The notes under the pieces were generated by a model. The model had not been told where the DNA came from and did no database searches. It was given only the letters and a program-made list of their open reading frames with translations. The translations under genes were made by a program, and so were the position numbers. Below, in pieces: positions 1 through 55,082 of a stretch of 55,082 bases of DNA. Source of the stretch: Nodosilinea sp. LEGE 07298 (GTDB lineage Bacteria; Cyanobacteriota; Cyanobacteriia; Phormidesmidales; Phormidesmidaceae); assembly GCF_015207265.1 (NCBI RefSeq), contig NZ_JADEXE010000011.1, positions 1-55,082 on the forward strand, in the 5' to 3' direction. Position 1 is the stretch's first letter, and every line of letters begins with the position of its first letter.

Positions 1-875
1 CCCTTCCCCCGCCAAATCGCATCCGCCACCCGACACACATCGTGCATCTCCGCCCCATCGTGGACGCGCAGAATGTCCGCCCCGCCTGCGATCGCCGCAC
101 AACAGGCCGCCGCCGTACCCCACACTCGCTGCTGGGGGTCGGGCTGGTCGAGAATGTGGCCGATAAAGCTCTTGCGCGAGGGGCCAACCAGCAGCGGGCG
201 GCCCAACTCGCGAAACCGACTGATCTGCCGCAGCAGTTCTAGGCTCTGGGCAGAGGTTTTGGCAAAGCCCAGGCCGGGGTCAACGGCAATCTTGCTGGGT
301 TTAACGCCGACTGCGATCGCCGCTTCGATCTGGTGCTGCAAAAATTCGTAAATCTCGCCCACCATATCGTGATAATCGGTGCGCTGCTGCATGGTAATCG
401 GGGTGCCCCGCAGGTGCATGATCATAATCGGCACGCCCAGGTCGGCCACTGTCGAGAGCATGCCCTTGTCGTAGGTGCCCGCCGAAATGTCGTTAACAAT
501 GTCGACCCCAGCCCGCACCGCCGCCCGCGCCACCGATGACCGCGTGGTATCCACCGAGATAATCGCCTGAGCCAGAATATCGTCGTCATCCCGACGAATG
601 GCTTCAATGACTGGAATCACCCGTTCCAGCTCCTCGGTGCGAGAAATCGACTCAGCCCCAGGCCGGGTTGACTGACCACCAATGTCGAGAATGTCGGTAC
701 CGTGGTGCACCAGGTGGCGAGCCTGGGCCACTGCCCGCTCTACCGTGTTGAACTGGCCACCGTCGCTAAAGCTGTCGGGGGTTACGTTGAGCACTCCCAT
801 CAGATAGGTGCGGCTGCCCCAGATAAAGGTGCGATCGCGAATTGTCCAGGCAGACGGCGCTGCAAGCACAGACAT
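1..875 (-). CDS. folP: dihydropteroate synthase, C-terminus cut by window edge
   Basis: Dihydropteroate synthase joins 6-hydroxymethyl-7,8-dihydropterin diphosphate to p-aminobenzoate in cytosolic folate synthesis. I translated the minus strand from the ATG at 873-875 and it stays open to the left edge (291 codons). The pterin-binding signature MGVLNVTPDSFSDGG lies near residues 26-40, followed by DILDIGGQSTRPGA, the central VDPGLGF motif and GPSRKSFIG, all in the family's order. The C-terminal RVHD motif (ILRVHDGAEMHDV) is present, so only a few residues are missing. No strong ribosome-binding site precedes the ATG. The ABC transporter genes upstream on the same strand end 117 bases before it, with a heptamer hairpin between. 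The family call is secure; the true stop is outside the window. Confidence 0.95.
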   Translation of the reverse strand, partial: MSVLAAPSAWTIRDRTFIWGSRTYLMGVLNVTPDSFSDGGQFNTVERAVAQARHLVHHGTDILDIGGQSTRPGAESISRTEELERVIPVIEAIRRDDDDILAQAIISVDTTRSSVARAAVRAGVDIVNDISAGTYDKGMLSTVADLGVPIMIMHLRGTPITMQQRTDYHDMVGEIYEFLQHQIEAAIAVGVKPSKIAVDPGLGFAKTSAQSLELLRQISRFRELGRPLLVGPSRKSFIGHILDQPDPQQRVWGTAAACCAAIAGGADILRVHDGAEMHDVCRVADAIWRGK

Positions 876-930
876 GGAGGTTGCCTCAGCTAGAATCTCT
901 GCCTAGCTTAAACGAATTAGGAGATATAGA

Positions 931-988
931 GTTTCAGGTATCAGGTTTCAGGTTCTTCCTGACACCTTAAACCCTAAACCTGAAACCC
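931..988. repeat. inverted heptamer-repeat array at the 3' end of the ABC operon
   Basis: Forward 7-mers of the type GTTTCAG (931, 938, 945) are followed after a short loop by reverse-complement 7-mers (961, 968, 975, 982). GTTTCAGGT at 931-939 pairs perfectly with ACCTGAAAC at 978-986. The array stops three bases before the stop codon of the ABC ATPase gene (992-994), so its transcript would end in this hairpin. Other copies lie at 9973-10064 and 51029-51072. Confidence 0.75.
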
Positions 989-991
989 TAG

Positions 992-1714
992 CTACAGCAC
1001 CTTCTCTAAAAACTGCTGAGCGCGATCGCTCTTGGGTGCGCTGAAAAACACATCCGGCGGCGCATCTTCGACCAGATAGCCCCCGTCGAGAAACAAAACG
1101 CGATCGGCCACCTCGCGGGCAAACCCCATCTCGTGGGTGACAATGCACATCGTAATGCCGGTTTTGACCAGAGCTTTCATCACGTCTAGCACTTCCTTCA
1201 CCATTTCGGGGTCGAGGGCGCTGGTGGGCTCATCAAACAGCATCACATCGGGCTCCATGGCCAGGGCGCGGGCGATCGCTACCCGCTGCTTTTGCCCCCC
1301 CGACAGCCGTGAAGGATATTGGTCAGCCTTCTCCGACATCCCTACCTTAGCCAGCAGATCCAGCGCAATTTTGCCCGCATCCGCCTTCGAGAGCCCCCGC
1401 ACCTTCATCGGTGCGTAGGTGAGGTTACTCAACACCGTTTTATGTGGAAACAGGTTGAAATGCTGAAACACCATGCCCACGTTCTGGCGCACCTTGAGAA
1501 TGTCGCACTTGGGTGAGGTAATGTCGATGCTATCGATAAAAATGTGCCCAGCAGTAGGCACCTCCAGCAGGTTAATGCAGCGCAGCAGCGTCGACTTGCC
1601 CGACCCCGAGGGGCCAATAATCGCCACCACCTCCCCGGTATCGACCTGGGTAGAAATGTCCCTCAGCACCTCCAATGGCCCGAAGGATTTGACTAAGTGC
1701 TCGATTCTAATCAC
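992..1714 (-). CDS. polar amino-acid ABC transporter, ATP-binding subunit
   Basis: ATPase of an importer for polar amino acids (GlnQ/HisP type), acting on the cytoplasmic face with the permease encoded just upstream. From the chosen start: Walker [10 protein letters not shown] at about 34-42, Q-loop Gln near 84, signature LSGGQ at 137-141, Walker B ending in DE at 161-162, and the H-loop His near 194. The length of 240 residues is normal for the family. I chose the GTG at 1712-1714 because a GGAGG lies ten bases upstream and the homologous region begins with [11 protein letters not shown]; an upstream in-frame start would add seven residues. The GTG overlaps the permease stop by 8 bp, which points to translational coupling. 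Substrate specificity (glutamine, glutamate or other) cannot be read from this subunit. Confidence 0.93.
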
Positions 1715-2366
1715 TGCGGCGCATCCTCCGCTCAAGAACTTGGGCTGCCTGGGTTAGCCCCATCACCATGACGTAGTAAATCACCCCTACCACAATCAGC
1801 GGCTCAAAATAGAGAAAGGTCTGACCTGCCACCACCTGAGCCCGCCGCATCAGGTCTAATGCTCCAATAGTAGACACCAGAGCCGAATCTTTCAGTAGCG
1901 CAATGGTCTCATTGACCAGAGCGGGCAGAATATTCTTAAACGCCTGGGGCAAAATAATATCGAGCATCATGGGTCGGTAGGCTACCCCCAGCGACATCGA
2001 CGCCTCCCGCTGGCCTTTATCGACGGCCATAATGCCCGCCCGAATGGTTTCCGAGCTGTAGGCAGCCGAATTGAGCGAGAAGGTAAACACCCCCGCCTCA
2101 ATCGGCGAGATCCTGTAGCCAATTAGCTGGGGAGTGGCAAAGTACACTAGCGCCAGCTGCAAAATCAGCGGTGTGCCGCGAAAAATTGACGTATAAAATT
2201 CCGCAAACCACCGCAGCGGCTTAATGCTGGAGATCTTCAGCAGCGACAGCAGGGTGCCCAGGGTAAACCCCAGCAGCGCCGATAGTACCGTAAACCTGAG
2301 AGTGACTAAAATGCCCTGGATAATAAAGGGCAGCGACGGCAGAATTTGGCCAAAGTCTAGGTTCAT
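1707..2366 (-). CDS. polar amino-acid ABC transporter, permease subunit
   Basis: Inner-membrane permease of the His/Glu/Gln type, with about five hydrophobic segments. The N-terminal part resembles the family motif ([21 protein letters not shown]), and the EAA loop that docks to the ATPase is visible as EASMSLG followed by [14 protein letters not shown] placed the start at the ATG of MNLDFGQ (2364-2366), eight bases after the stop of the binding-protein gene; an upstream start would add eleven residues overlapping that gene. The 3' end overlaps the ATPase start by 8 bp. Only one permease gene is present, so the transporter probably uses a permease homodimer. Confidence 0.92.
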
Positions 2367-2374
2367 AGAGGTGA

Positions 2375-3172
2375 CTACTCGGCCCCATCGCCAAACCACT
2401 TGACGATTAGCTCTTCCATCAAACCGCTCGACTCCATTTCGGCCAGCACCTGGTTAAAGTCGTCTACCCGTTCAGAGTCTTTGGGGAATGCGATCGCCGA
2501 CCCCACCGGACCTTCTTCTGGAATCACGACCGCCTCTAGGTCGGGGTTGTTCTCCAAAAATCCCTTCGCCACCGTATCTTCGATAATGGCCGCATCAATA
2601 CGGCCCGACTTCAGCTCCTGCACGATTTCGTTGATGCGGTTGAGGGGTGACAGCTCCATGCCGGGAGTTTCTGTCGCCAAATCTTGGGCTAGCCCCTCCT
2701 GAATTGAGCCCAGCTGTACCCCTACAGTTTTGTCTTCTAAGTCGGCTGGAGACGTAATGCCACTGCCTGAGGGCGAAACAATCGTTTGCTGGGCGGTGTA
2801 GTAAATGTCAGAAAAATCGACGTTTTGCTGGCGTTCTTCGGTAGGGGTCATACCCGCCATCACAAAGTCGGCCCGGCCAGCCTGTAGAGCCGGAATCAGG
2901 CCGTTAAAGTCGATGTTGGTAATTTCGAGGTCGTAGCCCAGCTCGGTAGCAATGTGGCGAGCAATATCGACGTCAAAGCCGACGATTTCTTCGGTACCCC
3001 CGGCGGTCTCCACAAACTCGTATGGAGGGTAGTCGGCAGAGGTGGCCATAGTGAGAACGCCGCCCGCAGCCTCACCGCCCTCAGCAGACTCATTCCCCCC
3101 ACAAGCAGCGGTCAAACTCACCGTGGCCAGCGCCACCGCTGCGGTAGATGCTAAAAACCAACGTCGTTTCAT
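2375..3172 (-). CDS. polar amino-acid ABC transporter, substrate-binding lipoprotein
   Basis: Periplasmic solute-binding protein of family 3 (PBPb fold) feeding the permease downstream. The start is the ATG at 3170-3172 (MKRRWFLAS), preceded by a GGAGAAGAG ribosome-binding site; an upstream start would add 54 residues with no signal character. Residues 1-24 form a signal peptide ending in SLTAAC, so Cys24 is the likely lipidated residue. The mature part has the family pattern (YPPYEFV, VGFDVDIARHIA, GRADFVMAGMTPTEER near the middle, and DAAIIEDTVAKGFL). It is the first gene of a three-gene operon with the permease and ATPase. The ligand is unknown. Confidence 0.92.
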   Translation of the reverse strand: MKRRWFLASTAAVALATVSLTAACGGNESAEGGEAAGGVLTMATSADYPPYEFVETAGGTEEIVGFDVDIARHIATELGYDLEITNIDFNGLIPALQAGRADFVMAGMTPTEERQQNVDFSDIYYTAQQTIVSPSGSGITSPADLEDKTVGVQLGSIQEGLAQDLATETPGMELSPLNRINEIVQELKSGRIDAAIIEDTVAKGFLENNPDLEAVVIPEEGPVGSAIAFPKDSERVDDFNQVLAEMESSGLMEELIVKWFGDGAE

Positions 3173-3379
3173 AGACTCTTCTCCAGCAGTAATCAGGTCT
3201 ACAGGGCTAGGGAAACCTCCCAGAAGCCATAACTCTAAAACACGAGGCTGGATCTTGGCCAGCACCGAGCGACATTCCTGATAGCTTGCAGAGAAAATTT
3301 TGCCCTGGAAGTAATAGGGGCTACCGTTTAGCAAAGTTGCGGTTTTGGTCGGTGGTGGTACCCGATCGCTGGCCTAACT

Positions 3380-3649
3380 TTACGGGACGACATCTTCTGG
3401 CAAAAAGCGATCGCCCAGTTGATTGGTCGACCACTGATATTCGACGTCAATTTTGGCCTGTTTACAGGTTTCTTCGAGCTGGCGCTGCTGCGACAACGCC
3501 TTGCGCAGGGCAACAATCAGCCCCTGCACCTGCATCCGAAGTTGGGGATTTTGGTAGGCCACCGACATAGTCTGCTGTTCAAGCAGTCGCAGCAGCAGTT
3601 CGTAGTGAATGTGGGAAGGTAGCGGGAGCGGTTTGCCTAGATTTGCCAT
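3380..3649 (-). CDS. small conserved cyanobacterial protein (DUF5340-like)
   Basis: An 89-residue soluble protein. It contains PLPSHIHYELLLRLLEQQT and then QVQGLIVALRKALSQQRQLEE, which from memory match a small cyanobacteria-restricted family annotated DUF5340; I could not check this with a search. It is mostly helical, with a Gln/Leu-rich central helix. No catalytic motif is visible and the function is unknown. It lies between the ABC importer and trpC on the same strand, 207 bp upstream of the binding-protein start. The reading frame and the conserved-looking core make it a real gene. Confidence 0.75.
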   Translation of the reverse strand: MANLGKPLPLPSHIHYELLLRLLEQQTMSVAYQNPQLRMQVQGLIVALRKALSQQRQLEETCKQAKIDVEYQWSTNQLGDRFLPEDVVP

Positions 3650-3708
3650 TGCGGTGCCCCAGGGTTCGATCTAATGATTAAACAGGAAGTACTGAAAGAC
3701 CGCAGTAT

Positions 3709-4602
3709 CTATACGGTATTTTTTTCGTAAAGCTGGTCGATGGCAAGCCCAGGGTCGGGCTGCCGAATCAGCGATTCACCAACCAGTACAGCGGTTGCCC
3801 CGGCCGCAGCCACCGCCTTTAGATCTGCCGGGGTGTGAATGCCCGATTCGCTGACGACCAAGGCTTTGCTGGCGTTCAGCTGATCGCGGCGGGCCGTAAT
3901 CAGGTCTGCGGTAGTCTCTAGCCGGGTGGTGAAGGTCTCTAGATCGCGATTGTTAATGCCAATTAGCGCCAGCCCCGGCACCGCCAACACCCGATCGAGT
4001 TCTTCGAGGGTGTGGACTTCGACCAGCACCGCCATGCCCAGAGCCTTGGCGATCTGCACAAAATAAGTCAAATCTTGATCGGTCAAAATAGCGGCGATCA
4101 GCAGCACGGCATCGGCCCCTTTAGATCGGGCCAGATACATTTGATAGGGGTAGATGATGAACTCTTTGCACAGCAGGGGCAGGTCCACCGCCTGACGAAT
4201 TTGGGCCAGGTACTCAAAGTCGCCCTGAAAAAAGGCTTTGTCGGTAAGCACCGAGAGGCAGGTGGCCCCGTGGGCGGCGTAGGTTTGGGCGATCGCCACC
4301 GGGTCAAAGTCGGCCCGCATTACGCCCTGGCTGGGGGAGGCTTTTTTTACCTCGGCGATCAGGGCCGGGGTCGTGCACCCGTCCCGCAGGGCGGCCACAA
4401 AGTCACGCGGCGGCGGCGCATCCAGCACCTGTCGCTGTAAATCGGCCAGGGGCAGTCGCTCTCGCAGAGCGGCCACCTCGGTTTCTTTGTGCCAAACAAT
4501 TTTTTCTAAAATGTGCCTGGGTTCAGCGTCGTCGGCTTTGATTTGATACTGCAAGTTTTTGACCGCAACGGCGGGGTTGGGAGGGCGGCGACGAATCTTC
4601 AT
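3709..4602 (-). CDS. trpC: indole-3-glycerol phosphate synthase
   Basis: TrpC closes the indole ring from CdRP in tryptophan synthesis (cytosolic TIM barrel). The start at [12 protein letters not shown] (ATG 4600-4602) matches the N-terminus usual for the long cyanobacterial form; an upstream start would add 21 unrelated residues. Visible signatures are [27 protein letters not shown] (catalytic Glu/Lys strand), the [12 protein letters not shown] segment, [12 protein letters not shown] and VSESGI, then [13 protein letters not shown] for phosphate binding. The 297-residue length is normal. No other trp genes are nearby, as is usual in cyanobacteria. The 263-bp spacer to lpdA holds three palindromic repeats. 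Confidence 0.95.
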
Positions 4603-4656
4603 TAATTTTGGAGTTTGGATTGGCAGTTTTAGATTGGGCCAGTGTCTCAATTGTAG

Positions 4657-4860
4657 GGTGGGCACTGCCCACCATTAACCCTGGGAAAAGAGCAGAGTAT
4701 TAGAACCGGGCATGACGCGATCGCAGCAGCAGGTTGGTCGGATCAGGGCAGGGCGGAAAGGTGGGCAATGCCCACCCTACGAGAATTACACTGGGGAATG
4801 GCGACGATCGCGGCTGCGGGTAGATCGAGCGATCGCCAGAGAGAACGGTGGGCAGTGCCC
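4657..4860. repeat. three copies of a GGTGGGCANTGCCCACC palindrome
   Basis: The spacer between trpC (start 4602) and lpdA (stop 4866) holds GGTGGGCACTGCCCACC at 4657-4673, GGTGGGCAATGCCCACC at 4760-4776 and the partial copy GGTGGGCAGTGCCC at 4847-4860. The first two are flanked by GTAGG and CCTAC in opposite senses, so the first two copies are inverted relative to each other. An imperfect copy lies at 32243-32259. The elements look like short mobile or expanded intergenic palindromes. Confidence 0.7.
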
Positions 4861-4865
4861 GCTGA

Positions 4866-6302
4866 TCAGGCGGGGACCACCACCGCTCGCTTAAAGGCCT
4901 CGTCGAGCACCTCCGAGAGGGTGGGGTGGGTGTGCACGCAGAACGACAAGTCGGTAACGGTTTGGCCATTGGCGATCGCATTGGCCGCCTCCTGAATCAG
5001 ATCTGCCGCGTGCATACCAATAATGTGGGCACCGAGAATTTCCCCTGTGTCTTTGCGGTAAATTACCTTGGCCAGCCCGTCCGACTCGCCCTCGGCCAGG
5101 GCCTTGGAGTTGCCCTTAAAGTAGGTGCGCACGGTGTCGATCATAAAGCCCTCGGCCTCGGCCATCAGTTTGGCAGCGGGTTCGGTCATGCCGACAAAGC
5201 TGACCTCAGGGTGGGTAAAGGCCGCTGCCGGAATGCTTAGGTAATTGACGGTGCGAGGCTCGCCGCAGATGGTTTCGATGGTGAGAATACCCTGGGCCGA
5301 GGCCGCGTGGGCCAGCATCATCTTGCCAGTGGCATCGCCGATCGCCCACAGATGGGGCACCGGCTCACCGTTGCGCAGCACCTGTAGGTGGTCGTCTACG
5401 GGAATAAAGCCGCGCCGATCGGCCTCCACGCCAACTCGCTCTAACCCCAGATCTTTGGTAGCAGGAATGCGGCCCGTGGCCACCAGGCAGGCATCAACTT
5501 CCAGGGTTTCGACCACTTCTCGGGTTTCGCGATCGGCTAGCTCGATCACCACAGGCGATCCGGGCGTCACCTTTTGGGCGATCACGCCAGCGCGGGTTTC
5601 GATGTCACGAGGGGCAATCAGCACCCGCTGGGCGATCTTGGCGATGTCGGGGTCGAAGGTAGGCATCAGCTGATCCAGCGCTTCGATGATGGTGACTTCG
5701 CAGCCCAGGGCGGTGTAGACGTCCGAGAACTCCAGGCCGATGTAGCCACTGCCGATGATGGCGATCCAGTCGGGTAGCCAGTCGAGCTTGAGCGCTTCGT
5801 CGCTGGTAAACACCGTTTTGCCGTCGGTCTCAATGCCGGGGGGCACAAAAGGCACCGAACCCGGCGACAGAATGATGTCCTGAGCCGTAACAATTTTTTC
5901 GCCGTCGGGAGTGGCGATCGCTACCTTCTGCTCCCCCGCCAGCCTGGCCCAGCCCTTGACAATATCGACCCCCAGTCGGCTCAGGCTATTGGTCATATCG
6001 CCCTGAATCTTGCTGACCAGGTTTTTGGCGTGGTCGGCGATCGCCTCGCGATCGTAGGTAACATTGCCCACCGAAATACCCAGTGATTTTAGATGGTGCT
6101 CGTTGCGCAGCTCGCGCACCCGGCCAGAGGCCGCCAGCAGAGCCTTAGAGGGAATGCAGCCCCGGTTGACGCAGGTGCCCCCCATCACATCGGCCTCGAC
6201 AATGGCCGTTTTTAGCCCCCGCTTCACCGCGTGCAGGGCAGCCCCATGGCCCCCCACCCCAGCGCCAATAATCAGCAGGTCGTAATCAAATGCGTCGCTC
6301 AC
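4866..6302 (-). CDS. lpdA: dihydrolipoyl dehydrogenase (E3)
   Basis: FAD-dependent E3 subunit that reoxidises dihydrolipoyl groups of pyruvate dehydrogenase and the glycine cleavage system, reducing NAD. From the GTG start: FAD motif GAGVGG near 13-18, redox disulfide CVNRGC at 44-49, a second dinucleotide-binding motif (IGSGYIGLE), the ATGRIPAT segment, and the C-terminal His-Glu dyad in [14 protein letters not shown] preferred the GTG at 6300-6302 because AGGAG lies six bases upstream and the protein then starts [14 protein letters not shown], like its relatives; an upstream ATG at 6359 would add 19 unusual residues. The length is 478 residues. lipA, which makes the cofactor, is at 23.7 kb. 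Confidence 0.95.
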
Positions 6303-6464
6303 AGCAGGCTCCTGAACAGGTGATCCAAAAACAGGGTTACTTAGTTGAAGGTGGGACAATGGAGAGCTTTAACCCCAGAGACCCCCAAGGGCATTGACCC
6401 TACATAAGGACTAAAGTTTTCTTTCATTCTTGACTACCAGGGGCAATCAGACAACTCCTCGACC

Positions 6465-7253
6465 TCAAACCTCTACCACCGATCGCTGTCGCCGCGCCTC
6501 GTAGAGCAGTAGTGCTGCCGCAATCCCTACATTTAGCGATTCTACTGCCCCCGCCATCGGGATGCACACCTCCACTGTGGCCTGTCGCTGCAGGGCTTTA
6601 GACAGCCCGGCCCCTTCGTTACCCAGCACAATCACCGTCGGCTGGGTAAAGTCTACCGACCAGTAATCCGTGGTGGCGTGGGAACTGGTGGCCACTAGCT
6701 GCACTCCAGCCTGATCCCACTCTGTCACGACAGAACTCAGATCATCTACCACCGCGAGGGGTAGCCGAAACCACTGGCCCGCCGAGGCCCGCAACACCTT
6801 GGGATGGTCGGGAGCCACGCTGTCGGCGCTGAGCCACAGGCCCTCGGCTCCGGCGGCTACCGCCGTGCGAATGATGGTGCCCAGGTTGCCGGGGTCTTGC
6901 AGGGTTTCCACCACCAGCCCAATGCCCTGAATCGCTGGATTTGGAGAACGAAAGACTTGGGGAGCGATCGCCACCACCCCATCAGGATGCTGAGTCGTGG
7001 CCATACCTTCTAGCACCGCCGCAGACACCTGCTCGACGCGATCGGCCCGCTGCTCCAGGGCTAGGGCTAGATCGGCATGAGCTTGCTGCCACTCAGGGGT
7101 GTAGCAGGCAACTTGTAGGGGATAGTCAGCGGCCAAGGCTTCCTGGATCAGGTGAGTGCCTTCGAGCAGAAATTGGGCCTGCGATCGCCGTACTTTGGCC
7201 TGATGCAGCTTGCGAATAAACTTAACCAGAGGATTTTGCAGGCTCGTAAGCAT
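6465..7253 (-). CDS. SpoU/TrmH-family RNA 2'-O-methyltransferase
   Basis: A 262-residue SAM-dependent RNA ribose methyltransferase with the trefoil-knot (SPOUT) fold. The three family motifs are in order: motif 1 VVETLQDPGNLGTIIRTA, motif 2 VLGNEGAGLS, motif 3 IPMAGAVESLNVGIAAALLLYE. An N-terminal SpoU substrate-binding domain (about 1-100) includes the typical opening NPLVKFIRKLHQAKVR and FLLEGTHLIQEAL. This arrangement is common to RlmB and YsgA/TsnR-like enzymes, so the exact RNA target (23S rRNA or tRNA) is not decided. It lies just downstream of tRNA-Leu on the same strand. Confidence 0.88.
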   Translation of the reverse strand: MLTSLQNPLVKFIRKLHQAKVRRSQAQFLLEGTHLIQEALAADYPLQVACYTPEWQQAHADLALALEQRADRVEQVSAAVLEGMATTQHPDGVVAIAPQVFRSPNPAIQGIGLVVETLQDPGNLGTIIRTAVAAGAEGLWLSADSVAPDHPKVLRASAGQWFRLPLAVVDDLSSVVTEWDQAGVQLVATSSHATTDYWSVDFTQPTVIVLGNEGAGLSKALQRQATVEVCIPMAGAVESLNVGIAAALLLYEARRQRSVVEV

Positions 7254-7287
7254 GACTACATCCCCTGGTTAACCGTTTACCGATGAA

Positions 7288-7371
7288 TGCGGAACCCGGG
7301 ACTTGAACCCGGATGTTATTGCTAACACTAGGACCTGAACCTAGCGCGTCTACCAATTCCGCCAGTTCCGC
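7288..7371 (-). tRNA. trnL-CAG: tRNA-Leu (anticodon CAG)
   Basis: The minus strand folds as a class II tRNA. The acceptor stem is GCGGAAC/GTTCCGC with discriminator A, and the D-arm contains GGTAGACGCG. The anticodon stem CTAGG/CCTAG encloses the loop TTCAGGT (anticodon CAG, decoding CUG). A long variable arm GTTAGCAATAAC follows, and the T-loop sequence is GGTTCAAGTCC. No CCA is encoded. The length is 84 nt. No intron is present; the intron-bearing cyanobacterial tRNA-Leu is the UAA species. Confidence 0.95.
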
Positions 7372-7567
7372 TGGCCGGGCGTTTTTTATGAACGCCGCGA
7401 CTTGTAATCATGCACCCATAGAGCACCAGAGTCAAGCGTTTGAAAAAAGATTTCGTGATTCTGAATGAATCAGCTATCCTGATGTGGCCAAGTTTGGCAA
7501 ATGGATCTGGATTGCTATGGCGAAATTGATGGTTTCGGGTAGAATCTAGACGAAAATTTGGGGAAAA

Positions 7568-8935
7568 GTGGAGTTATCAGTTGTGGAGGACACCGCCATC
7601 GTTACATCCATTGGTTTGCCCAACCCCTTAACCGCTGCCGAGGCGGATGGTGCTGTGCTCGAGATCACTGGCGGTGCTCCCTTAGCAGGCCAGGTCACCA
7701 TTAGCGGAGCCAAAAATTCAGCCTTAGTCGTAATGGCAGGTACGCTGCTCTGCTCACAGCCCTGCCGCATTCGCAATATCCCCAACCTGATGGATATTGC
7801 TCGCATGGGTGAGGTGCTAACCGCCCTAGGGGTCAAGCTCAAGCGCGAGGGCGATGCCCTCACCGTCGATGCCAGCACCATTGCCCACACCAAAGCCCCC
7901 TACGACGTTGTCAGTCGGCTGCGGGCCAGCTTTTTTGTCATTGGTCCACTGCTCGCCCGCATGGGGGTAGCGCGCATTCCCCTGCCCGGCGGTTGTGCGA
8001 TTGGGGCACGCCCGGTTGAGCTACACGTCCGTGGGTTGCAGGCGATGGGGGCCGATGTACACATTGAGCACGGCACCGTTCACGCCTACGTACCCGGCAG
8101 CGGTGGACGGCTCAAGGGAGCCAAAATCTACCTCGACTACCCCAGCGTGGGAGCCACCGAAACCCTGATGATGGCTGCCACCCTAGCGGACGGCGAAACC
8201 ATTATTGAAAATGCTGCCCAAGAGCCTGAGGTGACCGATCTAGCCAACTTCTGCCGAGCCATGGGGGCGCGGATTCGCGGGGCGGGCACCAACACTATTA
8301 CTATCGTGGGCGTACCCAGCCTGCACAGCACCGACTACGGCATTATTCCAGACCGCATCGAGGCGGGTACGTTTTTGGTGGCCGGGGCCATTACCCGTTC
8401 CGAAATCAGCATTGCTCCCATTATTCCTGAGCACTTAACCGCCGTAATTGCCAAGCTCCACGAAATTGGCGGCCAGGTCATTACCGACGGCCCCAACCGA
8501 GTGCGCTACGTGCCGTCCCACTCTATTGCGCCTACCGATATTCAGACCGGGCCGTTCCCCGGCTTCCCTACCGATATGCAGGCCCAGTTTATGGCCCTGA
8601 TGGCGGTCTGCGAAGGCAGCAGCCTGATCACCGAAACAGTGTTTGAAAATCGCCTGCGCCACGTGGCTGAACTCAACCGCATGGGGGCTGATATTCGCCT
8701 TAACGGCAACTGCGCCATTATTAAAGGTGTACACCAGCTCTCCGGTGCGCCGGTGCTGGCCACTGACTTGCGGGCCTCGGCTGCTCTGGTGTTGGCAGGG
8801 CTTGCGGCCAAGAGTACCACTACCATTCAGGGCTTACACCACCTCGATCGCGGTTACGACGACCTAGAGGGCAAGCTGCGCCTGCTGGGGGCTAACCTGC
8901 ACCGCTACACCGATGGGGTAACGGTACCGGTATAG
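7568..8935 (+). CDS. murA: UDP-N-acetylglucosamine 1-carboxyvinyltransferase
   Basis: MurA transfers enolpyruvate from PEP to UDP-GlcNAc, the first committed step of peptidoglycan synthesis in the cytosol. Visible features are GAKNSALV with the substrate-binding Lys near 49, the catalytic Cys at 143 in [15 protein letters not shown] (the fosfomycin-target residue), [13 protein letters not shown], and [12 protein letters not shown] with [18 protein letters not shown]. The length of 455 residues is slightly long because of a 30-residue N-terminal extension. The start is GTG 7568; a second in-frame GTG at 7583 is possible, since both lie close to GGGG or GGAGG tracts. Two inverted repeats follow the stop codon. 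Confidence 0.95.
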
Positions 8936-8941
8936 AATATC

Positions 8942-9011
8942 GCTAGGGCGGGGCCTTAAGCTACAGACCTAGCCCAAGGCAAGCATTAACGGGCGATCGC
9001 CCCGCCCTAGC
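8942..9011. repeat. 13-bp inverted repeat downstream of murA
   Basis: GCTAGGGCGGGGC at 8942-8954 is exactly complementary to GCCCCGCCCTAGC at 8999-9011, with 44 bases between that contain a HIP1 octamer. It begins seven bases after the murA stop and could form the outer stem of a 3' UTR structure. Confidence 0.7.
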
Positions 9012-9029
9012 TGTCAAAATCGGCGTTTC

Positions 9030-9073
9030 ATACGAATCGACCCTGCTGTTACGACGGTGGGGTCGATTCGTAT
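9030..9073. terminator. 14-bp stem-loop after murA, terminator-like
   Basis: ATACGAATCGACCC at 9030-9043 pairs perfectly with GGGTCGATTCGTAT at 9060-9073 across a 16-base loop. No clear U-tract follows (TGGTTAAG), so it may be a processed 3' end or a protein-binding dyad rather than a classical intrinsic terminator. It lies 102 bases before the linker gene. Confidence 0.5.
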
Positions 9074-9175
9074 TGGTTAAGAAAAGCATCAAAACCATCG
9101 ACCAGAATTCGTCCCTGGGCAGTCTGAGCGTAAGCCACAAGATGGTTGATACTCTCTTTTGCAGGAAGGTTTGCC

Positions 9176-9919
9176 ATGACGTCTACAGATGAGTTTTCGG
9201 TTAAAGAAATTACGGTAAGTCGGCAGTCTCCCGGGGAAGAGCGCCAGGCGGCTTTGCACCAGATCTATGCTCAGGTTTTAGAACGACAGCCCTATGGGTT
9301 TGAGCGCAAACAGCTAGCTAAAACCGAGGCAGAATTTTTAAAGAACAAAATCGGCGTCAAGCGGTTCCTGCGCGAGCTGGGCCATTCTGAGGTATATCTC
9401 AACGAGTTTTACTACAACTCCTCAAATCCTAAATTTATTGAGCTGTGCTTTAAGCACTTTATTGGTCGCGCTCCCAGTGACCCAGCAGAAATGCACCGCT
9501 ACTGCGATATTCTGATGCGTCAGGGAGTAAAAGCGATGATTACCGCCCTACTCGATTCGGAAGACTATCTGCGGCATTTTGGCTGCTTTACGGTGCCCCA
9601 CGCCTGGACTGAGGAAAGCTATCCTTCACCCAAAACATTTTGGGAAACCGATGTGCTGCTCCATGAACTGCACGGACGGCGGGGCTGGATTGTACCAACT
9701 ATGTTCTGGCACGACCTGCATCTCAACTGCGACGGCGGTAGCTGTAGCCTGCCTGAACCTAATGCCTCCCGTGCGGCCTCGGCGCAGGCCCCAGGGCTCG
9801 ATGCTCTGCACCAGGTGCTCAGCACAATGAACCCACAGGATTTAGAAAAATTTGCGGCTACCCTCTCTGTCGGCGATCGCGATAAGCTGCGTCACCTGCT
9901 GATTCAGCCTGCCCGCTAG
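9176..9919 (+). CDS. phycobilisome linker-domain protein (orphan)
   Basis: A 247-residue protein whose first roughly 140 residues match the phycobilisome linker domain (PF00427). It has an ALHQIYAQVLERQPYGFER opening, then FLKNKIGVKRFLRELGHSEVYLNEFYY, FIELCFKHFIGRAPS and the tail GVKAMITALLDSEDYLRHFG. Such domains bind the inside of phycobiliprotein hexamers on the thylakoid. The start ATG at 9176 has an AGGAAGG site six bases upstream; an earlier start would add ten residues. The C-terminal ~100 residues do not resemble the hydrophobic tail of CpcL or the FNR and CpcD domains, and carry an Ala/Pro-rich spacer. No phycobiliprotein genes adjoin. It could be a rod-core linker variant or a regulator derived from one. 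Confidence 0.85.
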   Translation: MTSTDEFSVKEITVSRQSPGEERQAALHQIYAQVLERQPYGFERKQLAKTEAEFLKNKIGVKRFLRELGHSEVYLNEFYYNSSNPKFIELCFKHFIGRAPSDPAEMHRYCDILMRQGVKAMITALLDSEDYLRHFGCFTVPHAWTEESYPSPKTFWETDVLLHELHGRRGWIVPTMFWHDLHLNCDGGSCSLPEPNASRAASAQAPGLDALHQVLSTMNPQDLEKFAATLSVGDRDKLRHLLIQPAR

Positions 9920-9972
9920 GACTTGGCCGATTTAATCGTGGCAGCTCTAACGGCCCAGGGGGCAGGGGACGA

Positions 9973-10064
9973 GGTTTAAGGTTCGAGGTTTAGGGTTCGA
10001 GGTTTCAGGTTCAAGGTTTCAGGTTTCAGGCCTGCCGTGAACCGTGAACCTTGAACCCTGAACC
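9973..10064. repeat. inverted heptamer-repeat array between linker gene and tyrS
   Basis: Eight forward 7-mers in unbroken register begin at 9973: GGTTTAA, GGTTCGA, GGTTTAG, GGTTCGA, GGTTTCA, GGTTCAA, GGTTTCA, GGTTTCA. After an 8-base gap come four reverse 7-mers of the form YTGAACC (10037-10064). The two arms can pair in several registers. The array lies between two convergent genes, 40 bases beyond the tyrS stop. This is the largest copy in the window. Confidence 0.85.
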
Positions 10065-10104
10065 CCACTAACCTATCCCCCGCAGATGGGCAGACCAACA
10101 CGGT

Positions 10105-11337
10105 TTAAGGAACCAGTCGGGCAAACTTTTTCTTGCCCACTTGAACTACTTTGCCCGCTAGTTCGTCGGCGCTGGCAAATTCCTGGTTGGGGTCGGTTAG
10201 CTTTTCGCCATCGAGCTTGACGGCCCCTCCCTGGATTTGGCGACGGGCTTCGCTGCTGCTGGCGCACAGGCTGGTAGACCCCACCAGGTAAAACAGCTTG
10301 GCTGGGAAGTTGACCCCGGTCAGGGAAAACTCGGGCACGCCTGCCGCTGGTTCGCCGGTACCCTGTACCAAGCTAATGGCGGCCTGCTGGGCCTGCTGGG
10401 CCGCTGCCTCACCGTGGAACTGGCGGGTGACCTCTAGGGCCAGCATTTTCTGGCGATCGCGCGGTTTTTCCGGCAGCGTGCCGAGGTCGAAGGGCGTCAG
10501 CAGCTCAAAATAGTCGTCAATCAAAGCGTCGGGCACTTTTTCGAGCTTGGAGTACATGCTCAATGGGTCTTCCTGTAGCCCTACGTAGTTGCCCAAAGAT
10601 TTCGACATTTTTTGGCTGCCGTCGGTGCCCAGCAGCAGGGGCAGCAGCAGGCCAAACTGAGGCCTGAGGCCGAAGTGTCGCTGCAAGTCGCGACCGACGG
10701 CAATATTGAACTTTTGGTCGGTGCCGCCCAGCTCCACATCAGACTGCACAGCTACCGAGTCGTAGCCCTGCATCAGGGGGTAGAGAAACTCGTGTAGAAA
10801 CACCGGATCGCCTTTGCCGTAGCGCTCGGAAAAGCCCTCTTTGGCCAGCATTTGCCCCACGGTCATGGTGCTGAGCAGTTCCAGAATTTTGCCTAGATCG
10901 AGACCAGATAGCCACTCGGAGTTGTAGCGCACCTCCAGCCGCCCTGGAGTGTCAAAGTCAAGAATGGGGCGCACCTGTTCAAGGTAGGTTTCGGCGTTGG
11001 CCTTAACATCAGCCTCGGTAAGCTGGCGGCGCACCTCTGACTTGCCGGTGGGATCACCAATGCGGGCGGTAAAATCGCCAATGATCAGTACAGCGGTATG
11101 GCCAGCATCCTGAAAGGCGCGCAGCTTGCGCACCGGAATGCTGTGGCCCAGATGAATTTCGGCCCCGGTGGGGTCAATACCCAACTTGACCCGCAGGGGG
11201 CGATCGCCCTGGAGCAGCTGCTGCACTAGGTTTTGCTCGGGGTCGCTGGAGTCGGGCTGGTCAGGAAAGACCTCGCTAATGCCCCGGTAAATACGCTCGA
11301 ACTGAGCGGGGGGAGCGCTGGAATTGGCCTGGGGCAT
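10105..11337 (-). CDS. tyrS: tyrosyl-tRNA synthetase
   Basis: Class I aminoacyl-tRNA synthetase charging tRNA-Tyr (cytosol, dimer). It has the HIGH-type motif HLGH at 62-65, the tyrosine-binding GGTDQKFN segment near 204-211 and the KMSKS loop at 243-247. A C-terminal S4 RNA-binding domain covers about 340-410 ([19 protein letters not shown]). The sequence belongs to the TyrRS subfamily with the KMSKS form. The 410-residue length is normal. The ATG start at 11337 agrees with homologues having a short variable N-terminus. The gene converges on the linker gene across a heptamer array. Confidence 0.95.
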
Positions 11338-11598
11338 GGTGAGTACGAACGGAGTTAGGGGGTAGGTAGGCAGGCGGGGAGCTAATCAGAACAGTAACGG
11401 TGGGGACTGGGCGATCGCGGCCCAATAGTATAGTTTTTGACAGAACTGGCCCTTGGCTTCTCCTTATAACCATCGGCGAGGCTAGGATAGGCGTGCTTGC
11501 GATCGCGCATCAAGTCGGTCTCTCAGCATCCTCGCCGCATAACGGTCTGGACTAGCCCCTTTGATGTGTTTGAGTAGACTGTAAACACCAGGGGCAGG

Positions 11599-11625
11599 TT
11601 CACTTATCTAGAGGGTCATTATAAT
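11599..11625 (+). promoter_or_regulatory. candidate sigma-70 promoter for the PBP gene, in a 406-bp spacer
   Basis: The 11338-11743 gap between the divergent tyrS and PBP genes holds a perfect TATAAT at 11620-11625 with TTCACT at 11599-11604 (15-base spacing, or GGTTCA with 17). It lies about 120 bases before the PBP start. A TTGACA at 11437-11442 has no well-spaced -10 box. Otherwise the gap shows only HIP1 octamers and no convincing ORF. Confidence 0.45.
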
Positions 11626-11743
11626 GTCCTAACCGTCACCTACCGACGCGCACTACCCATTGAAAAGCAGCCTCGTTCAAAAGCAGCTTCTAGCATCTAT
11701 CGTTACCTAGCATCGTCATCTTTAGCAGCCTTTAATAGCCAAC

Positions 11744-13663
11744 GTGTCATCCAACACCCTTCGCCACAAAAGTCGATCTCAGCCTCAGCCCCTGCGCCGA
11801 GCGCCCAACGTACTCAAGTATGTGCAAGACGTGGGCCAGGTATCCGCAGCGGCACTCCTGGGCACCACCATGATTGCCAGTTCTGTACTGGCGGGCGGGT
11901 TGGTGGGGCTGGCCATTAGCTTTCGCAACCTGCCCGATGTGCGGGTGCTGCGCAACTATGTACCCAGCGAGACTAGCTACATCTACGACATCAATGGCAC
12001 CCTGCTCCATAGCCTCCACGATGAGGCCAACCGCGAAGTCGTCGATCTCGACGACATATCTCCCCACCTAAAGCGGGCCGTGTTGGCGATCGAAGACAGC
12101 TATTTTTACTCCCACAACGGCATCAACCCCAGTAGTGTAGGCCGAGCCATGCTGGCCAACGTAGCGGCTGGGTCAGCGGTAGAGGGCGGTTCTACCATCA
12201 CCATGCAGCTGGTGAAGAACCTATTTTTGACTCCCGAGCGAGCCGTGAGTCGCAAAGTGGCAGAGGCGGTGCTAGCCCTGCGCCTGGAGCAAATCTTCAG
12301 CAAAGACGAAATTTTGGAGATGTACCTCAACCAGGTGTACTGGGGGCACAACAACTACGGCGCGGAAACAGCATCCCAAAGCTACTTCAACAAATCGGCT
12401 AGAGATTTGACCCTGCCCGAAGCGGCGATGGTAGCGGGGTTGATTCAGGCTCCAGAGAGCTACAGCCCCTTCCAAAACTACCAGGCCACGAAGGAACGGC
12501 AGGCAATTGTACTCAACCGCATGCGTCAGCTGGGCTGGATTACGCCTGAAGAAGAGTTGGCAGCCCGAGACGCCCCTCTGCTGGTGGGTGAGGTGAAATC
12601 GTTTCGCAGCAGCATTTCCCCCTACGTGACTGAGGCGACGGTGCAGGAGCTAAAGCAGCGCTTTGGTAACGAGGCGGTGGTGAAGGGCGGCATGCGAGTG
12701 CAGACCACCGTCGACCTGGGTATGCAGCAAATGGCCGAAGCCACCGTGCAGCGGCACAATGCCCGGATTCGCCACATCGCTGACCAGATGGCGCTGGTGG
12801 CCATTGACCCCCGCACCCACTTTGTCAAAGCTATGGTGGGCGGAGTTGACTACCAGCAAAGCCAGTTCAACCGCGCCATTCAGGCTTACCGGCAGCCAGG
12901 GTCGGCCTTCAAGCCATTTGTGTACTACACAGCCTTTGCCACTGGACGCTATACACCAGCCAGCTCTATTGCCGATACCCCAGTCAGCTATCCCGACGGC
13001 TATCGCTCCTACAGTCCTAAAAACTATGACGGTAGTTTTATGGGCAATATCCCCATTCGCACGGCCCTGGAAATGTCGCGCAACGTGCCAGCAGTAAAGC
13101 TAGGCCAGGCAGTCGGGGTCAACCAAATTATTGAGTTGTGCCGCACCCTGGGTATTACCAGCCCGATGCAGCCCGTGACCTCGCTCCCCTTGGGATCGGT
13201 AGATCTGACCCCGATGGAAATGGCCGGTGCCTACGCCACCTTTGCCAGCAATGGCTGGTACTCTGAGCCAACCTTTATTGTGCAGGTGAGCGACAGCAGC
13301 GGCAATGTGCTGCTCGACAATACCCCCCAGCCCCAGCTAGTGCTCGACCCCTGGGCCGCCGCTTCACTCACCGATGTGCTGCAAGGCGTAATTGCCCGAG
13401 GCACGGGTACAGCCGCCCAGATTGGAAGGCCCGCCGCCGGTAAAACCGGCACCACCGACTCCCAGCGCGACGTGTGGTTTGTGGGCTATGTGCCCCAGCT
13501 TTCAACGGCGGTGTGGATCGGTAACGACAACTACTCGCCGATGCGAGCGGGCACGACTGGGGGCACCTACGCCGCCCCGGTGTGGAAAGACTTTATGCAG
13601 CAGGCTTTAGTCAATGTGCCGGTCGAAAATTTCAAGCGGCCTTCGGAGTTTGTGCAGCCCTAG
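11744..13663 (+). CDS. class A penicillin-binding protein (PBP1A type)
   Basis: Bifunctional peptidoglycan synthase anchored in the cytoplasmic membrane. It has one membrane segment at about 33-60 and a GT51 transglycosylase domain. The catalytic Glu117 sits in IEDSYFYSHNG, followed by EGGSTITMQLVKNLFL at about 147-162 and RKVAEAVLALRLEQ. The transpeptidase has SAFK at 387-390 (nucleophile Ser387), SRN at 445-447 and KTGT at 567-570. All catalytic motifs are intact. The 639-residue length fits the shorter cyanobacterial class A PBPs. The start is GTG 11744 without a strong ribosome-binding site; no better start lies downstream before the membrane segment. Confidence 0.94.
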   Translation: MSSNTLRHKSRSQPQPLRRAPNVLKYVQDVGQVSAAALLGTTMIASSVLAGGLVGLAISFRNLPDVRVLRNYVPSETSYIYDINGTLLHSLHDEANREVVDLDDISPHLKRAVLAIEDSYFYSHNGINPSSVGRAMLANVAAGSAVEGGSTITMQLVKNLFLTPERAVSRKVAEAVLALRLEQIFSKDEILEMYLNQVYWGHNNYGAETASQSYFNKSARDLTLPEAAMVAGLIQAPESYSPFQNYQATKERQAIVLNRMRQLGWITPEEELAARDAPLLVGEVKSFRSSISPYVTEATVQELKQRFGNEAVVKGGMRVQTTVDLGMQQMAEATVQRHNARIRHIADQMALVAIDPRTHFVKAMVGGVDYQQSQFNRAIQAYRQPGSAFKPFVYYTAFATGRYTPASSIADTPVSYPDGYRSYSPKNYDGSFMGNIPIRTALEMSRNVPAVKLGQAVGVNQIIELCRTLGITSPMQPVTSLPLGSVDLTPMEMAGAYATFASNGWYSEPTFIVQVSDSSGNVLLDNTPQPQLVLDPWAAASLTDVLQGVIARGTGTAAQIGRPAAGKTGTTDSQRDVWFVGYVPQLSTAVWIGNDNYSPMRAGTTGGTYAAPVWKDFMQQALVNVPVENFKRPSEFVQP

Positions 13664-13704
13664 GGAGGGCAGTGAATGCTGAACTGGTGTTTTGGGCACA
13701 AAGA

Positions 13705-14259
13705 TTAGGGATCGGCTTCGTCGATTTGGGCCAGGACGCGATCGCGAAATTCTGGGTCGCTATTGGCTAGCCCCAGCAGTTCCCAGTAGGCCGACAGGGT
13801 GAGCCCGTCAGCCTGAATTAACTCTAGGGCAGCCGCCTGAATCTCTTGCTGCATTTGGTGCGACTCGGTGTCGGTTTCGGCCCGCTGTAGGCTCAGCTCG
13901 CGCGATTCGATCAGCTTGACCACAGCTATATAGGCCCTGACAAAGCGGCTGACGGTCTCAGAGGGAATGTCGTTAGCATCGGGAGCGGTAGGAGTCGCCA
14001 AGGGAGCAGCATCGGCAGTGGGCATTGTCGGGGCTGCGATCACCGGTAGGCCGAACCCTAGCAGCAACAGGGCGATCAAGCTGAGACCAACCAAGCCCTT
14101 TTTCCACTGGGCTAAGCGGTTGTTTACCCTGATTAGCATGGCTAGAGGCTTATTGATAGCGGCAGTTATCCACCCATAGCCCATTGCACTATCGCCTCGA
14201 ACCTGTTCTAGAAGCCTACCCGAAACCAGATCGCCTATAGTGGTAGTAGACATAAGCAT
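13705..14259 (-). CDS. exported DUF4168-type protein
   Basis: A 184-residue protein with a long hydrophobic segment (GLVGLSLIALLLLGFGLPVIAAP) that looks like a signal peptide. A helical domain follows, with SRFVRAYIAVVKLIESREL and a C-terminal LTLSAYWELLGLANSDPEFRDRVLAQI, the pattern of DUF4168 in cyanobacterial envelope proteins. If the signal peptide is cleaved after IAA, the mature part has about 110 residues. The start is uncertain: ATGs at 14259, 14253, 14184 and 14139 are all in frame, and the last (MLIRVNNRLAQWKK) would give a more normal signal-peptide length. It is divergent from the LuxR-type gene. Function unknown. Confidence 0.7.
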   Translation of the reverse strand: MLMSTTTIGDLVSGRLLEQVRGDSAMGYGWITAAINKPLAMLIRVNNRLAQWKKGLVGLSLIALLLLGFGLPVIAAPTMPTADAAPLATPTAPDANDIPSETVSRFVRAYIAVVKLIESRELSLQRAETDTESHQMQQEIQAAALELIQADGLTLSAYWELLGLANSDPEFRDRVLAQIDEADP

Positions 14260-14290
14260 AAATACATAATGACAAAGGGAACAGACCGCT

Positions 14291-14578
14291 ATGGCAAGCG
14301 ATGAGATGTCTCCGGTACCCGGTCAGGGAAGCCTTTCTGACCGGGAGCTACAGATCGTAGAGCTAGTGGCATCGGGGCTAACCAACCAGGAAATTTCTGA
14401 AAAGCTAGAAATTAGCAAGCGCACCGTCGACAACCATATCAGCAACATCTTGACGAAGACAGCAACAGGTAATCGGGTGGCGCTGTTTCGGTGGGCATTG
14501 CAGTCGGGTAAGGTCTGTATCGACGAAGTCAACTGCTGCGTGCTGCCTGAGGCCAAACCCGAAAGCCAGGAGGCTTGA
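14291..14578 (+). CDS. small LuxR-type regulator, PedR-like
   Basis: A 95-residue protein that is essentially one LuxR/FixJ helix-turn-helix (about 14-72): LSDRELQIVELVASGLTNQEI, EKLEISKRTVDNHISNIL, then NRVALFRWAL. It has no receiver or ligand domain. The tail carries Cys76, Cys82 and Cys83 (KVCIDEVNCC). From memory this resembles PedR (Ssl0564) of Synechocystis, a redox-responsive regulator of photosynthesis and stress genes that acts through a conserved cysteine; the assignment is inferred from size and tail. A GGGAA precedes the ATG. Its start lies 31 bases from the divergent DUF4168 gene, so the two may share regulation. Confidence 0.85.
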   Translation: MASDEMSPVPGQGSLSDRELQIVELVASGLTNQEISEKLEISKRTVDNHISNILTKTATGNRVALFRWALQSGKVCIDEVNCCVLPEAKPESQEA

Positions 14579-14650
14579 GTCACTGGCTCTGAGTCCAACA
14601 CGGGCTATGATGGGGATTCTGTATTGCCCTTTGAGAGCACCTGTTCAGAT

Positions 14651-15964
14651 ATGGAGCCGATTCAATCTCTGCCCGGAACCGAAGATATTGTGCCAAAGGC
14701 GCAGTTTGTAGGCCAAGACCTCAAGGTGGCCGATATTCACACCTGGCAGCGGGTTGAGGCAACGGCCCGAGATATTTTAGGCCGAGCCGTCTACCGCGAA
14801 ATTCGCACCCCCACCTTTGAGGCCACCGCACTGTTTGAGCGGGGCATTGGTGAGGCCACCGATGTGGTGGGTAAAGAGATGTATAGCTTTAAAGATAAGG
14901 GCGATCGCAGCTGTACTCTGCGCCCTGAGGGCACCGCTGGGGTCGTGCGGGCCTACGTTCAGCACAGCCTCTATGCCCAGGGCGGCGTGCAGCGGCTCTG
15001 GTATGCCGGCCCCATGTTTCGCTACGAGCGCCCCCAAAAAGGTCGCCAGCGGCAGTTTCACCAGATCGGCGTCGAGGTGCTGGGCAGTGCCGATCCTCGC
15101 GCCGATGTTGAGGTGATTGCCCTGGCCACCGATATCTTGCAGGCGTTGGGGTTAAAGAATCTGACCTTTTATCTCAACTCGGTGGGCGACAGGAGCGATC
15201 GTGATCGTTACCGCGAAGCTCTGGTCAACTACCTCACCCCCTACTCCGCCGATCTAGATGCAGATTCGCGCGATCGGCTCAGCCGCAACCCGCTGCGCAT
15301 TCTCGACAGCAAAGACGAAAAAACCCAGGCGATTACCGCCGATGCGCCCAGCATTTTGGACTATCTCGGGCCTGAGTCGAAGCGCAACTTTGACCAGGTG
15401 CTAGATCAACTCGCCGGTCTTGGCATTGACTTCGAACTCAACCCGCGCCTGGTGCGGGGGCTCGACTACTACACTCACACAGCTTTTGAAATTCAATCCC
15501 AAGATTTGGGGGCTCAGGCGACGGTATGCGGCGGCGGTCGCTACGACGGCCTGGTAGAAGAACTAGGTGGCCCAGCAACCCCGGCCGTGGGCTGGGCGAT
15601 CGGCCTAGAACGCCTTACCCTGCTGCTTGAAACCCTTCAGCAGACAACGACTGCGGCCCCTGACCTCTACCTGGTGTCGCGGGGCGAACAGGCCGAGGCC
15701 AACGCCCTACAGCTGGCCCAAAAACTACGTCATCGGGGTCTGTCCGCAGAGCTTGACCTCAGCGGCTCGGCCTTTGGCAAGCAGTTTAAGCGGGCCGATC
15801 GCAGCGGTGCTGCCGCCTGCCTAATTGTGGGCGACGACGAAGCAGCCCAGGGCACCGTGCAGATTAAGTGGCTGGGCTCCGGCAACCAAACCAGCCTTTC
15901 GCAAGCCGCGCTGCTCAGCGATATCGATGGGTTTTTGCAGCAGATTCAGAACGCCCGCCTTTAG
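14651..15964 (+). CDS. hisS: histidyl-tRNA synthetase
   Basis: Class II aminoacyl-tRNA synthetase for histidine (cytosolic dimer). Motif 2 is seen in MFRYERPQKGRQRQFHQIGVE, the HisA box in LVRGLDYYTHTAFE, and motif 3 in PAVGWAIGLERL. The C-terminal anticodon-binding domain runs from about residue 340. The ATG at 14651 gives 437 residues and the N-terminus MEPIQSLPGTEDIV, which matches the family's G-T-x-D-I start; a TTG at 14624 would add nine residues. The spacing from the LuxR-type stop is 72 bases, so co-transcription is possible but not shown. Confidence 0.95.
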   Translation: MEPIQSLPGTEDIVPKAQFVGQDLKVADIHTWQRVEATARDILGRAVYREIRTPTFEATALFERGIGEATDVVGKEMYSFKDKGDRSCTLRPEGTAGVVRAYVQHSLYAQGGVQRLWYAGPMFRYERPQKGRQRQFHQIGVEVLGSADPRADVEVIALATDILQALGLKNLTFYLNSVGDRSDRDRYREALVNYLTPYSADLDADSRDRLSRNPLRILDSKDEKTQAITADAPSILDYLGPESKRNFDQVLDQLAGLGIDFELNPRLVRGLDYYTHTAFEIQSQDLGAQATVCGGGRYDGLVEELGGPATPAVGWAIGLERLTLLLETLQQTTTAAPDLYLVSRGEQAEANALQLAQKLRHRGLSAELDLSGSAFGKQFKRADRSGAAACLIVGDDEAAQGTVQIKWLGSGNQTSLSQAALLSDIDGFLQQIQNARL

Positions 15965-15994
15965 GGACTCGAAAATTAATAAAATCTCAACGTC

Positions 15995-16014
15995 ATTCCC
16001 GCGCAGGCGGGAAT
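15995..16014. repeat. ATTCCCGC palindrome after hisS, in a 312-bp spacer
   Basis: ATTCCCGC and GCGGGAAT form an 8-bp stem with a 4-base loop, 30 bases after the hisS stop, inside a GTCATTCCCGCG...GGGAATCC context that is widespread as an intergenic repeat in bacteria. It may act as a 3' end hairpin. The rest of the 15965-16276 spacer has a repeated TGTGCCAAA (about 16070-16090) and no ORF I would support. Confidence 0.55.
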
Positions 16015-16276
16015 CCACTACGGAGTAGCTATTCTAGCTGGTGCTTTATTTTGAGGCGCATCCCTTAGTGTGCCAAATAGTGTGCCAAAGTACCTCCGGC
16101 ACGTCTAATAGAGCACTCGTGACTAAACACGTCAAAGCGTTATCTCATCCCTAAAGGGTGTGGGATCCTATCGATGGGCAGACCCCACGCCCTCAGAATT
16201 TTCGTTACAATCGTTTACACGATTAAATATTTTTTGTTCAACAATTAATTCATCTGCTGGTTGTATGCCTGACACC

Positions 16277-17323
16277 ATGACGAAACTGGCTTATCAAGCC
16301 TTACAACAGGGCAAAAGCTACTTTGGGCTGGCCCACAAGACTGTTAGCACCCAGGTCATGCAGGCGGTTAATCCGCCCAAAGACGTTCAGACCACGCCCC
16401 TAGATATCAAATCCCTGCAGCTGCTTCAGCAGCGCATGAGTGCTTTACTTGAGCGCGATTGGCAGGATGCCGAAGCGGGCATTTATCCTAAAGAGCTGCT
16501 GTTCGATAACCCCTGGGATGATTTCTTTCGGTTTTATCCGCTGGTATGCCTAGACCTGCCCAACATTTGGGATCGATTCAATCAGGGTAGTCATCAGACC
16601 TTTGCTGATGATATTGACACAGCAGGCTACCCCAAGTACTACCTGCAAAACTTTCACCACCAGACCAACGGCTACCTGAGCGATATGTCGGCTAACCTGT
16701 ACGACCTGCAGGTAGAAATCCTCTTCAATGGTACTGCCGACCCGATGCGGCGGCGCATTCTGGCCCCTCTTAAGCAGGGCCTAACAACGGCTGGCATCAC
16801 CGAGGGGGCAAAGGTGCTGGATGTAGCCTGCGGCACTGGTCGCACTCTGAGCATGATTCGTGAGGCACTGCCCAAAGCCTCGCTGTATGGGGTGGACCTG
16901 TCGCCGACCTACCTGCGCAAAGCGAATGAAACCCTGACCGCCCAGCCCGGTGTGCTGCCGCAGCTGATTCAGGCTAATGGCGAGAGTCTGCCCTTTATCG
17001 ACAACTACTTTGACGGCGTGGTGAGCGTTTTCTTGTTCCACGAGCTACCGGCGGTGGCCCGGCAGAACGTGATCAACGAGATGTATCGGGTTGTGAAGCC
17101 CGGCGGCACCGTAGTTCTGTGCGACTCGATTCAGCGGCTCGACTCACCTGAGTTTGAGGCGGCCATGGAGAACTTCCCGACGATGTTCCATGAGCCCTAT
17201 TACCGCCACTACACCACCGACGACCTCAATCTGCGGATGACTGATGCAGGTTTTGAAGAGGTCAGCAATCAGATCCACTTCATGAGCAAGTACTGGGTGG
17301 CTCGCAAGCCAGCGGTAGCCTAA
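16277..17323 (+). CDS. class I SAM-dependent methyltransferase
   Basis: A 348-residue protein with an N-terminal region of about 170 residues (acidic, aromatic, with DNPWDDFFRFYPLVCLDLPNIW) and a C-terminal Rossmann methyltransferase domain. Motif I is VLDVACGTGRTLSMI, motif II is LYGVDLSPTYL, and the post-motif segment LPFIDNYFDGVVSVFLFHEL is typical of UbiE/COQ5-type enzymes. The MYRVVKPGGTVVLCDS strand is also present. The start at MTKLAYQALQQGKSYFGLAHK (16277) is chosen because it resembles a conserved cyanobacterial N-terminus; ATGs at 16265 and 16160 are alternatives. The substrate cannot be inferred, though a lipid or quinone-like small molecule is plausible for this motif set. Confidence 0.82.
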   Translation: MTKLAYQALQQGKSYFGLAHKTVSTQVMQAVNPPKDVQTTPLDIKSLQLLQQRMSALLERDWQDAEAGIYPKELLFDNPWDDFFRFYPLVCLDLPNIWDRFNQGSHQTFADDIDTAGYPKYYLQNFHHQTNGYLSDMSANLYDLQVEILFNGTADPMRRRILAPLKQGLTTAGITEGAKVLDVACGTGRTLSMIREALPKASLYGVDLSPTYLRKANETLTAQPGVLPQLIQANGESLPFIDNYFDGVVSVFLFHELPAVARQNVINEMYRVVKPGGTVVLCDSIQRLDSPEFEAAMENFPTMFHEPYYRHYTTDDLNLRMTDAGFEEVSNQIHFMSKYWVARKPAVA

Positions 17324-17349
17324 GTCGCTAGCTCACAGTACCAAAAGCC

Positions 17350-17385
17350 AACAGCCTCCGGTTCTTTGCCGGGGGCTGTTTTTGG
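17350..17385. terminator. bidirectional intrinsic terminator
   Basis: ACAGCCTCCGG and CCGGGGGCTGT form a GC-rich stem with a 7-base loop (one mismatch), followed by TTTTTGG on the plus strand and, read from the other side, by TTGGCTTTTGG. It sits between two convergent methyltransferase genes ending at 17323 and 17393. Confidence 0.75.
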
Positions 17386-17392
17386 ACAGTGC

Positions 17393-17872
17393 TCAGGGAA
17401 TGCGCCACAGATAGAGTACAGAATCTTCCTCTGACGGCTCTAGGCGCTGGGTAAGGTGGGGCTGCCAATCGCCCATGTCAAACATGTGCGAGACAATGCG
17501 GCTACCCGATCGCAGCTGGGTTTGCAGGCGCGATCGCAGCCGCAGATTCAGGTGCGGCAGCAGGTAGATTAGCACCACCGTAGCGTCGTGCAGATCGGCC
17601 TCAAACAAATTGCCTTGGGTAAAGGTCAGTCGATGGTTAACCCCGACCTGGCGGGCGCGGGCGCGAGCCTGCATTAAAAGGACTGGGTCGACGTCAATGC
17701 CTACCCCCTGAACGCCATAGTCTACAGCAGCCTGCATCAGCAGACGACCATCGCCGCAGCCCAGGTCGTAGACTACATCGGCAGCGGATAGCTCGGCCAG
17801 CTTGAGCATGGCGGCGGCGGCATCGGCGGGGGTTGGTATAAAGCCAATGTCGGGACGAGGTAAGGCTGGCAT
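17393..17872 (-). CDS. small class I methyltransferase coupled to pyrE
   Basis: A 159-residue Rossmann-fold methyltransferase. Motif I is VVYDLGCGDGRLLMQAA near 34-50, followed by GVGIDVDPVLLMQARARA, then LTFTQGNLFEADLHDATVVLIYLLPHLN as the motif IV region, and SRIVSHMFDMGDW. This set resembles the small DOT1-like/class I methyltransferase family often called hypothetical in cyanobacteria. The ATG overlaps the last base of the pyrE stop (TGATG), so translation is probably coupled. The substrate is unknown. The tandem arrangement does not by itself imply a role in pyrimidine metabolism. Confidence 0.82.
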   Translation of the reverse strand: MPALPRPDIGFIPTPADAAAAMLKLAELSAADVVYDLGCGDGRLLMQAAVDYGVQGVGIDVDPVLLMQARARARQVGVNHRLTFTQGNLFEADLHDATVVLIYLLPHLNLRLRSRLQTQLRSGSRIVSHMFDMGDWQPHLTQRLEPSEEDSVLYLWRIP

Positions 17873-18489
17873 CAGGCGGGCTGGAGCGTGGCCCAGTGAG
17901 CCTGAATATCCTGAATGGTAAACAGGGCCTTAAAGGGGAGATTCTGGCTTTGGTAAAGCTCGGCCCCACCCTGCTGGCGATCGACTAAGGCCAGAATTTG
18001 GTCGACCTGATACCCGGCAGACTGGAGGCGGTCGACGGCTTTAAGGGCCGACTGGCCGGTGGTGACCACGTCTTCGAGCACCGTTACGGCACTGCCGGGG
18101 GGTAGGGTAATGCCCTCAATGTAGGCGCGGGTGCCGTGCCCCTTGGCCTCTTTACGAATAATCAGCGGAAATAGGGTGCGCTCATTGTAGAGGCCGACCA
18201 GGCTAACGGCGGTGACCAGCGGGTCGGCCCCCAGGGTGAGCCCCGCCACGGCGGTTGTCTCGGCAGGCACTAAATCGAGCAGCAGTCGGCCCACCATCAG
18301 CGACCCCTGAGGGTGCAGGGTAACCAGCTTGCCGTTGATGTAGTAGGTGCTGCGCTGCCCCGAGGTGAGGACAAAGTCACCCTCCTGGTAGGCTCCCTGG
18401 CAAAACAAATCGAGCAGGGGCGATCGCAGGGCAGCGGTTTCTAGACTAAGCAGATCAGAGGCTGAGATTTTCAGCAGTAGCTCGTCCAT
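17872..18489 (-). CDS. pyrE: orotate phosphoribosyltransferase
   Basis: PyrE converts orotate and PRPP to orotidine 5'-phosphate in UMP synthesis. The type I phosphoribosyltransferase PRPP-binding motif VTVLEDVVTTGQSA lies at about 136-149. It is preceded by LIIRKEAKGHGT, containing the catalytic Lys loop, and by FVLTSGQRSTYYINGK at about 39-54 for orotate binding. The 205-residue length is normal. Its stop overlaps the start of the downstream methyltransferase by one base. Upstream, 194 bases separate it from a divergent exported-protein gene. upp at the right end of the window is the salvage counterpart. Confidence 0.94.
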   Translation of the reverse strand: MDELLLKISASDLLSLETAALRSPLLDLFCQGAYQEGDFVLTSGQRSTYYINGKLVTLHPQGSLMVGRLLLDLVPAETTAVAGLTLGADPLVTAVSLVGLYNERTLFPLIIRKEAKGHGTRAYIEGITLPPGSAVTVLEDVVTTGQSALKAVDRLQSAGYQVDQILALVDRQQGGAELYQSQNLPFKALFTIQDIQAHWATLQPA

Positions 18490-18683
18490 GGGCGGTTAAT
18501 TCCTTAAAAATGCTCCAGTTTTCTGCGATCGCGCTATAAAGGACATGCACTGGGTGATCGGTTCGGCACAGTTTTGTATAGGATAGGGGCATTTTTGGCC
18601 CCAGGCCTGGTTCAGGGCAGCGGCACAATGCCAGAATCGCACCAATTCCCCGCACTGTTTTATTGAGTTGAGGAGGCTTGGCC

Positions 18684-19079
18684 ATGGGCATTCAATTAAA
18701 TCATATTTCTGGTTTGGCGCTGGCAATGCTAGCGGCGGCGGTCATTGCGCCGGCAGCGCACGCCCAGGATACAGCACCCGAAACAATTCCTGAAGCCCTA
18801 GACAACCTGGGTACCACCTACTCCGGCGACTACTTCAGAAATCGGGGCATTACCCGCCAGGCCAAACGCATTTTTGGCCTCGACTTCCCTGAGCGCGCGA
18901 TCGAGTGGGATGCCAATGCCACCTCTGCCGCCGTTCGAGATATCTTGCTGCTGCAAAATACCAGCGACCCCACCATCCGTGTACCAGATTTGGCCAACCC
19001 CTACAGCAGCAGCCTGCTGACCATGCCCAGCAGCAGCGCGCCCTACGTCGGGTCAGAGTTTATCTTTGAACAGCTGTAG
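18684..19079 (+). CDS. exported protein of unknown function
   Basis: A 131-residue protein with a clear signal peptide: MGIQLNHISGLALAML and then AAAVIAPAAHA, cleaved before QDTAPE. The mature part of about 102 residues contains YSGDYFRNRGITRQAKRIFGL and a Ser-rich segment near the C-terminus. The ATG at 18684 has a GAGGAGG site seven bases upstream; a TTG six bases earlier is less likely. I do not recognise a domain; the conserved-looking core suggests a lineage-specific periplasmic or cell-surface protein. It is divergent from pyrE and followed by a hairpin and a tRNA on the opposite strand. Confidence 0.75.
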   Translation: MGIQLNHISGLALAMLAAAVIAPAAHAQDTAPETIPEALDNLGTTYSGDYFRNRGITRQAKRIFGLDFPERAIEWDANATSAAVRDILLLQNTSDPTIRVPDLANPYSSSLLTMPSSSAPYVGSEFIFEQL

Positions 19080-19147
19080 CTATCCGTAGCACGGGCTGGT
19101 TTAACAGTGATTTTTACCAAAGCAGATCCAGCTAAATCAGCAAAGTT

Positions 19148-19190
19148 CCCGCCTTGAGCGAACGAGCGTTCATCCAGGGCGGGATTTCTT
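19148..19190 (+). terminator. stem-loop after the exported-protein gene
   Basis: CCCGCC at 19148-19153 pairs with GGCGGG at 19178-19183, and a nested GAACG/CGTTC stem lies inside. ATTTCTTTG follows, giving a short U-rich tail. It lies 69 bases after the stop at 19079. Confidence 0.55.
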
Positions 19191-19252
19191 TGCAAAAAAC
19201 GCCCTGAGCCTAGACACTCAAACACCCAGTTGAGCCGACAGGGGGTGAAAAA

Positions 19253-19325
19253 TCCAGGGTGCAGGAGTTGAACCTGCCTGGGGCGAATTATGAGTTCGCT
19301 GCCTAATCCGCTCGGCCAACCCTGG
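19253..19325 (-). tRNA. trnI-CAU: tRNA with anticodon CAU, probable tRNA-Ile2 (lysidine type)
   Basis: The minus strand folds as a 73-nt tRNA. The acceptor is CCAGGGT/ACCCTGG with discriminator A, the anticodon stem is GCGAA/TTCGC around the loop CTCATAA, the variable region is 5 nt, and the T-arm is GCAGG/CCTGC around TTCAACT. The CAU anticodon suits initiator Met, elongator Met or Ile2. The loop CTCATAA is that of chloroplast and bacterial tRNA-Ile2, in which TilS makes C34 lysidine to read AUA; elongator tRNA-Met usually has TTCATAA or TTCATAC. The CC start of the acceptor argues against an ordinary G1 elongator Met. No CCA is encoded. Confidence 0.8.
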
Positions 19326-19439
19326 GATGCTACCTAAACGGTAAAGCACTTTCTATTGTACGCGCAGGTCTAAACCATAATCTTAAATTTTGTTTGAGGC
19401 TTAAACTTTATAATTGGGGTAATGTTTAGACCTAATGGG

Positions 19440-19480
19440 CTGCCAAGCCAAAGATACTGGGTCAGTAGGGTTCAAGGTGT
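19440..19480. repeat. dispersed repeat shared with 25278-25320
   Basis: The 16-mer CTGCCAAGCCAAAGAT at 19440-19455 is identical to 25278-25293, and the following bases stay alignable with GGGTTAGTGG- and GTTCAAGG-type sequence in both places. The right part contains heptamer-like GGTTCAA. It lies in the 283-bp spacer between the tRNA and the small membrane protein gene, in which I see no other feature. Confidence 0.6.
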
Positions 19481-19608
19481 CCGGCCCACGGTCTGTCTTG
19501 AGCCATATACCTTGAATTTTGGGCAACTGCCTCCTGTCGCGATTAACTTGGTCAAGTACTCAGCGTCTAAAGTATTTCCATCTCAGGTTTTCTATTTTTG
19601 CCCCTGCC

Positions 19609-19857
19609 ATGAACCCTGCCGTAGCGTTTACGTTAATTTTGCTCTCGCTGATGATTGGTTCGGGGGTCGTCAGCGCGTCGTGGGGGTTTACCCTGGGGCG
19701 GCAAGCGCTGACCGGTGTACGCCAGCCAGAAACTCGGCCTACGAGTGGTTCTCCCGTCGCCCGCGAGGCTGGGTCGGCAGGACATGGCGATGTCGTTCTA
19801 GTCAACGAAGCTGAGGTTTTGCAGCAGGTAAAAGCTCGCACTAGCGGCGGCCAGTAG
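19609..19857 (+). CDS. small single-span membrane protein
   Basis: An 82-residue protein starting MNPAVAFTLILLSLMIG at 19609, with one N-terminal hydrophobic span (about 3-22) followed by SASWGFTLGRQALTGVRQP and a hydrophilic tail. The post-span GFTLGRQALTGV segment looks conserved in small cyanobacterial proteins I have seen, but I do not know a function. The start is set at the ATG immediately before the membrane span. The stop is 17 bases upstream of the CorC-like gene, and both probably share a transcript. Confidence 0.65.
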   Translation: MNPAVAFTLILLSLMIGSGVVSASWGFTLGRQALTGVRQPETRPTSGSPVAREAGSAGHGDVVLVNEAEVLQQVKARTSGGQ

Positions 19858-19874
19858 CTTTTAGGCACTGGACA

Positions 19875-21317
19875 ATGGGCGTTTTACCCTATGTATTAAC
19901 CGTCATTATTCCTGAACAGCTGCCTCCCGCCGCGATCGCATCGCGGCTACTGGCTGTGCTGATGCTAATTGGCATTAACGCCTTCTTTGTGGCGGCAGAA
20001 TTTTCAATGGTGTCGGTACGGCGATCGCGCATTAGCCAGCTGGTTTCTGAAGGCGATGTGCAGGCCAAGACGGTGCAGCAACTCCAGCGCAGCCTCGATC
20101 GCCTGCTTTCCACCACCCAGTTGGGCATTACCCTGTCTAGCCTAGCGCTGGGGTGGGTGGGCGAAGGCACCATGGCTGTCATCCTAGCCTTTTGGATTAC
20201 CCAAACTCCCCTAAACGAGGCCCAAAGCGAAGCTCTGGCCCACGCCCTGGCGATTCCAATCGCGTTTTTTTTGGTTGCCTACCTGCAAATTGTGCTGGGA
20301 GAACTGTGTCCTAAATCGGTCGCGATGCTTTACCCCGAGCAAGTTGCTCGGTTCTTAGGTCCCCCCAGCCTGACCATTGCCCGGCTATTCAATCCGTTTA
20401 TTTGGATTTTGAATCAGTCGACCCGGCTGCTGCTGCGGCTGGTCAATATTCGGTACAGCGACCAGGTCAGCTACAGCCGCCTTACCCCCGAAGAACTCCA
20501 GCTCATCATTCGCACCACTGCCGAAACCCCAGGCCTGGAAGCCGAAGAGCGCGAGCTGCTCAACAATGTGTTTGAGTTTCGCGACGTGACCGCCGAAGAA
20601 ATCATGGTACCCCGCACTCAAATCCATGCTATTCCCCTAGCGGCTACCTTTGGGGAGCTAATTGAGGTCGTGGCCACCACCGAGCACTCCCGCTACCCGG
20701 TCATGGGTGACTCCCTCGACGACATTCATGGCATGGTCGAGCTGAAGCAGTTTTTGCAGCCTCTGGCTCGCCAGCAGATCAATGCTGATACGCCTCTGCG
20801 GGCCTGGGTCAAACCCGCTCGCTTTGTGCCCGAGCACACGCCGCTGCACGAGTTGCTGGCCACTATGCAGCGAACAGGCCAAGAACTCGTCATCGTTGTC
20901 GATGAATTTGGCGGTACCGCCGGACTGCTCACCCTCCACGACTTAACTACCGAAATTATTGGCGATATTCACGAGCCCGATGACCACGAACAGTTGGTGC
21001 AGCTGCTCGCCGATCAGTCGTATCGCATTAAGGCTCACACCGACCTCGAAGAGGTCAATGAACTGCTCAACTTAGCCCTGCCCTATGCTGACGACTACCA
21101 GACTCTAGGCGGATTTTTGATCTATCAAATGCAAAAAATCCCCCACACGGGCGATCGCCTGGTGTTTGCCGAGCATGAGTGGGTGGTTTTATCGACCGAT
21201 GGCCCCCGGCTCAAAGATATTTTGGTGCGATCGCTTGATTCACCGCTGCCGGGGCCTGAACCAAATATCTCTAGTCGTAGTGCCTCCACCGATTCCGATG
21301 AGACGTTTATGATCTAA
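19875..21317 (+). CDS. hemolysin/CorC-family CBS-domain membrane protein
   Basis: A 480-residue protein of the HlyC/CorC (CNNM-like) family. The N-terminal DUF21 membrane domain (about 20-190, several spans, with NAFFVAAEFSMVSVRRSRI and the conserved LGITLSSLALGWVGE) is followed by a CBS pair at about 235-360 (EEIMVPRTQIHAIPL...VVDEFGGTAGLLTLHDL) and a C-terminal CorC_HlyC domain at about 370-445. Such proteins are linked to Mg2+/Co2+ export or cation homeostasis; 'hemolysin' is a historical name. The length and domain order are typical. The tail of about 30 residues is Ser/Asp-rich. Confidence 0.9.
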   Translation: MGVLPYVLTVIIPEQLPPAAIASRLLAVLMLIGINAFFVAAEFSMVSVRRSRISQLVSEGDVQAKTVQQLQRSLDRLLSTTQLGITLSSLALGWVGEGTMAVILAFWITQTPLNEAQSEALAHALAIPIAFFLVAYLQIVLGELCPKSVAMLYPEQVARFLGPPSLTIARLFNPFIWILNQSTRLLLRLVNIRYSDQVSYSRLTPEELQLIIRTTAETPGLEAEERELLNNVFEFRDVTAEEIMVPRTQIHAIPLAATFGELIEVVATTEHSRYPVMGDSLDDIHGMVELKQFLQPLARQQINADTPLRAWVKPARFVPEHTPLHELLATMQRTGQELVIVVDEFGGTAGLLTLHDLTTEIIGDIHEPDDHEQLVQLLADQSYRIKAHTDLEEVNELLNLALPYADDYQTLGGFLIYQMQKIPHTGDRLVFAEHEWVVLSTDGPRLKDILVRSLDSPLPGPEPNISSRSASTDSDETFMI

Positions 21318-21573
21318 AGTGCAGCATTCCCCAGGGACAAACTATCGGCGACGCCATCTAAGCGGTTAAAAAACTAGGTGTAAAACGCCTGCGATCGCGT
21401 GGGAATCCAGCCGTTTAGACAGCTACTTAACTGCCACAGGTCGCTCGACGGCCTAGGCCAGCATCGTTAGCATTACAGAGCAGGCCAAAATTCGAAATAA
21501 CGAGTACAGATCCGGGCTAGATTGCGAATCTGGTCGTAAATTCATGCTTCTCTGCCCAGGAATGTCGCTATTC

Positions 21574-21601
21574 TTTACAGTGTGAAGCATTGTGATACTA
21601 T
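21574..21601 (+). promoter_or_regulatory. weak promoter candidate in a 390-bp spacer
   Basis: TTTACA at 21574-21579 and TACTAT at 21596-21601 are spaced 16 bases apart, about 106 bases upstream of the Gfo/Idh/MocA gene. The first matches the -35 consensus at five of six positions, the second matches -10 at four. The remaining sequence of 21318-21707 has several HIP1-like octamers and no ORF or repeat I can support. Confidence 0.3.
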
Positions 21602-21707
21602 CTGAGTAATTTTACCTGGCCGTCCCAGTTCTCCATTGGCTCTGACGTTCGCAATCTATTAGCTGTTTAGCTGTCAGCGTATCTTTGTCTCCCTAGGAAG
21701 GACAGGC

Positions 21708-22790
21708 GTGCAAAACCCCATGTTGTCATCTGCCTTAGACATGCACCAATCTCGAAATCTACCAGATCCTATTCGTGTCGGCGTTATTGGCGTGGGCAAC
21801 ATGGGCCAGCACCACACGCGTGTACTCAGCCGGTTTAAAGACGTAGAGCTAGTCGGCGTGTCTGATGTCAACGTAGAGCGGGGTTTAGACACCGCTGGCA
21901 AGTACAGAATTCGTTTTTTTGAAGACTATCAAGAGCTGCTTAAGCATGTCGATGCGGTGTGCGTAGCGGTACCCACCCGGCTTCATCACACCGTGGGCAT
22001 GGCTTGTTTACAGGCTGGAGTGCACATTTTAATTGAAAAGCCGATCGCCGCCAGCATTGCCGAGGCAGAGTCGCTGGTGAATGCGGCGGCGGCGACCAAC
22101 TGCATTTTGCAGGTGGGCCATATCGAGCGGTTTAACCCCGCCTTTCAAGAACTGCACAAAGTTCTGAAAACCGAAGAACTGCTGGCCCTCGAAGCCCGCC
22201 GCATGAGCCCCTACTCCCAGCGGGCTAACGACGTGTCGGTGGTGCTTGACCTAATGATTCACGACATTGACCTGCTGCTTGAGCTAGCCGGGTCAACAGT
22301 CGCCACCCTCACCGCCAGCGGCAGCCGGGCCTCTAACTCTGGCTATTTAGACTACGTTACCGCCACTCTGGGCTTTAGCAATGGCATTGTGGCCACGCTG
22401 ACCTCCAGCAAGGTCACCCACCGCAAAATTCGCAGCATTACGGCCCACTGCAAAAACTCCCTCACCGATGCCGATTTTCTCAACAACGAGATTTTGATTC
22501 ATCGGCAGACCACCGCCGACTGCTCTACTGACTATGGCCAGGTGCTTTACCGCCAGGACGGCCTGATTGAAAAAGTTTATACCAGCAATATTGAACCTCT
22601 CCACGCTGAGCTAGAGCACTTTATTAACTGTGTGCGCGGTGGCGAAAAGCCCTCCGTAGGCGGCGAGCAGGCCCTCAAAGCCCTGCGCCTGGCCAGCCTT
22701 ATCGAGCAGATGGCCCTAGACGGCAAACCCTGGCACCACCTTAATCTAACCGATGTAGGCAGCGAACTCCCGGTGGCCCTCCAGGTCTAA
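21708..22790 (+). CDS. Gfo/Idh/MocA-family oxidoreductase
   Basis: A 360-residue NAD(P)-dependent dehydrogenase. The N-terminal Rossmann domain has GVIGVGNMGQHHTRVLSRF at about 25-43, and VLIEKPI-type catalytic context appears as HILIEKPIAASIAEAE near 105-120. The GHIERFNPAF and MIHDIDLLLELAG segments with the conserved His-Asp pair (HDID) follow. Family members act on sugars, inositol or nucleotide sugars; the GHIERFNPA motif is typical of cyanobacterial and WbpB-like members, so a nucleotide-sugar or sugar substrate is likely but unproven. The GTG start at 21708 has AGGAAGGAC upstream; an ATG at 21720 is an alternative. Confidence 0.88.
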   Translation: MQNPMLSSALDMHQSRNLPDPIRVGVIGVGNMGQHHTRVLSRFKDVELVGVSDVNVERGLDTAGKYRIRFFEDYQELLKHVDAVCVAVPTRLHHTVGMACLQAGVHILIEKPIAASIAEAESLVNAAAATNCILQVGHIERFNPAFQELHKVLKTEELLALEARRMSPYSQRANDVSVVLDLMIHDIDLLLELAGSTVATLTASGSRASNSGYLDYVTATLGFSNGIVATLTSSKVTHRKIRSITAHCKNSLTDADFLNNEILIHRQTTADCSTDYGQVLYRQDGLIEKVYTSNIEPLHAELEHFINCVRGGEKPSVGGEQALKALRLASLIEQMALDGKPWHHLNLTDVGSELPVALQV

Positions 22791-22946
22791 CCTCTCGACG
22801 GGAATATCAGTAACGGTTAGCTCTTTCTGCTGGGCCTTATTTTTTCCCCATGAAGGTCTCTATCAGGGCTGGAAGGCTTTCCAAAGCGGGATGGGTAATA
22901 TCGGCCTTGCTCAAATCCTCCGCGATATCAGTCGGCTCACCGTTCC

Positions 22947-22973
22947 TGAAACCCAGTACCTGAAACCCTCAAC
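22947..22973. repeat. half copy of the heptamer repeat
   Basis: TGAAACC (22947), CAGTACC (22954), TGAAACC (22961) and a degenerate fourth unit run in register, in the reverse orientation of the heptamer family. No matching forward arm is visible nearby. It lies between the Gfo/Idh/MocA gene and the convergent L,D-transpeptidase gene, 29 bases from the latter's stop. Confidence 0.55.
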
Positions 22974-23001
22974 ACAGCAGCTATAGCGCCGCCACAGAGT
23001 A

Positions 23002-23577
23002 CTAAGGCACCACCTTAATCGGGGTGCCTATTTTGATATAGCTGTAGAGCTCGTGGATGTCTGCTTCAAACATTCGTACGCAGCCATGGGAAACGGCCTC
23101 GCCAACTAGCGTTTCTTGGTTAGTACCGTGAATGCCAATATGATACTGGCCCTGCAGTGCAAAGCCAATCCAGCGCGAACCCAGAGGATTGCTAGGGCCA
23201 GGGCCAACGTCTTCTTTAGTAATAGGGTGCTGCCACACGGGGTCGGTGCGCATGTCGCGGACTGCAAAATCGCCCACGGGGGTTTCCCAATCATCTTGAC
23301 CAATGGCCACGGGAAACTCGTCGCGCACGTTGTCGTTTTGAAAGAGGGTAAGCCGTCGCCGACTCAGGCTAATGACCACGCGGGTGTTGGCGGTAATTAA
23401 GGTTTCGGGCGCTTGAGTAATGATCGGGGTCAAACGGGCTAGGCGAATGCGCTCGAAGGGAGCCTCAAACCGCCAGCGCGAGTTGACCTGGTCTTGCCAG
23501 GTAGCGGCAGCTAACAGCCCGGCAGCGCCGTAGCACAGCACCATCAGGCAGCGATTTAGGGGAGCTGGCGTGTCCAT
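23002..23577 (-). CDS. L,D-transpeptidase (YkuD domain)
   Basis: A 191-residue envelope protein with an N-terminal hydrophobic segment (about 9-26, MVLCYGAAGLLAAATW) acting as a signal or anchor. A YkuD catalytic domain spans about 65-191. The signature is complete: HIGIHGTN, then VSHGCVRM with the catalytic Cys in SHGC, and the conserved ISLSRRRLTLFQND and TPVGDFAV segments at the domain start. It forms 3-3 crosslinks in peptidoglycan or anchors proteins to it in the periplasm. The length is that of a minimal single-domain enzyme, with no LysM or PG-binding domain. It is divergent from lipA. Confidence 0.9.
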   Translation of the reverse strand: MDTPAPLNRCLMVLCYGAAGLLAAATWQDQVNSRWRFEAPFERIRLARLTPIITQAPETLITANTRVVISLSRRRLTLFQNDNVRDEFPVAIGQDDWETPVGDFAVRDMRTDPVWQHPITKEDVGPGPSNPLGSRWIGFALQGQYHIGIHGTNQETLVGEAVSHGCVRMFEADIHELYSYIKIGTPIKVVP

Positions 23578-23699
23578 AGGTCGTTTTGATTGATCCCACC
23601 CAACTCCAGCATACTGCTATCCCCAGGTTGTAGCCCGTTTGCAGCGCAGCACACCAGGGCAAGTGCTGCGGGGATTGATATGATTGAGTCGCAGACATA

Positions 23700-24587
23700 G
23701 TGCCGGGGTTGAAAACTGTGGCGGTAAAACCAGATTGGTTACGGGTAAAAGCTCCTCAGTGGGAACGGGTCGGTGAAGTTAAGTCGATTCTGCAAGACCT
23801 GGGCCTCAACACCGTTTGTGAAGAGGCCTCGTGCCCGAATATTGGCGAGTGCTTTAAGGCGGGCACAGCTACGTTTTTGATTATGGGGCCAGCCTGTACT
23901 CGCGCCTGCCCCTACTGCGATATTGACTTTGAGAAAAAGCCCCAGGCGCTCGACCCGACCGAGCCCTTGCGCTTGGCCGAGTCGGTGCGGCGCATGCGGC
24001 TCAATCACGTGGTGATTACATCGGTTAATCGCGATGACTTAGCTGACGGCGGAGCCAGCCAGTTTGTCGCCTGCATTGAGGCGGTCAGGCAAACAACCCC
24101 CGAGACCACCATTGAAGTGCTGATTCCTGATCTGTGCGGCAACTGGCAAGCGCTGGAGACCATTTTGGCCTCGCGCCCCCACGTACTGAACCACAACACC
24201 GAGACTGTGCCTCGCCTCTACCGGCGAGTGCGGCCCCAGGGCGACTATGCCCGTTCTTTAGAACTGCTGCGGCGCAGTCGAGAGCTCGCCCCCTGGGTAT
24301 ATACCAAGTCGGGCCTGATGATGGGGCTGGGCGAAACCGATGCCGAAGTGCGGCAGGTGATGGATGACCTAAGGGCCATTGACTGCGACATTTTAACCCT
24401 GGGCCAGTACCTGTCGCCGGGGCCAAAGCATTTGCCTGTAGCAGAGTTTGTCACCCCGGCCCAGTTTGATGCCTGGCGCGTGGCGGGCGAGGCAAAGGAG
24501 TTTTTGCAGGTAGTGTCATCGCCGCTGACCCGCAGTTCGTACCATGCTGAAGCTGTGCGCCAGCTCATGGCCCAGCATCCGCGCTAG
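23700..24587 (+). CDS. lipA: lipoyl synthase
   Basis: Radical-SAM enzyme that inserts two sulfurs into octanoyl-lipoyl domains. The auxiliary cluster cysteines are C40, C45 and C51 ([12 protein letters not shown]). The radical-SAM motif C66-x3-C70-x2-C73 (CTRACPYCD) follows, as do [27 protein letters not shown] and the C-terminal LTRSSYHAE with the third auxiliary-cluster Ser. The 295-residue length is normal. The start is GTG 23700; a GTG at 23718 ([13 protein letters not shown]) is also possible, and no strong ribosome-binding site favours either. lpdA, acting on the product, is 18 kb away. No lipB lies in the window. Confidence 0.95.
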
Positions 24588-24739
24588 CATCCGCGCTAGA
24601 AGTTAGCACCATTTTGGGAAGACTCTAGGGGCAGTTGTCGGTAAAACCGCAAAGGTGGAACCGACTGTTTGGTGCAGCCGTCAAAGGGGAGGGCTGAGTC
24701 GTTTACGGCAGCGCCACATTTTACCCTGAGGAAATAGCC

Positions 24740-25273
24740 ATGCAGCAATGGAAACAAATGCTACGCCCCCAACCTGCCCGCGCCATTCTGCTAGCAGCGG
24801 TTTTAGCTGGGCTGCTGCCGGTATTCCTAACCCCGGCAGCAGCCCAGCGCTCGGCGACAAATTCTGGCGTAACCGTAGCCCAGGCCGACATCGCGATCGA
24901 TCAAGATTTGCTGCGGCTGGTCAATACCGAACGCCAGCGGGTGAATGCGCCGCCCCTGACCATAAACGACAAACTCACTGCTGCGGCCCAGCGCCACGCC
25001 CAGGATATGGCGACCAGCCAACGCATGAGTCATGATGGCTCTGACGGATCGACGATGCGATCGCGGATTGATGCCACCCAGTACAACTGGTCAAATATTG
25101 GTGAAAACGTCGCTATGGGGCAGCCCACCGCCGCCGAGGTCATGAGCGCGTGGATGAATAGCCCCGGCCACCGCCGGAATATTCTTAACCCCGCGTTTAC
25201 GGAGTTGGGCGTTGGGTACGCCACGGGCAGCGGTCGGATCTACTGGGTACAGGTATTTGGCAGACCGCTTTAG
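24740..25273 (+). CDS. secreted CAP/SCP-domain protein
   Basis: A 177-residue protein with a signal peptide (about 1-35, ARAILLAAVLAGLLPVFLTPAAAQ) and one CAP domain at about 55-175. The pattern LLRLVNTERQRVNAPPL, AAAQRHAQDMATSQRMSH, IGENVAMGQ, AWMNSPGHRRNILNPAFTELGVGY is that of bacterial SCP/PR-1-like proteins (YkwD type), with the expected conserved His residues. Function is unclear; extracellular binding or hydrolase roles are described in the family. The start ATG at 24740 has TGAGGAAA upstream. Compound repeats follow the stop. Confidence 0.9.
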   Translation: MQQWKQMLRPQPARAILLAAVLAGLLPVFLTPAAAQRSATNSGVTVAQADIAIDQDLLRLVNTERQRVNAPPLTINDKLTAAAQRHAQDMATSQRMSHDGSDGSTMRSRIDATQYNWSNIGENVAMGQPTAAEVMSAWMNSPGHRRNILNPAFTELGVGYATGSGRIYWVQVFGRPL

Positions 25274-25277
25274 TAGT

Positions 25278-25488
25278 CTGCCAAGCCAAAGATGACGGGT
25301 TAGTGGAGTTCAAAGTTTCAGGTACACGACTGGCCTTAATGGACTCGCAAGAAAATAAGGTAGCTGTTGATCGGACTTCGACTTCGCTCAGCCCTCGATT
25401 CCTGAAGGCTGAGCGAAGTCGAAACCTGGCTACCTGGTACACCATTAATCCGCAGATCCCTAAACTATGACATCTCAAACCTGAACCC
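25278..25488. repeat. compound intergenic repeat cluster (319-bp spacer)
   Basis: The 25274-25592 spacer starts with the 16-mer CTGCCAAGCCAAAGAT (also at 19440). It continues with forward heptamers GTTCAAA and GTTTCAG at 25308-25321, then a 15-bp inverted repeat CGACTTCGCTCAGCC (25379-25393) against GGCTGAGCGAAGTCG (25407-25421), and ends with reverse heptamers TCAAACC and TGAACCC at 25475-25488. Three repeat families are thus nested, with the palindrome between the heptamer arms. Confidence 0.7.
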
Positions 25489-25592
25489 TAACCTGCATTA
25501 ATCCGAGGGCATCTAGGTGTGGGGAAAGAGATGTACACCATTGTTTTATAGCGAAGGTTAGAATCTGTTCGCCTGAATGCCAGGGATGGTGA

Positions 25593-26336
25593 CTAAAGTG
25601 CTGTCATCACTTTCAAAAATTCTTCTGACAGACAGGCCGTAGCAGCACTCTTTTGGCGAAAAAGAACCCCAGCCAGAAAGTAGATTCTTTCTGAGAAAAA
25701 GGCCTGACGCCTGCGCTTGAGTATTGCAATAGAGTCTCTTACTTTGGGTTCACAGCTGTAGTAGCCAAACTTAAGCGGGGTGACCATAAAATCAACTACC
25801 TCATACCCAAGGTTGAGCGCATGGTTAACCGTGTCCACAGGGTTTGAGTAGGCGGAGATCATGAGCATGACTTGCTCGCAGCCCTGAGCAATGAGCTGCT
25901 TGGTAATGGTTGCGCCATCGTCGCCGCCGTGCAAGGACGGCATATAGAGCTGATTATCAGGAGCGGGTAGGTAGGGAGGATTGGCGACCAGGCATCGCGC
26001 TGCTGCTGTAGATCCTTTGAAAAAGCAGTCATTGTGAACTTGGTAATAAGGGGTTAGCCCGTACTGCTCAATTCTGAGCTTCGCCAATTGGTAGGCGGCT
26101 AAGTTTAATTCGTATCCCTGAATTGTTCCCTTAAAGGAGCTTCTCAGCAGCGCCTGAATCACCGGGCTACCATCCCCAGACCCAAATTCAACGATGGGGC
26201 TTTCTGAAGCGCCCTGAGATAGCACCATTTTCTCCAAACACTGGGCATAGAACTGCGATTCTTCGGGGCAAAAGAAAACTTGATTTGGAGATTTCACCTC
26301 AACCGCAGGGTCAGAGGTCAACAAGCTTTTGTTCAT
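25593..26336 (-). CDS. PrmC/HemK-like SAM methyltransferase paired with an HDO
   Basis: A 247-residue class I methyltransferase. SAM-binding motif I is IVEFGSGDGSP at about 48-58, and a motif II-like acidic strand appears in IQGYELNLAAYQLA. The N-methyltransferase motif IV is NPPY at 119-122, followed by a HGGDDG segment at 136-141 that recalls the ALxGGxDG of PrmC/HemK glutamine methyltransferases. NPPY indicates an amide or amino nitrogen target. It lacks the PrmC N-terminal helical domain, so the normal release-factor role is unlikely. Its start lies 41 bases after the stop of the upstream HDO gene, so they form a probable operon. The substrate is unknown. Base use appears more AT-rich than neighbours. 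Confidence 0.82.
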   Translation of the reverse strand: MNKSLLTSDPAVEVKSPNQVFFCPEESQFYAQCLEKMVLSQGASESPIVEFGSGDGSPVIQALLRSSFKGTIQGYELNLAAYQLAKLRIEQYGLTPYYQVHNDCFFKGSTAAARCLVANPPYLPAPDNQLYMPSLHGGDDGATITKQLIAQGCEQVMLMISAYSNPVDTVNHALNLGYEVVDFMVTPLKFGYYSCEPKVRDSIAILKRRRQAFFSERIYFLAGVLFRQKSAATACLSEEFLKVMTAL

Positions 26337-26377
26337 GGCAAGGGTTCAGTAAGTAAGTTAGAAAACAGGCTCACAGC

Positions 26378-27505
26378 TTAGACTGAGTAGATCTTGGGTA
26401 GGGGAGTGGTCGCTTGCTTAATTTGCTGAATGATCGCTTGGCCTGCCCGTTCGCCAATAAATTTCTCCTGGGCATATCCCAGCAAAATTTCCCAGGCGTG
26501 ATCGGTGTATTGCTCTGCTAGGGCGATCGCTACATCCTGCAGCATCCAAAGGCCGTGGCGCTCATCTTCGCGAATGTGCAACTCCCAATATCCTGACGAC
26601 TCTTCGCTCAAATTCAATCGCTGGGCCGCCATCAGGTAGTCGGTATAGATAGATGGGCCAACAATTTCAAAGTAGGTTAACCCGCCGTTGTACCGCAGGA
26701 AGTGCTGCTTACATTCAGTCAGCAAGAAGTTATGGTTAATGCTGGCCAGCAGCTGCCAAGGAGCCAGATCAAAATACCCTTCTGGGGTAGTGTCTAGGTT
26801 CATTTCGGCCATCATTTTGGCAAAAAAAGTAGAGTGCTTACGAGAAAGGCGACCGTTGCCGTACTCCTCCATGAGCACTCGAATCAACATGGCTTGAATT
26901 GCGTTGCTGGCCCCCCCCAAAATGCGCGACATGCGGCTAGCTTCTACTAGACCATCTAGTGATGTAATGGCTAGCAGTCGGCGATAGCCCTCGCGATCGA
27001 GGTCTTCGCGCAGGAACCGTCTGTTTTCGGTCACCGGTGGGTTTAGATCGGCGTCGTACCATTCTCTTAAGGTTTGCTGTACGTCCTGCTGTTTCAAGCG
27101 TTCGACGTCTATCTGGCCTAACTCCCAGGCTTGCCAGGCAGACTCAATGCGATCGCGTAGCCACTGCAGGTAGAGCGATCGCTCGTTTCTGTAGTGCTGG
27201 AGGTCGTCATACCAAAAGAGGTTGAGACGGTTGATGCGGTACAAAATGCGCTGCAAGAACCGATGGGCCGATTGATCGCCTGGTTCTGAGGTATCTCCAT
27301 AGGCTAAAGGCAGTGCAGCGGCGATCGCGGCTTCTAATGCCTCAACATATTGGGGAGACTGAGTAACCTGCTGGTCAAGATTTTCAAGATTCAGCAGATC
27401 AATAAATTCTTGCTCTAGAGTGCTAAAGTCAATGTCTTCAGGAGTTGAAAAGCTGCGACTTGAAAGGTCTTTCCTCAAGTCTCGATTGTTGACAGCGGCA
27501 AACAT
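26378..27505 (-). CDS. heme-oxygenase-like di-iron oxidase (iron-containing redox enzyme family)
   Basis: A 375-residue helical protein. The last ~190 residues show the Haem_oxygenas_2 (HDO) pattern of SznF, UndA and CADD-like di-iron oxidases. The candidate iron ligands are all present and in order: E213/E214 (MEEYGNG), H224 (RKHSTFF), E280 (YFEIVGP), H310, D314 and H317 (LHIREDERHG). The N-terminal ~180 residues are helical, charged and unmatched. The ATG at 27505 has AAGG eight bases upstream. It is followed after 41 bases by a PrmC-like methyltransferase gene. HDOs catalyse N-hydroxylation, C-C cleavage or decarboxylation; the substrate here is unknown. A complete ligand set argues for activity. 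Confidence 0.85.
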   Translation of the reverse strand: MFAAVNNRDLRKDLSSRSFSTPEDIDFSTLEQEFIDLLNLENLDQQVTQSPQYVEALEAAIAAALPLAYGDTSEPGDQSAHRFLQRILYRINRLNLFWYDDLQHYRNERSLYLQWLRDRIESAWQAWELGQIDVERLKQQDVQQTLREWYDADLNPPVTENRRFLREDLDREGYRRLLAITSLDGLVEASRMSRILGGASNAIQAMLIRVLMEEYGNGRLSRKHSTFFAKMMAEMNLDTTPEGYFDLAPWQLLASINHNFLLTECKQHFLRYNGGLTYFEIVGPSIYTDYLMAAQRLNLSEESSGYWELHIREDERHGLWMLQDVAIALAEQYTDHAWEILLGYAQEKFIGERAGQAIIQQIKQATTPLPKIYSV

Positions 27506-27762
27506 AAAGATACCTTAAAAACCTCTTTCCATGAGTTCATCGATCGACTTATCTTTAACCAATCGACTAGCAAAACAATCGATGAATAAGACGACCCAAC
27601 ACTTGCTCGCGAGCATAATGTAACTGTAGCTACCAAACGAATAAACCCTATCCGCCCAGAGACAGAATATTAAGTTGAGCTATTCGCTAGCTAAGCCGTT
27701 TAAGCTAACCTGTGTTAAGAACAAAATCGTAGTAAAAATTCACGCGCTCTAGAAACTGAAAA

Positions 27763-27778
27763 GCCCTATTTTTTAGGC
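27763..27778 (-). terminator. weak stem-loop after the DUF3891 gene
   Basis: On the minus strand GCCTA and TAGGGC pair across an A-rich loop, followed by TTTTC, 14 bases after the DUF3891 stop. The stem is short with one bulged base. The rest of the 286-bp spacer up to the HDO start (27506-27791) contains related ATCGAT-rich segments and probably the HDO promoter, which I could not define. Confidence 0.35.
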
Positions 27779-27791
27779 ACCCACACCGCGC

Positions 27792-28523
27792 TTAGTTTGA
27801 CTTCTTAAGTGTCCAGGTCAGTGACTTACGGGGAGCCTTCTTCAATGCCTGAGTTAGTTCGTCATTGGATGAGAACTGCAGCTGTGACAAATAGCAGGCA
27901 TCTACCTTGATCACAAATTTATCGCAGGAAAATGGCCAGGGCGTAACGCTTAAGTCGCCAGAATCGAGTTGATAAATGCTGTAGGGCCGACCATCAGGTC
28001 CAGAGGTTATTTCTAATTTGCGCCCGCCAACAGGAATCTGGCGCTGAGACAAAATTAGCGAGAGGCGATCGCACCACCGCATGTAGGTATAAGCTTTTTC
28101 AGCCTCTTCTTGACTAATCTCTAGTTCGGCTTGCCACTCGGCCTGTCGCTTTTGTTGTTCTTTTAAGAACTGGGCCATATCAGGATCGTCTTCCCCTTTA
28201 CCCTGGTTTAAAAAGCACAGATGCATTGAAATCAGCATTGCTACCCAGCGCCCCTGGTAAAGCGCCTCATCGGCGTGCTTGCGCAGCTTTTCAAGCGGTG
28301 ATTCTTTCTCTAGGGTAAAGTCTAGGGGTGCACCAGCTTCGGTGAGCTGATCGTCTTCCCACTCTTTTTCGAGGTGGTCGTGGTGGGCGATCGCGGCAAT
28401 AGTTTCGTAAAGGCGATAGGTCTGCTTGTCAAAGTCCCAGTGGCCGGCAATTTGGGCAGCTAAAAGAGCATGAGCGCGATGGTAAATGATTTCCCAACCA
28501 TCGCTTTGAAGATTGACGATCAT
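27792..28523 (-). CDS. DUF3891-family protein
   Basis: A 243-residue soluble protein. The N-terminal HRAHALLAAQIAGHWDF, the AHHDH motif near residue 47 and YMRWCDRLSLILSQ in the middle are characteristic of DUF3891, whose His/Asp pattern recalls HD-type metal sites. No transmembrane segment or signal peptide. The C-terminal region (about 165-243) is beta-rich and ends in a basic tail. Function is unknown. It is the first gene of the strand run leading into the HDO/methyltransferase pair, but a 286-bp gap and a weak terminator separate them. An 18-bp perfect palindrome lies 77 bases upstream of its start. Confidence 0.8.
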   Translation of the reverse strand: MIVNLQSDGWEIIYHRAHALLAAQIAGHWDFDKQTYRLYETIAAIAHHDHLEKEWEDDQLTEAGAPLDFTLEKESPLEKLRKHADEALYQGRWVAMLISMHLCFLNQGKGEDDPDMAQFLKEQQKRQAEWQAELEISQEEAEKAYTYMRWCDRLSLILSQRQIPVGGRKLEITSGPDGRPYSIYQLDSGDLSVTPWPFSCDKFVIKVDACYLSQLQFSSNDELTQALKKAPRKSLTWTLKKSN

Positions 28524-28599
28524 AGCGTTTTAGATGTAGCAAGAGAATAAATTTGAGGATGCGATCGCTCTATTTTGTTTGGCCTATTCTTCAGCTTAA

Positions 28600-28640
28600 G
28601 TTCCAGGCCAAAACAACGTGCGGTTGTTTTGGCCTGGAAC
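28600..28640. terminator. 18-bp perfect hairpin between lipoprotein and DUF3891 genes
   Basis: GTTCCAGGCCAAAACAAC at 28600-28617 and its exact complement at 28623-28640 enclose a 5-base loop (GTGCG). It lies 40 bases beyond the lipoprotein stop and 77 bases before the DUF3891 start, both on the minus strand. No U-tract follows, so it could be a terminator of unusual type, a processing site or an operator dyad. Confidence 0.6.
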
Positions 28641-28680
28641 GTGACTTTGATTTACCAAACAGGCAATCTAGCGATAGAGG

Positions 28681-29088
28681 CTAGCTGTTGGGGAGGTCAG
28701 GAGTGTTTTGATCGACCGTATTGGCAGCGCGATTGATAGCTCCCTTGGTATTTGCAGCGGCATTGTCGGCAGCCCGCTGGGTCGACTTACCAATGTTCTT
28801 AGCGGCCTCTTCTACCGCGTTATCGTCAGTACTTTGCATGCGCTGCTCGGCCTGACGAATCATGCGATCGGCCTTGGCATCGGCGGCACTGGTGTCACGG
28901 ATGGTATCTTTGTGAGGGTACATGGCCTCGTTTTGGGCCGGGCCGCCGCTACCAACACTGTTTCTAGCGGGTGTAGAAGACTGGGCTGCGCCACAGGCGG
29001 TCGTTACAAGCACCATTAACCCAGCTAGAAAAACGATGGCCCACTGCCGTAAGGCGGTAGGATTAAGAACTCGTTTTAGGCTTTGCAT
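28681..29088 (-). CDS. small low-complexity lipoprotein
   Basis: A 135-residue protein with signal peptide and lipobox: RQWAIVFLAGLMVLVTTAC, lipidated Cys at about 32. The mature part is hydrophilic and rich in Ala, Asn, Asp and Gln, with repeated helical segments (DAKADRMIRQAEQRMQ, EEAAKNIGKSTQRAADNAAA). This suggests an amphipathic or disordered, LEA-like chain. It matches no catalytic family. An AAGGAG ribosome-binding site lies six bases from the ATG, so expression is likely strong. Neighbours are stress-type proteins (DUF3891, hemerythrin domain). A role in membrane or desiccation protection is inference. Confidence 0.75.
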   Translation of the reverse strand: MQSLKRVLNPTALRQWAIVFLAGLMVLVTTACGAAQSSTPARNSVGSGGPAQNEAMYPHKDTIRDTSAADAKADRMIRQAEQRMQSTDDNAVEEAAKNIGKSTQRAADNAAANTKGAINRAANTVDQNTPDLPNS

Positions 29089-29301
29089 AAATTGCTCCTT
29101 AAAGAACTAAGTTGAAACATTTGAAACTTTTGGGATGAAACCTAATTGCTCAAGCTTCACGTTGATGCAGATGTGGCACTAGCTCTCGTCCCCAAGGGTG
29201 GGGCGGCCAAATCAGGCTCTTACGGACCAGCATCGAGAAGCAAGGGGTTTCACCCAGGCTGACAATAACCAAATTGCGAGCCTCTTATACACCGAGCGCT
29301 A

Positions 29302-30330
29302 CTACATTTGGCTTTGCAGCGTCTGCTTGCTCTCCTTGAAACGCGCGCCCATACGCTCGCGGTCATCTTGGGAAAGGTTTTTGCGCATAGACGCAAACAT
29401 GGTGCTTTCTTCCTGGCGAGTGTGGTCGCCTACCATGGCCTTGAGCTGCTTAATCTTGGCGATAAATGAGTCGCCTGTAGAAGGCATAGACTTGATCTCG
29501 TTAAGCAGGTTTTCCATCTCGGCTTGCTCAGAGTAAAGCTCTTGGGTGTCATCGCTGCCGTAGAAGGGCTGAACGGCAGGGTAAACAACGGCTTCTTCCG
29601 CTTTGGAATGCACCAGCAGATCTTTGTAAAGCTGGCCAAATAGAGCCTTACGCTGCTCGGCATTGTCTGTATTGCGAATTTCGCTGATAAGGGTTTTAGC
29701 CTTTTGGTGATCCATAAAGATCAGGTCGAGGACATCAGCGGAGTCGCTATCCGAGGCCTGGGTGGTGGCACTGCCCACAACTCCAGTGGCAGCGGCGATC
29801 GCATCCTGCACACGAGCCCATAGCCCCTGCTGAGGTTCTTCGCCAGTCAGCTCCAGGGTACCGAGGTATTCGAGCATGCCTTTGAGCTGCTCCTGGTGGG
29901 CGCGGTTTTCAAAGTTGACGGTATTGAGGGGGGCGAGGGCAGCTTCTACGTCTTTGCCCACTACCTGAGCCGCTTTGTGTACCACTAGGCCCGAGACAAC
30001 CTGGCCATGCTTGAGCAGTTCGTGCTGGGCCATTTTTTCGTACAGGCTCAGCTCGGAGCGCGAGAAGGTGTTTTTGGTCTGGCTGACCAGCTCTTGCACC
30101 GTAGATTTGGGCTCGGCCTGTACCCCGTACTGAGTAATGGCGGTTTCTACAATGTCTAAATTCTTTTGGTCGTCTTCAAGCATATCTTCCAGCCGCTTGC
30201 GCAGATGGTCGTTGTCGCACTGGTTTAAAAACTGCTCCTCATTGTCAATAATCACGCTTTGAATAGCTTTGATATCGGCCAATTTCTCGGCGATCGCGGC
30301 TCGTTTTTGATCGTTTAAGGTGGCAGGCAT
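29302..30330 (-). CDS. two-module protein with C-terminal hemerythrin (HHE) domain
   Basis: A 342-residue protein. The N-terminal ~160 residues are a helical, ferritin-like module (IKAIQSVIIDNEEQFLNQCDN, LYEKMAQHELLKHGQVVSG). The C-terminal HHE cation-binding domain (about 205-325) has LDLIFMDHQKAKTLISEI, LLVHSKAEEAVVYPAV, and VGDHTRQEESTMFASM, giving the H...HxxxE...HxxxE di-iron pattern. HHE proteins bind O2, NO or iron and often respond to oxidative or nitrosative stress. A linker with a short Ala/Thr/Ser/Asp segment (about 180-200) separates the modules. The gene is divergent from the persulfide-dioxygenase/rhodanese gene, 341 bp away. Confidence 0.85.
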   Translation of the reverse strand: MPATLNDQKRAAIAEKLADIKAIQSVIIDNEEQFLNQCDNDHLRKRLEDMLEDDQKNLDIVETAITQYGVQAEPKSTVQELVSQTKNTFSRSELSLYEKMAQHELLKHGQVVSGLVVHKAAQVVGKDVEAALAPLNTVNFENRAHQEQLKGMLEYLGTLELTGEEPQQGLWARVQDAIAAATGVVGSATTQASDSDSADVLDLIFMDHQKAKTLISEIRNTDNAEQRKALFGQLYKDLLVHSKAEEAVVYPAVQPFYGSDDTQELYSEQAEMENLLNEIKSMPSTGDSFIAKIKQLKAMVGDHTRQEESTMFASMRKNLSQDDRERMGARFKESKQTLQSQM

Positions 30331-30671
30331 AGATGTAAAGACTCCAGTGATATTCCGATCACAGCCTAATAACTTTAGGACAAAGGCATATCTATCATTA
30401 GAGCTGAATAACTAATCTCAGTTGGGCGACTGCCTATTTCTTAAGAACTAGCCTCAACTCGTCTTAATGTCATCCTAAAGCTAACTTAACAAACGTACAA
30501 AAGGGCTTTCTTTTTCTCTGCCTGGACTCTGTTCATCTTCATACAAGGCTACTTCAAAATCACCTGATCTAAATCCTTCAAAAGATGGCGAAAAGAATCA
30601 TTCGGGTGAGCGATGACGCCATCTCGATTAACCCTTTAGCGTCAAGGCAAGTTGCCATCGGGAATACCTAT
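30331..30671. other. 341-bp divergent spacer, regulatory region
   Basis: The spacer lies between the hemerythrin-domain gene (minus) and the persulfide-dioxygenase gene (plus), so it should hold both promoters. I see AT-rich stretches (about 30410-30500) but no -35/-10 pair I can defend. An in-frame extension from an ATG at 30585 could add 29 residues to the right-hand gene; I regard it as upstream leader. Confidence 0.5.
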
Positions 30672-32069
30672 ATGAGCCTTGTTCTAGAACAAATAAAAAC
30701 GCCCGGCCTGGCCCAGCTCTCTTATATTGTTGGCGACGCGGCGGCGGGGGTTGCCGCTATTATTGACCCCCGCCGTGATGTCGACGTGTATCTACAGCGA
30801 TCGCGGCAGCTGGGGCTGCGCATTACCCACGCTATTGAAACCCACATTCACGCTGATTTTGTCTCGGGGGCGAGGGAGTTGCAGGCGCAGCTCGGCCTAC
30901 CAATTGCGGCAGGGCGCAGCGACGACTACCAGTTTGACTACCAGCCCTTAAAGGCGGGCAACACCATCACCCTGGGCAACATTACCCTGGAGGTTCTACA
31001 TACCCCAGGGCACACTCCTGAGCACATTAGCCTACTGCTGTCCGATACAAAGCAGGAGGAGCAGCCTTTTGCAATATTCACCGGTGATACGCTGTTTAAC
31101 CTGGATGTGGGCCGACCCGACCTGTTGGGAGAAGGCACCGCTCGACCGCTGGCGCACCGGCTCTACCACTCGCTGTTTGAACTGCTGCTGCCCTGGGGCG
31201 ATCGCATGGAAATTTATCCCTGCCACGGAGCTGGGTCAGCCTGCGGCAAGTCGATCGGCGATCGCACCCAGAGTACCCTGGGCAATGAGCACTTGTTTAA
31301 CCCGGCCCTGCAGCCGCGCAGCGCCGACGAGTTTGTCGACTGGTTGCTCAGCGATATGCCCGAACCGCCCCGCCACTATGCCCACCTTAAAAAAGTCAAC
31401 GCCGCCGGACCGCCTGTTCAAGGCTGCCTTCAGGCCCCCCAGGCTTTAACTATTGAAGCCTTTCAGCGCCAGATGGAGCAGGCCAACACTCTGGTGATCG
31501 ACACCCGCTCGATGCTGGCCTTTGGCGGCGGCCATATACCAGGGGCCATCAATATTGGGCTAGGGCCATCGTTTCCGTCCTGGGTGGGCTGGCTGATCGA
31601 TCCTGAAACATCGCTTTTACTGATTACCGAAGGCCCAGAGGATCTTAAGGCCGCAAGTGAACACCTGTTTCGAATTGGCTATGACCGGGTGAGCGGTTAT
31701 TTGCACGGCGGCATGACCGGGTGGCACACCCAGGGGCTACCGCTCCAGCGCATTACCCAAATGCCCGTCACCGAGCTATACGAGCAGCTTGACCGCGATG
31801 ACCTGCTGGTCTTAGACGTGCGCAGCGACCAGGAGTTTTTAAACGGCGCAGTGCCCCACGCCCAGCATATTTACCTGCCGCACCTGGAGGAAAACCTGTC
31901 CCGTCTCGACCACACTAGAACTGTCGCCACCTACTGCGGTAGCGGCTACCGGGCTTCGATCGCCGCTAGCCTGCTACAAAAGTATGGCTTTGCCTCGGTC
32001 GTCAATATTCCTGGCTCCTGGAGCGCATGGCGGTCCGCCGATTTACCCATAGAAAAGCCCACAAGCTAG
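30672..32069 (+). CDS. persulfide dioxygenase (ETHE1-like) fused to two rhodanese domains
   Basis: A 465-residue cytosolic enzyme. The metallo-beta-lactamase domain (about 1-240) has THIHADF (H58, H60, D62), GHTPEH (H114), TGDT (D139) and PCHG (H185). These match persulfide dioxygenases, which use one iron; the usual final His of HxHxDH is Phe. Two rhodanese domains follow, at about 255-355 and 365-465. The second has the active Cys422 in TYCGSGYR, while the first has Thr-Glu (near 319-320) at the Cys position and should be inactive. The enzyme would oxidise persulfide to sulfite and exchange sulfur. The start MSLVLEQ has GGAA upstream; an ATG at 30585 would add 29 residues. Confidence 0.88.
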   Translation: MSLVLEQIKTPGLAQLSYIVGDAAAGVAAIIDPRRDVDVYLQRSRQLGLRITHAIETHIHADFVSGARELQAQLGLPIAAGRSDDYQFDYQPLKAGNTITLGNITLEVLHTPGHTPEHISLLLSDTKQEEQPFAIFTGDTLFNLDVGRPDLLGEGTARPLAHRLYHSLFELLLPWGDRMEIYPCHGAGSACGKSIGDRTQSTLGNEHLFNPALQPRSADEFVDWLLSDMPEPPRHYAHLKKVNAAGPPVQGCLQAPQALTIEAFQRQMEQANTLVIDTRSMLAFGGGHIPGAINIGLGPSFPSWVGWLIDPETSLLLITEGPEDLKAASEHLFRIGYDRVSGYLHGGMTGWHTQGLPLQRITQMPVTELYEQLDRDDLLVLDVRSDQEFLNGAVPHAQHIYLPHLEENLSRLDHTRTVATYCGSGYRASIAASLLQKYGFASVVNIPGSWSAWRSADLPIEKPTS

Positions 32070-32282
32070 TACTCTGCGGCGCAAGTTTAGATACTATTCT
32101 CCGGGGGCTAGGGAACAGGGGGGCTAGGGAGCCAAGCGATTCGGAATGGTGGGCATATTTCAGCCGTCGAGGACTAGGCAATCGGTAGCAGCTAGGGGCC
32201 GTTAATCAGATTTCAGATTGCAGGGGGGAATGCTACCGGGCTGGTGAACAATGCCCACCCTGCAATTATTAAAAGCTGATGT
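32070..32282. other. intergenic region with direct and palindromic repeats
   Basis: Two GGGGGCTAGGGA-type direct repeats lie at about 32103-32130. An imperfect copy of the GGTGGGCANTGCCCACC palindrome is at 32243-32259. Both genes end here (persulfide-dioxygenase stop 32069, BON stop 32283), so it is a convergent spacer that may hold a termination signal. No ORF supported. Confidence 0.5.
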
Positions 32283-32699
32283 TCAACGACTAATTTCGGC
32301 TTCATCACCACTGGAGTTACTGACCGCCACGTGGTTGATATCGACAGAACGAGTTCCGTCAACCTGGCTGGCTACGTCGACGATACGCTCCAGGATAATG
32401 CGATCGCCCACCTGGCCAGTGAGCTGAATGGTGCTGCCGTGCTGAATTAGGGTGAGGGTATCGATGGCGGTTAAATCAGACTCGCGATCGAGGGCCTCAG
32501 CCAGGCGGCGCACCAGCCCAAAGGTGTCGTACTCCCCTTCCAACCCCATATACTCCGGCGGCGGCGGCGGCACGTGCTGGCCCGCCTTCTCGCGCAGTTC
32601 GTCGTCGTAGGTGTTGGTTAGGCCCGGCGTCATGGAGCTAGATGTCGAACCGTGGGAAATAGTGCAGCGGTCAAAATCAATATGATCTTGCCAAGTCAT
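32283..32699 (-). CDS. BON-domain-like protein
   Basis: A 138-residue protein. The C-terminal ~75 residues (LTLIQHGSTIQLTGQV, then RIVDVASQVDGTRSVDINHV) fit one BON domain, an alpha/beta fold linked to lipid binding and stress response. The N-terminal half is hydrophilic and contains PPPPPEYMGLEGEYDTFGLV. No signal peptide is visible, so it is probably cytosolic, unlike typical periplasmic BON proteins. An AGGTG lies six bases before the ATG at 32699. It precedes nothing else on the strand for 1 kb except the DUF2231 gene 57 bp upstream, which probably shares its transcript. Confidence 0.75.
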   Translation of the reverse strand: MTWQDHIDFDRCTISHGSTSSSMTPGLTNTYDDELREKAGQHVPPPPPEYMGLEGEYDTFGLVRRLAEALDRESDLTAIDTLTLIQHGSTIQLTGQVGDRIILERIVDVASQVDGTRSVDINHVAVSNSSGDEAEISR

Positions 32700-32756
32700 A
32701 ATTACACCTGAATAATTTACAGGGAATAGCTGAACCGGGCGTTGCAGGGCAGGCCC

Positions 32757-33311
32757 TTACGGCTCCATAGTTTCACCGGGGCCGACGATGCCGACCTTGT
32801 GACGAAACGTCAGCTCGCCGCCAAACCAACCGCTGACCAACAGCATCCCCGACACCACCAGCGACAGCACCAGCCCTACGGGCAAAATGGCCCCCGCTGG
32901 ATTGCCCCACCGCAAAATGACGTTGATAATGCTGAGCACCAGCGCCCCAGCATTGAGGGCCATATGAGCCCATCCAGCGGTACGGTGACGCACCCGAGGA
33001 ATATTGATAAAGTCGGCCATACCGGTAACGGCGGCAGCCACGCCCGACAGCACCCCTAGCCCCAAGAGCCAGACACTGGCCCTGGCCCAAAAGAAATCTT
33101 GAGTGAGCCAGTAGCCCAGGTCAGCACCCGCCGCACTACTCAAAAAGGCAATCGGGAAAATAACGATGATGGGGTGAATGGGATGCCCAAAAATAGCGAT
33201 CGAACTGGTAATGCCAGTGCCTCGATACTCCGTCGCGCGGCTGTCGATCAGCGGCGGCAAATTGGGATACGGCACCTGATTAGACTGATTCTGGTAATCC
33301 TGGGTGGCCAT
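32757..33311 (-). CDS. DUF2231 membrane protein
   Basis: A 184-residue protein with four hydrophobic segments and the DUF2231 signature HPIHPIIVIFPIAF at about 43-56, containing the two conserved His-Pro pairs. TGMADFINIP is seen in the middle and a later segment carries the HRTAGWAHMALN His residues. Family members are predicted membrane proteins, some near redox or cytochrome genes; function unknown. GAGGA lies seven bases before the ATG at 33311. It is upstream of the BON-like gene on the same strand (57-bp gap) and downstream of crtO, separated by a hairpin. Confidence 0.85.
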   Translation of the reverse strand: MATQDYQNQSNQVPYPNLPPLIDSRATEYRGTGITSSIAIFGHPIHPIIVIFPIAFLSSAAGADLGYWLTQDFFWARASVWLLGLGVLSGVAAAVTGMADFINIPRVRHRTAGWAHMALNAGALVLSIINVILRWGNPAGAILPVGLVLSLVVSGMLLVSGWFGGELTFRHKVGIVGPGETMEP

Positions 33312-33361
33312 GGCGATGTCCTCTAACTATGTGAATGATCAACTACAACGCTCGTTCAATA

Positions 33362-33399
33362 TTCACCATCAGCCAGAGTTTGTGCTGGCTGATGGTGAA
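33362..33399 (-). terminator. 15-bp hairpin after crtO
   Basis: TTCACCATCAGCCAG at 33362-33376 pairs with CTGGCTGATGGTGAA at 33385-33399 across an 8-base loop, starting five bases after the crtO stop (33405). The downstream minus-strand sequence (TATTGAACG) is weakly U-rich. It probably ends the crtO transcript before the DUF2231 gene. Confidence 0.65.
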
Positions 33400-33404
33400 A
33401 GGCT

Positions 33405-35105
33405 TTAGCGACTTAAGCTAGCCACTGACTTAAAGCGGTCTTTGAGCCAATTACCGGCTTCTTTCAGGTTGTACTTCAGGGGTTCCTGCACACTCAAGAA
33501 CACGCGAGCGCAGTTGCGCCCCGGCATACCCGAAATTGAGCCGCCCGGATGGGTACCCGCCCCAGTCAAAAACAACCCGTCAATCGGAGTTTGATAGTTG
33601 GCTAGTTCGGGCAAGGGGCGAAAGAACACCATCTGATCGAGGGTCATATCGATGTGGTAGTGATTGCCCTTGCGCACGCCGATTCGCTGGGTCAGCTCGG
33701 CCGGGCTTTCGACCCGCCGTGCAATAACGGACTCTTTCAGGTTGGGCGTGTAGTCGGCCAGTTTGTCGAGCACGCGATCGGCCACTTTGTTCTTCAGTTC
33801 GTCGGTCCAGCCGGTGCCCATTAGCCCTGTGCCTTCGGCCCCCTTGACCTGGTAGGGAGCAAAAAACTCAATCCAAAGGGTATGCTGGCCCGCTGGTGCC
33901 ATTGATGGGTCCATCACCGTAGGCACGACCACATAAAGCGATGGGTCGTGGTCGGGAATCAGGCCCTGACTGGGCATGGTGTGGGCTGTTTCTACCTGAT
34001 CTACTGAATCAGCAATCAGCACCGAGCCAATCAGGTAGTCGTCCTGGTGGTTGTAGGCCTCAAAGCGGGGCATTTCTGAGAGCGCACAGTCAATTTTGAG
34101 AATGCCCTCGTTGTTGTTGACAATCCGACGGTCTAGCCGTTCTGCCAGGCCTGGGGCCAGGGTTTGAGCGTCGGCGGTTGGCACCAAGTCTTGAAAGACT
34201 CGCTGGGCATCAATATTTGAAATCACCCCTTTGGTGGCCCGATATTCTTGACCACCGGCTACTCGCACCCCTTCTACACGCCCGTTGGCATTCACTAAAA
34301 TTTGCTCAACGGACTGGTCGCATAGAATGACGCCGCCGTTGTCTTCAACCATGCGCACCAGGGCTTCGACGAGGGCACCCGTGCCGCCTCGGGGCCGGGC
34401 CACTCCGGGGTTATGGCGCAGCCCCATCATCATCGATCCTACCGCCAGAGTCTTTTGGGAGGGCGGCCCCCCCAGTTCTGACGCCAATCGCGCCAGAGGG
34501 GCTTTGACTACCTCGGTCTCAAACCATTCATTGAGGGTGTCTTGAGGGCTGTTCAGCATGGTGCGAATCAGGTCTAGCGCCTGATCCACGCCCCCAATCA
34601 GCGAAAACAAATCTTGCAGGTTGTGCAGGCCGTAGTTGCCTAAAATATCGACAACCGATTTTGGCGGTGCGTTGAATACGGGGGTTATGGCTTGGGTGAG
34701 GGTATCCCAAAAGGCCATGTATTCTTTGTACTTTTCTGCATCTCGCTGGCTGTAGCGGGCAATTTCAGCACAGGTTTTGTCAACTGAGCGGTAGGCCAGA
34801 AATGCTTTGCCATCCGCTTGCGGACAGTAGGTGATGGGGTCGCAGTAGAGATACTCTAGGCCGTAACGCTCTAGCTCTAGCTCATCGACTACAGGTCCTA
34901 GATGGATAAACTCGTGGTCAATGGCGCAGAGGTTGAAATAAAAGCCAGGCGCATCTTCGGGCAAGGCCTCTTCTGTAGTGGCTGCCCCGCCCGGAATCTC
35001 GCGTTTTTCTAGTAGTAAAACGCTGTAACCTGCTTTTAGTAAATATCCTGCACAAACTAAGCCATTATGGCCTGCCCCAATAATAACAACGTCGAATGTC
35101 TGCAT
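33405..35105 (-). CDS. crtO: beta-carotene ketolase, CrtO type
   Basis: CrtO adds keto groups to beta-carotene to give echinenone or canthaxanthin, which protect against photo-oxidative stress and supply the OCP chromophore. It is a phytoene-desaturase-like FAD enzyme. The FAD fold VVIIGAGHNGLVCAGYLL sits at the N-terminus, then GGAATTEE and FNLCAIDHEFIHLGP. Also present are ARPRGGTGALVEALVRM, and GAGTHPGGSISGMPGRNCA at the C-terminus. The whole reads very like Synechocystis Slr0088 from memory, which is why I use the gene name. The ATG at 35105 (MQTFDVV) gives 566 residues; a TTG five codons earlier is an alternative. Confidence 0.9.
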   Translation of the reverse strand: MQTFDVVIIGAGHNGLVCAGYLLKAGYSVLLLEKREIPGGAATTEEALPEDAPGFYFNLCAIDHEFIHLGPVVDELELERYGLEYLYCDPITYCPQADGKAFLAYRSVDKTCAEIARYSQRDAEKYKEYMAFWDTLTQAITPVFNAPPKSVVDILGNYGLHNLQDLFSLIGGVDQALDLIRTMLNSPQDTLNEWFETEVVKAPLARLASELGGPPSQKTLAVGSMMMGLRHNPGVARPRGGTGALVEALVRMVEDNGGVILCDQSVEQILVNANGRVEGVRVAGGQEYRATKGVISNIDAQRVFQDLVPTADAQTLAPGLAERLDRRIVNNNEGILKIDCALSEMPRFEAYNHQDDYLIGSVLIADSVDQVETAHTMPSQGLIPDHDPSLYVVVPTVMDPSMAPAGQHTLWIEFFAPYQVKGAEGTGLMGTGWTDELKNKVADRVLDKLADYTPNLKESVIARRVESPAELTQRIGVRKGNHYHIDMTLDQMVFFRPLPELANYQTPIDGLFLTGAGTHPGGSISGMPGRNCARVFLSVQEPLKYNLKEAGNWLKDRFKSVASLSR

Positions 35106-35310
35106 GGGAGAATTACTCAAAGTGTGTTTTGATGGTAAATAATATGCTGATTGAGGCGACCTACCGTTAGAAATAGATTGTTGAGAGAAAAATTCTCTTA
35201 AGGGTTTTCTTCGTCTATAAGGACAAGATCAATCCTACCTGAGTGAGGTTTGAAGGTGATACCTCCTCCCATGAGGTAGGGTCGTATAGTGTGAAGTTGC
35301 GGCGACACGA

Positions 35311-35342
35311 CTTTGGGCCTCTGTAATATCAGAGGCCCAAAG
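35311..35342 (-). terminator. 12-bp hairpin near the small helical gene
   Basis: CTTTGGGCCTCT at 35311-35322 pairs exactly with AGAGGCCCAAAG at 35331-35342, with an 8-base loop. It lies 45 bases beyond the stop of the 76-residue gene (35387), within the 281-bp spacer before crtO. A smaller TACCTC/GAGGTA dyad is nearby at 35260-35276. Confidence 0.55.
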
Positions 35343-35386
35343 CTCAACGTATTCGCAGAACGATTTGCGGCAGTAGATAACTGCTC

Positions 35387-35617
35387 TTAGCTTTGGGACA
35401 TAGTTTTCATCAAATGCTTGCGAATCTCTTGAATTTGATCCATCTCGGTCTGCTTGAGCTGGGTAAATAGATCAACGCATTCCTGCGAGTTAGCATCGTG
35501 GGCATCCTGCACGTACTTGTCGTAGGCTTGAAGCGCCTCCGCTTTGTTTTGCATAACGGTGAGCCAGTCATACTCAAGGTTGCTGACGACTTGTTGAACT
35601 TTAGTTCCGGTAGCCAT
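35387..35617 (-). CDS. small helical, ferritin-like stress protein (unknown)
   Basis: A 76-residue soluble protein, starting MATGTKVQQVVSNLEYDWLT at the ATG 35617, which has GGAGG eight bases upstream. It has two predicted helices with the Gln/Glu-rich pattern NKAEALQAYDKYVQDAHDAN, and QECVDLFTQLKQTEMDQIQEI. The two-helix, Asp/Glu/His content recalls ferritin-like or PRC-associated small proteins, but no metal motif is complete. An extra 14-residue upstream start is less likely. The strong ribosome-binding site and its own hairpin suggest an abundant, separately transcribed product. Function unknown. Confidence 0.7.
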   Translation of the reverse strand: MATGTKVQQVVSNLEYDWLTVMQNKAEALQAYDKYVQDAHDANSQECVDLFTQLKQTEMDQIQEIRKHLMKTMSQS

Positions 35618-36174
35618 AGAAAATTTCCTCCACGGTTTAATGTTTATATGTGCTCTCAATTGACAGTGAGGCTGAACAATTAGAATCCGTTAGGATAAAG
35701 GGCTTGAAGTGCCTTGGCATGCCCATACTCACTCCCAGTAATCATTAGACTGACCCCTATCCCAGTCTTTTCCATCGTCCTAAAGAGGGTTTTGGTCGAG
35801 ATGACGGCAGCGCAGGGGCAAATGTTACCGGAATACGCGGACAAGCAACAACATAAGTGAACGGTTCTAATTGCTGAATAAAATTAGTTATTAGTGGTGC
35901 TGTGAGCCAGGCATAACATTTCTACAACGAAAAATAACTTAACAACCAGAAACTGAGAGCATTACCCTAGGCAAGCTCTGCCTTTTGGCTTAGCCGTCCT
36001 ATAGCTGTTGGGAGATGTTTGTTAAAGCCAAGTTACTTAAACTACTGATCGACATGTGGTGAGGCGCGGTGCGATCGCCCATTTAGCTGGTCTTAAGGCT
36101 GTAGCTTTTTAAGGCGATCGGCAAAAGATCGCGAATCAAAACCTCACTAGTCGTTTGTTATTGGAGTAAAGCCC
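35618..36174. other. 557-bp divergent spacer, no gene found
   Basis: The spacer separates the small helical gene (minus) from a BON gene (plus), so it should contain two promoters. I see AT-rich segments around 35870-35950 and a HIP1 octamer near 36071. No ORF of convincing length or ribosome-binding site. Likely regulatory sequence only. Confidence 0.5.
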
Positions 36175-36636
36175 ATGTTGATTGCTTTAGAAGTTGGAAT
36201 GGTGATGGTTGGTCTGGGGGTAGCCCTGCGGCTGGTACGCCTTCCCAAGGCTGGACAAGCTAGTTTAGTAACCGCAGCTTGTCTGGCGGTTGTGCTAGTT
36301 GGATTTACTCAACCGGCTATGGCTGGTGCGGTTAATGGCGATGCTTTGACGAGCGGCCAAAAAGAACTTAACGAAACGCTCCAGACGACCCCCCAAGGCA
36401 ATCAATACCAAGGCATTGAGTATGCCGATGCGAAAGGTACACCCCTGGGCGATCAGGAGATTACCAATCGGGTTGAAAGCAAGACCCCCAAAGAGCTGAA
36501 AGTTAGTGTCTCCAATGGTTCTGTGCGACTGTCGGGCAAAGTAGCCGATCGCAGCGCGGCCCAGGCTATTGTTGACGACATTAAGAAGATCCCTGGCGTG
36601 CATGAAGTAGCCTACGATTTGGGCCTCAGGGGCTAG
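36175..36636 (+). CDS. exported BON-domain protein
   Basis: A 153-residue protein with a membrane-targeting N-terminus: MLIALEVGMVMVGLGVALRL at about 1-20, then ASLVTAACLAVVLVGFTQPAMA, ending with a likely cleavage after AMA near residue 50. The mature part is hydrophilic and its last ~60 residues form one BON domain (VSVSNGSVRLSGKVADRSAAQAI, VDDIKKIPGVHEVAYDL). GGAG lies nine bases before the ATG. BON proteins of this kind occur in stress-induced envelope operons; the exact role is unknown. A hairpin terminator follows. Confidence 0.82.
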   Translation: MLIALEVGMVMVGLGVALRLVRLPKAGQASLVTAACLAVVLVGFTQPAMAGAVNGDALTSGQKELNETLQTTPQGNQYQGIEYADAKGTPLGDQEITNRVESKTPKELKVSVSNGSVRLSGKVADRSAAQAIVDDIKKIPGVHEVAYDLGLRG

Positions 36637-36720
36637 GCTGAAGCGCTACTGAAGAGGTCTACAAAGGCCTGCTCTAGGGCTTATTAAGCAAGTTCAAAAG
36701 CTACTGATTGATTAGCTGTA

Positions 36721-36745
36721 TCGGCGGTCCTGCCTGGGCCGCCGA
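36721..36745 (+). terminator. stem-loop after the BON gene, in a 463-bp spacer
   Basis: TCGGCGGTCC and GGGCCGCCGA form a 10-bp stem (one mismatch) with a 5-base loop, followed by TTTCGTTTG, 85 bases after the BON stop. The remaining spacer (36637-37099) contains a CAGAC/GTCTG dyad at about 36784-36802 and the upstream region of the hybrid kinase. I see no defensible gene; a minus-strand 72-codon frame at 36862-37080 is unlikely to be real. Confidence 0.5.
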
Positions 36746-37099
36746 TTTCGTTTGTAACTAGACGGCGGCTCAGACGGGCTAAAGTCTGCCCAAGGGCAGA
36801 CCACGGCTCTCTTTAGGGCACTCTAAGCTATACCAAAGGGAGCATAAAGCGATGGGAATTGCTAGACACAGGTGTGAATCAAATATTCAACCTCTCTCGT
36901 AGGGGCGAGCAGCCACAAAGCCTTCAGATTGGCTACGCCTATGCCCCTAGCCAAGGTCATGCCGCCGCTTAGCAACGCCAGGCTGTGAATTTCAGTCATA
37001 ATTGAATATGTTGCGATCGCTGACTGGCCAGCTTTAGCTCTGTGCACACGCTTCGCGAACGCCATCACGGCTCTCCCCAACGCATCTTCCGAACCGCTA

Positions 37100-40000
37100 A
37101 TGCCACCATCTCCCCTACCTCACAATGAAGCGGGACGGTTAGAAGCCCTGCGGCGATACAACATTCTAGATACTCCCCCCGAAGCCGGGTTCGACCGCAT
37201 TACAGCCCTGGCAGCCCGACTGTTTGACGTACCCATTGCTCTAATTTCGCTGGTCGATGAGTCTAGGGCCTGGTTTAAGTCAGCCTATGGGTTTGACCTG
37301 CAGTTGGTACAGCGACAGGCCTCTGTTTGTAGCTATGCGCTGCTGACTGAACAGGTGATTGTGCTGCCCGATGTTCATCAAGATCAGCGCTTTGCCGGTA
37401 ATCCGCTGGTGCACGGTGAGCCGGGGGTACGTTTCTACGCTGGGGCACCACTGCGTACCCACGATGGCTTTATCGTCGGCACCCTTTGTGTGCTCGATGC
37501 TCAACCCCGCGACGGGCTCAGCGATGATCAGCAAATGGTGCTGGCCGACCTGGCGGCCCTAGTCGTCGATGAGCTAGAACTGCGCCTGGCCGCCCACAGA
37601 GTCGCTGACATTGATACGGCCCTGGTAGCCGTAACTGAAGGAGTAGCGGCCCAAACGGGGTCAGCTTTTTTTGCAGCGCTGGTGCAGCACCTAGCCCATA
37701 CCCTGGGCATTGATTACGCTTACATTGGGCTGATTGATGGCGATCGCCAAGATACAGTGAAAACCATTGCTGCCTGTGTTCAGGGGCAAATCGCCGACAA
37801 TTTTGAGTATCTACTGCACCACACCCCCTGCCAGCAGGTGCTGCTCAACCGGGCGCTGTGCTGCTATGCCGGTGGGGTAAAAGTGCAGTTTCCCGATGCC
37901 CCACTGCTGCAACCCCTGGGCATCGATAGCTATGCGGCCATTCCCTTTTTTGATGCCGACGGCATCCCCCTGGGCCTGCTGGGGGTCATGGACTGTAGCC
38001 CCTTCACCAATGTTCAGCTGATTGAGGCGCTGTTGCCTATTTTCGCCCTGCGCATCGCCACCGAACTCGATCGCCAGCACACCGATACCGCCCGACTGCG
38101 GGTGCAGCAAGACCTGGAGCAGCTGGTGGCCCAGCGCACCGCCGAACTCTCCCATACCAATGAGCAACTGCAGCTCGAAATTGCCGAGCGACAGCAGGCC
38201 GAAATTGCCCTGCAAACAGAGCAGGAGATGCTGCGGGTGCTGCTCGAAAACGTGCAGGCAGGCATCGTGGCCTGCAATCAGACGGGCATTTTGACCCTCT
38301 TTAATCAGACGGCCCGCGATTTTCACGGCCTGCCCGAAGAACCGCTGCCCCCCGAGCAGTGGGCTGACTACTACGATCTCTATCAACCCGATGGCCATAC
38401 GCCTTTGCCCACAGAAGAGATTCCGCTGTTTCGTGCCCTACAGGGAGACGTCGTAGACAATGTTGAGATGGTGATTGCCCCCAAGGGGGGAGTAGCCCGC
38501 ACGGTGTTGGCGAGTGGGCAGGCGATCGCCGCCGTTGACGGCAGCCCCCAGGGCGCAGTAGTGGTCATGCACGACATTACCGATCGCAAGCGTATGGAAG
38601 ATGCCCTGCGCGCTAGTGAAGCCCAGCTCTCCAGTATTTTTGAGACTATTCCCGATGGAATTGCCATTTTTAACCTGCAAGGCCAAATTGTGGCGGTTAA
38701 CTCCGCCGCCGAGAAGATTCTGCGCCAAACTCGCCATGAGCTAACTCAGCGCCGCTACAGTGACCCAACCTGGCTGATTACGACCCTAGAGGGCGAAGCC
38801 TTTGCACCCGCAGATCTGCCCTTTATGCAGGTCATTCGGACTGGGCAGCCGGTGTACGGGTTTGAAATGGTTATTACCCATACCGACAACACCCGCACAA
38901 TTTTGTGTGTCAATGCCTCGCCGCTGCTCGATGCGCAGGGCAACATTACCCATGTGATCTCGTCAATTAGCGATATTACCGAGCGCAAGCAGGCAGAACT
39001 GACCCTGCAAGCCTCTGAGGAGCGCTATCGCTCGGTGATTGAAACGACCGCCGAAGGTATTGTCTTGCAGGATGTCGACGGCACAATCTACACCTGCAAC
39101 GCCAGTGCCGCCGAAATTTTGGGCCTCACCGTTGACCAACTAACGGAGCGCAACTCCCTCGACCCTGCCTGGTCAACCATTTACGAAGACGGCTCCGATT
39201 TTCCCGGCGATCGCCACCCTAGCATGGTCACGCTGCGCACTGGCGAACCGCAGTCTAACGTGGTGATGGGGGTAAACAAACCCGATGGCACCCTGACCTG
39301 GATTTCGATCAACACGCGACCGCTGTTTCACCCCAATGACCCCACCCCCTTTGCTGTAGTGGCGTCATTTTTTGACATTACCGATCGCAAGCTGATCGAA
39401 GCCGAGCGAGCCCAGCGCATTCGTGAACAGACGGCTCGCTTGGATGCCGAAGCCGGACAGTTTCGAGCCGCGCTGCTGGTCGATATCAGTACCGCGCTGG
39501 CTTCGTTGCTCAACCACACCGATACCCTACAGCGGGTAGCCGATCGGGTCGTACCCTTCTTTGCCGACTGGTGTGCCATCGATCTACTGGCGTCTGAGCA
39601 AACCCTGAAACGGGTGGCCATGGCCCACTGTGACCCGGCTAAGGTAGAGCTGGGTTGGCAGCTATATCACCGCTATCCTCAACCGCTGGACACACCCGCA
39701 GGGGCCGCCAAAATTTTGCGTACTGGTCAAACCGAGCTGGCGGCAACTATTCCGACCATGGCCTTGGAACTGGTGGCCCAAGACTCTGAGCACTTACGCC
39801 TGCTGCAAGCGCTGGGGCTAACCTCATGCATCGCGGCACCCCTGATTGCCCGTGGGCAAATTTTAGGGGTGATTTCGTTTGTCACCGCCGAGTCTAACCG
39901 CCAGTACACCTCGACTGATTTAGCTTTGGCCGAAAATATCGCCCACCAGGTGGCGATCGCCGTAGACAACGCCCGCCTCTACCAAGACGAGCAAACTGCC

Positions 40001-41200
40001 CGCAGCGAGGCCGAGGCGGCCAACCGCATCAAAGATGAATTTTTGGCCGTGCTCTCCCACGAGCTCAGGTCGCCCCTCAACCCCATTTTGGGCTGGTCGC
40101 AGCTGCTGCAAAAGCGCCAGTCCGACGACGACATTCTCATGCGGGGCCTGCAAACCATTGAGCGCAACGCCAAGCTACAAACCCAGCTGATTGCCGACCT
40201 GCTTGATGTCTCCCGCATTTTGCAGGGCAAGCTCAATCTAGATAGTGCCTTTGTGTCGCTGAAGACCACCATCGAAGCCGCGATGGAAACGGTGCGGTTG
40301 GCAGCAGAGGCCAAGTCGATTCAGCTGCACACCCACCTCGAAGCCACTGTGCTACCCGTGCTGGGCGATGCTGGTCGCTTGCAGCAGGTGGTGTGGAACC
40401 TGCTCTCCAATGCGGTGAAATTTACCCCCGAGGGGGGCCGAGTGGAGATTAGCTTGACAGCAATTACCCCAGAGCCAGACTCCTCAGAGGCACCGCCGCA
40501 AAAAGGAGGGCCATCCCACGCCCAAATCATCGTTACCGATACGGGCCAGGGGATTACCCCAGAGTTTATCCCCTACATTTTTGACCGCTTTCGCCAGGCC
40601 GACAGCAAAACGACCCGGCAGTTTGGGGGGTTGGGTCTGGGCTTGGCGATTGTACGGCAGTTAGTAGAGCTTCACGGCGGCACGATTGCCGTGGCCAGCC
40701 CCGGCGAAGGGCTAGGATCTACATTCACGGTGCGGATTCCGTTGCAGAGGCACTCCGACGACGCGATCCAGGAAGCTGAAGCCGCCGCTGCTTTCTGCCG
40801 CTCGAGTCGGCCTACCCTGCTGACCGGGGTGCGTATTTTGGTGGTCGAAGACGAAGCCGACGCCCGCGAACTGCTGGTGCTAGTGCTAGAGCAGGCTGGG
40901 GCAAAGGTAACAGCCGTCACCTCCGCCGTAGAGGCGTTGCAGCGACTGCCCCAGCTAGAGCTAGACGTGTTGATTAGCGATATCGCGATGCCCGACATTG
41001 ATGGCTACATGCTGGTGCAGCAGGTGCGATCGCAGCTTGCTAAGCAGGGTAAGCAGCCCACCTTCAAGGCGGTAGCCCTGACGGCCTACGCCGGAGAAAT
41101 CAACCAGCAGCAGGCCCTAAGCGCTGGGTTTCAGCGCCATCTCAGTAAACCCTTTGAACCGGCTGATCTGGTGGCTGCGATCGCGGCCCTAGCTGAATAA
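37100..41200 (+). CDS. hybrid histidine kinase (GAF-GAF-PAS3-GAF-HK-REC)
   Basis: A 1366-residue soluble sensor. Approximate order: GAF at 20-165 (RYNILDTPPEAGFDRIT, CSYALL), GAF-like at 175-330, a coiled coil at 330-375, three PAS/PAC domains at 375-505, 505-640 and 640-770 (each ending in DITDRK or DITERK), GAF at 790-960. HisKA follows with the phospho-acceptor His987 (FLAVLSHELRSPLNPILG), HATPase at about 1085-1210 (NLLSNAVKFTP, DTGQGI, GLGLGLAIV), and a C-terminal receiver with Asp1294 (ISDIAMPDIDG). No transmembrane segment, so it senses cytosolic signals. No bilin-binding Cys is obvious. A single-domain response regulator lies tail-to-tail. Confidence 0.92.
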   Translation: MPPSPLPHNEAGRLEALRRYNILDTPPEAGFDRITALAARLFDVPIALISLVDESRAWFKSAYGFDLQLVQRQASVCSYALLTEQVIVLPDVHQDQRFAGNPLVHGEPGVRFYAGAPLRTHDGFIVGTLCVLDAQPRDGLSDDQQMVLADLAALVVDELELRLAAHRVADIDTALVAVTEGVAAQTGSAFFAALVQHLAHTLGIDYAYIGLIDGDRQDTVKTIAACVQGQIADNFEYLLHHTPCQQVLLNRALCCYAGGVKVQFPDAPLLQPLGIDSYAAIPFFDADGIPLGLLGVMDCSPFTNVQLIEALLPIFALRIATELDRQHTDTARLRVQQDLEQLVAQRTAELSHTNEQLQLEIAERQQAEIALQTEQEMLRVLLENVQAGIVACNQTGILTLFNQTARDFHGLPEEPLPPEQWADYYDLYQPDGHTPLPTEEIPLFRALQGDVVDNVEMVIAPKGGVARTVLASGQAIAAVDGSPQGAVVVMHDITDRKRMEDALRASEAQLSSIFETIPDGIAIFNLQGQIVAVNSAAEKILRQTRHELTQRRYSDPTWLITTLEGEAFAPADLPFMQVIRTGQPVYGFEMVITHTDNTRTILCVNASPLLDAQGNITHVISSISDITERKQAELTLQASEERYRSVIETTAEGIVLQDVDGTIYTCNASAAEILGLTVDQLTERNSLDPAWSTIYEDGSDFPGDRHPSMVTLRTGEPQSNVVMGVNKPDGTLTWISINTRPLFHPNDPTPFAVVASFFDITDRKLIEAERAQRIREQTARLDAEAGQFRAALLVDISTALASLLNHTDTLQRVADRVVPFFADWCAIDLLASEQTLKRVAMAHCDPAKVELGWQLYHRYPQPLDTPAGAAKILRTGQTELAATIPTMALELVAQDSEHLRLLQALGLTSCIAAPLIARGQILGVISFVTAESNRQYTSTDLALAENIAHQVAIAVDNARLYQDEQTARSEAEAANRIKDEFLAVLSHELRSPLNPILGWSQLLQKRQSDDDILMRGLQTIERNAKLQTQLIADLLDVSRILQGKLNLDSAFVSLKTTIEAAMETVRLAAEAKSIQLHTHLEATVLPVLGDAGRLQQVVWNLLSNAVKFTPEGGRVEISLTAITPEPDSSEAPPQKGGPSHAQIIVTDTGQGITPEFIPYIFDRFRQADSKTTRQFGGLGLGLAIVRQLVELHGGTIAVASPGEGLGSTFTVRIPLQRHSDDAIQEAEAAAAFCRSSRPTLLTGVRILVVEDEADARELLVLVLEQAGAKVTAVTSAVEALQRLPQLELDVLISDIAMPDIDGYMLVQQVRSQLAKQGKQPTFKAVALTAYAGEINQQQALSAGFQRHLSKPFEPADLVAAIAALAE

Positions 41201-41224
41201 CGGCACGCGCTTGCCCACTCGCCT

Positions 41225-41626
41225 CTAAGAAGCCGAATCGTGGTGGTGACACTCTTCTAACAGGGTTGCCACCTTCGTCAACAATTGGTCAAACTCGATG
41301 GGCTTACGAATGAAATTATGGGAGCCCAACGCTAAACCTTGACCGGTGTTGATTGTGTCGTAGGCAGTGACCATTAAAATAGGCATAAACGGTAAAGCTG
41401 GATTTTGCCGAATCTGTCGGGTCACTTCGTAACCATTCATATCGGGCATCATCACATCCATCAAAATCAAATCGGGGGGAGAGCTTTCGACTTTCGCCAA
41501 AGCCGTGCCGCCATTCCCAGCAGTATCTACCGCATAACCCTCTGTTTCCAGAACGGTTTGCAGTAAAAACAAATTATCGTCGATATCATCTACGACAAGA
41601 ATACGAAAATCTGATGGAGTACACAC
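41225..41626 (-). CDS. single-domain response regulator (CheY-like)
   Basis: A 133-residue receiver with no output domain. Acidic pocket at about D13-D14 (VVDDIDDN), phospho-acceptor Asp57 (LILMDVMMPDMNG), Thr/Ser in MVTAYD, and Lys108 (IRKPIEF). The start is GTG (GTG TGT ACT CCA). It converges on the hybrid kinase gene, with only 24 bp between the stop codons, so the two are likely partners in a phosphorelay, though tail-to-tail orientation means they have separate promoters. It could act by protein-protein contact or as a phosphate sink. Confidence 0.9.
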   Translation of the reverse strand: MCTPSDFRILVVDDIDDNLFLLQTVLETEGYAVDTAGNGGTALAKVESSPPDLILMDVMMPDMNGYEVTRQIRQNPALPFMPILMVTAYDTINTGQGLALGSHNFIRKPIEFDQLLTKVATLLEECHHHDSAS

Positions 41627-41751
41627 TTTAATAAGTTAAAAATTTCTTGAATACAGTTAGCTTAATCGATAAGCTATTATGCCTACCTCAAACTTCCGGT
41701 ACAGATTTTTTTGGCTCGATTAGCCGGAAAGATATAACCAAACCATGCAAC

Positions 41752-41778
41752 AAAAAAGGTAGGCCGAAACCTACCTTA
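41752..41778 (-). terminator. intrinsic terminator of the NEPGAYR-repeat membrane protein
   Basis: On the minus strand, AAGGTAGG and CCTACCTT form an 8-bp stem with a short loop (TTTCGG), followed by a run of six T's in all. It lies 55 bases beyond the stop at 41833. This is the clearest Rho-independent terminator on the minus strand in the window. Confidence 0.8.
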
Positions 41779-41832
41779 CTAACTGTCTGCTGTGTTGATG
41801 TAGTTGACAATAGTCGGCCGTCGGCCAGCCCT

Positions 41833-42510
41833 TTAGCGGGTAGCGGCACGGGGATGGCGAACGCCAACGGCAGAGCCAGCCAGAGCAGCTACCAAGCCTA
41901 GCAGCGAACCCAGTGCAAACGACCAGCCTACTTTGGCGGCGTTGCCTGCAGCGTTTTGGATCTGTTGGGGGGGCACGCTGGGGTCTTGGGGAACGTTGGG
42001 CAGTTCACCAGCAGGGATCTGGTTAAGGACCGCATCGGCCCCTTGAGCGGCCAGGCCAAAGGCTCCTGCTACACCGGTAGACAGTAGCCAGGCGCTTACA
42101 GCCAGAGTAGTCGCCCATAAAATAGCGCCATTGAGCATAGCCGTTTTACGGTTCATGGGGCCGCAGGCGCGGGCTGTAACCCAACCGCCAATAAACAGCG
42201 CAATCAGCAAACTAATGATTGACCAAATACCAACGGCAGTGCCAACACCACTCGCCTCGCCTTGGGGGGTCGGTGCGTTGGCTAGAGTCGTGAGGCCTAT
42301 AGCAGCTCCTATACCGGTCAGCACAAGCTGAGTTGCGATCGCAATCACTAATCCCGCAAAAATTGGCCCCCAGCGTACCAAGTCGTGATACTCGGCTACG
42401 GGCATAGTTGTTGTTGTTTCCGTAACCCGGTAGTTGGGGTTGGCGCTGGGGTCATCCCTGTAAGCTCCGGGCTCATTCCTGTAAGCACCAGGTTCGTTGG
42501 TGTAAGACAT
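41833..42510 (-). CDS. multi-span membrane protein with NEPGAYR repeats
   Basis: A 225-residue protein. The first ~40 residues are hydrophilic with a repeated NEPGAYR unit (two exact copies, then a degenerate RDDPSANPNYR). About five hydrophobic segments follow: YHDLVRWGPIFAGLVIAIATQ..., GIWSIISLLIALFIGGWVTARA, AMLNGAILWATTLAVSAWLLS, and a C-terminal SFALGSLLGLVAALAGSAVG. A proline-rich extracytoplasmic loop lies near 170-190. It may belong to the small stress-related cyanobacterial membrane-protein families; no function is known. GAGAAGGAAAG precedes the ATG. Confidence 0.75.
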   Translation of the reverse strand: MSYTNEPGAYRNEPGAYRDDPSANPNYRVTETTTTMPVAEYHDLVRWGPIFAGLVIAIATQLVLTGIGAAIGLTTLANAPTPQGEASGVGTAVGIWSIISLLIALFIGGWVTARACGPMNRKTAMLNGAILWATTLAVSAWLLSTGVAGAFGLAAQGADAVLNQIPAGELPNVPQDPSVPPQQIQNAAGNAAKVGWSFALGSLLGLVAALAGSAVGVRHPRAATR

Positions 42511-43214
42511 AGCTGTACTTTCCTTCTCAATTGCTACTGCAATGAATGCGAACGGTAATCAATTCTTGCCAACTAATGTATGACCTAGCCAAATCCGCCC
42601 CATCTACCCACAGACGCAAAAGAAGAGGCCAAAAGACGTAGATAGGCCTTGAAATTAGAAAATTTCGGCGCATATCTAAGCTTTATTGGAGAAATCACCT
42701 TTGTTAAAAACTGTTTGTGTTCAATTCGTTAGGATTACGCGCATTCTTTACAAAATTTAGACATTTTCTCCAAGGGGTTATGCCCTGGGGTACATGTCGA
42801 TGGAGGGAATAAAGGCTTAACCCTAGAGTAGGGATCTACGGGTTAATGCTGTACTCAGAAGCCAGGTTTCGACTTCGCTCAACCATTAGTGCTCGAGGGC
42901 TGAGCGAAACCAAAGACCGATCGGCAGGTACGTTGTTTTCTGTTAAGTCCTCAAAGGTAATAGGCTTCAGAATTTCAGCAGTCTTCAGCAGTCGACGGAC
43001 TCTACTTTCTGCGGGGTGAACTGTCGCTAGTAACGCAACTAAAGCCAACCCCGGCAACGCTTGGGCTAAGGCCCACTAACGCTACAACCCACCCTATAGC
43101 GCCATTTAGTTACGCCTCTCTGCTGATCACAAAAGCAGCCCAGAGGATAATGCTGTTTTTAGAAGCGTACTTTAACCTCGCTAGTCGTAAGCTACAAACA
43201 AAGAAGGAGATACT
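42511..43214. other. 704-bp spacer upstream of glgC with an inverted repeat
   Basis: The spacer contains a copy of the TTTCGACTTCGCTC family: GGTTTCGACTTCGCTCAACC at about 42865-42884 against GGCTGAGCGAAACC at 42898-42911. It also has AT-rich stretches (42660-42760) where the divergent promoters of the membrane protein and glgC should lie. A minus-strand 73-codon frame over the repeat is judged spurious. No other gene is visible. Confidence 0.6.
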
Positions 43215-44504
43215 GTGAATAGAGTGTTAGGAATCGTACTGGGTGGCGGCGCTGGAACCCGCCTCTACCCATTGACTAAAACTCGAGCTAAGCCTGCTGT
43301 ACCCCTGGGCGGAAAACACCGATTAATTGATATTCCCATCAGCAACTGCATCAACTCAGATATTTCCAGAATCTACGTGCTGACGCAGTTTAACTCAGCT
43401 TCTTTAAATGCACATATCTCCCGTTCCTATAGCTTTTCAGGCTTTCAGCAGGGGTTTGTAGAAGTGCTGGCCGCCCAGCAAACTCCCGAAAATCTAGATT
43501 GGTTTCAGGGTACCGCCGATGCCGTACGGCAGTATCTCCCGCGTTTCGAGGATATGAATGTAGACGAGTACTTAATCCTCTCGGGCGATCACCTGTACCG
43601 CATGGACTATCGAGACTTTGTGCGGCACCACCGCGAGACCAATGCCGACATTACCCTATCGGTACTGCCAGTAGACGATAAGCGGGCTTCCAGTTTTGGT
43701 CTCATGAAAATTGATGACTCGGGTCGCATTATCGACTTCAGTGAAAAGCCTAAGGGTGATGCCCTTAAAGTGATGCAGGTCGACACCACTACTCTAGGTC
43801 TCTCTGCTGAAGAAGCTAAAGAAAAGCCCTACATTGCCTCCATGGGGATTTACTTATTTAAACGAGATGTGTTAATCGACCTGCTCAAGCAGCAGCCCGA
43901 CCAGACTGACTTCGGCAAGGAGATTCTCCCCAACTCGGCCAAAGATTATCGGGTACAGGCCTATTTGTTCAACGATTACTGGGAAGATATCGGGACTATC
44001 GAGTCGTTCTTCAACGCAAATTTGGCACTAGTGAAACAGCCCAACCCGTTGTTTAGCTTTTATGACGAGTCGGCCCCCATCTATACGAGGGCTCGCTATC
44101 TACCGCCCACTAAGTACCTGCAGTGTACTATCTCTCAGTCGATGGTTAGCGAGGGCTGCGTGCTCAAAGAATGCAGCATTACCAATTCGGTAATTGGCAT
44201 TCGCTCTCGGATTGAATCGGGTTGTACCATTGAGGACAGCTTAATTATGGGGGCCGACTATTACCAAGACAATTTTGAGCGTCGAGGTAACTGCGATACC
44301 GTCAACACTCCCGTTGGCATTGGGGCGAACAGCACAATTCACCACGCCATTGTCGACAAGAATGCTCGCATTGGCTGCAACGTGCAGATTCTCAACAAAG
44401 ATCGTGTCGAAGAAGCCGATCGAGAAGATCAAGGGTTCTTTATTCGCAGCGGTATTATTACCATTTTGCGAGGGGCCACCATCCCCGACGACACAGTGAT
44501 TTAA
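43215..44504 (+). CDS. glgC: glucose-1-phosphate adenylyltransferase (ADP-glucose pyrophosphorylase)
   Basis: GlgC makes ADP-glucose from glucose 1-phosphate and ATP, the committing step of glycogen synthesis; the cyanobacterial enzyme is allosterically activated by 3-phosphoglycerate. N-terminal [20 protein letters not shown], then [41 protein letters not shown], and VDTTTLGL. C-terminal left-handed beta-helix of hexapeptide repeats ([26 protein letters not shown]...). The 429-residue length is normal. GTG start at 43215 with GGAG six bases upstream. glgP, the degradative partner, lies 8 kb away on the opposite strand. Confidence 0.96.
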
Positions 44505-44524
44505 GTCATGTCATAAAAACTTAG

Positions 44525-44571
44525 CACTTAAGCAAGATTCCCTGGCGTTTGTCAAGGAATCTGCTTGAGTG
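44525..44571 (+). terminator. imperfect stem-loop after glgC, in a 355-bp spacer
   Basis: CACTTAAGCA...ATTCCCTG and CAAGGAATC...TGCTTGAGTG pair with a few mismatches and bulges, 21 bases after the glgC stop. The loop is about 8 bases and no U-run follows. It is probably a 3' end structure. The rest of 44505-44859 shows AT-rich sequence and no ORF I can support. Confidence 0.5.
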
Positions 44572-44859
44572 CGAGTTCGGCTTTAGGCCACGCGAATCAA
44601 GCAGATACAGCAGTTTTTGCTCAGGTAGAGTACCACAGAGAGATTCACCTCCCCTTTACCAAGGGGGTAGCAGAGCAAAGCCTAAACAGCCTAAAACCGG
44701 GGAGCTAGAATTCAGAAATTTTGTACCTTGCTAAATCGAGAATCGCTATATAGTCTGCCTTGCGAAGTAGGGATAGCTATCCCCTATTAAAGAGGCTAAT
44801 GCGGCTAAGAATTATTAACTTGATTGCAGTTGTCGCGCTTAAGCTAAATCTAATCTGCC

Positions 44860-45333
44860 ATGAAGACTACACAGAAATTTGCATTGATAATTGGTATTGT
44901 CTATGTCGCCATTGGCGTCATGGGCTTTATTCCAGCCTTAGTTTCCCATCCTGTCTCCTTTGACTCAGCGGCTAGCAACCTAGAAGTGGTTTCTGGCTAT
45001 GGTGCTCTAATGGGCCTGTTTCCGGTCAATACCGCTCACAATATTGTGCACATTGTGACTGGGCTGTTGGGTATCGTAGCCGCTATTTCGCTGGATAGCT
45101 CTCGCCTATTTGCTGGACAGTTAGGCATTTATTACACCGTGCTCGCCATTATGGGTTTTGTTCCTGTCCTAAATACCTTCTTTGGCCTTTTTCCTATTTT
45201 TGGGCCAGACGTATTCCTGCACGGGCTAACGGGTCTGCTGGGCATTTATTTTGGTTTCTTTGTTACCCCCTCACTGCTCACCCTGTTTAAGAAAAACGTT
45301 AAGGATGGTGAGGGTGCTGGTGAAGTTCTCTAG
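44860..45333 (+). CDS. DUF4383 membrane protein
   Basis: A 157-residue protein with four hydrophobic segments, conforming to DUF4383. KFALIIGIVYVAIGVMGFIP, a central VNTAHNIVHIVTGLLGIVAA with the conserved NxxHxxxH, FAGQLGIYYTVLAIMGFVPV and DVFLHGLTGLLGIYFGF. Widely distributed in stress-tolerant bacteria, function unknown. The short C-terminal tail is charged. The start ATG at 44860 follows ATCTGCC without a strong ribosome-binding site. Confidence 0.85.
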   Translation: MKTTQKFALIIGIVYVAIGVMGFIPALVSHPVSFDSAASNLEVVSGYGALMGLFPVNTAHNIVHIVTGLLGIVAAISLDSSRLFAGQLGIYYTVLAIMGFVPVLNTFFGLFPIFGPDVFLHGLTGLLGIYFGFFVTPSLLTLFKKNVKDGEGAGEVL

Positions 45334-45372
45334 TTAGAGAATAACAAGCTGTACTCCGCTAACTGCTGTAGT

Positions 45373-45411
45373 CATCAAGGCTAGATTTGCTTCGCAGGTC
45401 TGGCCTTGATG
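45373..45411 (+). terminator. 13-bp hairpin between DUF4383 and the frameshifted gene
   Basis: CATCAAGGCTAGA at 45373-45385 pairs with TCTGGCCTTGATG at 45399-45411 (one mismatch) across a 13-base loop, 39 bases after the DUF4383 stop and 29 before the next start. It could terminate the first gene or act as a leader structure for the second. Confidence 0.5.
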
Positions 45412-45439
45412 GATCGATCGTTTCAGGAGAACTGCCCAA

Positions 45440-45891
45440 ATGATTAAACGTACGATCGCGATCGCGAGCACCCTAACCATAGTTAGCATCGGGCTACCTC
45501 TAGCTGCCCAAATTGATAACGACGCTGAAACCCCTACTGTTCGCCCCACTCGCCCCACGGTTGATGACGACGTTGGGCTACCCGATGGCGTTGAAGACCC
45601 AGCCGATAGCAGTCTGCCCGACGCTGGAAGCCCACTACGGGTAACTCTGCTGCTACTGGCATAATCATTTTAGAGATTGACGGCGTTCCTACTTACTACG
45701 CCCCCATCGATCCAAGCCAGGTCGATCTCAGCGGTGGAAATATTCCTACCTACAGACTCGATCGCGGCTCTACAACCTCTAACGATGTCAATACCGACGC
45801 TAGCGATACCGAAGATCGCAGCGGTGGTTTTGTCATTTATCCCCCTGTAGACAGCCTTGACGATCTAGAACCCGAAGACATTCTTCAGTAA
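45440..45891 (+). pseudogene. exported acidic protein interrupted by a frameshift
   Basis: A start at 45440 gives a signal peptide (MIKRTIAIASTLTIVSIGLPLAAQ) and an acidic Pro/Thr/Asp-rich chain, with a stop after 74 codons (45662-45664). Reading one base earlier, an open frame runs on from about 45606 to a TAA at 45889-45891 and encodes IDGVPTYYAPIDPSQVDL, GGNIPTYRLDRG and GGFVIYPPVDSLDDLEPEDI, the same acidic style, with no start codon of its own. The two halves together make a protein of about 150 residues. One missing base between 45606 and 45664 would explain it; a sequencing error is possible. No slippery site for programmed -1 shifting is seen. Function unknown. Confidence 0.75.
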
Positions 45892-45970
45892 AAGTGTTCC
45901 CATTGACCGATGGGCAAAGCAAATCGTTTTCTTAAGCTGTAAGGGTGTTAATCAAATTGGAGAATAATCC

Positions 45971-46153
45971 ATGGGTATTCAAGATAGAGCCGAAGCTACC
46001 GCTAAGAATGTCGAAGGTAAAGCACAAGAAGCCGCTGGTAAAGCAACCGGCAATACCTCCGACGAAATGAAAGGTAAAGCCAAGCAAGGTGAGGCTGAAG
46101 CCAAGCACGCCAAAGAAGACGTAAAAGATCAGGCTAAGAAAGCCATCGACTAA
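45971..46153 (+). CDS. CsbD-family stress protein
   Basis: A 60-residue hydrophilic protein. DRAEATAKNVEGKAQEAAGKATGN is the CsbD signature with its repeated Gly-Lys-Ala/Glu helix pattern, followed by DEMKGKAKQGEAEAKHAKEDVKDQAKKA. CsbD proteins are small, general-stress-induced and helical or partly disordered, as in the Bacillus sigma-B regulon. GGAGAATAATCC precedes the ATG. It is followed by a strong intrinsic terminator, so it is probably a monocistronic gene. Confidence 0.85.
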   Translation: MGIQDRAEATAKNVEGKAQEAAGKATGNTSDEMKGKAKQGEAEAKHAKEDVKDQAKKAID

Positions 46154-46200
46154 TTGGCGTTAGTGCTACACACTAACCTTGGCCTCTTTATTTAGGCCTT

Positions 46201-46237
46201 AAAAAAGGGAGAGCAGTGCATTGCTCCCCTTTTTTTG
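46201..46237 (+). terminator. strong intrinsic terminator after CsbD gene
   Basis: AAAAAAGGGAG and CTCCCCTTTTTTT flank an inner AGCA...TGCT pair and a short loop, with T-runs after the stem and A-runs before it, 48 bases after the CsbD stop. The symmetrical A/T tracts would allow some termination in the other direction. The remaining spacer to the SDR gene (46154-46475) is AT-rich and without a gene. Confidence 0.85.
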
Positions 46238-46475
46238 TGCGTTTTTTTAGACCGGCTTAGCTCAAAAATAGTTAACTCAAAGCGATCATCAGTAGAGGGC
46301 TGCCATTCTCTTTATTGGATAAACGCTGTGTAGAACACCTTAACCGGTCGATCTGGCGATGACTATACCGGCCTTCTCAGTACTCTACCGAAAGTCTACA
46401 AAAAGGCAGATGGTTCTACACAATTACGCTATTAAGATTTGTTTAGAAACATAATTATTCAAAGGAGAATATTTA

Positions 46476-47279
46476 ATGGATTTTGGTATTAAAGGCAAGG
46501 TAGCTGTAATTACAGGGGCTGACTCTGGTATCGGCCGCGCTACCGCTAAACTTTTAGCCGATGAGGGTGTAAAAGTTGCGCTCCTCGATAAAACCGATGA
46601 CAAGCTTGATGCTGCTGTAAACGAGTTAAAAAAAGTCGGCGAAGTCATCGGGGTGCAGGCCGATTTACGCAATTTAGATGATATTGAAGCCGCTAAAAAT
46701 AAGGTGCTCGACCAGTATGGGCAGGTAGATATTTTGGTCAACTGTGCCGGTATTACCGGGGCTACTGGCGACTTTTTAGAAATCAGCGACGACGATTGGC
46801 TAGAAACCCTCGAAGTCGATCTAATGGCGGCAGTAAGAGTGTGTCGCACCTTTATTCCGCTTATGCGCGAAACAGGCTGGGGCCGAGTTGTGCTGATCAC
46901 ATCTGAGGATGCTGTGCAGCCCTACACCGATGAAATGCCTTACTGTGCGGCCAAAGCCGGTGTACTCAACTTTGCCAAAAATCTCTCTAAAGCCTATGCT
47001 GAAGATGGCGTGCTGGTGAATTCGGTAGCACCCGCTTTTATCGCTACCCCCATGACCGACGCCATGATGGAGCAACGCGCCGAAAAAACCGGCACCGATG
47101 TCGATGGCGCGATCGAATCTTTTCTAGAAAAAAAGCGGCCCCATCTGAAGCTCAAGCGCCGGGGCAAACCTCAGGAAGTGGCGGCTGTAATCGCCTTTTT
47201 GTGTTCTCAACAATCCAGCTTTGTAGTGGGGGCTAACTACCGGGTTGATGGTGGTTCGGTAGCCAGCATTGGACTGTAG
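46476..47279 (+). CDS. short-chain dehydrogenase/reductase
   Basis: A 267-residue classical SDR. Cofactor motif TGADSGIGRA at about 13-22, NCAG near 89-92, catalytic Ser143, Tyr156 and Lys160 (ITSEDAV...YCAAK). Asp38 in VALLDKTDD at the end of beta-2 suggests NAD preference. A C-terminal 30-residue tail ends VGANYRVDGGSVASIGL. AAAGGAG precedes the ATG. It is the first gene of a likely operon with a sugar-transporter-like MFS protein 51 bp downstream and two small proteins. The substrate (sugar, polyol or other alcohol) is inferred from context only. Confidence 0.9.
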   Translation: MDFGIKGKVAVITGADSGIGRATAKLLADEGVKVALLDKTDDKLDAAVNELKKVGEVIGVQADLRNLDDIEAAKNKVLDQYGQVDILVNCAGITGATGDFLEISDDDWLETLEVDLMAAVRVCRTFIPLMRETGWGRVVLITSEDAVQPYTDEMPYCAAKAGVLNFAKNLSKAYAEDGVLVNSVAPAFIATPMTDAMMEQRAEKTGTDVDGAIESFLEKKRPHLKLKRRGKPQEVAAVIAFLCSQQSSFVVGANYRVDGGSVASIGL

Positions 47280-47330
47280 CGACTTGGTTAGAGAATATTA
47301 AATCGGGCCAAACTGCGTCGAGGGAAGGAT

Positions 47331-48776
47331 GTGAACGAGGGGCCGTCCGCCCAAGATGAAACGGATCTAGCCAGCCAACGCTACTATTTGCAACCGCTTA
47401 TGACCGTCGAGCGTCCGGGTTTGCGCCTGCTAATTACAATGAATCTGGGCTTTTGGGGGGTGCAGATTGGCAACGGCCTGCAAACGGCCAATGCCAGCGC
47501 TATCTTTGAGTCACTGGGGGCCGATGTCAGTCAGCTGCCGATGCTGTGGCTAGGAGCACCGCTGATGGGGCTACTGGCGCAGCCCATCGTAGGGGAGCTG
47601 AGCGATCGCACTGTCAGCCCGTGGGGCAAACGGCAGCCCTACTTCCTTGGCGGTGCCGTGCTGGGAGCCATTATGCTAGTGGCGCTGCCCCTGGCGACAA
47701 GCCTGGCCCAGGCCGTGGCTCTGTACTGGGTGCTGCAGTTGGCCCTAAACATTAGCATTGCGCCCAGTCGTCCCTTTGTGGGTGACCTGCTGCCGGCTCG
47801 CTATCGCACCTGGGGCTATTCCATTCAGGGCGTTTGCATTGGTTTAGGAGCCATCTGCGCCGCAGGGTTGCCCTGGCTTCTAGAGTACTTTTTTCATCTT
47901 CAGCCAGCGGCTGAGTTTACAGAAATTGGAGTGCCTACCGTGATTAGCGGGGCCTATATCGTTGGGGCAATCCTCTGTCTAATTAGCACCCTGTGTACCT
48001 TTTGGGCCGTCAATGAACCGCAGCCGCCCCCGTCTAACGCAGACGCATCGGTGAATACTGATGAAAGTGAAGAACTTCTAAATCCGATCTGGGCGATCGC
48101 CCAGGCGATGACCTCGCTGCCGCCGATGATGCGCCAGCTAGCAGGGGTGCAGGCCTTGAGCTGGGCCGGTATCTACTGCATGTTTTTATACTTGCCTAAT
48201 GCGATCGCCCGCAATATTTTAGAGGCTCCCAATCGTGAGTCGCTCAGCTATGCCCACGGGGTGGAATGGGCTGGTCTCTGTACCGCTTTCTACAACCTGG
48301 TATGCCTGGGCATCTCGTTTTTGATCCCTACGCTGAGTCGGCGCTGGGGCCGGGTGACGACCCACGCCACCTGCCTGATGGCGGGGGCAGTGGGCCTGCT
48401 GTCGCTGCTGCTAGTACACGATCGCTACTCCATTTTGCTCTCCATGGTGGGGGTGGGCATTGCCTGGGCCAGCATTCTGTCAATTCCCTACTCCCTGCTG
48501 ATGGATGACCTGCCCGAAAGCCAAAGCGGTGTCTATATGGGGTTGTTTAACGGCTTTGTCACCCTGCCCCAAATTGTCATGTCGCTGGGCTTTGGCTGGG
48601 TCATGCGCCACCTGCTGCACGGCAATCGCCTTTCGGCACTGGCTTTGGGTGGCGTTTTGATTGGCCTAGCCGCCGTACTAATGCTGCGCGTGCCCGAACC
48701 CGCGATCAAACGAGACGCTGGTAGTCTGCCAGAGGGGTCAGGCCGCACCTTAGAAAAAGAAGTTTTGTCTCCTTAG
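47331..48776 (+). CDS. MFS transporter, SLC45/GPH-like sugar transporter
   Basis: A 481-residue protein with about 12 membrane spans. TM1 NLGFWGVQIGNGLQTANASAI and the loop GELSDRTVSPWGKRQPYF (a variant of the MFS loop 2-3 GxxxDRxGRR/K motif) match the SLC45-like sucrose/maltose:H+ symporters and GPH relatives. A central hydrophilic loop is about 225-255. GTG start at 47331 with GGAAGG upstream. The neighbouring SDR suggests uptake or export of a sugar, sugar alcohol or osmolyte such as sucrose or trehalose; this is inference. Two small genes follow on the same strand. Confidence 0.85.
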   Translation: MNEGPSAQDETDLASQRYYLQPLMTVERPGLRLLITMNLGFWGVQIGNGLQTANASAIFESLGADVSQLPMLWLGAPLMGLLAQPIVGELSDRTVSPWGKRQPYFLGGAVLGAIMLVALPLATSLAQAVALYWVLQLALNISIAPSRPFVGDLLPARYRTWGYSIQGVCIGLGAICAAGLPWLLEYFFHLQPAAEFTEIGVPTVISGAYIVGAILCLISTLCTFWAVNEPQPPPSNADASVNTDESEELLNPIWAIAQAMTSLPPMMRQLAGVQALSWAGIYCMFLYLPNAIARNILEAPNRESLSYAHGVEWAGLCTAFYNLVCLGISFLIPTLSRRWGRVTTHATCLMAGAVGLLSLLLVHDRYSILLSMVGVGIAWASILSIPYSLLMDDLPESQSGVYMGLFNGFVTLPQIVMSLGFGWVMRHLLHGNRLSALALGGVLIGLAAVLMLRVPEPAIKRDAGSLPEGSGRTLEKEVLSP

Positions 48777-48841
48777 AGCGATGTGGCCACCCTGGGTTGC
48801 TCGCTAGGCTAAAGCTAGTTGTAGACCTTAGGAAAGAAAAT

Positions 48842-49195
48842 ATGGCTACCCAAAATTCTGACCAGCATAAAGAAATTCATCAGCCGCTTACCCCTGAGGA
48901 CGTGTCACCTGAGCAAAAAGCGGCCCAGAAAAAAGCTCTCGAAGAAAACGAGAACATGGTGCTAAATCCGGGGGATATGGTTGACGGCGAAAAAACCCTG
49001 GAGGAGAAGTCTCAGCAGGTGGCTGTCGACGCTCCTGACATTACCGGTGACCACATCGTTGTACCCACCTACTTTGTCGTAGACGACCCCGAAGAAGGCC
49101 AAAAGGCACTACACCACGTCAAAGACGCCGAAGAAATTTCTGACGTCATTCGTCAGGCCCGCGTTGACGAGTCGGGCGAGCGCACCTGGAACTAG
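48842..49195 (+). CDS. acidic hydrophilic protein of unknown function
   Basis: A 117-residue protein starting MATQNSDQHKEIHQPLTPED at 48842 (GGAAAG upstream). Highly charged, rich in Glu, Asp, Gln and Lys; LSP-like helices in the first half (SPEQKAAQKKALEENENM) and a second half with IVVPTYFVVDDPEEGQKAL. No membrane segment or known domain. The pattern recalls LEA-like or stress-induced hydrophilins but no repeat is present. It follows the MFS gene by 65 bp and precedes the next by 24 bp, so it is probably co-transcribed. An earlier start at 48797 would add 15 residues. Confidence 0.65.
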   Translation: MATQNSDQHKEIHQPLTPEDVSPEQKAAQKKALEENENMVLNPGDMVDGEKTLEEKSQQVAVDAPDITGDHIVVPTYFVVDDPEEGQKALHHVKDAEEISDVIRQARVDESGERTWN

Positions 49196-49219
49196 CCCTA
49201 CAAGCAGCCTTACAACGCC

Positions 49220-49495
49220 ATGAAATATTCAACTACCGACGAACCTGAACTGTCTGATCTGTCGGCTAAGGCAAAGAACAGCAGGTTGAGCACGTTTCTA
49301 GGCAAGGTTGCGCTGTCAGTTATCGCCGCTCCCCTAGGGGGCTACCTCCTGGGGTTGCTGCTTGAGCGACTCTGGCCAGGTGAGATTTCCTGGTCGCTGA
49401 CGCTGCTGCTATTGGGCCTTATCGTCGGCTTGATCTACCTTTGGCTGTGGATGAAGCGCGATCGCTGGAGCGATCGCGCCAATTTGAGTGAATAA
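49220..49495 (+). CDS. small two-span membrane protein
   Basis: A 91-residue protein. An N-terminal ~25-residue hydrophilic part, then two hydrophobic segments (LSVIAAPLGGYLLGLLL and WSLTLLLLGLIVGLIYLWLWM) separated by a charged loop with RLWPGEIS. The second span ends in a basic MKRDRW. It resembles AtpZ/AtpI-like small membrane proteins in layout but I cannot assign it. It is the last gene of the SDR/MFS cluster, 24 bp after the acidic-protein gene. Confidence 0.65.
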   Translation: MKYSTTDEPELSDLSAKAKNSRLSTFLGKVALSVIAAPLGGYLLGLLLERLWPGEISWSLTLLLLGLIVGLIYLWLWMKRDRWSDRANLSE

Positions 49496-49924
49496 CACCG
49501 TCCTTAGCAATAAGCGCCAAGGCTGACATCAAAGCCTCAGCGTTATCATCGTCATTTCAGCACTGGAGTTTTCGAGGCAGTCTCGATGGCCCTGGTGCTC
49601 TCCTAGCTCCCCTAAAGGCGCTGCGCCAATGCCTTCAGAATCAAGTAGCATCCTGACTTCGACTCCATCGGAGCTTTAGTTACTTTAGGGCTAGGCAAAG
49701 TCGAAACCGGTTTTCGACGACGCTGCCCACAAAACGCCCCACTGCCCAACCTCTCTCCAAAGTTCCCTTACTTTATTTCTGCCAAACCCCTCTTCCACAG
49801 CGGTTGTTTGGGAATCATTGGCACGCTAAATTTCTATATTCAGCAGGGCGAAAATCTTTCGGCCAACCCGTGCCCAGTCTGGCAATCCCTGCTAATGTGA
49901 ATGTCTAAATTCTGCCGCTAACGG
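49496..49924. other. 429-bp spacer with a diverged CGACTTCGCTC repeat
   Basis: GACTTCGACTCC at about 49655 and CTAGGCAAAGTCGAAACC ending at 49708 form a diverged copy of the inverted repeat at 25379-25421 and 42865-42911. Other parts are low in ORF content. It is bounded by the SDR cluster and the start of bioY, whose promoter must lie here. Confidence 0.55.
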
Positions 49925-50539
49925 GTGAAGACATCGTCGGTGCTAGCACCATTTGAACTACTGTGGGCTCTGATTGGGTTGGTTCTCACCATTGTGGCCA
50001 CCTGGATGGAAGCCTTTACCCTCAGCGCCCCGTGGGGCTGGGGCCAGTCTGGAATAGGAATTTTATCGCTGGGGGTCAGCTTTCAGGTCGGGGCCGTGCT
50101 GCTGACCGGCTGTGTCGGGGGCAAAAATGCGGCGGCACTCTCGCAAATTGCCTACTTGGTGCTGGGGCTGGCCCTATTTCAGGTATTTGAATTTCCGGTA
50201 TTTACCCAAGGTGGCGGCCTCAGCTACGTGCGCGAACCCGGTTTTGGCTATTTAATCGGCTTTGTGCCTGCTGGCTGGGTATGTGGTTACCTGGCCTTTC
50301 AAAACCCACCCAAGCTCGAAACCCTGGCACTGAGCAGTCTCAGTGGGCTGGGCATTATTCACGGGCTAGGTATTATTTACCTAACTCTGGCCTCCCTGCT
50401 AGGCTGGTTGCAGACCGTATCGGCCTCCTACTGGGAGCTGCTGCTGGGCTACTCAATTTTGCCGCTGCCGGGCCACCTAGTGGTAGTGTGTGCCGTGGCA
50501 GTGCTATCGCTGGTGCTGCGTCAGCTGTTGTTTTACTAG
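49925..50539 (+). CDS. bioY: biotin transporter BioY family protein
   Basis: A 204-residue integral membrane protein with six hydrophobic segments and the BioY pattern. The S-component-like region VGAVLLTGCVGGKNAAALSQIAYLVLGLALF and the following FPVFTQGGGLSYVREPGFGYLIGF correspond to the conserved GPKxGxxxxxxYxxxGxxGxPVFxxGGG and GYLxGF of BioY, the substrate-binding subunit of ECF-type biotin importers. The GTG start at 49925 follows the spacer directly. The stop is four bases before lspA. No EcfA/T genes are visible here, so it may act alone, as BioY can. The divergence from the BioY core lowers certainty a little. Confidence 0.8.
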   Translation: MKTSSVLAPFELLWALIGLVLTIVATWMEAFTLSAPWGWGQSGIGILSLGVSFQVGAVLLTGCVGGKNAAALSQIAYLVLGLALFQVFEFPVFTQGGGLSYVREPGFGYLIGFVPAGWVCGYLAFQNPPKLETLALSSLSGLGIIHGLGIIYLTLASLLGWLQTVSASYWELLLGYSILPLPGHLVVVCAVAVLSLVLRQLLFY

Positions 50540-50543
50540 GCCC

Positions 50544-51026
50544 ATGAGAGTGCGAAATCGTTGGTTTTGGATCGCCGCCGGGGTGGGGCTGGCCCTCGAT
50601 CAGCTGACAAAGATGTGGGTAGCTCAAACCTTTGAACTCACCACACCACCCGACTCCCTGCCAATTTGGCCGGGGGTGTTTTACTTTACCTATGTCACCA
50701 ACAGTGGTGCCGCCTTTAGCCTGTTTAGCAACAATGGCGAATGGCTCAAGTGGCTGTCAATGGCCGTTAGCCTGGGGCTGATTGCCCTAGGCCTAAAAGC
50801 ACGATTGCCCAACCGCTGGGAGCAGGTGGGCTACGGGCTAATTTTGAGTGGTGCCCTGGGCAACGGCATCGATCGCATGTTGGCTGGAGAAGTCATCGAC
50901 TTTCTCGACTTTCGACTAATCCGCTTTCCAATCTTCAATTTGGCCGATGTGTGCATCAACATTGGCATCGCCTGCCTGCTGATTGCGGCTTTTAAAACAC
51001 CGCCACCCAAACAGAGGGAAGTTTAG
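50544..51026 (+). CDS. lspA: lipoprotein signal peptidase (signal peptidase II)
   Basis: LspA cleaves signal peptides before the lipid-modified Cys of prolipoproteins; the window encodes two probable clients (the ABC binding protein and the lipoprotein at 28.7 kb). 160 residues with four membrane spans. Conserved features: LDQLTKMW, TNSGAAFSLFSN, GALGNGIDRML with the catalytic Asp in GNxxDR, and FNLADVCI with the second catalytic Asp. The ATG at 50544 is four bases after the bioY stop, so the pair is co-transcribed and probably coupled. The stop is followed after two bases by a heptamer array. Confidence 0.94.
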   Translation: MRVRNRWFWIAAGVGLALDQLTKMWVAQTFELTTPPDSLPIWPGVFYFTYVTNSGAAFSLFSNNGEWLKWLSMAVSLGLIALGLKARLPNRWEQVGYGLILSGALGNGIDRMLAGEVIDFLDFRLIRFPIFNLADVCINIGIACLLIAAFKTPPPKQREV

Positions 51027-51028
51027 TT

Positions 51029-51072
51029 GGTTTAGGGTTCAAGGCAACACCTCGAACCCTAAACCTTGAACC
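51029..51072. repeat. inverted heptamer-repeat array between lspA and glgP stop codons
   Basis: Forward units GGTTTAG (51029) and GGTTCAA (51036) face reverse units TCGAACC (51052), CTAAACC (51059) and TTGAACC (51066). GGTTTAGGGTTCAAGG can pair with CGAACCCTAAACC. The whole 46-bp gap between the convergent stop codons is this element, from two bases after the lspA TAG (51024-51026) to the glgP TAG (51073-51075). Confidence 0.85.
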
Positions 51073-53604
51073 CTATTCCCCTGCCACTGGCACCGCCTTC
51101 ACCTTCCAAATATCGCGGGCATATTCGGCAATGGTGCGATCGGCAGAGAACTTGCCGATCCGAGCCGTATTGAGAATGGCCATGCGTACCCAGCGATCGC
51201 GGTCTTCGTAGGTGCGGCTAACGTGCTCCTGGCACTGCACGTAGGCGGCGTAGTCAGCCATCACCATGTACGGGTCATCGACCAGCAGCGAGTCGAGAAT
51301 CGGCAAGAACAGGTCGGGCTCACCGGGCGAGAACAGCCCTGAGGCAATCACGTCCAGCACCCGTTTTAGCTCGGGGTTGGTGTCGTAGTAGTACCAGGGG
51401 TTGTGGCCCACGGCCTTGCAGGCGGCCACCTGTTCGGTGGTGAGGCCAAACAAGAAGAAGTTGTCGGCTCCGACCTCTTCGCGAATTTCTACGTTAGCGC
51501 CGTCGAGGGTGCCCACGGTGAGCGCCCCGTTGAGGGCAAACTTCATGTTGCCGGTACCCGAGGCTTCCATGCCAGCCGTCGAAATCTGCTCAGACAGATC
51601 AGAGGCCGGAAACAGCCGCTGGGCCTGCGACACGTTGTAGTTGGGCAAAAACACCACCTTCAGCCGCCCGGCCACAATCGGGTCGTTGTTTACCACATCG
51701 GCCACGGCGTTGATTAGCTTCACCACCAGCTTGGCCATGGCGTAGCCTGGGGCCGCCTTGCCGCCGAAGATCACCGTGCGGGGCACGACATGGTCGCCGG
51801 GGTTTTGCACCATACGGTTGTACAGCGTTACCACGTGCAGCACATTCATCAGCTGGCGCTTGTACTCGTGGATGCGCTTAATCTGCACATCAAACATCGA
51901 GTCGGGGTTGACCTCTAGGCCCAGGGTGTCTTGGATGTAGCGGGCCAGGCTCCACTTGTTTTCTTGCTTAATGGCCTGCCAGGCGCGACGGAAATCGGCG
52001 TTGTCCACGTGAGCCTCTAGATCCTTGAGGAGATCTAGGTTGGTGATCCAGCTGTCGCCAATCGTTTCAGAAATTAGCTGAGCTAGGCGGGGGTTGCACT
52101 GCAGCAGCCAGCGGCGGGGGGTAATGCCGTTGGTCTTGTTGCTAAATTTATGGGGCCACAGCTCGTAGAAGTCTTGCAGCACCTCCTGCTTCAGCAGCTC
52201 GGTGTGCAGCGCCGCTACTCCGTTAATGGCGTGGCTACCCACACAGGCCAAGTTAGCCATCCGCACCCGCCGCTCAGGGCCTTCTTCAATCAGCGACAGA
52301 CGCTCCAGGCGAGCAGGATCTTTGGGATAGCGCAGCTTGACCTGGTCTAAAAAGCGCTGGTTAATTTCGTAGATCAGCTCCAGGTGGCGCGGCAGCAGTT
52401 TGCCAAATAGGTCTACCGACCAGCGCTCCAGGGCTTCAGGCATCAGCGTGTGGTTGGTATAGCCAAAGGCACGCTGGGTAATTTGCCAGGCGGTTTCCCA
52501 CTCCATGTGGTGCTCATCGAGCAGCAGGCGCATCAGTTCAGCCACCCCGATCGCCGGGTGGGTGTCGTTGAGCTGAATCGCCGCCGAGTCGGCCAGCTTG
52601 GTCAAATCGCTGTGGTCACGCAGGTGCAGACGAATAATGTCTTGCAGGGAGCAGGCCACAAAGAAGTACTGCTGCTGCAGGCGCAGCTCTTTGCCCTGGC
52701 GAGTTTCGTCGTTGGGGTAAAGCACCTTAGTGATGTTCTCAGAGATCATCTTGCTAGCTACCGCCCCAAAATAGTCGCCCGAGTTGAAGGCAACTAGGTC
52801 AAAGGCTTCTCCGGCCTCAGCCTTCCACAACCGCAGAATGTTGACATTCTCGGTACCGTAGCCCGGTACCGGCACATCGTGGGGAATGCCAATCACCGTC
52901 TGACCTGGCACCCAGCGCACCTGGTAGTCGTCGTCGCCGTCTCTGTAGACCTCGGTGTGGCCGCCAAACTTGATCTCGACGCGGTAGTCGGGGCGAGCAA
53001 TTTCCCAGGGATTGCCGTAGCTGAGCCACTTGTCGGGGGCTTCCACCTGGTGGCCCTGGCGAATTAGCTGGGTAAAGATACCAAACTCGTAGCGAATGCC
53101 GTAGCCCACCGCTGGCAGGTTGAGGGTGGTGAGCGAATCCATGAAGCAGGCGGCCAGGCGACCTAGACCGCCGTTGCCCAGACCCGGCTCGGCCTCACGC
53201 TCTAGCAGTTCGTCCAGGTCGAGGCCGCAGTCGGCCAGGGCGTGGCGCATGGTGTCGTAAAGGCCCAGGTTGATTAGCCCGTTGCCCAACTGCCGACCCA
53301 TCAGAAACTCTGCCGACAGGTAGTAAACGGTTTTAGCGCGCTTGTCGGCGTAGGTTTTAGCGGTGCGAATGCGCTTTTGCAGCAGCTGGTTGCGCACGCT
53401 GTGGGCCAGAGCCGTGTAGTAGTCGTGGGCGTTGGCAAATTGCTCGTCTTTGCCCTGCACCCAGTGCAGGTTATTGACCAACGCCTGCTGTATTTGGCTC
53501 ACCTGTGCCTCAGCATCGAGAATGACATCCCCCGCGACCCCTAGCGACAGAGGCACTTCAGCCGCTGTGCTTGAATCGGGCAGACGAACAGATTGCTTAG
53601 CCAT
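51073..53604 (-). CDS. glgP: glycogen phosphorylase
   Basis: GlgP releases glucose 1-phosphate from glycogen; PLP-dependent, cytosolic. 843 residues from MAKQSVRLP (ATG 53602-53604), with AAGGG upstream; an earlier start would add 30 unrelated residues. Signatures: YLSAEFLMGRQLGNGLINLG, LGNGGLGRLAACFMDSL, the C-terminal EASGTGNMKFALNGALTVGT with the PLP-binding Lys in GNMKFALNG, and GANVEI. The protein is of normal length for the bacterial enzyme, without the eukaryotic Ser regulatory site. Its stop codon abuts a heptamer array shared with lspA. Confidence 0.96.
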   Translation of the reverse strand: MAKQSVRLPDSSTAAEVPLSLGVAGDVILDAEAQVSQIQQALVNNLHWVQGKDEQFANAHDYYTALAHSVRNQLLQKRIRTAKTYADKRAKTVYYLSAEFLMGRQLGNGLINLGLYDTMRHALADCGLDLDELLEREAEPGLGNGGLGRLAACFMDSLTTLNLPAVGYGIRYEFGIFTQLIRQGHQVEAPDKWLSYGNPWEIARPDYRVEIKFGGHTEVYRDGDDDYQVRWVPGQTVIGIPHDVPVPGYGTENVNILRLWKAEAGEAFDLVAFNSGDYFGAVASKMISENITKVLYPNDETRQGKELRLQQQYFFVACSLQDIIRLHLRDHSDLTKLADSAAIQLNDTHPAIGVAELMRLLLDEHHMEWETAWQITQRAFGYTNHTLMPEALERWSVDLFGKLLPRHLELIYEINQRFLDQVKLRYPKDPARLERLSLIEEGPERRVRMANLACVGSHAINGVAALHTELLKQEVLQDFYELWPHKFSNKTNGITPRRWLLQCNPRLAQLISETIGDSWITNLDLLKDLEAHVDNADFRRAWQAIKQENKWSLARYIQDTLGLEVNPDSMFDVQIKRIHEYKRQLMNVLHVVTLYNRMVQNPGDHVVPRTVIFGGKAAPGYAMAKLVVKLINAVADVVNNDPIVAGRLKVVFLPNYNVSQAQRLFPASDLSEQISTAGMEASGTGNMKFALNGALTVGTLDGANVEIREEVGADNFFLFGLTTEQVAACKAVGHNPWYYYDTNPELKRVLDVIASGLFSPGEPDLFLPILDSLLVDDPYMVMADYAAYVQCQEHVSRTYEDRDRWVRMAILNTARIGKFSADRTIAEYARDIWKVKAVPVAGE

Positions 53605-54424
53605 AAGAACCCTTAATACTGTAATGGTCACACCAGAATTCGCTGGCAGCCTGCAGGCTCGAAGCAGATGCCGCAAGCGCCCCGTCAAGGGCAAGCTCGG
53701 GCCATTCGCTTTGACAATGCAGCCTTAATTACTCAAGACTTTTACACCAACAAACCCCAACACGGATTGTTTATCGACCCCAGCTGCGTCAAAACGCTAA
53801 CGCAGCTTTGGTGCGATGGACCCATTTTAACTGGCCACGAATAAAACACTGTTACCAAAACAACACGAAGTAGTGCCACATGATAGAAACCGCCTTTTAG
53901 TCGCCCCCAAACAACCCCTGAAATAGCATCATACCCAACATAGAAAAAAGTCTATCAGGGCCTTAAGCGTTGCTACACAGAGCGTTGACAGGGCTTAAAA
54001 AAATGTTAAGAGAAATATTATGAGCCGGTAGTTTAGAACTATTAAGTTGCGTTAATTAGTACTTCAAATAATGGATTTAGTTGTGGAAAAAGCCTGCAAG
54101 CCTCGCAGATAGGGAGTTTTAAGTGTAACGAAAGTTTTTTGAAGAAGTCTTAATATGGTTAAGAATGGCTTTACATTGATGCGTCGTCGGCTCTTGAGGC
54201 CAATGGTCTGGCGCTGGGTAAATCACTTTGACTATCTTAATCAATTTATTGTCAAGCTGATTCTGACTATTGAAAATCTAATTGGCTACTGCCAGCCCTT
54301 CTAAATACTATCTGTAGATTAATTTAAGGCGAAGATGTTTTGAAAACTACGACAAAACACGCTTTTTTGTGGTCCTAAACTATGCTGTGGGTAACCTAAA
54401 CGTTTGGCCAACTACCCATCAAGC
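53605..54424. other. 820-bp spacer between glgP and upp, largest gap in the window
   Basis: Both flanking genes lie on the minus strand, so the right part is the 3' region of upp and the left part the glgP promoter region. The DNA is markedly more AT-rich than neighbours, with stretches such as AAAAAAATGTTAAGAG at about 53998-54013. It contains a 49-codon plus-strand ORF at 54155-54304. No repeat element or intrinsic terminator was recognised. A small RNA or short gene is possible. Confidence 0.5.
54155..54304 (+). CDS. possible 49-residue small protein in the glgP-upp spacer
   Basis: An open frame from ATG 54155 to a TAA at 54302 encodes MVKNGFTLMRRRLLRPMVW, then RWVNHFDYLNQFIVKLILTI and ENLIGYCQPF. 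It has a basic N-terminus and an amphipathic or hydrophobic C-terminal helix, so it could be a small membrane-associated protein. A weak GAAGAAG lies nearby. Codon use looks normal. It is short and I recognise no homologue, so chance cannot be excluded. Confidence 0.35.
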   Translation: MVKNGFTLMRRRLLRPMVWRWVNHFDYLNQFIVKLILTIENLIGYCQPF

Positions 54425-55057
54425 CTACTTAGTGCCAAACAAGCGATCGCCCGCATCCCCTAACCCCGGCAAAATGTAGCCGTGCTCGTCGAGCTTTTCA
54501 TCGACGGCAGCGGCGTAAAGGGGCACGTCAGGATGCTCGCCATGGAAGTGAGCCACGCCTTCGGGGGCAGCCAGCAGGCAGAGAAACCGCAGCGATCGCG
54601 GATTGGCCTGCTTCAGCGGGTATAGCGCCGCCACCGCTGTATTGCCCGTAGCAATCATGGGGTCAACGACGAGAACATCGCGATCGCTCAAATCCTCCGG
54701 AACCTTAAAGAAGTATTCAATCACCCGCAGCGTTTGCGGGTCGCGGTAGAGGCCAATATGACCAACCCGCGCCGAGGGCATTAGCTCTAGAATGCCGTCG
54801 AGAATGCCCTGCCCTGCCCGCATAATCGAAACTATCACCAACTTTTTCTCTGGAGCCAGCACTGGCGCTTCCATCGTGGTCATGGGCGTTTGGATGGTCT
54901 CTAGCTTCAGCGGCAAATCTCGCGTCACTTCGTAGGCCATCAGCAGGCTAATTTCCCTCAGCAGCGTACGAAACTTGGCGGTACTGGTCTCGGCCCGTCG
55001 CATCAGGGTGAGCTTGTGCTGAATCAGGGGGTGGTCGATCAGGTGAAGGTCAGGCAT
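54425..55057 (-). CDS. upp: uracil phosphoribosyltransferase
   Basis: Upp salvages uracil to UMP with PRPP. 210 residues, complete. N-terminal [22 protein letters not shown]-binding [17 protein letters not shown] near 130-146, [29 protein letters not shown] and the C-terminal [15 protein letters not shown] are the family's typical features. ATG start at 55057. A second pyrimidine salvage/synthesis enzyme, pyrE, is at 18 kb. The promoter would lie at or beyond the right window edge. Confidence 0.95.
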
Positions 55058-55082
55058 GGGTGGGGATGAGGGGAAGGGGGGA

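Follow-up and report, generated by a model that had tools for sequence, protein, structure and literature searches.

Inverted heptamer arrays at gene 3' ends in Nodosilinea sp. LEGE 07298: candidate RNA hairpins built from tandem repeats

Beyond the end of tyrS in Nodosilinea sp. LEGE 07298, eight degenerate 7-bp units and a closing GG are followed, after the loop CCTG, by four units in the opposite orientation. What kind of element is this, and might the hairpin that its two arms could form in RNA serve the genes that end beside it? We analyzed the stretch of DNA in which it lies ("the window": 55,082 nt, positions 1 to 55,082 of contig NZ_JADEXE010000011.1; the host genome comprises 7.25 Mb in 617 contigs), together with repeats of the same kind elsewhere in this genome and in related genomes. 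The reading that we favor, at a probability of roughly one half, is that the elements are hairpins at mRNA 3' ends that may protect those ends or help to form them, with arms that probably turn over by slippage.

Anatomy, order, and position of the arrays

The arrays of the window are the following (coordinates, strand, description):

931..955, + strand: forward array of the ABC-ATPase element
958..990, - strand: reverse array of the same element, about 1-3 nt from the ABC ATPase stop
9973..10030, + strand: forward array of the tyrS element, with eight heptamers and a final GG, downstream of a phycobilisome-linker-like gene
10031-10034: loop CCTG of the tyrS element, separating eight forward from four reverse units
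10035..10064, - strand: reverse array of the tyrS element, with four heptamers and a distance of 40 nt to the tyrS stop; z of -6.3 to -7.4 on folding
22945..22973, - strand: solitary reverse array with no forward partner, close to where a YkuD-domain gene ends
25308..25323, + strand: forward arm of a split element, past a CAP-domain gene
25458..25491, - strand: reverse arm of the split element, partner of the 25308..25323 arm
51029..51044, + strand: forward array of the lspA-glgP element, starting 2 nt past the lspA stop
51049..51075, - strand: reverse array of the same element, extending into the stop codon of glgP (distance about 0 nt)

The sequence at 9973-10064 reads as an earlier note on this DNA had described it (eight forward units, then four reverse), the sister elements that it placed near 931 and 51029 are present (at 931-990 and 51029-51075), and the distances that it gave to the stop codons, about 3 (ABC ATPase), 40 (tyrS), and 0 nt (glgP), are borne out. 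What it listed as fragments are indeed arrays, but the one at 22947 is a reverse array alone, and those at 25308-25488 form the arms of a single element (25308-25491), the loop of which holds a 134-bp insert with another dispersed palindrome. The 931 element is flanked by co-directional genes (for the ABC ATPase and dihydropteroate synthase), and the 9973 and 51029 elements both lie in spacers of convergent genes. An Rfam search of the window returned one tRNA and no other match; the elements match no known RNA family.

The second palindrome (CTTCGACTTCGCTCAGCC ... GGCTGAGCGAAGTCGAA) is found at several gene ends. Its copy in the window, at 25377-25423, is the one within the loop of the split element, and other copies are at L031 7098-7188, L036 11982-12076, L048 8119-8171, and L069 11676-11728.

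Short tandem heptamers dispersed through the genome (STRR) are known from cyanobacteria, and have been described as direct arrays. The present arrays are like them in their dispersal, in their degenerate 7-bp tandem units, and in the period of 7 within the arms: GGTTYRR tandem pairs (GGTTYRRGGTTYRR) occur 98 times genome-wide, versus six times with the pattern read backwards, and a three-unit pattern with at most two mismatches has 275 genome-wide matches, versus 14 backwards. The GGTTYRR-like unit first proposed is better described as GGTNYVR (GGT plus four looser positions), since GGTTTCA, GGTGTCA, and GGTATAA are found in register too. In contrast to the direct arrays of STRR, the prevailing form here is the inverted pair, with its arms in a fixed order. 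At L040 7924-8137, direct heptamers run for 214 bp with a higher-order period of 21 bp and stop at the end of the contig; this assembly may break at arrays of this kind.

Arm order was assessed in a sample of about 0.6 Mb around hits plus the window, the loci of which were picked by direct tandem units, a choice blind to arm order. The sample holds 43 inverted pairs, and the order is forward then reverse in 43/43; a backwards scan of this sample gave four pairs, in mixed order. Zero reverse-then-forward pairs were found in 26 genomes, but the pattern used for that search was stricter than the one for forward-then-reverse pairs, so the claim of constant order rests on the 43/43 count. The commonest arm consists of four complete heptamers, and GG and CC border the loop, which is most often 4 nt long.

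The preference for gene 3' ends, on which the earlier note had staked its reading, holds across the sample. None of the 43 elements lies within a called gene (the calls come from our own simple, unvalidated gene finder, whose tyrS, glgP, and lspA calls agree with curated families). Of 25 elements in co-directional spacers, 21 are closer to the stop than to the following start; the median distances are 11 and 71 nt, respectively. Convergent spacers have an element in 12 of 68 cases, co-directional ones in 25 of 247, and divergent ones in one of 78 (convergent versus divergent, p 0.0006).

Folding of the arms and their change between species

Compared with dinucleotide shuffles, the 43 elements have a median z of -4.4, and z is below -2 in 39 of them; the arms are paired beyond chance, as had been supposed. 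The three complete elements of the window reach z -4.6 to -7.4 on both strands, and no shuffle was equally good. Own arms pair marginally better than arms swapped among elements (p 0.02-0.14, depending on the length taken); therefore, the pairing derives mainly from the shared heptamer code, which is consistent with the earlier suggestion that the RNA could fold in several registers. Fine co-evolution of the two arms was considered and rejected, given this marginal gain and register-wise tests that were mostly not significant.

The elements have the stable hairpin of an intrinsic terminator, but the U-tract after the stem is missing (TTTT in two of 86 element flanks, versus a background of 4.9% across spacers), and for this reason the elements are not canonical intrinsic terminators. 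The bidirectional terminator that had been suggested earlier is not supported in that sense. No terminator-like site was found between 9800 and 10200. Strong gene-end hairpins other than the elements show no polarity (median G/T content of the 5' arm 0.54-0.55, versus 0.73-0.79 in the elements). We also rejected the G-quadruplex as a common principle: four runs of three or more G occur in only four of the 43 forward arms, and two-G runs are found in 36 of 43.

How the elements change is best seen between the sister species G033 and G034 (about 95% identical; 13 orthologous loci, about 54 kb aligned). Hairpins persist, and at several loci the array length has shifted by 7 or 14 bp (e.g., L192/L223, L200/L220, L195/L212), length changes in the closest species pair being whole repeat units. 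The actual substitutions leave the hairpin stabler than random placement does in eight of nine pairs (Wilcoxon p 0.027; the sample is small, and alignment within repeats is uncertain). Overall, elements change about twice as fast as their flanks, which include coding DNA. Clean gain or loss of a whole element was found at none of the 13 loci in this 54-kb alignment, and 4-bp edge repeats, as expected of target-site duplication, occur at three of 43 elements, versus about 1.7 by swapping. With no duplication above the control and no clean insertion at the sister loci, transposition of a MITE type was rejected; the mobile repeat of the earlier note, understood as a MITE, is not supported, given the same duplication count and the whole-unit length changes.

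Across wider distances, the lspA-glgP site is the most informative. The 16 distinct spacers from the genus have a median identity of 55% (47% for shuffled pairs), z is below -2.6 in 14 of them, and in every one of the 16 the 5' arm is rich in G/T and the 3' arm in A/C, although the genomes are related and these counts are not independent events. The units vary: GGTTYRR heptamers in this genome, GGGTRGRT-type octamers in G034, G031, and G024, GTTTTGA heptamers in G042 and G044, and others in G022 and G026. That the hairpin is kept while its unit is swapped suggests that the shape counts for more than the letters. In another convergent spacer, G025 has inverted octamer arrays in place of the GGGTTTA arrays of this genome. 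In the tyrS spacer, G000, G033, and G034 carry an element and G025 a shorter hairpin; the other relatives have no such element there, and there is none at the ABC site in G022, G025, and G036.

Distribution and known repeat systems

Close inverted GGTTYRR pairs are concentrated in the genus. This genome has 18 of them and four others have 14-25 each, the remaining genomes of the genus have 0-7, and the family's other genera have 0-2; element density differs strongly between species. Phylum-wide, 19 of 386 genomes have any match, and nearly all of these have one or two, except this genome and G215. G215, which belongs to another family, has a 21-bp palindrome (GGTTCGAGGTTTCCTCGAACC) at 13 places, unrelated to the heptamer arrays. 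The octamer family is abundant in the genus as well, and its observed inverted pairs are forward then reverse in 16/16. The sister genomes G023 and G027 have 342 and 297 tandem matches to GGGTRGRT, counts for which the backwards control is uninformative because the reversed octamer is nearly a shifted copy of itself; their octamer arrays are often in inverted pairs in the same order as those of the heptamers (one octamer-array locus is L304 887-1684).

Inverted pairing had seemed less familiar in the earlier note, but the architecture itself is not new: it has been published for Xanthomonas, as have heptamer-built stems for a Nostoc intron. Among the GGGAATC arrays of Xanthomonas, 70-75 inverted pairs with convergent orientation have been reported (Rehm et al. 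2015, PMC4692102). The elements described here resemble those arrays in being made of G-rich heptamers with four units preferred, in being mostly intergenic, in lying near the end of the upstream gene, and in being rare between divergent genes. They differ in the unit itself and in having mostly two-G tracts, whereas the Xanthomonas and Nostoc repeats have three- or four-G tracts that form G-quadruplexes (PMC4692102), and arms with the four runs of at least three G are the exception here. Hairpin retention with unit replacement is seen here and not described by Rehm et al. (PMC4692102). In Nostoc PCC 7120, the GGGGA(C/T)T repeats form few inverted pairs (PMC4692102), in contrast to our elements; the same paper also cites Calothrix heptamers, an example of STRR.

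The group I intron of Nostoc tRNA-Leu(UAA) has a P6b stem with degenerate 7-nt repeats on both sides, with length steps of 7 nt and replacement of one repeat class by another while the fold was kept (PMC4476775). These are likenesses, but P6b is a single intron locus, and the elements here form a dispersed set at gene 3' ends with other units. REPs are likewise palindromes downstream of genes, in convergent or co-directional spacers and plausibly transcribed, but they have 20-40 bp of conserved sequence, end in GTAG or CGTC, and are often linked to RAYTs (PMC3733652). The present elements share the palindrome at gene 3' ends, and they are built of repeats without a fixed sequence; GTAG, or at the opposite edge its complement, lies near the ends of only nine of 43. 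As far as the literature that we compared shows, what is new is the dominance of inverted pairs, a fixed polarity across unrelated units, and the swap of units at an orthologous gene end with the hairpin kept.

Weighing the explanations

The observations of the earlier note are confirmed, and its interpretation is partly supported: among the roles that it proposed, one in RNA stability appears to fit best. We infer that the 3' untranslated region of the transcript would include the element, in both directions between convergent genes, and that selection may act on the RNA. The complementary arrays would fold into a long stem, typically of about 30 bp, with a short loop, and this stem would block 3'-5' exonucleases so that the transcript end is defined or protected; perhaps the hairpin also helps to stop RNA polymerase in a phylum that lacks Rho. 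Replication slippage would lengthen or shorten the tandem arms by whole units, several pairing registers being possible. Because the arms are tandem arrays with several registers, a working hairpin could survive rapid change, even replacement of the unit.

The 3'-end hairpin reading is supported by the order in 43/43 elements, their absence from genes, their proximity to stops, and the median z of -4.4; by the sister hairpins, which are kept and in which substitutions favor pairing in 8/9 pairs; and by lspA-glgP, where the hairpin is kept despite differing units, with a second convergent site swapping its unit. It also gains from the literature, since cyanobacteria have no Rho and many Synechococcus elongatus (S. 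elongatus) ends lack U-tracts (PMC13289151). It is weakened because most of those non-U-tract ends are not strongly structured (PMC13289151), because the U-tract is missing here and some orthologous gene ends are hairpin-free, and because own arms barely outdo swapped arms and elements change at about twice the rate of their flanks.

The main rival, clearly less probable in our judgment but to be taken seriously, is a neutral mutational origin. According to it, slippage would multiply tandem units from short palindromes, template switching between the arms of an extruded hairpin would carry units from one arm to the other, and the arrays would persist chiefly past stop codons, since in other places they would damage genes or promoters; the hairpin would have no function. 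Length changes in whole units, the poor advantage of own arms, the absence of the element at several orthologous sites, and the strong density differences among species all agree with such a neutral product. Against it stand the hairpin kept in nearly all 16 lspA-glgP spacers despite differing units, the substitutions that favor pairing, and the strict polarity across unrelated units. The constant order with the G/T-rich arm first is, it should be said, explained by neither the 3'-end hairpin reading nor this neutral rival.

A further alternative is a non-canonical terminator or pause site, in which a G/T-rich arm, first on either strand, would give a stable RNA-DNA hybrid or a pause, and the hairpin would release the polymerase without a U-tract. 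Polarity is fixed on both strands, in 43/43 heptamer and 16/16 octamer pairs, elements sit at convergent gene ends, and hairpin-plus-U-tract sites are somewhat rarer in spacers with an element (3/36 versus 51/260 without); this deficit is not significant (p 0.11), and we regard the explanation as improbable and a pausing role for the polarity as a guess. Still further down, and very unlikely in our view, is a dispersed mobile family of REP or MITE type that a transposase would move and that would be retained at the ends of genes. The many dispersed arrays with one common unit vocabulary, their strongly varying density among species, and a position that recalls REPs (PMC3733652) would suit it, but the duplication and insertion tests gave it nothing, there is no fixed sequence beyond the unit, arm length is variable, and orthologous sites bear other units rather than being cleanly empty.

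Returning to the 3'-end hairpin reading, its broadest form is a tentative one. A lineage without Rho might mark or protect many of its gene ends by hairpins conserved only in position, fold, and polarity, the unit vocabulary being replaced wholesale, even from 7 to 8 bp, by slippage and copying between elements; structure would be selected with almost no conserved sequence. How Rho-less cyanobacteria end and protect most of their transcripts is an open question (PMC13289151), and the elements bear on it: dispersed gene-end hairpins without U-tracts are defined test sites for cyanobacterial transcript ends. The unit swap between orthologous sites would, moreover, clearly exemplify structure kept without sequence, of a kind that family searches miss.
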